From contig DSCM01000022.1 in the NCBI GenBank assembly GCA_011049115.1, forward strand, positions 1 to 34,460: a stretch of DNA of 34,460 nt. The letters run 5' to 3'. The notes under the pieces were generated by a model. That model worked only from the letters and a program-made list of their open reading frames with translations. It ran no database searches and was not told the DNA's origin. This DNA comes from Pseudomonadota bacterium. GTDB taxonomy: Bacteria; Desulfobacterota; Anaeroferrophillalia; Anaeroferrophillales; Tharpellaceae. Made by a program: the position numbers and the translations under genes. Positions 1 to 34,460 of this stretch are shown here, piece after piece. Position 1 is the stretch's first letter, and every line of letters starts with the position of its first letter.

Positions 1-339
1 ACCGAACCGGTGTCCGAAATCTTCGCCGGGAACAATCCCGCTTTGCGGAAAACGGGTGCGAATGTTACATAGAGGAAGTGTGGTTTACGCCGCTTCCCGC
101 TCGTACCAGGCGACGATGCCGCCAAGCTGCTCCTGCCGCTTGACCGGACCTTCGGATGTGCGCTGGAAATCGGCACAGATGACGTTGTTGCTGGTACCCT
201 GGTGGGGCCGAAGTTACATTTTTTTTGGAAAAACAGAAATCTCCTTCGATAAACCAAAACAATAAAAATCGTCCTCGTTCGAACCAGGACGGCGGCCATC
301 AACCAGAACATCAAGATATTGTTTTATTCGGAGGAGTAA
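1..339. other. Left-edge stretch without a convincing gene
   Basis: No supportable gene is seen. Frame 1 is open from the edge for 23 codons to a TAG at 70-72, which could be the tail of a gene cut by the edge, but it is too short to identify. A GTTACAT heptamer occurs twice, at about 64 and 213, bracketing roughly 150 bases. This might be a remnant of a mobile element, but no transposase motif is readable. A small inverted repeat (GTCCT/AGGAC) lies near 270-290. The last bases carry a strong GGAGGAG ribosome-binding site for the gene at 340. Confidence 0.4.
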
Positions 340-963
340 ATGAAAACTTTATCAAGAGATAACTTGCCCTACCCGTACAAATCCGCTATACTGCACAGCA
401 TTATCATCGCGAGTCTGCTTTTTTTGCCAATGTTTATCAGCTCCGGGGCGGCAGCGGCCGTCACCCGGACAGCCCCGGAAAAAGGTTTTTGGGGGCGGGC
501 GCCTGAACTTCGGGATAATTTTCTGAGCTTGGAACTTGTCGGGGTCGGTTCCTATGAGCTGGCCGAGATTTTTCACGATATTATCAGCCATTGCCCGGGC
601 GTGCTTGAGGCCAGACGTTGCCGTCTCAACCTTGATCCGAACAACCCGAGAGCCAGCCTGGTCGAGTGGCAAATCACTTATACCGGCACCACCGCGTTCG
701 CCCTGGAGAGCAGTATCTATCAGCGCCTGAAAGAAATCAGCGCCGAAAAACCGGTCGTCTATCCGGTCAACGGTTCCGAACTGACCTTGACCGCCGGAGA
801 AAGCGAAAGCTTACAGGCAATCAAACCCTGGCAGGCAAGCAGCCGGCGGTTGCGTTTTGTCGAATCGCTGGTGTTTGCCGCCGATACGGATCGGGTTCGA
901 TGCCACGGGCACCGGCGAGTCACTCGCCCATGGCGGGATTATAGCCAACCCGGCTTCGAATAA
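340..963 (+). CDS. Exported protein of unknown function, short paralogue of the 2564-3664 C-terminal domain
   Basis: Predicted exported protein of 207 residues with no family I recognise. The N-terminus has a positively charged start, a hydrophobic core at about residues 17-38 and an alanine-rich cleavage region, so it looks like a Sec signal peptide. The start is fixed by a GGAGGAG site a few bases upstream. Residues about 60-207 align by eye with the C-terminal half of the protein at 2564-3664. Shared features are a YE.AE segment, a PGV or SGV turn, EA.R, the motif PNNxxAS, a W..T..GT..F.L segment, and the final residues PGFE. It therefore looks like a stand-alone copy of that domain. It is followed after 48 bases by a lipoprotein gene on the same strand, so co-transcription is likely. 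The coding call is firm; function is unknown. Confidence 0.8.
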   Translation: MKTLSRDNLPYPYKSAILHSIIIASLLFLPMFISSGAAAAVTRTAPEKGFWGRAPELRDNFLSLELVGVGSYELAEIFHDIISHCPGVLEARRCRLNLDPNNPRASLVEWQITYTGTTAFALESSIYQRLKEISAEKPVVYPVNGSELTLTAGESESLQAIKPWQASSRRLRFVESLVFAADTDRVRCHGHRRVTRPWRDYSQPGFE

Positions 964-1011
964 AAATTTTCTAGGGACAACTGCTCATCATCACCATTAA
1001 AGAGGTTGACC

Positions 1012-2490
1012 ATGAACTTTTCGCGTCTGCTCCTGCTCGTAACCCTGATTTTTTCCCTCAGCGCCTGCGCCGGTCTATACCCGGTCGATTACGCTCCCAG
1101 CAAGGCCGAACGCCTGCTTGATGAAAGAATCGAAAATCTGCTGGCCGACCTCGTTGCGGATCAGAGCTTCAGCCGGGCGGAACCAACGCCGGCCGCGATT
1201 GTCCCTGGTTCCGCCATTCAGGGTGAATATTTCAGTCGACTTGAAGAAATCTTATGTGAACGTTTGCAGACGCGCTTGCGGGAATCGCATGATATTTTTC
1301 AATTGACCCGCCAGAACTGGTTCGAACTCCGCGCCGGTCATGCCTTGAGTTTTCAGAATCTGGCTCCGGAACAACGCCGGCGTTTGACGACAGCGATCAT
1401 TTACCAAGTCGAGATTACGGCCGACACCGTATTGGATCGAGTCAATGCCACCATCACGGCCCGCAACGCCGAGGGACGCAACCTGAGCGGGGTTGTCGCC
1501 AGCGGCCCTCTGGGCTTCGGCCGGGAAAGTCTCGCCCGGCAACTCTACTATGAAGCCGCCAACCGCAATCCCTTCCCTGAAGGACTCGAAGAACGCCCCT
1601 TCAGTTCCCTGGACAGGCTGGCTTACAGTCTGACCTCCGAGCTTTCCGAGAGTTACGCCAATGGTCTTCAGGTCGCCGGCCAGACCGTCTCCGATCGGGA
1701 AATCAAGGTCTTGCTGCACACCGGTTCGTCCTCCCATCTGGCCACCGGTCTCAACCGCGAAATTCAGGAAGCTTTGCAGCAGGCCCTGATCAGCCGCAGG
1801 GGCTTTACCTGCGTACTCAGCCGCGAGGATTTTGGCGCGGCCCTGCAACAGATTGATTTTTACCAATGGCATGCCCATCTTTTCAAAGCGATCGAGTTAC
1901 CCCAATTTGAAGTCGGCACCGTGCTCCTGCTGGCCGATCTCAGCCAGGCCACCAAAAACGGAGTCTTCAGCCTCGCCTTAAGGGCCCTGTGGCGCACCAA
2001 TCCTCTTGAGGATCGAAGCGGGGCGCTGGTGGTCGAAGATGCCGGCGGAACTTACGTTTCCGGGTTCACGGCCAAGGCCTATTTCAGCGGCGAGAATTTA
2101 CGCTATCGTTACAACGATCACCGACCGGCCAAAGCTGGAGAACGAAGATTAGTCCAGCCGCTTCCCGACAAAAGCCCTTTGGTGCGCAAGCCCTGGAACG
2201 GCCCCAGCCAGGACCTGAATCTCTGTTTTTATGACTTCACCGAAACCCTGGCCGCCAGAATCTATCCGGTCCTCAATCAGGCGCCCGGGGTCACCTGGCT
2301 GCGGCGGGCGGACGAGCTCTGCGAACGAAACCGGGATTGTCTCTGTTACGAAATCTGGTATAATGGTTCCGCGGAAGACCTGGCGGCCTGGCTGACCCAA
2401 TATCTGCGCACCTCGAGAAGTATTGGTTTCAATTTACGCAGCTATGGCCCCGGACGGCTGGAGGTTCATTTCGACGGCGGCTTCAATTGA
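1012..2490 (+). CDS. Large lipoprotein with FlgO/CsgG-like regions and a cysteine-rich C-terminal domain
   Basis: Predicted lipoprotein of 492 residues. ATG 1012 is preferred over TTG 1006 because AGAGG lies at the right distance and the protein then opens with a short hydrophobic stretch ending in the lipobox LSAC. Two middle regions, about residues 30-110 and 220-330, have the alternating strand/helix look of FlgO, FlgT-middle or TolB N-terminal type envelope domains, including a KVLL strand and a long amphipathic helix. This is a resemblance, not a firm assignment. The last 95 or so residues form a separate domain with CFYDFTE, RIYP, APGV, LRR and CLCY motifs and four cysteines, ending DGGFN. 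That domain recurs as nearly the whole mature protein at 3952-4335. It is probably an outer-membrane or periplasmic assembly component, by inference only. Confidence 0.8.
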   Translation: MNFSRLLLLVTLIFSLSACAGLYPVDYAPSKAERLLDERIENLLADLVADQSFSRAEPTPAAIVPGSAIQGEYFSRLEEILCERLQTRLRESHDIFQLTRQNWFELRAGHALSFQNLAPEQRRRLTTAIIYQVEITADTVLDRVNATITARNAEGRNLSGVVASGPLGFGRESLARQLYYEAANRNPFPEGLEERPFSSLDRLAYSLTSELSESYANGLQVAGQTVSDREIKVLLHTGSSSHLATGLNREIQEALQQALISRRGFTCVLSREDFGAALQQIDFYQWHAHLFKAIELPQFEVGTVLLLADLSQATKNGVFSLALRALWRTNPLEDRSGALVVEDAGGTYVSGFTAKAYFSGENLRYRYNDHRPAKAGERRLVQPLPDKSPLVRKPWNGPSQDLNLCFYDFTETLAARIYPVLNQAPGVTWLRRADELCERNRDCLCYEIWYNGSAEDLAAWLTQYLRTSRSIGFNLRSYGPGRLEVHFDGGFN

Positions 2491-2563
2491 TAACGTTACA
2501 TGAACAAACTCGTGTGATCGGTAAACAAAGGGACAAATCAAAATTTCTACTAAGGAGGGGAAA

Positions 2564-3664
2564 ATGAGTCAAAGAGGATTTCTTAAAAAATCGTTTCTTC
2601 TGGTCGGCATTCTCTGTCTGCTGTTGGGTGGACTTGCCGCTTCGGCCGCGGCCCAGCAACGGATAGTCGTTCTGCCTTTTTATGTCGAAGAAGGAGCCGA
2701 CGCCAAGGGGGGCGGTGACGCCACGCTCCACTTTCGTCGCATGATGCGCTTCATCAATAACCAGCTTGTCCGTCATGACTTTGAAGTTGTCAACCCCTTT
2801 GCCCAAGATGCCGGCGAAAGTGAATTCAACCGGGTCATGGAAAGAGCTCGTGAGGATTCGCCGATGGCCTGCATGGAGGTCTGCAAACGTTACGGAGTCG
2901 ACGCCGCCTATGTCGTCTGGCTTCGCGTCAAGGTCCGTCAGACCCAGGATGGTTTTTGCCAGGCGAAAGCCCGCCTTGACGGCGAAGGCTATGACAGCGC
3001 CGGACACGATCTGGGCATCGGGGTTTCCAAATCCTGGGTTGAAACCGCCAGGGATTGTGACGACGCAATTGCTGAGTGCGAAAAAGAAGTTGGCGATGTC
3101 GTGGGTCGCAAGTTGACTGGTTGGAGCGGCGGGGCCGGTACCGGCAGGGCGATCGGCGGCGGTGGGGCTGTGGTCGGTTCCGCATCTTCCGGCGAAGGCG
3201 GAGCTTTGGCGCGCAACCTGGAAAAGTATGAAAACATCCTTGAGGTTCGTCTCGACGGAGCCACCGAATATGAAGCGGCCGAGGTCATGGGCAAAATTCT
3301 CAACACGGTTTCCGGGGTCATCGAAGCCAAACGCTACGGCGCCAATGTCGTTCCCAACAACGCCAAGGCCAGCTGGTCGACCTGGCGGGTCACGCATGAA
3401 GGCACCGATCCTTTTCGCCTGCAAGCCAATATCATGACCATGATCAACCAGGTTCTGGATGCAGGCGGCGAGTTGGTATTGAATGGTGTCCCTTACCGCT
3501 ACGGCGCGGACGAAGTCAATCTTTTGATGGGAATCAGGACCGGCAGCGCCACCAGCCGCATGATTCAGTTTATTTTCGACCGGGAAAGAATGCGGGATCG
3601 TGAATTTTCCGGCCGCCATGATCCGTACAAAGCCCGCGAACGTAATCGCCCTGGATTTGAATAA
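2564..3664 (+). CDS. Exported protein with CsgG/FlgT-like N-terminal domain and duplicated C-terminal domain
   Basis: Predicted secreted or periplasmic protein of 366 residues, translated from a strong AAGGAGGGG site. The signal peptide runs to about residue 32 (SAAAQ). The mature protein opens with a RIVVLPF strand, followed by a helix and a second strand (FEVVNPF), as in the nucleotide-fold-like domains of CsgG, TolB-N and the FlgT middle domain. A middle segment carries four cysteines. After a glycine/alanine linker at about residues 185-215, the C-terminal domain (about 220-366) matches the protein at 340-963, sharing the PNNxxAS motif and the terminal PGFE. A perfect 10-bp-stem terminator follows 164 bases downstream, which would close a transcription unit made of the first three genes. 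Function is unknown; an envelope assembly role is inferred. Confidence 0.8.
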   Translation: MSQRGFLKKSFLLVGILCLLLGGLAASAAAQQRIVVLPFYVEEGADAKGGGDATLHFRRMMRFINNQLVRHDFEVVNPFAQDAGESEFNRVMERAREDSPMACMEVCKRYGVDAAYVVWLRVKVRQTQDGFCQAKARLDGEGYDSAGHDLGIGVSKSWVETARDCDDAIAECEKEVGDVVGRKLTGWSGGAGTGRAIGGGGAVVGSASSGEGGALARNLEKYENILEVRLDGATEYEAAEVMGKILNTVSGVIEAKRYGANVVPNNAKASWSTWRVTHEGTDPFRLQANIMTMINQVLDAGGELVLNGVPYRYGADEVNLLMGIRTGSATSRMIQFIFDRERMRDREFSGRHDPYKARERNRPGFE

Positions 3665-3827
3665 AACTACACCTTACCGTTTATTTTCGCTTAAAAAAAA
3701 GGCGGATAACGGATAAGAGTATTTATTTGCGTCCCTCGGACGCACCGTCAGGTGCGGGGCACAAAAACCGTATTCGGGTTGCGGAGTGGGTCTCCGTCGT
3801 AAAGAAAAAAACGGCAACTGAATTACC

Positions 3828-3868
3828 GCCGCTGGTGTCATTCTTCATGCATGCCACCAGCGGCTTTT
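3828..3868 (+). terminator. Intrinsic terminator after the first three envelope genes
   Basis: A perfect 10-bp stem (GCCGCTGGTG at 3828-3837 with CACCAGCGGC at 3855-3864) encloses a 17-nt loop and is followed by TTTT. It sits in the 287-base gap between 3664 and 3952. Two shorter overlapping hairpins, GCGTCC/GGACGC at 3729-3743 and GCACC/GGTGC at 3742-3755, lie upstream in the same gap. I see no gene in this gap. Confidence 0.65.
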
Positions 3869-3951
3869 GCTGTTTTGACAGAACACGGGCCCTCTGCCTG
3901 TCTTTTTTTCGACTTCGTCTTCAGAGGCGACCCCATCTATGGGAGTGTGAA

Positions 3952-4335
3952 ATGATTTTGTTCCGCAAAGTTTTCGGTTTCAGCTGCCTTTTCGGGCTGT
4001 TTTTTCTTCAGGCCTGCGCCGGCGGCGGACCGCACCGCCACGACACCAGAGCCCGCCCCGTGACCGTCTGTTTTTACGAATTCACTGAGGTCTACCAGGA
4101 TCGCATTTACCCCCTTCTGGCTGAAGCGCCAGGGGTTTCCAACCTCAGGCGTTCCTGGAAGAACTGCGGTGGCAGGCAAACCTGTCTCTGCTACATTCTG
4201 ACTTATGACGGCCCGCTTGACAAACTGATCCTTCGCCTGAAGCGGCATCTGCCGATCAAACGGATCATTCCTATCCGCGCCCAGGCCACCAACGAAAATC
4301 TGCTTGAGATTTTCTTCGATTCCGGGTTCAAATGA
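3952..4335 (+). CDS. Small lipoprotein consisting of the CFYEFTE / CLCY domain
   Basis: Predicted lipoprotein of 127 residues. An in-frame upstream extension is possible but lacks any signal sequence. ATG 3952, preceded by GGGAGTG, gives a hydrophobic leader ending in the lipobox LQAC. After a short linker the rest of the protein aligns closely with the last 95 residues of the 1012-2490 lipoprotein: CFYEFTE, RIYP.L, APGV, LRR, a cysteine, CLCY and a terminal SGFK. The conserved cysteines suggest disulfides in the periplasm. It overlaps the next gene by ATGA, so translation is probably coupled. It is a stand-alone copy of the domain, mirroring the 340-963 gene in relation to 2564-3664. Function is unknown. 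Confidence 0.8.
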   Translation: MILFRKVFGFSCLFGLFFLQACAGGGPHRHDTRARPVTVCFYEFTEVYQDRIYPLLAEAPGVSNLRRSWKNCGGRQTCLCYILTYDGPLDKLILRLKRHLPIKRIIPIRAQATNENLLEIFFDSGFK

Positions 4336-5651
4336 GCGCAGGTTCAAGAGAAAACCCAAGGAGAGAAAAGCTGTTTTGTCGCCTCGGCAGACAGCTGTTG
4401 TCTGGTCTTGCTTTCTGCAGTCTGACCTGGCTTCCTTCAGCCCAAGCCGGTATGCTGGACGTTCTCGGCACGGTTGGTAAAATCGGTGGCGGCCTAATTC
4501 TGGGCGGAGGTTCCAAGGCCGGCGGCCCCGACTCCTTCACCAGCAGCGACGTAGTTATCGTCACCAGCGGCGAAGATCTGATCGCCGCAGCCCTGGACCA
4601 GATTAAATTAGGGGAACAGATTGCCGCCAAAACCGAAGCCATGCAGGCTGAAATCAATAAGGTTTTCACTCGGCTTCGCACTTATCAGGCCATGCAGGGA
4701 GGGATCTGGTTCAATCTCGGCAAGGCCTATTATGAACTGCGGCGGGATCTGCTTGATCTCAACCGTCAAAACGGCTGCAGCGCCATTGAATTCAACCGCC
4801 GCACCCAGGAGAAGAGAATCTCCCAGATCCGGCTGCTCAATCAGGTGGAAATAAAGGCCCAGGCGGGTCTTTCCGAAACTGCCGAAACCATAGTTCTCAA
4901 CAATAAAACCAATCATAACCTGCGCCGTTCAGTCAGTGAAATAATCAGTCACAATCCGCTGATCGCCTGCGGCTTCACCGCTCAGATCGAGAGTCAGAAT
5001 CAAGCGCTGACCGAACTGCTTGACGCTTATGTTCAGCGCATCGGCGATCTTTATCTGAACTTTGATGAAGCGGAAAAGACCTTCAGCAAAATTTCCGCCG
5101 AATTCGGCCACGCTGAGCAGGAAATGAGCAACGCCATCAATAAATTTAACGAGCAAGGCGCCTTGGTCGCAGCCGAAGCCACCAAGCATGTCGGCATCAT
5201 GGCTTTGCACAGCGCCAAATTAAGCGCTCTCCTGCGGGACGACAGTCACCGCAGTTTCATCGAGAACCTTCAGGTTGCCGGCCAGGTCGGCAACCTGCTC
5301 AAACGCATCGCCAAACTGACCGACACCTTGAACACCTTTAATACAACCAGACTCCAGTTCGCCGGCCGGGCCGCCACGATCAAAGAAGCCGGCGCTCAGG
5401 CTCAGGAAGAGATCACGGCTTCCGGAATCACGCTTCGCAGCCTGAGGAAAAAACTCAATCGTTCCTGGGAAGAGCAGATGGACGCCATTAATCAGGCGGC
5501 TCGAAAGGAACAGCTGAAAATTAAAAATCTGCAGCTGGAAATGGTGCAGATCGAAAAACAGAACCAAAAGATGGCCGGCCGGATGTATGCAAGACTCCAT
5601 GACGAAGCCAAAAGCAAAGCCGATAAGGCTTTTGGCAAACCGGTCTTTTAA
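4332..5651 (+). CDS. Secreted alpha-helical coiled-coil protein of unknown function
   Basis: Predicted exported protein of 439 residues starting at the ATGA overlap with the preceding lipoprotein. A charged N-terminus of about 20 residues is followed by a hydrophobic core and a SAQAG cleavage site near residue 40. Just after it lies a glycine-rich, fairly hydrophobic segment (about 41-65) that could insert in or lie on a membrane. The remainder is predicted nearly all helical, with long heptad-like stretches at about 80-130, 225-290 and 365-430, the last very rich in Lys, Gln and Glu. Only two cysteines are present. I do not recognise the family. A periplasmic scaffold or helical pore-forming-type protein are possibilities, both speculative. 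It is probably translated together with the genes on either side. Confidence 0.8.
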   Translation: MSAGSRENPRREKLFCRLGRQLLSGLAFCSLTWLPSAQAGMLDVLGTVGKIGGGLILGGGSKAGGPDSFTSSDVVIVTSGEDLIAAALDQIKLGEQIAAKTEAMQAEINKVFTRLRTYQAMQGGIWFNLGKAYYELRRDLLDLNRQNGCSAIEFNRRTQEKRISQIRLLNQVEIKAQAGLSETAETIVLNNKTNHNLRRSVSEIISHNPLIACGFTAQIESQNQALTELLDAYVQRIGDLYLNFDEAEKTFSKISAEFGHAEQEMSNAINKFNEQGALVAAEATKHVGIMALHSAKLSALLRDDSHRSFIENLQVAGQVGNLLKRIAKLTDTLNTFNTTRLQFAGRAATIKEAGAQAQEEITASGITLRSLRKKLNRSWEEQMDAINQAARKEQLKIKNLQLEMVQIEKQNQKMAGRMYARLHDEAKSKADKAFGKPVF

Positions 5652-5670
5652 AAAAACAAAGGATTGTTTC

Positions 5671-5928
5671 ATGCGCAGGCTTTTTCTCTGCTGGCCAGCC
5701 CTGTTTTTTTTATCAGCCATGTTTTCCGCCTGCGCTCCGAGCGCGGCCTATCAGGCCAGGGATACGCTGGCCGGAGCCTCCAGCGCCGCCGCCTGCGAAG
5801 CCGCCGCCACCCGTCAGGAGCGCCGGTCCCTGGCCGGCGACAGCTCGCAAATGCAAGGCGATATCGAAAGGATCAAGGAAGCCGAACGATTATTTGACCA
5901 GAAAACCGGAATCGTCCTGAGCTATTGA
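5671..5928 (+). CDS. Small lipoprotein, unknown
   Basis: Predicted lipoprotein of 85 residues. An AAAGGA site precedes ATG 5671, and the gene begins 19 bases after the coiled-coil gene stops. The leader is hydrophobic and ends in SAC, after which the mature part is alanine-rich (AAACEAAATRQE) and then helical and charged. The stop codon overlaps a possible TTG start of the next gene. Small lipoproteins like this often act as partners or anchors of neighbouring exported proteins, but no family is recognised and the role is unknown. Confidence 0.65.
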   Translation: MRRLFLCWPALFFLSAMFSACAPSAAYQARDTLAGASSAAACEAAATRQERRSLAGDSSQMQGDIERIKEAERLFDQKTGIVLSY

Positions 5929-5948
5929 GAACGCCGCCACCAGATTCT

Positions 5949-7187
5949 ATGCAATTACGTCCCAATTTTTGTCGTCTTGCGGCGGTCTTCGCCCTAGCCC
6001 TGTCTCTGCTCTGGCAAAATCCGCTCCCGGCCCGGGCCGCGGTGGCCAATTTCTGCTGGTGCGGTTTTTTTGTTTCCACGGAAAGCAACCAACCGGAGCT
6101 TAATCACCAGCTCGGCAAGATTTACCAGGCTCACCTTAAACGTTATGAGGATCCGGATAACGGGGTCATCATCGGCCTGCTCAAAAGCCTGCAATGGGAT
6201 GAGATGACCTATCTTGGCTATCTCGGCATGACTCAGGACGAACCAACGGGGGCTTTGCAGCAGCTGGAAAACCTGGACACCACTTATGGTCTGTTTCTCG
6301 CGCTGGAACAGGTGCTCGCTTTCGCCCCGGATGAAAGCCTGGTTCACGGACAGCCGGTCAAAACCTATGTCGGCTATCTTTTCGGCTCCCTGAATCTTTT
6401 TCATCTGCAAAGCCGCAACCTGCTCTCTTCTCGTCCTTTCTTTGTCATTCAGCAGGAGCGCCAGCCGACAAAGACTTCGGCTATGCTGGACCTGGCCCTG
6501 ACCGAATTGGCCCACAGACTTGAGGATCGAAAAAACCTTTTCACCCGGAAAATGCTGTCCGACTGGCAGGAATTTTTCGGGCTCCCCGGGGAACAGCGCG
6601 ACATTTTGCGCCGGCTCAGCGGGCAGCTCGATGAAACCTTTGGCGTCGCGCCCCTCTGCCCCGGCTGCGTTCGCGTTCAGGGCACGACTCTCAATGAAGA
6701 AACCGCCAATCAGCTTAAAACCTTTATCCGTTATTACTTTAACGCGACCCTGGCCAACCATAGACCGGTAGTGTTTCTCCCAGGTTTCAGTGGCCAGGCG
6801 ACCGAGAGCGTCCATACCCTGGTTACCGCGAACAAGGAAGGTGATGTCGTTTTCAGTGAAGAGTGTCTGGGCGGTTATGGGGATTCAGGACAAACCCGAC
6901 TCTGCCTCAAAGTTCCGGCCCCCAAAAATCTTGTAAAGCTCAGCTTGCGCTGCCTGGTGGAGGAAGAAAACCACCAGGCGGAACAGGAAACCTTTGTCCG
7001 CAGCTACACCAGCCTGCTTGATTTTGCTTTGTTCACAAAAGGGCTTGAGGCGCCCCAGGTTCATTCCCTGAGCAATACCTACCGGCAGCTTCTGACCACA
7101 ACCCGAAAACCTTCCGATCTCTACTATTTCAACAGCGTCATCAATGCCATCACGCAATTTTCGCCGGCGCTGCTGGCCGGCCCCTGA
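5949..7187 (+). CDS. Exported protein of unknown function with CxC and CPGC motifs
   Basis: Predicted exported protein of 412 residues. TTG 5925, which overlaps the upstream stop, would add eight residues. ATG 5949 is preferred because it gives a compact signal peptide (hydrophobic core, then PARAAVA), but neither start has a clear ribosome-binding site. The mature protein begins with an FCWCGFF motif and later carries CPGCVR (around residue 235-240) plus a few further cysteines, so metal binding or disulfides are possible. The rest is mixed helix and strand with no recognised domain. It ends the tight gene run 3952-7187; a 133-base gap separates it from the next gene. Confidence 0.75.
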   Translation: MQLRPNFCRLAAVFALALSLLWQNPLPARAAVANFCWCGFFVSTESNQPELNHQLGKIYQAHLKRYEDPDNGVIIGLLKSLQWDEMTYLGYLGMTQDEPTGALQQLENLDTTYGLFLALEQVLAFAPDESLVHGQPVKTYVGYLFGSLNLFHLQSRNLLSSRPFFVIQQERQPTKTSAMLDLALTELAHRLEDRKNLFTRKMLSDWQEFFGLPGEQRDILRRLSGQLDETFGVAPLCPGCVRVQGTTLNEETANQLKTFIRYYFNATLANHRPVVFLPGFSGQATESVHTLVTANKEGDVVFSEECLGGYGDSGQTRLCLKVPAPKNLVKLSLRCLVEEENHQAEQETFVRSYTSLLDFALFTKGLEAPQVHSLSNTYRQLLTTTRKPSDLYYFNSVINAITQFSPALLAGP

Positions 7188-7320
7188 AGCCCTGCCCGCC
7201 CCTCAACCTGCAAGCATCACTTTACAGGTCCAGCGTAAAGGATTAAAACTGACTTAGCCCTGAGGCCGCCGCATCAGAGCGAAACTCTGGAAACCATTTT
7301 CAAGCAACAGAGAGGAAGCG

Positions 7321-8514
7321 ATGAAATTTTTGCAGTCCTGGATTCTTATACCGTTTATACTGTTTTCACTATGCTCCCTGCCCGTACCGGCCAAAGCCGG
7401 AGAACTCCTCAAGGTTGATGCCCTGGTGGTCCGGGCCGCCGACCTCAAGACAGCTGAAAACCAGGCTCGGCGGCTCGCCGTGGACCGGGCCTTAAACCTG
7501 ATGGGAAACCGGGAAATCGCCACCGAGATAAAAGAACAGGCTCATGCCGAGGCTGAAAAACTGGTAACCATCAATCGGGTTCTCAATCAGAATAAACAGC
7601 AGGACGGTTTCGTACAACCGGTTTTTTTCTGCACGGTCGACAAAACCGGCCTGCAGGCTCTGATCAACAGGAAACGGGAAACCACCCTCCTCGCCATGGA
7701 TCGCCCTCAGATCAATATCGGCATTACCTTTCGCACCATTCCGCCGCTGCTGCAAGAAAATCGTCAGGCCTTTATTGACCGTATCAACAATCATCTCGAG
7801 GAATACTTTTCCCAAGGCGGATTTCGCATCGCTCCGGCCCCGGCCGCCATGCTTCGACGCCTGGAGAACGGCGACAGCAGCAATGCGATTCTGACCAGCT
7901 TCGTCTCACAATCCAGCGAGGTTAATTATCTTTTATACGGAACTCTCGACATCAATCCGGAAGACCTGCAGGAGCTCGACCAGGGCCGCTACTACAAAAC
8001 CAGAGTTGGTCTGACCCTGCGTTTCTATAATATTCTTTCACACGATGTTATTTCTTTCAGTCGCGATGTCTACGGCAACGGCGAGAACCGAAAGGCTTCA
8101 GTGATCAACGCCATGCGCAATGGCGCCAAGGTGATCAGCGAAAAAGTTGCGGTTGGCGAGGTGGTCGCCGACTGGCGCCGCAAACTTAACGAAGGGTTTG
8201 AATACAGTCTGCAGTTTTGCGCCTTTCATGACCGGGGCTGGTCGAAAAACCTCCGCCGGGCCCTGAAGGAACATGGCAATTTCATCAGTAAAAGCCGAGG
8301 ACAGAATCTGACGCAGATCTATCGTTTCAAGGCTGATCCCGGAAAATTTATGCACCCGTCCATTGATTTTGAAGATTTTCTGGATGATCTGGTCGAAGCG
8401 GATGAGGTGAGATTTGGTCTGATCGTACAAAACGACCGTCTTTACTTCGTTTTCGGTGACGACGATCAATGTTTTGACCTGGGTTTTGCCGAGGCGGAGG
8501 ACGCGTTGAAGTAA
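7321..8514 (+). CDS. Exported FlgT-like protein
   Basis: Predicted exported protein of 397 residues, with AGAGGAAG upstream of ATG 7321 and a signal peptide ending VPAKAG near residue 25. The first mature segment (about 26-120) has the pattern of the FlgT N-terminal / LPP20-like domain: a strand, then a helix with repeated Ala and Arg (AENQARRLAVDRAL). The next (about 130-250) resembles the FlgT middle domain, with paired strands and a segment ending in YLLYGTL. The final 110 residues are a separate domain with two cysteines. It was probably recruited to the same envelope function as the genes upstream, though the 133-base gap may hold its own promoter. FlgT is known as a flagellar H-ring protein in Vibrio, but no flagellar gene is nearby here. 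The family assignment is tentative. Confidence 0.7.
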   Translation: MKFLQSWILIPFILFSLCSLPVPAKAGELLKVDALVVRAADLKTAENQARRLAVDRALNLMGNREIATEIKEQAHAEAEKLVTINRVLNQNKQQDGFVQPVFFCTVDKTGLQALINRKRETTLLAMDRPQINIGITFRTIPPLLQENRQAFIDRINNHLEEYFSQGGFRIAPAPAAMLRRLENGDSSNAILTSFVSQSSEVNYLLYGTLDINPEDLQELDQGRYYKTRVGLTLRFYNILSHDVISFSRDVYGNGENRKASVINAMRNGAKVISEKVAVGEVVADWRRKLNEGFEYSLQFCAFHDRGWSKNLRRALKEHGNFISKSRGQNLTQIYRFKADPGKFMHPSIDFEDFLDDLVEADEVRFGLIVQNDRLYFVFGDDDQCFDLGFAEAEDALK

Positions 8515-8573
8515 AATCTGGACTTTTGACGAGTTTGGATAGAAATTTAATTTTCACAGAGAACAGGAAAGCT

Positions 8574-9548
8574 ATGCTAGCCGCTTTTCTCGCGGTGGTT
8601 CTGGGGCTGGGGCTCTTGGTCTGGAGCGCCGACCATTTCATCGAGGGCTCGGCCGCGACCGCGCGCCATTTCGGCATGCCGCCGCTTTTGATCGGCATGG
8701 TGATCATCGGTTTCGGCACTTCCGCACCGGAGATGGTGGTTTCCGCCTTGGCGGCTTTTCAGGGAAACCCCGGGCTGGCCGTGGGTAACGCTTACGGTTC
8801 GAATATCAGCAATATCGCGCTGATTCTCGGGCTTACGGCCCTGATCAACCCCATTACCATTCATTCCCAGGTGCTGCGCCGGGAAATCCCGCTGCTGCTC
8901 GCCGTCACCGCCCTGGCGGCCTGGCAATTCGGGGATGACCAGCTCACCCGTGGCGAAGCCCTGGTCTTACTCGGCGTCTTTGGCGCGCTGATGGTCTGGA
9001 CCATCCATCAGGGCCTGAAAAGTAAAACCGACCCCCTGAGCCATGAGATAATTAAAACGCTGGAGAACAAAGCGGTACCGCTGGAACAAAGCGTCTCCCG
9101 GTTGCTTGTCGGCCTGGTCCTACTGATTGTCAGCTCCCGTCTTCTGGTCTGGGGCGCGGTTGCCATCGCCCAGGCCTTTGGCGTCAGTGATTTGGTCATC
9201 GGCCTGACCATCGTCGCGGTGGGCACCTCGCTGCCCGAGCTGGCCTCTTCAATGATCGCCACCCGTAAAGGCGAGCATGATCTCGCTCTGGGCAATATCC
9301 TGGGCTCCAACCTTTTTAACACCCTGGCCGTGGTCGGCATTGCCGGAGCCATTCAGCCCCTGCGCGTCGCGCCCGAAGTCCTCTATCGCGATATTCCATT
9401 CATAGCCGGGCTGACCGTTTCCCTGCTTATTCTGAGCTATCGCTTTCGCCAATCCCGCCGCGGCAACCGCATCAACCGCTTCGCCGGCGCGTCCCTGCTG
9501 ACCGCTTACCTTGCCTATACCGCGTATCTGATCAGAGGTTTTTTCTGA
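8574..9548 (+). CDS. CaCA-family Na+/Ca2+ (cation) antiporter, YrbG type
   Basis: Inner-membrane cation/calcium exchanger of 324 residues with about ten hydrophobic segments. The two halves are homologous and carry the family's alpha repeats: GFGTSAPE at residues 46-53 with GNAYGSNISN after it, and AVGTSLPE at 215-222 with GNILGSNLFN after it. The acidic residue in each G.GTS.PE motif lines the cation site in this family. ATG 8574 is chosen because AGGAAA lies just upstream; an in-frame TTG at 8526 would add an unlikely polar leader. The likely job is export of Ca2+ in exchange for Na+ or H+. It lies 59 bases after the exported FlgT-like gene and is convergent with the amidohydrolase. Substrate is not determinable from sequence. 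Confidence 0.93.
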   Translation: MLAAFLAVVLGLGLLVWSADHFIEGSAATARHFGMPPLLIGMVIIGFGTSAPEMVVSALAAFQGNPGLAVGNAYGSNISNIALILGLTALINPITIHSQVLRREIPLLLAVTALAAWQFGDDQLTRGEALVLLGVFGALMVWTIHQGLKSKTDPLSHEIIKTLENKAVPLEQSVSRLLVGLVLLIVSSRLLVWGAVAIAQAFGVSDLVIGLTIVAVGTSLPELASSMIATRKGEHDLALGNILGSNLFNTLAVVGIAGAIQPLRVAPEVLYRDIPFIAGLTVSLLILSYRFRQSRRGNRINRFAGASLLTAYLAYTAYLIRGFF

Positions 9549-9606
9549 CGGTATCTCTTTTTCGCAAAAAGCCCGATTAAGCCTTCCACGCCTCACAGCC
9601 CGGGGA

Positions 9607-10461
9607 TCAGGAAAGACGATGTGACTTAAGATAATTATCCCGGAAGATTTTTTGTAAAACCGCGGCATCGCCAATCAAGTTCGCGACAGTATCAATATAA
9701 TCACAGATCAGCTCCGGCCAGTCGCTGGTCGCATCCGAACCAAACAAGACCTGATCCTGATAGGTTAAAATAAAATCACGATACGCCTGCGGACTTGCTT
9801 TCATAAACGGCAATAATGAGGAGAAATCAGTAAAACAACCGGGATAGTGAATCAGAAGTCGGGCCATGATTTTGCGGGAAAAACCGAAATGAGGAAAGAT
9901 AAATATCTGGTCACCGGAATCCGCCAGAATATTTTCGACAAAACCTTCTTCCTGACGCAGATCGACATGAAAGATCACAGGCCAGGCCAAAGCCCGGGCC
10001 TGTTCGATCAGGCCAATGGTCAGACGCTCAAAATCCCGGCGGCTTTTGCCGAACAGTCCCGGCCAGCCGGTCATTCCATAAACTTTATCTTCCTCGGGTA
10101 CATAAAGCAGTTTCAGCCCGCGAAAACCGGCTGCGGCGAAACTGGACAGATCGGATTCCTCTTCCGTCAGATAACGGCTGTCGAGGTACGGAAAAACCTC
10201 AAGACCGGGGAACTCTTCGGGTGACGGCAGAGCCATGCCTTCGCTGCCGAAAAACAGATGACGACCAATTTTATCGTGATATGAATGAGGAATGAAAGCC
10301 AGACACTTCTCCGGATCCGAGGGATGATGTCCCATCACAATCAAGCCGAGCCCTTTCAAACCTTTTTCCCGTAAAGACAAACAGCCGTCGCGGTTTTCAA
10401 GCCGTGAATGACGCCAGAGATAGTGCACATGGGCATCGTAAATTTCAGCCTTTTCACACAT
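9607..10461 (-). CDS. Amidohydrolase-superfamily (amidohydrolase 2-like) metal-dependent hydrolase
   Basis: Cytoplasmic protein of 284 residues with the marks of a metal-dependent TIM-barrel hydrolase: DAHVHY at residues 9-14 (the HxH metal site), FHVD in the middle, PHFG after it, and LFGSDA near the C-terminus supplying the late aspartate. The family hydrolyses or decarboxylates a wide range of small cyclic substrates, and nothing here fixes the substrate. AAGGA lies about six bases before the ATG. It is a lone minus-strand gene between two plus-strand units, so it is probably transcribed by itself. Confidence 0.85.
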   Translation of the reverse strand: MCEKAEIYDAHVHYLWRHSRLENRDGCLSLREKGLKGLGLIVMGHHPSDPEKCLAFIPHSYHDKIGRHLFFGSEGMALPSPEEFPGLEVFPYLDSRYLTEEESDLSSFAAAGFRGLKLLYVPEEDKVYGMTGWPGLFGKSRRDFERLTIGLIEQARALAWPVIFHVDLRQEEGFVENILADSGDQIFIFPHFGFSRKIMARLLIHYPGCFTDFSSLLPFMKASPQAYRDFILTYQDQVLFGSDATSDWPELICDYIDTVANLIGDAAVLQKIFRDNYLKSHRLS

Positions 10462-10955
10462 AATAATTCCTTACAATTGTAAACCGCCGGCCCCATCAGG
10501 CCGGATATTTTTTCACCTTCTCTGTAAAGGACTCCGGAAGCTCAACACTACTGTTTACCGAAGGCTTCACCTCACAGGACAAAACTTCATCAGCTACCGG
10601 GGCATAAATTACAGATTTCCAGATCGAAGTCAACCCGAAACCCGAATCACATCCTGAATCTGGGCCTCGTCCCCCCAACTTCCATAAATCACAGTTGCCC
10701 GGCAAAAGTCTCCCGACCGGTGGTAAAAAACCTGTCACTTAAAAACCATCACCAAGCCCGAGCTGAACCACTTGTTTTTTCCGGTTGACAGTTGTGACAG
10801 TACAAGCTAGGCTGAGACTGACCGGTTTCGTTCTGAAAAACCCTGCCGCAGCCAGGCCTTGTCCGCTTTATGTGGTTTGCCAGAATAATCAACCCATTAT
10901 CATCTCAAGCCAGACCGCCGGACCCGAACCACCATTTTTGACAAGGAGAAAAAGG
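10462..10955. other. Intergenic region between divergent units
   Basis: This 494-base stretch separates the minus-strand amidohydrolase from the plus-strand PilZ gene. A hairpin (CCGGCC at 10487-10492, GGCCGG at 10499-10504) followed by ATATTTTTT could act as a plus-strand terminator, although no plus-strand gene lies just upstream. A good promoter for the PilZ unit lies at 10785-10813. A minus-strand open frame of 80 codons (10496-10738) lacks a ribosome-binding site and any recognisable pattern, so I do not call it. Confidence 0.5.
10785..10813 (+). promoter_or_regulatory. Sigma-70-type promoter for the PilZ / ribonuclease unit
   Basis: A perfect -35 hexamer TTGACA (10785-10790) is followed after 17 bases by TAGGCT (10808-10813). 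The transcript would begin near 10820 and have a 5' untranslated region of about 135 bases before ATG 10956. Confidence 0.6.
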
Positions 10956-11318
10956 ATGGAAGAAAACCGTAATTTCAGCCGCATTAAGTTCAAGGCTCAC
11001 ACCAAACTCGAAATCGGCCCCCACTCCTACGGCGGCGAGCTTCTCGATATCTCCCTGAAAGGCGCCCTGATCAGTTCATCCGCTCGCTTGCCGATAAACC
11101 TTGAAGACGACGTCAGCATCAGGGTCTTTCTTCCATCTTCAGACATTTCTCTGGTCTTCAATGCCAGGCTGGTCCATCTTGAACAAAATCGCTATGGTTT
11201 TAAATTCACCGGTTATAACGCGGAAAGCATGACCCATCTGCGTCGTCTCCTTGAATTCAATCTCGGGGACCAGGATCAAGTCGTCAGAGAACTATATTTT
11301 CTCCAGAAGGTTTCATGA
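10956..11318 (+). CDS. PilZ-domain protein, probable c-di-GMP receptor
   Basis: Small cytoplasmic protein of 120 residues formed almost entirely by one PilZ domain. The c-di-GMP-binding motifs are present: RNFSR at residues 5-9 (RxxxR) and DISLKG at 31-36 (D/NxSxxG). ATG 10956 has AAGGAG upstream and puts the RxxxR motif near the N-terminus as usual. Upstream in-frame codons start inside the promoter and are ignored. The stop overlaps the next gene's ATG by four bases, so it is translationally coupled to the ribonuclease. A role in coupling c-di-GMP to another process is family knowledge; the target is unknown. Confidence 0.92.
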   Translation: MEENRNFSRIKFKAHTKLEIGPHSYGGELLDISLKGALISSSARLPINLEDDVSIRVFLPSSDISLVFNARLVHLEQNRYGFKFTGYNAESMTHLRRLLEFNLGDQDQVVRELYFLQKVS

Positions 11319-13195
11319 CTTCAGCAAAATCTCTCCCTGAACTTAAAAACGGAGCCCTGCTGCTTTACAAAAGTCAGCCGGCGAAACTGATTCGCACGGG
11401 AGACAAACTTGAGATAGAAATCATCTCCAGCCTTCCGTTACAAAATAAAAAGGTCCGCGACAAGGATGTCAGCTGCCTGCACCCCGGACCGGTCGAGAAC
11501 CTGCAGATTTTATCTCCCGAACCCGAGCTTCTCAACGAGATCCGCGCCTTGCTGAGCGGAGAGGAAACGACCCTGCCGGAACTGGCCGAGTTGCTGTTTA
11601 ATCAAACTACTCCGTCCAGCATCTGGAGCGCCTGGCTGGTCGTGACCGAAGGTCTTCACTTTTACGGCTCTCCCCACCTGATTCAGGCCAGGAATGATGA
11701 AGATTACGCCCTGGAACGGGAAAAAAGAGAAGTTAAAAAGGCCCGCCGAGAAAAATGGCAGGCCTTCATCGAAAGGGTGGAAAAGGGCTCAATCCTGGAA
11801 GACGACCGGGAATTCATGCTCGAGATCGAAAACCTGGCTCTCGGCCAAGGCTCGGAAAGCCGACTCCTGCAGCACCTGGGTCGGCAGCAAACCCAGGAAC
11901 ACGCTCACGCCACCCTGCTTGAACTGAAATTCTGGCCCCGGCACTTCAATCCCTATCCGCAACGACTTGGCGTGCTCACCTCCGACACCGCCCCAGAACC
12001 ACGGGAAAGGATCGAAATCCTCCCCGAGACCACCGCGGAGCGTCTTGATCTGAGCGAGCTTGCAGCTTTCGCCATCGACGATGAGGGCAGCAACGACCCT
12101 GATGACGCCATCAGTTTCGACGGCCGCCGGCTCTGGGTTCACGTCGCCGATATCGCCGCCGGCGTTGAGAGCGACAGCGCACTTGACTTCTATGCCAGAA
12201 ACCGGGCCGCGACGCTCTATCTTCCGGAAATGATCCACCCCATGCTGCCGCCGGAATTTAACCGCAGATTCGGCATCGGACTGGAAACCACATCTTCGGC
12301 TCTTTCTTTTGCGCTCGAAGTGGATGATAACGGGATCGTAACCGATCTGGAAATCATTCCCAGCCGTATTCGGGTAACCAGATTGAACTATGCCGAGGCG
12401 GAAAAACAACTGCTTTGCAATCCTATTTTACAAAGAATCGAGCTTCTGACCGCAGCCCACCGGCAGCTGCGGCTTGCGGCTGGCGCCATCGAAATCGATC
12501 TGCCGGAATGCCGTATCAAAGCTGAAAACGGCAAGGTCAAAATCACGCCGCTGCCCAGTCTCGCCAGCCGGGTCCTGGTCAGCGAAGCCATGTTGATGGC
12601 GGGAGCCGCGACCGCCCGTTATGCGGAGCGACACGCGCTGGCGATGCCTTACGCCGGCCAACCGAAACCCATGGAAGACCCGACCGGCGCGACAAATTCC
12701 CTGCCGGAGCTTGTCGCCATGTACAATCTCCGACGGAAAATGAAGCCCGGTCGCCCGGCGACATCTCCCCTGCCGCATGCGGGACTCGGTCTCAACGCCT
12801 ATGTCAGAGTGACCAGTCCCTTACGGCGTTATCTCGATTTGGTGGCTCATCAGCAACTGCGTCTTCACTTGGCCGGCCGCCCGCCATTATCGGCAAAAGA
12901 ACTCGGGGAACGGATCATGGCGGTCAGTTTGCCCAGCACCCGCGTTCGGCAGGCGGAACGGCTGGCCAATCGTCACTGGACCCTGCTCTATCTGCAACAA
13001 AACCCCGACTGGCGGGGAAAAGGCATCGTGGTGGCGCGCTGGAATCGAAAAGTTCAACTTCTGATTCCGGAGTTGGCGCTCGAAACCGAACTGAGCGGCG
13101 CCGGAGAACTTGTCCTCGGTTCCTGGGTGCAACTTGACTCCCCCCGAATCAATCTGCCCTGGCTGGAAGTCTTTTTTCGCAGCAAACCTTTATAA
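11315..13195 (+). CDS. RNase II/R-family (RNB domain) exoribonuclease
   Basis: Cytoplasmic 3'-5' exoribonuclease of 626 residues. The RNB catalytic domain spans about residues 245-555, with the acidic cluster DDEGSNDPDD (D255, D256, D261, D263, D264) that binds Mg2+ and a late TSPLRRYLDL segment typical of the family. The N-terminal 240 residues include a helical, very charged region (about 125-180) rather than the two clear cold-shock domains of E. coli RNase R, and the C-terminal S1-like part is short. This places it with the shorter, divergent RNB proteins common in cyanobacteria and deltaproteobacteria. It is coupled to the PilZ gene by ATGA and followed by a hairpin terminator. Confidence 0.92.
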   Translation: MTSAKSLPELKNGALLLYKSQPAKLIRTGDKLEIEIISSLPLQNKKVRDKDVSCLHPGPVENLQILSPEPELLNEIRALLSGEETTLPELAELLFNQTTPSSIWSAWLVVTEGLHFYGSPHLIQARNDEDYALEREKREVKKARREKWQAFIERVEKGSILEDDREFMLEIENLALGQGSESRLLQHLGRQQTQEHAHATLLELKFWPRHFNPYPQRLGVLTSDTAPEPRERIEILPETTAERLDLSELAAFAIDDEGSNDPDDAISFDGRRLWVHVADIAAGVESDSALDFYARNRAATLYLPEMIHPMLPPEFNRRFGIGLETTSSALSFALEVDDNGIVTDLEIIPSRIRVTRLNYAEAEKQLLCNPILQRIELLTAAHRQLRLAAGAIEIDLPECRIKAENGKVKITPLPSLASRVLVSEAMLMAGAATARYAERHALAMPYAGQPKPMEDPTGATNSLPELVAMYNLRRKMKPGRPATSPLPHAGLGLNAYVRVTSPLRRYLDLVAHQQLRLHLAGRPPLSAKELGERIMAVSLPSTRVRQAERLANRHWTLLYLQQNPDWRGKGIVVARWNRKVQLLIPELALETELSGAGELVLGSWVQLDSPRINLPWLEVFFRSKPL

Positions 13196-13197
13196 AA

Positions 13198-13226
13198 CAC
13201 AACCGGGCCGAAAAGGCCCGGTTGTG
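13198..13226 (+). terminator. Hairpin terminator after the ribonuclease gene
   Basis: A perfect 12-bp stem, CACAACCGGGCC with GGCCCGGTTGTG, has a GAAAA loop and lies three bases after the stop codon. It is followed by AAATTC rather than a T-run on the plus strand; read on the minus strand it is followed by TTTTAT. It may therefore be bidirectional or serve as a 3'-end processing stop. Confidence 0.6.
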
Positions 13227-13350
13227 AAATTCACTCCGCCGGACGATGCGGAAATGATGAACAAGAGTAAGCCTTCACGACGATAAAGAATACGGATCAG
13301 CTACGACCTTGCGTGATCTGCAGCGAGTTCCCCCTTCGTGTCGGCATACA

Positions 13351-13394
13351 GCCAAGCGATTGGAACACGCAAATCAGAATTCAGATCGCTTGGC
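13351..13394. repeat. Inverted repeat in the intergenic region upstream of cbiM
   Basis: GCCAAGCGAT (13351-13360) is perfectly complementary to ATCGCTTGGC (13385-13394), with a 24-nt spacer and no T-run. It could be an operator or an RNA hairpin. It ends 21 bases before the predicted -35 box of the cbiM promoter. The surrounding 13227-13414 holds no gene I can support. Confidence 0.4.
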
Positions 13395-13414
13395 CATCGA
13401 CCCCAAAAATAAAC

Positions 13415-13443
13415 TTGACTTTGGAAAGGTCATAAGTTAGAGT
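13415..13443 (+). promoter_or_regulatory. cbiM: Promoter of the cbiMQO unit
   Basis: TTGACT (13415-13420), a 17-base spacer and TAGAGT (13438-13443) make a credible sigma-70 promoter. The ACTTGACTTT context is repeated in the second promoter of the locus at 15834, suggesting related control. Confidence 0.5.
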
Positions 13444-13449
13444 CGGGGA

Positions 13450-13625
13450 CACTAACGGCGGCTGAAGCCGCCACCGTTTCTACTCTCCGTTTCCGGATTC
13501 GGCAACGGAGACGGATTCAGCGCTTCGCAAAGCCATCATTTTCCGCCGGTTTGACGGGCGGATGAATACAAAAAGGTCACGAAGACCGCTGCTCGCGTTG
13601 AGCGCAGGCCTTCGTGACCTTTTTT
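13450..13625 (+). promoter_or_regulatory. Structured leader with terminator hairpin before cbiM (possible riboswitch or attenuator)
   Basis: The leader contains four hairpins in a row: CGGCGGC/GCCGCC near 13456-13473, TCTCCGTT/AACGGAGA near 13485-13512, TCCGCC/GGGCGGA near 13540-13562, and a terminator with arms at 13570-13584 and 13610-13625 ending in six T residues. Transcription from the promoter at 13415 would meet this terminator about 100 bases before ATG 13729, the arrangement expected of attenuation. I do not see a B12 box or the conserved cobalamin-riboswitch core, and no other known class could be matched by eye. The ligand, if any, is unknown; Co2+, Ni2+ or a corrinoid would fit the downstream genes. 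Confidence 0.45.
13570..13625 (+). terminator. Intrinsic terminator or attenuator upstream of cbiM
   Basis: The arms AAAAAGGTCACGAAG (13570-13584) and CTTCGTGACCTTTTTT (13610-13625) form a long stem enclosing a second small stem-loop (GCGTTGAGCGC area). The right arm runs into a T-tract. The CACGAAG..CTTCGTG core resembles the terminator at 15936-15983. Confidence 0.7.
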
Positions 13626-13728
13626 GTTGTGGCGGCCTTGACCAGACGGCGGTCATGTTCCCAAAGGCGCCAAGTTCGGCCGGAATTCGAAAATAACGCA
13701 TGACAACCATACTCGACGGAGAGAAAAT

Positions 13729-14343
13729 ATGCATATCATGGAAGGTGTCATTTCGGCGCCGGTGCTCTGTACCGGCCTGATCCTGACCTCGGGCGGCACC
13801 GCACTCGGCCTGAAAAAACTCGATTACAGGCAGATGCCCCAGGTGTCGATTCTGACCTCGGCGTTTTTCATCGCTTCATTTATTCATGTTCCCATCGGTC
13901 CATCCAGCGTGCATCTCATTCTCAATGGTATCCTGGGCTTATTTCTGGGCTGGATGGCATTCCCGACGATCCTGACGGCCTTGTTTTTACAAGCCGTGCT
14001 CTTTCAGTTCGGCGGCCTGACCTCACTGGGAGTCAACACTATGAACATTGCCTTGCCGGCCGTACTTTGCGCTTTTCTGTTTCGGCCCGGAATCGGCAGC
14101 TCCAAGGCGATAGTTTCCGTGCCGGCGGCATTCCTGTGCGGTTTCAGCGCGGTGTTATTTACAGCCATCATGGTATCCCTGTCCCTGTTTCTCACCGGTG
14201 AGTCTTTCCTGGGAGTCGCCAAACTGGTAATGCTGGCACATTTGCCGGTAATGATTATCGAGGGTCTGATCACCGTGTTCTGCATAAGATTCATCAAACA
14301 GGTCCGACCGGAAATGTTGGCCGACCTGGAAGCTACCCGATGA
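13729..14343 (+). CDS. cbiM: CbiM/NikM, substrate-binding membrane component of an ECF Co/Ni transporter
   Basis: Inner-membrane protein of 204 residues with about six to seven hydrophobic segments. It begins MHIMEG: in this family the N-terminal Met-His coordinates the metal ion, so the start is certain, and GGAGAG lies upstream. A second conserved histidine lies in GPSSVHLILNG (His62), preceded by HVP (His53). Length and motifs match the CbiM/NikM family; the MHIMEG opening is perhaps more NikM-like. Ni2+ and Co2+ cannot be separated by eye. There is no fused or separate CbiN/NikN. It overlaps cbiQ by ATGA. Confidence 0.93.
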   Translation: MHIMEGVISAPVLCTGLILTSGGTALGLKKLDYRQMPQVSILTSAFFIASFIHVPIGPSSVHLILNGILGLFLGWMAFPTILTALFLQAVLFQFGGLTSLGVNTMNIALPAVLCAFLFRPGIGSSKAIVSVPAAFLCGFSAVLFTAIMVSLSLFLTGESFLGVAKLVMLAHLPVMIIEGLITVFCIRFIKQVRPEMLADLEATR

Positions 14344-15104
14344 TCGAAGAACCTTTTGCTCAAGGCGACTCGCCGCTCCATCGAATCGATCCGCGTTTCC
14401 GGTTGGTCGCAGCCGTCGGTTTTTCGCTGGTGGTGGCCGTTTCCCACCATTTTTCAACCTTGGCCGGAGGCCTGGTTATCGCCGGCGCTCTGCTGTTCGC
14501 AGCCCGCCTCGACCCTTTACCGGTTCTGCGCCGCTTGTGGGTGATAACGAAACTCCTGGCTTTTTTATGGATAATCTTGCCCCTCACCGTTCCAGGGGCC
14601 GACTATTATCAACTGGGTTCGCTGGCCATCAGCCAGCCGGGAGTCACTCTCGCTTTGCAGATTTCTCTCAGGTCTCTGGCCATTCCGGCTTTTTTTATCG
14701 CCCTGGTCGCAACCATGAATTTTTCAGTTCTCGGCCATGCCCTGAAAAGTCTGCTTTTGCCGGATAAATTAGTGCATCTTTTACTGTTCACTTACCGCTA
14801 TATTTTCGTTATTGAACAGGAATATCGGCGCTTGCTGCGGGCCATCCGGGTGCGGGGCTTCCAACCCCGCACCAATCTGCACACTTATCAAACCATCGCC
14901 TACCTGGTGGCCATGCTTTTCGTGCGGGCCGCGGCCCGGTCCGAACGAGTGGAACAGGCCATGCGTTGCCGTGGCTTTGCCGGGCGTTTTTATTGTCTGG
15001 TTGACTACCCAGCCCACCCGCGCCATCGGCGTTTCGCCATAACCATGAGCTTACTGATTTCAGGGTTGGCCTTGCTGGAGTGGGGAAAGATCATTCCGTT
15101 ATGA
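14340..15104 (+). CDS. cbiQ: CbiQ/NikQ, ECF transporter T component
   Basis: Inner-membrane coupling protein of 254 residues that links the metal-binding CbiM to the ATPase. It has four to five hydrophobic segments and two Ala/Arg-Gly coupling-helix motifs, RAIRVRG and QAMRCRG, near residues 165-210. In ECF T components such motifs dock into the ATPase. It starts at the ATGA overlap with cbiM and ends at an ATGA overlap with cbiO, so the three are tightly coupled. Confidence 0.93.
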   Translation: MIEEPFAQGDSPLHRIDPRFRLVAAVGFSLVVAVSHHFSTLAGGLVIAGALLFAARLDPLPVLRRLWVITKLLAFLWIILPLTVPGADYYQLGSLAISQPGVTLALQISLRSLAIPAFFIALVATMNFSVLGHALKSLLLPDKLVHLLLFTYRYIFVIEQEYRRLLRAIRVRGFQPRTNLHTYQTIAYLVAMLFVRAAARSERVEQAMRCRGFAGRFYCLVDYPAHPRHRRFAITMSLLISGLALLEWGKIIPL

Positions 15105-15823
15105 ATAAAAAACCGATTATCGTTTTGCGAAACCTCGGTTTCGCCTATCCTGAATCTCAACCCGTCCTGCGCGACCTGGAATTGTCCGTTTGTCAAGGTG
15201 AGCGAATCGGCCTGATTGCTCCCAACGGCGGCGGCAAAACCACCCTGTTCCACCTGATCGTCGGCCTGCTCAAAGCGCATACCGGAGAGATCGAGATCTT
15301 TGGTCGACCGGCCATCGAGGAGAAGGATTTCGTCGCCGTGCGCCGCCAGGTCGGTTTACTCTTCCAGGATGCCGACGACCAGCTTTTCAGCCCGACGGTG
15401 CTGGAGGATGTGGTTTTCGGCCCCCTAAACCTGGGTAAGAGCCGTGATGAGGCCGTGGCCATGGCCCGGCAAACCCTGGCCCGGCTCGGACTCGAAGGGT
15501 TCGAAACCCGAATCACGACCCGACTTTCCGGCGGCGAAAAACGTCTGGTGGCCCTGGCTGCGGTGCTGGCGATGGAACCCAAGGTCCTGCTGCTCGACGA
15601 ACCGAGCGCCGGCCTGGATGACGCCACCAAGTGCCGCCTGGTCCGCATCCTGCGGGAGATGGAGATCAGCTATCTCGTCGTCTCGCATGAACCGGACTTT
15701 TTGGCTCAGGTGGTCGACAAGACCTACCTGCTCAAGGATAAGTGTCTGCAGGGGCCGACCACCGGATCGCTCGCCGATAACGGCGGCGCAGGCCGGTCGG
15801 TCGGCATGAAATTTCCGTTCTGA
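15101..15823 (+). CDS. cbiO: CbiO/NikO, ECF transporter ATPase
   Basis: ABC-type ATPase of 240 residues powering the CbiMQ transporter from the cytoplasmic side. All motifs are seen: Walker A APNGGGKTT (40-48), Q-loop LLFQDADDQLF, signature LSGGEKR, Walker B VLLLDEPSAGLD and the H-loop VSHEP. The first residue of the Walker A loop is Ala rather than the usual Gly. ATG 15101 is chosen at the ATGA overlap; a GTG at 15080 would add seven residues. The last 30 residues form a polar tail. Confidence 0.95.
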   Translation: MNKKPIIVLRNLGFAYPESQPVLRDLELSVCQGERIGLIAPNGGGKTTLFHLIVGLLKAHTGEIEIFGRPAIEEKDFVAVRRQVGLLFQDADDQLFSPTVLEDVVFGPLNLGKSRDEAVAMARQTLARLGLEGFETRITTRLSGGEKRLVALAAVLAMEPKVLLLDEPSAGLDDATKCRLVRILREMEISYLVVSHEPDFLAQVVDKTYLLKDKCLQGPTTGSLADNGGAGRSVGMKFPF

Positions 15824-15833
15824 TGAAAAGTAC

Positions 15834-15862
15834 TTGACTTTTCGCGGCCCGGTGATTAAAGA
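15834..15862 (+). promoter_or_regulatory. Second promoter of the metal-uptake locus
   Basis: TTGACT (15834-15839) is followed after 17 bases by TAAAGA (15857-15862), a moderate -10 match. It begins 11 bases after the cbiO stop and shares the ACTTGACTTT context with the promoter at 13415. Confidence 0.4.
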
Positions 15863-15983
15863 GCTCCAATAATCGGCTCTATGAAGGTGCCGCGACAGGT
15901 TGTTTTTTTTACGACATAGCAGGAAGCGAGATCAGGCCACGAAGGCTTGGGGAGAATAGTCCCCGGTTTTCGTGGCTTTTTTT
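15863..15983 (+). promoter_or_regulatory. Short leader RNA ending in a terminator, upstream of the first TonB receptor
   Basis: Starting from the promoter at 15834, a transcript of about 115 bases would end at an intrinsic terminator, giving either a small RNA or an attenuator-controlled leader. It contains small pairings (GGC/GCC near 15876-15893 and GTTGT/ACGAC around a T8 loop near 15899-15915). The remaining 280 bases to ATG 16262 hold a possible micro-ORF (16006-16086), a hairpin (16085-16123) and a CTTCGGT/ACCGAAG inverted repeat (16149-16174). No known riboswitch class was recognised. Confidence 0.4.
15936..15983 (+). terminator. Intrinsic terminator in the leader of the TonB receptor
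   Basis: GCCACGAA (15936-15943) pairs with TTCGTGGC (15969-15976), which is followed by seven T residues. Inside the stem is a GGGGA/TCCCC hairpin. The layout closely parallels the terminator at 13570-13625. Confidence 0.75.
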
Positions 15984-16005
15984 ATGGACAATTAGAGGTG
16001 GTTGC

Positions 16006-16086
16006 TTGCCGGAAAAGGAGGTGTCCGATCAGTTTGAAAATGATTTAGAAAGCCAAACTATTAGAAAGCCATTTTTAAAGAAGTAA
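16006..16086 (+). CDS. Possible micro-ORF of 26 codons
   Basis: TTG 16006 preceded by AGAGGTGG could start a 26-residue peptide (MPEKEVSDQF...); GTG 16021 would give 21 residues. The predicted peptide is charged, hydrophilic and has no recognised motif. Its codons are A-rich unlike neighbouring genes, and its stop lies inside the left arm of the hairpin at 16085. It could be a leader peptide or chance. Confidence 0.2.
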   Translation: MPEKEVSDQFENDLESQTIRKPFLKK

Positions 16087-16123
16087 AGCAGCCGTATCCC
16101 CGCCAAGAGACAACGGCTGCTTT
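16085..16123. terminator. Hairpin upstream of the TonB receptor gene
   Basis: An 11-bp perfect stem, AAAGCAGCCGT (16085-16095) with ACGGCTGCTTT (16113-16123), forms an A-T flanked terminator-like hairpin. Only three T residues follow on the plus strand, so its strength is uncertain. It sits about 140 bases before ATG 16262. Confidence 0.45.
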
Positions 16124-16261
16124 GTTGGAGAAGTCCCGAAAACCGGAACTTCGGTTTATATTCTTACACCGAAGCACCCTGGGTGTCAAATCAAAACACC
16201 ATCCGGTTCAGGGCTTATAACGCCATTCATGAAACGAGAAAGGTGCAAGGTGTAAAGCAAC

Positions 16262-18414
16262 ATGAAAGACCAGCGCAGGCTTTACAGAAAAACAGAACTC
16301 ATCATCTTGGCCATCACGGCATTTTTGACTTGGTTGCCGCCGGTTGTCAAGGCCACGGAATCACAGAAAGCCATTCCCTCGCCAACCTCGGCGACCAGCG
16401 CCCAGCATCTGCAAGACATGCTGGTTACCGCCGAGAGTCTGACGCTGGGGCTGGAGCAGAGCCCCTCCCGGACCATCATCAAGATTGAAGATTTCGATGT
16501 CGTCGGCGGCTCGAGCAATTTCGAGGATCTGCTCAAGAGTCAGGCGATTTTCGATTTCCGGGGCCAAACCGATCTGATGCCCGACAGCGATACCATGACC
16601 ATGCGCGGCTTTTCCAGCGGTCGCTTCGTGGCCGCCATCGATGGCCTCACCATTCAGAAAACCGGCGGCCGCAAAGGCAAGCACATCGTCGATTACAGCC
16701 TGTTGTCGACCCTGCCCATCGATCGCATCGAGATTACCGCCGGTCCCCATTCCGCCCTTTACGACAGCAAGGCCATCGGCGGCAGCGTCAACCTTGTGAC
16801 CAAGGCTCCGGCCCGGCGCGATACCTTCAAACCCGACTTCAAGCTCAGCGCCGGCTACGGCTCCTACGAGAAACAGGATTACCTCTTAAGCCTGGACGGC
16901 GCCGTCGATTTCGTCACCTACGGCATCAGCCTGCAGAAAACCTCGACCGACGGTTTTCTGCGCCACAGTGAAACCGATATCGAAACCTGCACCGGCAACC
17001 TGGGTTTCGTCCTGCCTCATGACGGCTATCTCAGCCTGTCCGCTTCCCGTTCCAATATCGACCGCGAAGTGCCGGTCAACAACTTTGTCGATGATTATGA
17101 TAATGATTACCCACGGGTCGATGGTGCCGGCTTCGACCCGTGGCAGAATCCCACCTGGGACAAGGAGGCCTGGTCCTACCGGCTCAATTACTTCCAGAAT
17201 CTGTCGGTCGGCCGGGTGTCGGCCGGGGTCTATCGCAGCAAGGAAGACCGCGACCGGGCCTATCTCGACTGGGTCAATGCCCAGGATCATGCCCAGGGTT
17301 TAAAGCATAGTTCGTTCTACACCGAATGGATTCAGGAAGGGGCCCGCCTTCAGGATGAATATCGCTGGAACGACCGGCATTCGACCACCGTCGGCATCGA
17401 GCTGGCCCGTCTTTACGACGGCAGCGACGGCGATGACAAGCGCGTCAACAAAAAGGGCAGCTATCTTCAGCATCAATGGCGGATCGCGGAGGCCCTCGAA
17501 TTGCGGCTCGGTCTGCGGTATGAGGATATCAAAATCTGGGTCAGCAACAGCGGCATTCCGAACCGCGGTTCCTGGATTCGGCGCGAATGGAACCAGCTGG
17601 TACCCAAATCCTATCTCACCTGGAAACTCGACGGCCTGGCCCCGAGCCTGCGCGACACCTCGCTCTCGCTCGGAATCAGCAAGATCTGGCACGCCCCGAT
17701 GCCCACGGCGAATACAATCCCCAGGGCAAGCCGGCCGGCGCCTGGCTGGAGCCGGAACACGGCATGGGTTACGATCTGGTGCTCAACCGACGGCTCTGGG
17801 GGGATGTCGTGCTGATGCTCGACTACTCCTTTTACAAGATCAAGGATTATATCGCCTCCAACAGCCAATACGCGAGGTATTCCGGCTCCTCCGCCGGCAA
17901 CCTGCGTTACAGCGATTACAAAATCAATCTCGACGAGGTTTACCGGCAGGGGCTGGAAATCAATCTGGCCGGCCATCTGAGCAAGGATCTCTCCTTCTAC
18001 CTGACCTATGCCTGGCAGGATTTCGAAAACCAGGGCCACGAGCCCGCCGGCACCACCGAACTCGACGATCGGGCCCGAAACCGGGTGACGGCGGGCCTGC
18101 GTTATCATCTTCTGACCAGGACCGCCTTGAAACTCGACTACGCCTTTCAGGACAAGAAAACCATCGAGGAATCCGAACTGATCGACGACAGCGACCCCGA
18201 CAATCCGATCTACAGCTGGCGGCGGCACGATAACCCGGCCTACCACAGCTTTAATCTCGGGGTCGAGCAGACCTTGTGCAAGGCCTGGGGCCCGGTTCAG
18301 GATGCCAAGATCGAATTCTATATCAAGAACCTCTTCGACGAGGACTATTGCGATGCCCGGGGCTATCCGGCTACCGACCGGACCTTCGGCACCACCTTGA
18401 GTTTCAGAATGTGA
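16262..18414 (+). pseudogene. TonB-dependent outer-membrane receptor, interrupted by a one-base frameshift
   Basis: Outer-membrane active-transport receptor that would be about 717 residues. The signal peptide spans about residues 10-32. A TonB-box-like DMLVTAE segment, a plug domain (SNFEDLL, MRGFSSGRFVAAIDG, RIEITAGPHSALYDSKAIGGSVNLVT) and a beta-barrel follow. The reading frame is lost at about 17692-17698 within ACGCCCCGAT: after SKIWHAP the correct continuation, DAHGEYNPQGK, is in another frame. One added base there restores a single frame to the terminal TTLSFRM. The deletion lies in a short C-run, so a sequencing error is as likely as a real lesion. In context the ligand is probably a Ni/Co complex, a metallophore or a corrinoid. 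Confidence 0.88.
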
Positions 18415-18593
18415 GGCTTTCGTAGCCGCTCCACCTTCCTGGTTGCGGGGTTCCCGCAGTCTGAAGGACAGCACAAGAAAAGACTCCGCGGAGTGGCTGC
18501 CTCGAAGCGGGAGCGGTCAGCGTGCCATCAGCCTCTCAACGATTTTTATCATTGGTTACGAGTTCGTCTCGGTTGATACGACAAGGAGAAAAC

Positions 18594-20297
18594 ATGAAAC
18601 GATTATTGTCTGCCATTGGCGCCCGGCGCGCCTTTTTACCGACAACCAAAAAACTGCTGATCAGCGGTCTGTTGTTACTCTGGACTATCGGCTGTACGCC
18701 GCAGCCCCAAACGACCATCGCCCCCCAGACAACCCCGGGCTCGTTTGCCGTGGTCGGTCTGGGCCCCGGAGACGCCGATCTGGTAACCACGCGGGCGCTG
18801 GAGGCGATCCGCCAGGCGGATCTGGTTTTCTGCAGCGCCAAAACCAAAGAGGAATTATCATCTTACGTCGATTTCACCGGCAAGGAGCTGCGCGACGGTT
18901 ACGGGGTGCTGTTCCGGTATTACGGCAAGGTCTGTCCGGAGAACGCGGATAAACCAAGTGGTGAGTCAGGTAAACCGCGCATGAGCTGCGAGGAATATCA
19001 TCGGCACCAGGCCGAATTCGCCGCCCTGGTGCGGACCGCCGTGGCCGCCGGGCGCCGCGTGGTAATCTTAAGCGGCGGCGACCCGATGATCTACGGCCCG
19101 GATATCTGGAGTCTCAAGGAACTGCATGACCTCGATCCCCAGGTAATTCCCGGACTCAGCGCCTTCAACGCCGCCAACGCCGCCCTGCAGGTACGTCTCG
19201 GCGAGGTGATTCTGACGGCTCCTTTTCAACGGGAGGGTGCCGGCGACAGTATCGAACAATTGGCCGGGCACGAGCGGGCCACCCTGGTCATCTTCATGCC
19301 CCGCGATCTGAAAAAACTTTTCGACCGCCTGGCCGCCGTCTACGCGGCCGAGACTCCGGTGGCCGTGGTCGCCGATGCCGGGGTCGTCGGTCGCGAACAG
19401 GTAACCTTAGGCAGCGTTGCGGGTTTCCAGGCCGACTCGTCGGCGATCGACAGCCGGCGTTCCCTGATCTATGTCGGTCAGGCCCTGGCTACGGCCCAAT
19501 ACCGCCCGGCCCCGCTCCGGACCGCCGGCCGGGGTAAATTCTATCTTGTCAGGGTTGGCCCCGGGGATGCCGATCTCGCCACCCAACGGGCCCTGCAGGT
19601 GATCGAGAAGGCCGATCTGATCTTTGCCCAGGAAAAAATTCGGGATCGATTTCAGGCCTATCTCACCGGCAAACAGGTGCTGACCGCTTATCATCGCCTG
19701 TTCCCTTTTTACGGCAAGGATTGCGCCGCGGTCAAGGCCGAGGAACAGGGCCGGGAACGACGCAGTTGCGAAGAATATCATCGGCAACAGGCAGAATTCG
19801 CCGCCCTGGTCCGGGCCGCGGTGGCTGAGGGCAAGACCGTGGCCATGCTCGACAGCGGCGATCCGATGATCTATGGCCCCGATGCCTGGGCCCTGACCGA
19901 ACTTGCCGATCTCGATACCGAGGTGGTCCCCGGCCTGAGCTGCTTCAACGCCGCCAACGCCGCCCTGCGGGCCGGGGTCACCGAAGGCCGACACAGTCAT
20001 TCGGTGATTTTCGCCTCCGGCTGGTCGGTCGGAGAGATGGCGGTGCACCAGAGCAGCATGGTGCTGTTTACGATGCGCACCGACTTCAAGAAATTCGTTG
20101 ATACCCTGGGCCGCTCCTATGCGGCCGACACTCCGGTGGCCCTGGTCTGCAGTGCCGGTTATGCCGACCGGGAAAAGGTCATACACGGCACCCTGGGAAC
20201 GATTCTCGAGCAGGTCGGCGGTGAGCGGCCGCCGTTTGAGTATCTGCTTTATATCGGGGATTTTCTGCGAGACAGCGTCGACTATCTGAATCGATGA
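18594..20297 (+). CDS. Predicted lipoprotein with two tandem tetrapyrrole (precorrin) methylase domains
   Basis: A 567-residue protein with an unusual layout. AAGGAG precedes ATG 18594. Residues 19-34 form a hydrophobic leader ending WTIGC, a plausible though imperfect lipobox with Cys34. Two homologous domains of the tetrapyrrole methylase (CobI/CobM/CbiH-type, SAM-dependent) fold follow. Domain 1 (about 50-300) has VVGLGPGDADLVT, SGGDPMIYG and IPGLSAFNAANAAL. Domain 2 (about 315-567) has LVRVGPGDADLAT, DSGDPMIYG and VPGLSCFNAANAAL. The GxGPGD and GDP motifs known to bind the methyl donor are kept. Each domain also has a YGKxC...SCEEYHRxQAEFAALVR insert. Such enzymes normally work in the cytoplasm on corrin precursors. 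An envelope location would suggest reuse as a tetrapyrrole or metal-complex binding protein, which is my inference. Confidence 0.85.
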   Translation: MKRLLSAIGARRAFLPTTKKLLISGLLLLWTIGCTPQPQTTIAPQTTPGSFAVVGLGPGDADLVTTRALEAIRQADLVFCSAKTKEELSSYVDFTGKELRDGYGVLFRYYGKVCPENADKPSGESGKPRMSCEEYHRHQAEFAALVRTAVAAGRRVVILSGGDPMIYGPDIWSLKELHDLDPQVIPGLSAFNAANAALQVRLGEVILTAPFQREGAGDSIEQLAGHERATLVIFMPRDLKKLFDRLAAVYAAETPVAVVADAGVVGREQVTLGSVAGFQADSSAIDSRRSLIYVGQALATAQYRPAPLRTAGRGKFYLVRVGPGDADLATQRALQVIEKADLIFAQEKIRDRFQAYLTGKQVLTAYHRLFPFYGKDCAAVKAEEQGRERRSCEEYHRQQAEFAALVRAAVAEGKTVAMLDSGDPMIYGPDAWALTELADLDTEVVPGLSCFNAANAALRAGVTEGRHSHSVIFASGWSVGEMAVHQSSMVLFTMRTDFKKFVDTLGRSYAADTPVALVCSAGYADREKVIHGTLGTILEQVGGERPPFEYLLYIGDFLRDSVDYLNR

Positions 20298-20399
20298 GCC
20301 GGCGGCGGCTTTCCGACAGACACTCAAGATACCGCTGCCGGAAACGCCGAATGCTTACGGTAAAAGTTACATTAACCTTCGCATTTTGGAGATTTAAAA

Positions 20400-21212
20400 A
20401 TGAGACGTAAACCCGTTTTTCTGCTGTGCTTAGTGATTCTGGGACTGGGATTGTTTGTCCGGCCGGTTCTGGCGCATAACCTCTGGCTCAATCCGGACAA
20501 CTATTTTCCGGCGCTCGGCTCGACGGTCAGCATCGGGATCGGTTGGGGACATAAGTATCCCGCCGATCGTAACGACGAAAAACTCAAGGCAGGACGTCTC
20601 GAAGCGATTCAGGCCCTCGCCCCCGACGGGCGGGAAGTAGAACTGGAGAAGGTTTCCGAGACCGAATATCGCCTGAAAATCGACCAGGCCGGAGCTTACG
20701 TCGTCACGGCCCGGATCAAGCCCAGTTTTTTCACGATGACCCCCGAAGGACGCAAATGGGGCAACAAACAGGAAGTCGCCGATGCCGACAAATGCACCAA
20801 TTTCCATCTCGAAGCCAAAACCGTGCTGCAGGCCGGCGCCGGCGCCCGTGACAGTCAACTGACCGGTCAGACCTTGGAGCTGCGGCCGCTCAGCGACCTG
20901 GCCGCTTTGAAGGCCGGGGATAAACTGGTCGTACAGCTATTCTATGCCGGCCAGCCCCTGGCCGGGGCGACCATTAACGCCACCGATGCCGGTTTTGTCG
21001 ATGCGAGCGCGTCCAAGTCCGCCACCAAAGACGCTCATTCCGCCCATCATCATCCGGTGTCCGTGGTTACCGACAGCCAGGGTCGAGCCGAACTCACTCT
21101 GGCCCGCGCCGGTTACTGGCTTTTGCTGTTTTCCCACAAACCGCCTTATCAGGACACCACGATCTGCGATCAGTACCTGTATAACGTCACCTTCAGCTGC
21201 GAAGTGCGCTGA
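20400..21212 (+). CDS. DUF4198 / CbiK(NikK)-type periplasmic metal-uptake protein
   Basis: Periplasmic protein of 270 residues matching the DUF4198 / COG5266 family, which accompanies Co/Ni ECF transporters. The signal peptide ends PVLA, so the mature protein would start His-Asn-Leu-Trp. The opening AHNLWLNPDNYFP and GWGHKYPADR are typical of the family. A His-rich loop, DAHSAHHHPVS, lies near residues 206-216, and the C-terminus ends in a strand-rich domain (ELTLARAGYWLLLFSHKPPY). These histidines likely bind Ni2+ or Co2+. TTGGAGA lies upstream of ATG 20400. It overlaps the permease gene downstream by one base (TGATG). Confidence 0.85.
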   Translation: MRRKPVFLLCLVILGLGLFVRPVLAHNLWLNPDNYFPALGSTVSIGIGWGHKYPADRNDEKLKAGRLEAIQALAPDGREVELEKVSETEYRLKIDQAGAYVVTARIKPSFFTMTPEGRKWGNKQEVADADKCTNFHLEAKTVLQAGAGARDSQLTGQTLELRPLSDLAALKAGDKLVVQLFYAGQPLAGATINATDAGFVDASASKSATKDAHSAHHHPVSVVTDSQGRAELTLARAGYWLLLFSHKPPYQDTTICDQYLYNVTFSCEVR

Positions 21213-22621
21213 TGAAAAAGGCGTTGAACGGGAAGGACCTGCGCCGCGAGATCGGCTGGTTTTCGGCGACCATTCTGGTGATCGCCAACATGATCGGCAC
21301 CGGGATTTTCACGACCTCAGGCTTCATCATGGCCGAGCTTCAGGATGCCCGCGCCCTGCTCTTATGCTGGCTGGGCGGAGGTCTGTTCGCCCTCTGTGGC
21401 GCTCTCTGCTATGCCGAGCTGGGGGCCCGTTATCCCCAGGCCGGAGGTGAATATATCTTTCTGCGCGAGGCTTTCGGCAAGCTCCCGGCCTTTCTCTCCG
21501 GCTGGATTTCCCTGATTGTCGGCTTCTCGGCGCCGATCGCGGCCGCGGCCATGGCTTTGGCCGGCTATACCTTCCAGGCCGCGGCCCTGCCGACGGGTCG
21601 GGTTTTCAGTCTTCGACTGGGAGATTTTACCCTGGCAACCCTGTCCCGGCCAAATCTGCTGGCAATTGCAGCGATCTGTGTTTTCTCGCTGATCCATTAC
21701 CACAGCTTGCGTCTCGGCAGTTGGGTGCAGAATTTTCTGACCCTGTTCAAGATCGTTCTGATTTTATTTTTTATCACCGCCGGTCTTTGCTCGGACCAGG
21801 GCTCCTTTCACCACTGCGAAGTTGTCGGCGGGCAGGCCTGGTCCGCCGGCAACTTCGCAGTGGCCCTGATTTTTGTCTCATTTTCCTACAGTGGCTGGAA
21901 TGCCGCCGCCTATCTCGGCTCCGAGATTGTCAGACCCCAGCGCAACCTTCCCCGCGCCCTGATCGTCGGCACCCTGGTGGTGATGGTTTTTTACCTGCTG
22001 CTGAACACGGTCTATCTCTATGCCGTGCCCGCTCCGGAGATGGCCGGGGTCATGGAAATCGGGGCGCGGGCGGCGGCCAATCTCTTCGGGGTCAGCCACA
22101 GCCGCTGGTTCAGCGGGGCCGTGGCCCTGGGCATCCTTTCGGTCTTAAGCGCCATGATCATAACCGGGCCGCGGATCTACTATGCCATGGCCCGCGACGG
22201 CATCTTTTTCCCGGCATTCGGCAGTTTGAACCCCGAACACCGGACCCCGGCGGCGGCGATTTTTCTTCAGGCCGGGCTCGCCGCCCTGATGGTGCTTTCG
22301 GCCTCTTTCGAAACCCTGTTGATCTACATCGGCTTTACCTTGTCGTTGTTCGCCTCGCTGACGGTGATAGGACTCTTGCGGATTCGTCGGCGTGACGGCG
22401 TCCCGGCCGGCACCGGTTACCGCACCTGGGGCTATCCCGTTACCCCGTGGCTTTTCATCCTCGGCAACCTCTGGATTATCAGCTTTTCCGTATGTCACCG
22501 GCCGGTCGCGGCCCTGATCGGCTTTGGCACCATCGCCGCCGGCCTGATTATCTATCTCGGTTTTGCCCGGCGGCACGCATCAATTCAAATCGCCCGGGCA
22601 AAGACCTTTGCCCGAGAATAG
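21212..22621 (+). CDS. APC-superfamily amino-acid permease
   Basis: Inner-membrane transporter of 469 residues with about twelve hydrophobic segments. The family opening is clear: NMIGTGIFTTSGF (the unwound substrate-binding part of segment 1), and later CYAELGARYPQAGGEY and FVSFSYSGWNAAAYLGSE. It resembles the LAT/cationic amino-acid exchanger subgroup. The substrate cannot be read from sequence. It is translationally coupled to the DUF4198 gene by TGATG, an odd partner for an amino-acid carrier. It might move a metal ligand such as histidine or a metallophore, but this is speculation from context. Confidence 0.92.
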   Translation: MKKALNGKDLRREIGWFSATILVIANMIGTGIFTTSGFIMAELQDARALLLCWLGGGLFALCGALCYAELGARYPQAGGEYIFLREAFGKLPAFLSGWISLIVGFSAPIAAAAMALAGYTFQAAALPTGRVFSLRLGDFTLATLSRPNLLAIAAICVFSLIHYHSLRLGSWVQNFLTLFKIVLILFFITAGLCSDQGSFHHCEVVGGQAWSAGNFAVALIFVSFSYSGWNAAAYLGSEIVRPQRNLPRALIVGTLVVMVFYLLLNTVYLYAVPAPEMAGVMEIGARAAANLFGVSHSRWFSGAVALGILSVLSAMIITGPRIYYAMARDGIFFPAFGSLNPEHRTPAAAIFLQAGLAALMVLSASFETLLIYIGFTLSLFASLTVIGLLRIRRRDGVPAGTGYRTWGYPVTPWLFILGNLWIISFSVCHRPVAALIGFGTIAAGLIIYLGFARRHASIQIARAKTFARE

Positions 22622-22678
22622 TTGCATCGATATACATCTTCAGTTTGCCAACAACTCTACCCAGAAAAAGAGGAAACA

Positions 22679-22753
22679 ATGAAACGAGAATACAACCCGT
22701 CAACCCGTCAACTGGCAACCGTTAATTATCAAGGAGGAGAAAACCATGTTTAA
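22679..22753 (+). CDS. Possible 24-residue leader peptide overlapping the receptor start
   Basis: ATG 22679 is preceded by AAGAGGAAAC, a good ribosome-binding site, and opens a 24-codon frame (MKREYNPSTRQLATV...) that ends at TAA 22751-22753, eight bases past the start of the receptor gene. The ribosome-binding site of the receptor lies inside it. This arrangement could couple or regulate receptor translation. It is not proven to be translated. Confidence 0.35.
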   Translation: MKREYNPSTRQLATVNYQGGENHV

Positions 22754-25124
22754 AAGTTGGATACTGCTAAATCATTGCAAATTAATGCGGGAGCGAGCCC
22801 CGCAATCCAAAGAGCCTTTACGGCCCGCAAATAAGTCCGCTTATCAGAACATTTTCCGGTTGTTGCTGTTGAAAAAAATGTTGAAAAAAAACAAAAACAT
22901 GACCTGTAAGGTACTGATCGTCTGCGCGGCGCTGCTCCTGCCGCTCACCGCCGCCGGGCCGGGGGTCGCCGGGGAAGCTGCCGCCGGCGGCGAACCACCC
23001 GTTACCCTGGAGACGATGACCGTCAGGGATGTGTTGGCGGCCCCGACCCGGCAGGAGGGTGACCTGCTCTACACCGGTACCGAGGTCACCGCCGCCGGCA
23101 TCGAGCTGGCCGGCAGCAAGGCCGCTTCCAGCGCTTTCGCCACCCTCGACATCCTGCCGGGCATCAACGTGGAGCTGAAAGATCCCTTCGGCATCAGCGG
23201 CGCGAATGTCCGCATCCGCGGGATTTCAAGCGCGAAAGTCGGAATGTCGGTCGAAGGCCTGCCGAACTACGGCATCATGGGCATCGGCCCGCGGGACTAT
23301 CTCTACGACATGGAAAACATGGAGTCCATCGGTCTCTACAAGGGCGCCGCGCCGCCGGGGCTCGGCACTGGTGACGGCAACACCGGCGGCACCGTCGGTC
23401 TCAACTGGCGCCGGCCGACCGACGAGTTCGGCGCCATTCTGAGTCAGCAGATCGGTAACTACGATGCCCGGCGCAGTTTCCTGCGGCTCGATTCCGGTCA
23501 ACTGCCCACCGGCACCGCCGGTTTTCTTTCTTATTCCTACAGCGAAGTCGACAAGTGGAAGGGCGCTGGCGATCTCGGGCCCCGGAATCACGTCACCGCC
23601 GGCCTCACCCAGACGCTGGGTGAGCGTTTCAAAATCGAGATATTCTACAATTACAACAACATAGAATCCCATGACTTCGATTCCCTGAGCTATGCCGAAA
23701 CCAAAGCCCTCAAGCACACCTATCGCCGCGACTACAACCAACACCGCACCGGCAACCCGGTCCTCGACGCCGACTACTATGACTATCACCGGGGCGACTA
23801 CGAAAACACCGAGTTCATGACCATCGCCAGCTTCACCGCCGCGCCGGGGCACGTCTTCAGCCTCAAACCTTACTATGCGCAAGAGGATAAATCGAATCTC
23901 GACGGCGCGGCCGACAAAGTAACCGACCTGGAACGCCTGGGCGCCGTCGGCGAGTACCGCGGTGAGATTGCCGGCTGCAGCATTTCCGCCGGCTACTGGT
24001 ATGAGTCCCACGACCTACAGAAATACGTCCGGGCCAACCAGATCACCGCCACCGGCCGCGTCTACAAGGGCTGGAAATACCTGACCGAAAATGACGGCCA
24101 CGGTGATATTCACAGCCCCTGGCTGCAGCTCAGCCGCCGCTTCGGCAACTTCAGCCTCCAGGCGGGAATCAAATACTTCTCCTATACCGAACCGGGCAGC
24201 ACCGCTTACAAAGGCAGCGCCGCCGGCGGCACCCCGTCATCCTACCATGCCGCTCTGAACCACAACCAGGGTGAGGACTCCGACCTGAGCCTCAAGGAAA
24301 TGACCTTTGACGAATGGCTGCCGAACCTGGCCCTGGGCTATCGGCTGACCCCCAAGCTGGAACTGTACGCCAACTATGGCCGCACCTACATGCGTCCCTA
24401 CGCCTATGTGCCCCTGGCGACCACCTATGCCGGCAACCGGGCCGCCTTCAAAGCCGCCGGCATAACCCTGCAGAATATCTTCGATGAGTGGAAGATGGAA
24501 ACCTCCGATAATTTCGATATCGGCTGCCGCTGGCGCGGCGAAAGGTTCGACTTCACCCCGTCCATTTTCTACGCCAAGCACCATGACCTGCTGGTCAACG
24601 CCTTCGACCCCCGGGTCGGGGTCAACTATGACCAGAACCTCGGCGACGCCACCGCCTGGGGCGCCGAGCTGGAATTCAACCTCTACCCCATCGACAACCT
24701 CGTTTTCTTTTTCAACCCGAGCTATACGAGACTCGAGTTCGACGACGACTTCGTACGCGGAACCACAGTGATCCAGGTCAAGGGCAATCAGTACCCCGAC
24801 ACCCCGAAAATGCTGGTCAAGGCGGGATTCCTCTGGACTATCGGCAGTCTGAAGGTGGCGCCGACGGTAAAATACGTCGGTCGGCGCTACAGTACCGCGC
24901 AACATACCGACCCGATTTCAGCCTACACCACCGCCGACCTGGCCCTGAGTTATACCCTGCCACGGTTTGCCTGGTGTAAAGAGCTGGCCGTCGGACTGGA
25001 TATCAACAACCTGTTCGATAAAAAATACATCGGCGCCATCAGCGCTTCCGACGACGGCGACGGGGCCACCTATAATCCCGGCACGCCGTTTTCCGCCATC
25101 GCCTCGTTGAGCGCGAAGTTCTGA
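22746..25124 (+). CDS. TonB-dependent outer-membrane receptor
   Basis: Outer-membrane receptor of 792 residues, intact. A strong AAGGAGGAG fixes ATG 22746, but the hydrophobic signal core appears only at about residues 52-76 (TCKVLIVCAALLLPLTAA). The signal therefore has an unusual 50-residue basic leader; an internal ATG at codon 45 or 52 would give a normal signal. TonB-box-like ETMTVRD follows, then the plug (ANVRIRGISSAKVGMSVEG, NTGGTVGLNW), a long beta-barrel and a final Phe (SLSAKF) that serves as the barrel-assembly signal. It lies in the Ni/Co uptake locus, so a metal chelate or corrinoid is the likely cargo. It is not a near copy of the receptor at 16262. Confidence 0.92.
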   Translation: MFKSWILLNHCKLMRERAPQSKEPLRPANKSAYQNIFRLLLLKKMLKKNKNMTCKVLIVCAALLLPLTAAGPGVAGEAAAGGEPPVTLETMTVRDVLAAPTRQEGDLLYTGTEVTAAGIELAGSKAASSAFATLDILPGINVELKDPFGISGANVRIRGISSAKVGMSVEGLPNYGIMGIGPRDYLYDMENMESIGLYKGAAPPGLGTGDGNTGGTVGLNWRRPTDEFGAILSQQIGNYDARRSFLRLDSGQLPTGTAGFLSYSYSEVDKWKGAGDLGPRNHVTAGLTQTLGERFKIEIFYNYNNIESHDFDSLSYAETKALKHTYRRDYNQHRTGNPVLDADYYDYHRGDYENTEFMTIASFTAAPGHVFSLKPYYAQEDKSNLDGAADKVTDLERLGAVGEYRGEIAGCSISAGYWYESHDLQKYVRANQITATGRVYKGWKYLTENDGHGDIHSPWLQLSRRFGNFSLQAGIKYFSYTEPGSTAYKGSAAGGTPSSYHAALNHNQGEDSDLSLKEMTFDEWLPNLALGYRLTPKLELYANYGRTYMRPYAYVPLATTYAGNRAAFKAAGITLQNIFDEWKMETSDNFDIGCRWRGERFDFTPSIFYAKHHDLLVNAFDPRVGVNYDQNLGDATAWGAELEFNLYPIDNLVFFFNPSYTRLEFDDDFVRGTTVIQVKGNQYPDTPKMLVKAGFLWTIGSLKVAPTVKYVGRRYSTAQHTDPISAYTTADLALSYTLPRFAWCKELAVGLDINNLFDKKYIGAISASDDGDGATYNPGTPFSAIASLSAKF

Positions 25125-25133
25125 GACGTATAG

Positions 25134-25179
25134 GTTACGCCCTGAAGGGAAGTTAATTTGTGCTTCCGGAAGGCGTAAC
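25134..25179 (+). terminator. Hairpin after the second receptor
   Basis: GTTACGCC (25134-25141) pairs with GGCGTAAC (25172-25179), with further internal pairing (GGAAG/CTTCC). No T-run follows, so it is more likely a 3' stability or processing hairpin than a strong terminator. Confidence 0.35.
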
Positions 25180-25263
25180 GCCCCAAAATCTGGCTCGTCC
25201 CGAAGTCGACCCGATTCTCGCATTGAATGTCTTATAACGTCTTCTAAGGAAAGGATCTGAAGC

Positions 25264-25755
25264 ATGAGGTGGTGGTTACTGTATCTGTTACTTTGTCTGT
25301 CGATCCTGACCCATGCGCCCGCCGTCTGCTGGGCGCATGGGGTTGAGGGCTATCTGGAGAAGATTGAGGGAGTTTGCGCCTGGGCCAATTATGACGACGG
25401 CGAACCGATGGCCTACGCCGCCGTCGAGGTCAGGCTGGAGGGGGCCAAGTTAGCCTTTCAGACCGGGCGCACCGATCGCAACGGTTGTTTCCTTTTCCGT
25501 CCCGACGGCCCCGGTCGCTGGCAGGTAGTCGTCAACGACGGCATGGGTCACCGTCTGGCCCTCGCCTACGAAATGGCGCTGGATCCGACCGCCGTCCCGG
25601 CGGAGCCGCCAGCCCGCACCCATGACGGCTGTCTGACCCGAAGCCTCAAGATTATCACGGGGCCGGCCGTCATCTTCGGCCTCTGCGGTTTTTTCTACGG
25701 CTGGCGGGCCCGGCGCCACAACCTGCCCCAAAGAGAACGACAGCCGGAATCATAG
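25264..25755 (+). CDS. CbiL/NikL-type membrane-anchored Co/Ni uptake accessory protein
   Basis: A 163-residue exported protein with a signal peptide ending CWA and a mature start at His-Gly-Val-Glu. The central domain is a beta-sandwich of the carboxypeptidase-regulatory type (GEPMAYAAVEVRLEG, FQTGRTDRNGCFLFRPDGPGRWQV, NDGMGHR). This pattern is characteristic of the NikL/CbiL accessory proteins of nickel/cobalt ECF transporters. One transmembrane helix at about residues 128-148 and a basic tail anchor it in the inner membrane. AAGGAAAGG precedes the ATG. It is the last gene of the metal locus and is convergent with cheB. Confidence 0.8.
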   Translation: MRWWLLYLLLCLSILTHAPAVCWAHGVEGYLEKIEGVCAWANYDDGEPMAYAAVEVRLEGAKLAFQTGRTDRNGCFLFRPDGPGRWQVVVNDGMGHRLALAYEMALDPTAVPAEPPARTHDGCLTRSLKIITGPAVIFGLCGFFYGWRARRHNLPQRERQPES

Positions 25756-25779
25756 CCCTCCGGCCGAGAAAAAACCGGT

Positions 25780-27275
<1,496 letters not shown>

Positions 27276-27703
27276 TTTCTCCCCCTAAAATACCAGTTAA
27301 CAGCGCCTTAATATCTTCCGGGCGAAACGGTTTCTTTATGTATCCCGCCGCCCCCATGGCCAGTGCATCGGAAACAATCTCGTCTCGTGACTCAGTGGTA
27401 ATCATAATCACCGGCAAAGAGGCGGTCATGGGATCCTCCTTGAGTTTACGAAGCAATTGCACGCCATCCATTCCCGGCATGTGAATATCGGTCAGCACCA
27501 CATCCGTTCAGAAATCCTGAAGCAAGGCCAGAGCTTCAGCCCCGTTGCCGGCTTCCGCTATCTCACCGACATCAAAACCGGACATGGCTATCACCTTCTT
27601 GATAATTGCCCGCATTGACATTGAATCATCCACCACCAACACATTAAACGACATATTCGAACACTCCTAAATTACGACTGCCGAAAAACCAGACTCAGGC
27701 CCA

Positions 27704-28564
27704 TCAGACACTGCCGACGCCAGCGATATCACAAGTTTTTTCCATCTCCATCTGAAAAAGCAAAACAAATTTTTCAAGATCCTTTTCGTCGAGCTTAAAC
27801 CTTTGCAACAACAGGCCATGTCCACGACAGGCCAGGCCGTCAACCCCGGTACCATAACCGACCATCACCGTCAGGTTGTTGGCCAGAGCGACAATTTCCA
27901 CCAGCAAACGAAATTCCAGGGGGGCGCGCTCAGGTTCATGATGAAAGGCAATCGCCGCGACAATCGCCTCCGGAAAGTCCCATTTTTCCGCAATCCGACC
28001 CCCGATCTCGGCATGATCGAAACCAAGAACCATCTTTTCCGCCTCCTGAAAAGAGCAGTTCCGGTTTTCCACGAGTTTCTCAATCGCACGATATTTTTCA
28101 ATCACAAAGGAACTCAACACTACCTTGCCGACATCATGTAAAAGGGCGGCGGTAAAAAGCATGTTCTCATCGATTTTTATCCGCAGATGCTCGCGCAGGA
28201 CCTTAGCCATGACCGCGGTGGCCAGAGCATGACGCCAGAGCTCATCGGCAAAAACCGTATAGCCTTCACTGGGGCGATCGAAAATCTTGCTGGCGGCTCC
28301 GGAAAGCAGTACTTGGCGCAACTGGTCGGCGCCAAGATAGACCACCGCTTCCTTCAGGGAAGAAACCTTGCGCGGCAGGCCGAAATAGGCTGAATTGCAA
28401 AGTTTCAGGACATTAACGGTCACCGCCTGATCCACCTTGAGAATATCAACCAGATTGGCGATCTCGTAATCGGGATCGGCCAGAGCGGCCAAGGCTTTCC
28501 GTACGACCTGGGGAAAAGGAGGCATTTCTTCGACCGCGGCAATGATCCGTTCCATCATAGTCAT
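27704..28564 (-). CDS. HDOD-domain protein
   Basis: Cytoplasmic protein of 286 residues made mostly of an HDOD domain (about 10-215). The segment begins PPFPQVVRKALAAL and NVLKLCNSAYFG. Some metal-binding HD residues remain: LLHDVGKVVL, FDHAEIGG and AFHHEPE. Many HDOD proteins have lost these, so weak hydrolase activity cannot be excluded. HDOD proteins serve as signalling scaffolds and often sit in chemotaxis or c-di-GMP operons. It overlaps cheD by ATGA; a start two or three codons later is possible. Confidence 0.88.
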   Translation of the reverse strand: MTMMERIIAAVEEMPPFPQVVRKALAALADPDYEIANLVDILKVDQAVTVNVLKLCNSAYFGLPRKVSSLKEAVVYLGADQLRQVLLSGAASKIFDRPSEGYTVFADELWRHALATAVMAKVLREHLRIKIDENMLFTAALLHDVGKVVLSSFVIEKYRAIEKLVENRNCSFQEAEKMVLGFDHAEIGGRIAEKWDFPEAIVAAIAFHHEPERAPLEFRLLVEIVALANNLTVMVGYGTGVDGLACRGHGLLLQRFKLDEKDLEKFVLLFQMEMEKTCDIAGVGSV

Positions 28565-29043
28565 AACTCAACCATCCCTTTCTTGGAAATCTTCAGGTTG
28601 ATGCGACCATCGGCGATCTGGAAATACATCGTCCGATTGCAGGCGCCGCCGACGTCTTCAGCCTCGATCATAACGTTATTCTTCCAGAAAATTTTACGTA
28701 AAATGGCATAATTGCGCTTGCCGATATTAAAAGTGCCACTGTCATCCATGATCTGGCTGCCGCCGGCGACCTTGACGATCATCCGCTTCTTGTCAGCGCC
28801 CAGGCCGTAGCATTGTTTGAAAAGCAGAGGAATCCCCTTATTGGCGAACATGGCCGGGTTCTTGATCGCTTTTTCTTCGTTGATGGATGAATCCGGCAGC
28901 ATATAATGCAGCAGACCACCAACCCTGGCGACCGGATCGTAGACCGCAAGACCGATACATGAACCCAGTGAATAAGTAACCAGGGTATCTTCGAGATTGT
29001 TGCTGACCTTCAGGTCGGCAATTCCGACAGTCACCAGAGACAT
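28561..29043 (-). CDS. cheD: CheD, chemoreceptor glutamine deamidase
   Basis: Deamidase of 160 residues that converts receptor glutamines to glutamate and in many bacteria partners CheC/CheX. The catalytic Cys29 lies in SLGSCIG and His46 in GGLLHYMLP. ATG 29043 is used because it overlaps the cheR stop (TGATG); a 30-codon upstream extension would run into cheR. Intact, with the usual family length. Confidence 0.95.
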   Translation of the reverse strand: MSLVTVGIADLKVSNNLEDTLVTYSLGSCIGLAVYDPVARVGGLLHYMLPDSSINEEKAIKNPAMFANKGIPLLFKQCYGLGADKKRMIVKVAGGSQIMDDSGTFNIGKRNYAILRKIFWKNNVMIEAEDVGGACNRTMYFQIADGRINLKISKKGMVEL

Positions 29044-29873
29044 CAGCTCTTTTTCCTGTAGAGAGAGGGTTGAATGTACAGAAGGTCGTGTTTGATATTG
29101 GTCAGGCTTTCCGAATGACCGATCATCAGACAACCACCGGGTTTCAAAAAAAAGCTGAACTTACGAACCAGATCGGCCTGCGTCGAACGATCAAAATAGA
29201 TCATGACATTACGACAAAAGATACAGTCAAAGCGCCCTTTAAACGGAAAATCCAGCATTAGATTCAGACGCGTGAATTTGATCAGGGCGGTAAGTTTTGC
29301 ATCGACCCGATAACGACGGCCATCCCGGCCGGCGGTAAAATATTTCTTCAAAAGGGAGGCGGAAACGTTGCGCATGCGCTCGCGGTCATACACCCCATTG
29401 CGAGCATGCTCCAAAACGTTGGTGGAAAGATCGGTCGCCAGAATGCGGAAATCCCATTGTTCAATCGGCATATTCTCGGCAAAGGTGATCGCCAGGCTAT
29501 AGGGTTCCTCACCGCTTGAGCATCCGGCCGACCAGATCCTGATCTTCTTTCCCAGAACCTGAGGTTCGGCAACCAAGGCCGGAATAACCTTTTGGGCAAG
29601 AAAATTAAAATGCTTATCCTCACGAAAAAAATAGGTTACATTGGTGGAAATGGCGTCAAGCAGATTAACGATTTCCTGTTCATTACCCCGACCGGCGTAG
29701 AGCAGTTCAAAGTAATCACCATAGTTTTCCAAGCCGAGGGAGCGTAAACGCTTGGCCAGTCGCGAGTGGACCAGGTCCCGCTTATTATCATTCAAGGTTA
29801 TGCCGCAGCGACTGTAGACAAAATCACAAAACCGGGCAAAATCACTATCGCTTATTCTATCGGATCCAATCAC
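29043..29873 (-). CDS. cheR: CheR, chemoreceptor methyltransferase
   Basis: SAM-dependent methyltransferase of 276 residues that adds methyl groups to chemoreceptor glutamates. It has the N-terminal helical domain (SDSDFARFCDFVYSRCGI), the SAM-binding motif AGCSSGEEPYS, and FCRNVMIYFD and IGHSESL further on. The GTG start at 29873 has a GGGGCGG upstream. In the same frame, two TGA codons and then an ATG overlapping the cheW stop lie upstream. Complete and free of lesions. Confidence 0.95.
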   Translation of the reverse strand: MIGSDRISDSDFARFCDFVYSRCGITLNDNKRDLVHSRLAKRLRSLGLENYGDYFELLYAGRGNEQEIVNLLDAISTNVTYFFREDKHFNFLAQKVIPALVAEPQVLGKKIRIWSAGCSSGEEPYSLAITFAENMPIEQWDFRILATDLSTNVLEHARNGVYDRERMRNVSASLLKKYFTAGRDGRRYRVDAKLTALIKFTRLNLMLDFPFKGRFDCIFCRNVMIYFDRSTQADLVRKFSFFLKPGGCLMIGHSESLTNIKHDLLYIQPSLYRKKS

Positions 29874-29941
29874 CTTAAAGCCGCCCCTAAATCATCAAGC
29901 CTGTTTTCCACCCTTGAACCTGCTGCTCGACCCAAACAGGT

Positions 29942-30453
29942 TCATGATTCCTGACCATCCTCGAACACAGTTTCAAGAGAACAAACCAGATCAATATCCA
30001 GCAGAATAATCACTTTATTCTCAACCTTGCCAAGTCCCTGAATGCAGTCCCGGCTTATTCGGGCCGAAAAAACCGGAGCCTTTTCAATCTGCTCCTCTTT
30101 CAGATTGAGCACCGAATCAACCGCGTCCACCACCAGTCCCACGGCTACCGGACTAGCCTCGCCCGCAATTTCAACCACAACGATACAGGTGCGACCATCA
30201 TGTTCCCGCGCCGGAAATTGAAAACGCAGCCGCAAATCAGCTACCGGAATAACCTTGCCCCGCAGATTGATAACTCCGAGGATATAATATTCCGCTCCGG
30301 GCAGGGCACCTTGGTGACTTCCTGCATACCGATAATTTCTCTGACCTTGAGAATATCAAGCCCATAGAGCTCATCGCCAAGAAAAAAAGTAAAAAATTTA
30401 TGTTCCCTGGCGGAAAGGACATTACCCTGGCCAAACTCAGGTTGATCCGTCAT
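29942..30453 (-). pseudogene. cheW: CheW coupling protein, interrupted by a one-base frameshift
   Basis: Adaptor of about 170 residues that joins receptors to CheA. AAGGGG precedes ATG 30453. The first part reads to EVTKVPCP in one frame, then the typical YYILGVINLRGKVIPVADLRLRF continues in another. Adding one base in the G/C run at about 30297-30301 restores a single frame to the end. As the change is a single missing C in a short run, a sequencing error is possible; otherwise the gene is dead. It is immediately downstream of cheA. Confidence 0.88.
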
Positions 30454-30527
30454 AACTCAGACCCCTTAAATAAAAAACGTAACGGCAACGATACGCTGTG
30501 TTTTGCAGAAAAGCAGGCGGCCGTAAA

Positions 30528-32869
30528 TCACCTGACCAGACCGGCCACATCAATAATCAGACCAACCCGGCCGTCCCCCATAATCGCCCCACCGGCAATC
30601 CCGGGCAGATTTTTCAAACGCTCGCCCAGGCTTTTAATAACTATTTCCTGTTTACCGACCAGCTCATCGACCTGCAGACAAAACTGAATATTTTCATGCT
30701 CGACCACCACCACCAGGGCCTCCCAGGGTTTGACGGAGCCGGGCTCGACGGCGAACACCTGATGCAGCCGCACCAAAGGCAACAGCTTATTCCGCACTCG
30801 GATCAACTCTCCCTGTCCCTACACCGTATGGTACTGCTCCGGCAGCGGCCGCAGGGACTCGACCACGTTCAAAGTGGGAATGATATAGCGTTCGTGACCC
30901 ACCACCGCCACCATGCCGTCAATGATCGCCAGGGTTAACGGCACCTTGAGACTGACCACCGACCCCTGCCCCGCAATCGAATCAATTTTTACAATCCCGC
31001 GTAATTTCTCGATGGCTTTCTTGACCACATCCATTTTGACCCCACGACCGGAGACCTCGGGAACCTTGTCGGCGGTCGAAAACCCGGGGGCCATGATAAA
31101 ACTGAAAAGTTCCTTGTCTGAAGGACGGTCATGCTCCTGCAACAGACCTTTTTCAAGCGCTTTACGCCTGATTTTTTCAGCATTCAGACCCCGACCGTCA
31201 TCGACGATTTCAATAATGACGTTACCTCCGCCATGATAGGCCTTCAGCGTAACCGTTCCGGTCTCCGGTTTACCTGCGGCGCGGCGTTCCTCGGGCGTTT
31301 CGATCCCATGATCCGCTGAATTTCTGATCATATGAACCATGGGATCGTAGATCAGATCAACCATGTTTTTATCAATTTCAGTATCTTCACCAAACATCAC
31401 CAAGTCAATCTCTTTTCCGGTTTTCTTTGCCAGATCACGAACCAACCGCACCATTTTACCGAAGGTCTGCTTGATCGGCACCATGCGCAGGGACATCGCC
31501 ACTTTCTGCAACGATGAGGTAATGCGGGCCAGCTGAGCCATGTTCTGGGTTACCTGACGGATACCCAGAGCCGAAATATCGGGATCCTGGCGAATCATCG
31601 CCTGAACAATAACCAGCTCGCCGACCATGTCGACCAGATTATCAAGTTTTTCCGTGTCGACCTTGATCGCGGCTCCCCCCAGGAAAGATCCTGATGCGGC
31701 GCGGACGCCGGCAGCTGCGGTGGTGCTTCATGCAGCCGCTGCTGTTGACGAATTGCCCGGGCCACGGTCTTGATATCGGTGTTCTTTCTTTCCAGCAGAA
31801 TCCTGCCGATCTTTTTCTTGACCTCGCCTTCCTCTCTTCCGCTTTCGGAAGCCTGTTCCCCCAAAGCCGCGTCAAGCTCATCCTGATTGATAACCCCTTC
31901 AGCAAGCAAAATCTCACCCTGTTTCGGACCTTCGCGCAAGGATGGGGCCGGCGGGGCCGGCTCGCGGGCTTCCTCGTCTCCGAGAAGTTCCCGGTGCAGG
32001 GTGTCGATTCATTCGAGAAAGGCCTGCACCGGCATGGTTTCCAGGGGGTTGCCGAGCAAGGCGAGATTGAGCTGAGCCAGCATTTTCTTAAGAAAGTCAA
32101 CGCCATCAAGAATCAGATCAGTCGCCTCGCCGTCAAGAGAAAACTTGTGGTTGCGAGCATCATCGAGAAGATTCTCAAGATGATGGGCAATCAGGTTCAT
32201 CTGTCTGAGATTCATGAAACCGGAGACCCCTTTGATGGTATGAAAGGGGTGGAAAATCGAGTTTAAGATTTCCGGATCACCGGGGTGCTGTTCAAGATTA
32301 AGAATATTTTCTTCAATCGTGTCAAGGTGTTCATTCGACTCGACGATGAACCCCTGATAAAGATCACGATCCTGACTGAAATCAACCCCGCCGAACAATT
32401 CCTCGGCCACGGCCGGCATGTCGTTCTTGATGTCCGGTTCCGTCGCTTCAGACTTCAAGGCGGCCCGTTCCTCGACAATGGTCACGGCCTCGACCTCATC
32501 CGCCGCGGCGGACGCCTGCGGCCCGGCGGCTGCCCTCACACTTCCTGCACTGAGCGCCACCTGGGCCGCTTCGGCACCACGGCCGTCGCCGCCACTCCGC
32601 AAAGCCTGCTGCATTTTCGAGATCGCCAAGGAAAGCGTTTCCAGAGATTTCTCGGAATCCTTGAAATCATCATAGATAATGAAAATAATGATATTTTTAA
32701 ACGCGGAAACCTGAGGCAGAATGAATTCAGCCCCGGCGCCGACGCCGGGTTTCTCGAGTTCTTCGGCGGCATTGAGCATTTGTCCCAAACCGGAAAGATC
32801 GCCGGGCTCAAGCATGACCAGATCGGTGGCGATATCATTCAAGATCTGAATAACCTTTTCCTGCGACAT
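30528..32869 (-). pseudogene. cheA: CheA histidine kinase with two in-frame stops and a frameshift
   Basis: Chemotaxis kinase of about 780 codons. ATG 32869 has GAGGTG upstream. Order: an unusual N-terminal extension (1 to about 160), an HPt domain with phosphoacceptor His210 (FHTIKG), a segment like the MshEN/T2SS-E N-terminal repeat (GEILLAEGVINQDELDAAL), dimerisation (LDNLVDMVGELV), the kinase ATP site (IRNSADHGIE, IVDDGRGLN) and a CheW-like domain. Three lesions: TGA at 32009-32011 (FLE*IDTL), a missing base in the C6 run at 31675-31680, and TAG at 30819-30821 (YHTV*GQGEL). The ATP-lid G2 motif reads GRGVK instead of GRGVG. The gene cannot make full-length kinase as read. Confidence 0.9.
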
Positions 32870-33172
32870 AGATTGCACCTCGACAATGGAATTCAGCCTG
32901 GATAATATTACCTATTATTAATATCAGGAATAACACGTCAGGGTGAATTTGTCCAGCGAATGAAACTTTAAATTCGCCGCCGCTTCCCCACTTCGCGACC
33001 CTCTTTTTTTTTGAAAAAAACTCCCCGTGCCGTCCTGCCGGAATCGTCAATTTAGAGGTTGACAGGCTTTGTAACGATTGATTATAGTCTTACGCTGTTT
33101 TGGAAAGTAAAAGCCTGCGCGTTTGCGACAGTTTACGTTAACCATATCGGGGTTACCCAGTTTTTTTATCCT
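32870..33172. other. Divergent intergenic region between cheA and def
   Basis: About 300 bases with a low-GC stretch (32895-32935). On the minus strand the octamer TAAAGTTT (complement of 32963-32970) equals the -35 box of sigma-28 promoters, but the matching -10 is poor. On the plus strand a good sigma-70 promoter for def is at 33059-33088. No gene is seen. Confidence 0.4.
33059..33088 (+). promoter_or_regulatory. def: Sigma-70-type promoter of the def-fmt unit
   Basis: TTGACA (33059-33064), 18-base spacer and TATAGT (33083-33088). The start of def is about 80 bases further on. Confidence 0.65.
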
Positions 33173-33685
33173 ATGAGCATCCTTACGATCGACACCTATC
33201 CGGCCCCGGTCCTGAAAAAAAAAGCCGAAAAAATCACCCGCATTGATGAGCTGATCAGAAAACTGGCCGAAGATATGTTGGAAACCATGTACCACGCTCC
33301 GGGAGTCGGGCTGGCCGCGCCTCAGATCGGCAGCTCGCTCAGCCTGGTGGTGGCGGATGCGGGCGCCGGAGAAGACCGCAGTCCAAAACCCTGGATCCTG
33401 GTCAACCCGGAAATCATTGCCCGCGAAGGAAAAGCCGGAATCGTCGAAGGCTGCCTCAGCGTTCCCGGTTATACGGCCGAGGTTCCCCGCTATGAGAAAA
33501 TCCTCGTCCGGGCCTATTCACTCGACGAAAAGGAACTGGAGCTGAACCTGGAAGGCTTTCCCGCGATCGTCCTCCAACACGAGCTCGACCATCTGCAGGG
33601 AATTCTTTTCATTGACCGGATCAGCCGGCTCAAACGCAGCATCTATGAACGCAAGCTTCGCAAAGGAAATCTTGAAACATCATGA
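33173..33685 (+). CDS. def: Peptide deformylase
   Basis: Cytoplasmic metalloenzyme of 170 residues that removes the formyl group from new proteins. All three family motifs are present: GVGLAAPQIG, EGCLSVPG (metal-binding Cys) and QHELDHLQG (HExxH with the two metal-binding His and catalytic Glu). ATG 33173 is chosen because MSILTIDTYP is the normal start; upstream codons fall in the promoter. No clear ribosome-binding site precedes it. It overlaps fmt by ATGA. Confidence 0.96.
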   Translation: MSILTIDTYPAPVLKKKAEKITRIDELIRKLAEDMLETMYHAPGVGLAAPQIGSSLSLVVADAGAGEDRSPKPWILVNPEIIAREGKAGIVEGCLSVPGYTAEVPRYEKILVRAYSLDEKELELNLEGFPAIVLQHELDHLQGILFIDRISRLKRSIYERKLRKGNLETS

Positions 33686-34460
33686 AAATCCTGCTTCTCG
33701 CCTCCGGCGAGTTCGCCCTCCCCACCCTGGAGCTGCTGGCCGGTAAAAGACCGGAGCTTGAGCTGCTCCTGTTCTCCCAACCCGACCAGAAAAAAGGCCG
33801 GGGCTGTCGGGTCGCTCCGACTCCGGCCCGTGACAAGGCTATCCAGCTCGGACTGAAGAGTTTCACGCCGGCCATCAATACACTGGAAACCCAGGAACAG
33901 ATCAAGAACTTCGCGCCCGACTACCTGGTCGTCATTGATTACGGCGTCAGGCTGAGTCCCCGGACGATCGCCCTGGCGCGCGGAGCCGCCATCAATCTCC
34001 ATCCATCTCTGCTGCCGGCCTACCGGGGTCCGGCCCCTATGCCATGGGCCCTGATCAACGGCGAGCCCATCACCGGAGTCACGACCCAGCTGGTCGGCGA
34101 AAGGATTGATTGCGGCGACATTCTCCTGCAGGAACCGACCTTTATTCTTGACCACGAAACCATGCCCGAACTTTCACGGCGTCTCAGCCTCATGGGCGCC
34201 ACGCTGGTCTGGCGCACCCTTGTCGGCTGGAGCAAAGGCGAGCTGAGCCCCAGCCCCCAAAACGAGCGTCTCGCATCCCCAGCCCCCAAACTGAAAAAAG
34301 AGGACGGTTTGATTGACTGGCGGGCATCGGCGACCACCATCTTCAATCGGATTCGCGGTCTCAACCCCTGGCCCGGAACCTATACCTTCCACCGTGGCGG
34401 CCGGGTCAAGATTCTGGCCGCCACGGTGGAAGGTATAGGTTCCGGGCCAGGGGTTGAGAC
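33682..34460 (+). CDS. fmt: Methionyl-tRNA formyltransferase, cut by the right edge
   Basis: Partial enzyme that formylates initiator Met-tRNA, coupled by ATGA to def as in many bacteria. The first 110 residues contain the formyl-transfer fold, with QPDQKKGRGCRV and the catalytic INLHPSLLPAYRGPAP region (Asn and His); RIDCGDILLQ supplies the catalytic Asp. The C-terminal domain begins with IRGLNPWPGTYTF. The frame stays open to the edge, but the last 45 bases (34416-34460) are the exact reverse complement of 34358-34402, so residues after about KIL are probably not genuine. Confidence 0.93.
   Translation, partial: MKILLLASGEFALPTLELLAGKRPELELLLFSQPDQKKGRGCRVAPTPARDKAIQLGLKSFTPAINTLETQEQIKNFAPDYLVVIDYGVRLSPRTIALARGAAINLHPSLLPAYRGPAPMPWALINGEPITGVTTQLVGERIDCGDILLQEPTFILDHETMPELSRRLSLMGATLVWRTLVGWSKGELSPSPQNERLASPAPKLKKEDGLIDWRASATTIFNRIRGLNPWPGTYTFHRGGRVKILAATVEGIGSGPGVE
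34358..34460. repeat. Perfect 45-nt inverted repeat at the right edge (fold-back)
   Basis: Bases 34358-34402 and 34416-34460 are exact reverse complements, separated by 13 bases, and the second arm ends exactly at the window edge. It lies inside fmt coding sequence, where a natural long perfect palindrome is unlikely. The simplest reading is a chimeric fold-back at a contig end. Confidence 0.9.

Follow-up and report, generated by a model that had tools for sequence, protein, structure and literature searches.

A predicted exported branch of the tetrapyrrole methylase superfamily linked to TonB-dependent receptors and cobalt/nickel-associated genes in Desulfobacterota

The stretch of DNA analysed here, called the window, comprises 34,460 nucleotides of contig DSCM01000022.1 from a Tharpellaceae genome of the Desulfobacterota (assembly GCA_011049115.1). 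Profile matches identify a CbiM-CbiQ-CbiO cobalt/nickel ECF transporter (positions 13729 to 15823), followed on the same forward strand by a TonB-dependent receptor (16262 to 18414), the ORF under study (18594 to 20297), a secreted DUF4198 protein (20400 to 21212; Pfam ID PF10670, E value 7e-38), an APC-superfamily permease (21212 to 22621), a second TonB-dependent receptor (22746 to 25124), and a small secreted protein (25264 to 25755). The nearest solved structures to the permease are the y+LAT, b0,+AT, and LAT exchangers, and the second receptor is of the type that adjoins exported methylases at loci L051, L056, and L058. The small secreted protein, with a predicted mature N-terminus of HG and weak similarity to DUF4198 and CarboxypepD_reg, recurs in related cassettes. 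The initial annotation had placed the gene between a TonB receptor and a periplasmic metal-uptake protein, which matches the TonB receptor found upstream and the DUF4198 protein found downstream. The DUF4198 protein also matches two structures (PDB IDs 9mhk and 9mhi, E value 7e-21) that bear the deposited name phosphoribosylglycinamide formyltransferase, which was probably carried over.

The ORF encodes 567 residues from an ATG at 18594, which is preceded by an AAGGAG ribosome-binding site (gacaaggagaaaacATG). The frame stays open upstream as far as a GTG at 18522, and the ATG is taken as the start because of this site. A true start located after the leader, which the initial annotation had named as a possible objection, is contradicted by the conserved leaders of the relatives. 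The two tandem tetrapyrrole methylase domains described there are recovered by the Pfam TP_methylase family (PF00590; E value 2.4e-75, 253.5 bits against a cut-off of 27.8) in two stretches, domain 1 at 18738 to 19493 (residues about 49 to 300, with the Cys pair C114/C132 and W172) and domain 2 at 19524 to 20279 (residues about 311 to 562, with C377/C392 and W432). The AlphaFold2 model (pLDDT 76.7, pTM 0.79) is confident outside the leader, and its Foldseek matches are CobM, CbiF, CysG, and SUMT structures, the best with an E value of 5e-15 (PDB IDs 3nei/4e16), each alignment spanning one domain length of about 260 columns. The protein is thus predicted to have the two-lobed CobM/CysG fold of the TP_methylase superfamily.

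The best-scoring NCBIfam model is CobM/CbiF (TIGR01465; E value 1e-49), whose score of 169 bits is below its equivalog cut-off of 259.65, and CysG/CobA SUMT (TIGR01469) gives 136.8 bits, below the equivalog-domain cut-off of 185. Nearly all other NCBIfam equivalogs also score under their cut-offs. CbiE (TIGR02467) reaches 107 bits against 92.9, but this score is summed over four stretches of the tandem protein, the best of which covers part of the model, and the single-domain relatives score well under the CbiE cut-off. No CbiT gene lies beside the ORF.

Residues 1 to 34 (18594 to 18695) form a predicted lipoprotein signal peptide (MKRLLSAIGARRAFLPTTKKLLISGLLLLWTIGC), with K2 and R3 in the n-region and the lipobox WTIGC, the Cys of which is residue 34 and lies within the first 35 residues. 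The motif fits what we take to be the PROSITE lipobox pattern. By established sorting rules, a Thr at position +2 after the lipobox Cys directs a lipoprotein to the outer membrane, so the window protein would be expected there. Among related ORFs of the same phylum, read from the DNA, a hydrophobic leader precedes the domain in 43 of 44; the leaderless exceptions are L078 and a copy in genome G378 (L060/L079), the latter left out of the 44. Cytoplasmic paralogues start at or near the domain or are signal-less within fused enzymes, and no convincing leader was seen in these controls. Most relatives have SPase I-type signals, with a clear lipobox only in the window, L051, and L059, and the lipid anchor is not conserved in the family but special to the window copy and a few others. 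The lipoprotein prediction of the initial annotation therefore holds for the lipobox, which is valid, and for the leader and export, whereas lipidation is no family trait. A chance lipobox was rejected as regards export, the leaders being conserved. In L054, a DUF4198 domain with its own signal peptide is naturally fused in front of the methylase domain, and in four relatives a secreted Oxidored_molyb-like domain lies ahead of it (L071, 2163 to 3908; L075, 7241 to 9637; L076, 7747 to 9585 and 11602 to 13350). The conserved leaders, the fusions to other secreted domains, and the cassette make the export of the methylase-fold protein a well-supported prediction.

Tandem relatives with 53 to 62% identity were found in Desulfonema magnum, in Desulfocarbo indianensis (L011, identical to L050), and in further genomes of a phylum-wide sample, and genome G187 holds a second tandem copy (L048) besides L050. 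Single-domain relatives are commoner than tandem ones. Of the 395 genomes sampled, about 39, among them the genome of the window, have a match below 1e-20, and the 15 sampled from the same family as the window have none, making the distribution patchy. Plasmid records gave only cytoplasmic CbiF/CysG-type matches, with about 26 to 31% identity among the matches listed. A tree was built from 51 exported and 11 cytoplasmic domains, and in it a single branch sets off the exported ones (support 92/81, not fully starred). This comparison, which the initial annotation had proposed against CobI, CobM, and CbiH, sets the exported proteins apart from CobA/CysG, CbiF, CbiL, and CbiH. Within the tandem proteins, the first and the second domains form two sister clades (87/98), so a single duplication is the probable origin of the tandem form. 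Tetrapyrrole methylases are homodimers, and the tandem is therefore probably a built-in dimer. A literature search, which covered few subscription journals, found no description of exported or periplasmic tetrapyrrole methylases or of FmdE or DUF4198 together with TonB receptors. The proteins appear to represent an exported branch of a cytoplasmic superfamily that recurs across the phylum and for which no description was found.

The SAM-binding motifs GxGPGD and GDP, called intact in the initial annotation, are present in both domains of the window protein, domain 2 reading RVGPGD. Using CysG residue numbers that we take to mark the SAM loops and catalytic sites, the exported domains keep G224 (51/51), G302 (51/51), D303 (45/51), P328 (49/51), G329 (51/51), and G411 (50/51). 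By motif, the second Gly of GxG is kept in 51/51, the G and D of GDP in 51/51 and 45/51, and the G of PG in 51/51. Mean conservation at the SAM positions is 0.66 in the exported domains versus 0.62 in the cytoplasmic enzymes. The catalytic Asp248 and Lys270 of CysG are not kept, the window domains having S/Q and M/R. The position after the GDP motif has Trp in place of Glu in 43/51 exported versus 0/11 cytoplasmic domains, and Cys pairs are present in 14/14 tandem versus 0/11 control domains. As the protein is predicted to be exported, the paired Cys may form disulfides or bind metal. A binding role for the reused fold is plausible; the SAM loops, being conserved and not decayed, leave some probability to methylation or to the binding of a SAM-like ligand.

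The cassette was compared across 37 exported-methylase loci, picked on methylase similarity alone, several coming from one genome and some being cut by contig ends, and 21 loci of cytoplasmic paralogues. A TonB receptor lies within 6 kb in 32/37 exported versus 1/21 control loci, and within the same distance DUF4198 is found in 21/37 versus 0/21, an APC exchanger-type permease in 15/37 versus 0/21, and the small secreted protein in 12/37 versus 0/21. Another contig of the window's genome (G000 contig 31; L067, 1 to 4932) has a second cassette, in which a TonB receptor, DUF4198, and a PepSY-like membrane protein are followed by an exported-type methylase that is truncated at the contig end. In Desulfonema magnum, five Acido-Lenti-1 RNA matches (L010, 3861 to 15177) surround the genes of the cassette.

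The TonB receptor upstream of the ORF belongs to the FCYXU-type family (NF049945) and is split into two ORFs (16262 to 17815 and 17587 to 18414) by a frame change near 17698 (window positions 17600 to 17780; HAP / PDAHGEYNPQG), which is either an error in sequencing or a frameshift of recent origin, since the relatives read through. Ten receptors beside exported methylases (L010 at 3159 and 7810, L062 at 8606, L054, L066, L073, L078, L080, L083, and L084) show a mid-barrel in-frame TGA at PCP[U]DYYWWARC or CxxU and are probable selenocysteine receptors. They fit the NF049945 (FCYXU) and NF049947 (PCPU) models and the selenocysteine TonB receptors described previously (PMC12013277; see also PMC13188914), for which we found no published link to an exported methylase. 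The window receptor, like that of Desulfocarbo, has Asp/His and neither Cys nor selenocysteine at the motif site, making it a non-selenocysteine relative of NF049945 that likewise adjoins an exported methylase; selB is present in the window's genome. The PCPU-type receptors pair with one methylase subclade, so that the receptor type tracks the subclade.

Several features connect the cassette to metals. A DUF4198 protein has been described as a secreted nickel binder with an N-terminal His and a Kd of 18 nM (PMC12537917), and the window DUF4198 has a predicted mature start at HNLW (cleavage between A and HNLWLN), matching that His. In Desulfocarbo, a cobalamin riboswitch (L011, 7339 to 7529; 103.8 bits) lies directly upstream of the TonB receptor and tandem methylase pair. 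This is the only one of the scanned cassettes with a directly upstream cobalamin riboswitch, and the window has none even at a relaxed threshold, so such a riboswitch was rejected as the general cassette regulator. In L053, about 3 kb downstream from an exported methylase, a further cobalamin riboswitch (minus strand, 6729 to 6920) precedes what is probably a gene for a BchI/ChlI-like chelatase. For NikR, the delta-proteobacterial site type (PMC545781) was searched as GTGTTAC-N12-15-GTAACAC or inverted with up to two mismatches; 652 kb of cassette loci gave three weak two-mismatch matches, no more than controls and none convincing. The window's genome carries cytoplasmic cbi genes elsewhere, with a riboswitch of their own, and the exported protein is therefore neither the missing corrin enzyme nor required as a corrin-ring methylase. 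Taken together, DUF4198, CbiMQO, the TonB receptors, and the one cobalamin riboswitch support a link to metal or tetrapyrrole uptake. Of the initial interpretation, export and this uptake context are retained, and lipoprotein status is shared with only a few relatives.

The reading we prefer, to which we give an even chance, is that the protein is a periplasmic, outer-membrane-tethered partner of the TonB receptor in cobalt/nickel acquisition, handling a cobalt or nickel chelate, possibly a tetrapyrrole. It draws on the export signals, the family, the cassette, and the conserved loops read in the sequences; the ligand, the transfer steps, and the absence of methylation are what we infer from them. 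The TonB receptor would import a metal complex, and the two fused domains, as a built-in version of the usual homodimer, would bind its organic part in their cleft; this would most likely be a corrinoid or other metal tetrapyrrole, or else another cobalt/nickel chelate. The methylase-fold protein would then hand on the organic part or its metal, the metal would be held by the proteins with N-terminal His (DUF4198 and the small one), and the freed parts would cross the inner membrane by way of CbiMQO and the APC permease. This is suggested by the leaders and secreted fusions, the cassette counts against controls, the nickel-binding DUF4198, the Desulfocarbo riboswitch, the receptor type tracking the subclade, the genome's own cytoplasmic cbi set, and the branch-specific Trp and Cys pairs. 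However, the SAM-loop residues, as conserved as in the cytoplasmic enzymes, argue against an abandoned SAM pocket, the single direct riboswitch and the lack of a NikR site in the searched loci argue against this reading, and a permease of the amino-acid type would be unable to carry a tetrapyrrole.

An active periplasmic SAM-dependent methylase, with the APC permease swapping SAM for SAH and an imported or exported metal tetrapyrrole or metallophore as substrate, seems unlikely, although it draws some probability from the conserved SAM-loop glycines and GDP/PG motifs and from the APC gene, which directly adjoins the methylase gene in many loci and whose nearest solved relatives (y+LAT and b0,+AT) are obligate amino-acid exchangers. 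The APC superfamily also includes the yeast SAM permease Sam3. However, 22/37 loci, some of them cut by contig ends, have no APC gene, the SUMT-specific CysG residues D248 and K270 are not kept, and we know of no periplasmic SAM pool. Slightly less probable, and purely inferential, is a SAM pocket reused for an opine- or nicotianamine-type metallophore, the aminobutyrate arm of which derives from SAM, with the APC permease taking up the amino-acid-like ligand after nickel/cobalt release. Such a ligand would suit the conserved SAM loops, the metal-binding neighbours, and the amino-acid-type permease, but known relatives of the fold bind tetrapyrroles, peptides, or RNA, and no genes for metallophore synthesis came to notice.

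Other exported branches adjoin PBP_like_2 solute-binding proteins, FmdE, Oxidored_molyb-like fusions, and CcsA-like genes, which suggests that the family serves more than one ligand. It is a little more doubtful still that the whole is an envelope system related to molybdenum/tungsten or heme, with the cobalt/nickel cassette as only one of its branches, since the window's tandem branch has DUF4198 and CbiMQO and lacks those genes. A cytoplasmic corrin or siroheme methylase with a misassigned start and a chance hydrophobic stretch is highly improbable: the domain family is cytoplasmic elsewhere, but this reading was rejected on the leader comparison (43/44 against the cytoplasmic paralogues), and the secreted fusions, the TonB/DUF4198 linkage, and the separate cytoplasmic cbi methylases of the same genome also speak against it.

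An exported branch of a corrin- and heme-synthesis superfamily, tied to TonB receptors, some of the selenocysteine type, and to nickel/cobalt-binding proteins, points to a possible uncharacterised route for scarce cobalt, nickel, or corrinoids in sulfidic habitats. The selenocysteine TonB receptors would gain a partner and a testable substrate class. The conserved loops furthermore raise the question of SAM-type chemistry in the periplasm, which, if true, would place SAM chemistry outside the cytoplasm.

Among known systems, the CobM/CbiF precorrin-4 C11-methyltransferase, the best NCBIfam and Foldseek/PDB match, shares the two-lobed fold and SAM loops, whereas the window protein is predicted to be exported, is duplicated, lies beside TonB and DUF4198 genes, and has Trp at the Glu-type position after the GDP motif. 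The CysG/CobA uroporphyrinogen-III methyltransferase (SUMT) has the same fold and most SAM-loop residues, and differs from the window protein, which is on a separate, exported branch without the catalytic Asp248/Lys270. The DUF4198/NikK-type secreted nickel-binding proteins share the cassette and one natural fusion (L054) but have another fold, being partners and not homologues. The periplasmic cobaltochelatase CbiK-P of Desulfovibrio vulgaris is a precedent for the relocation of a tetrapyrrole-enzyme relative to the periplasm of a sulfate reducer, although it belongs to another family and catalyses another reaction.
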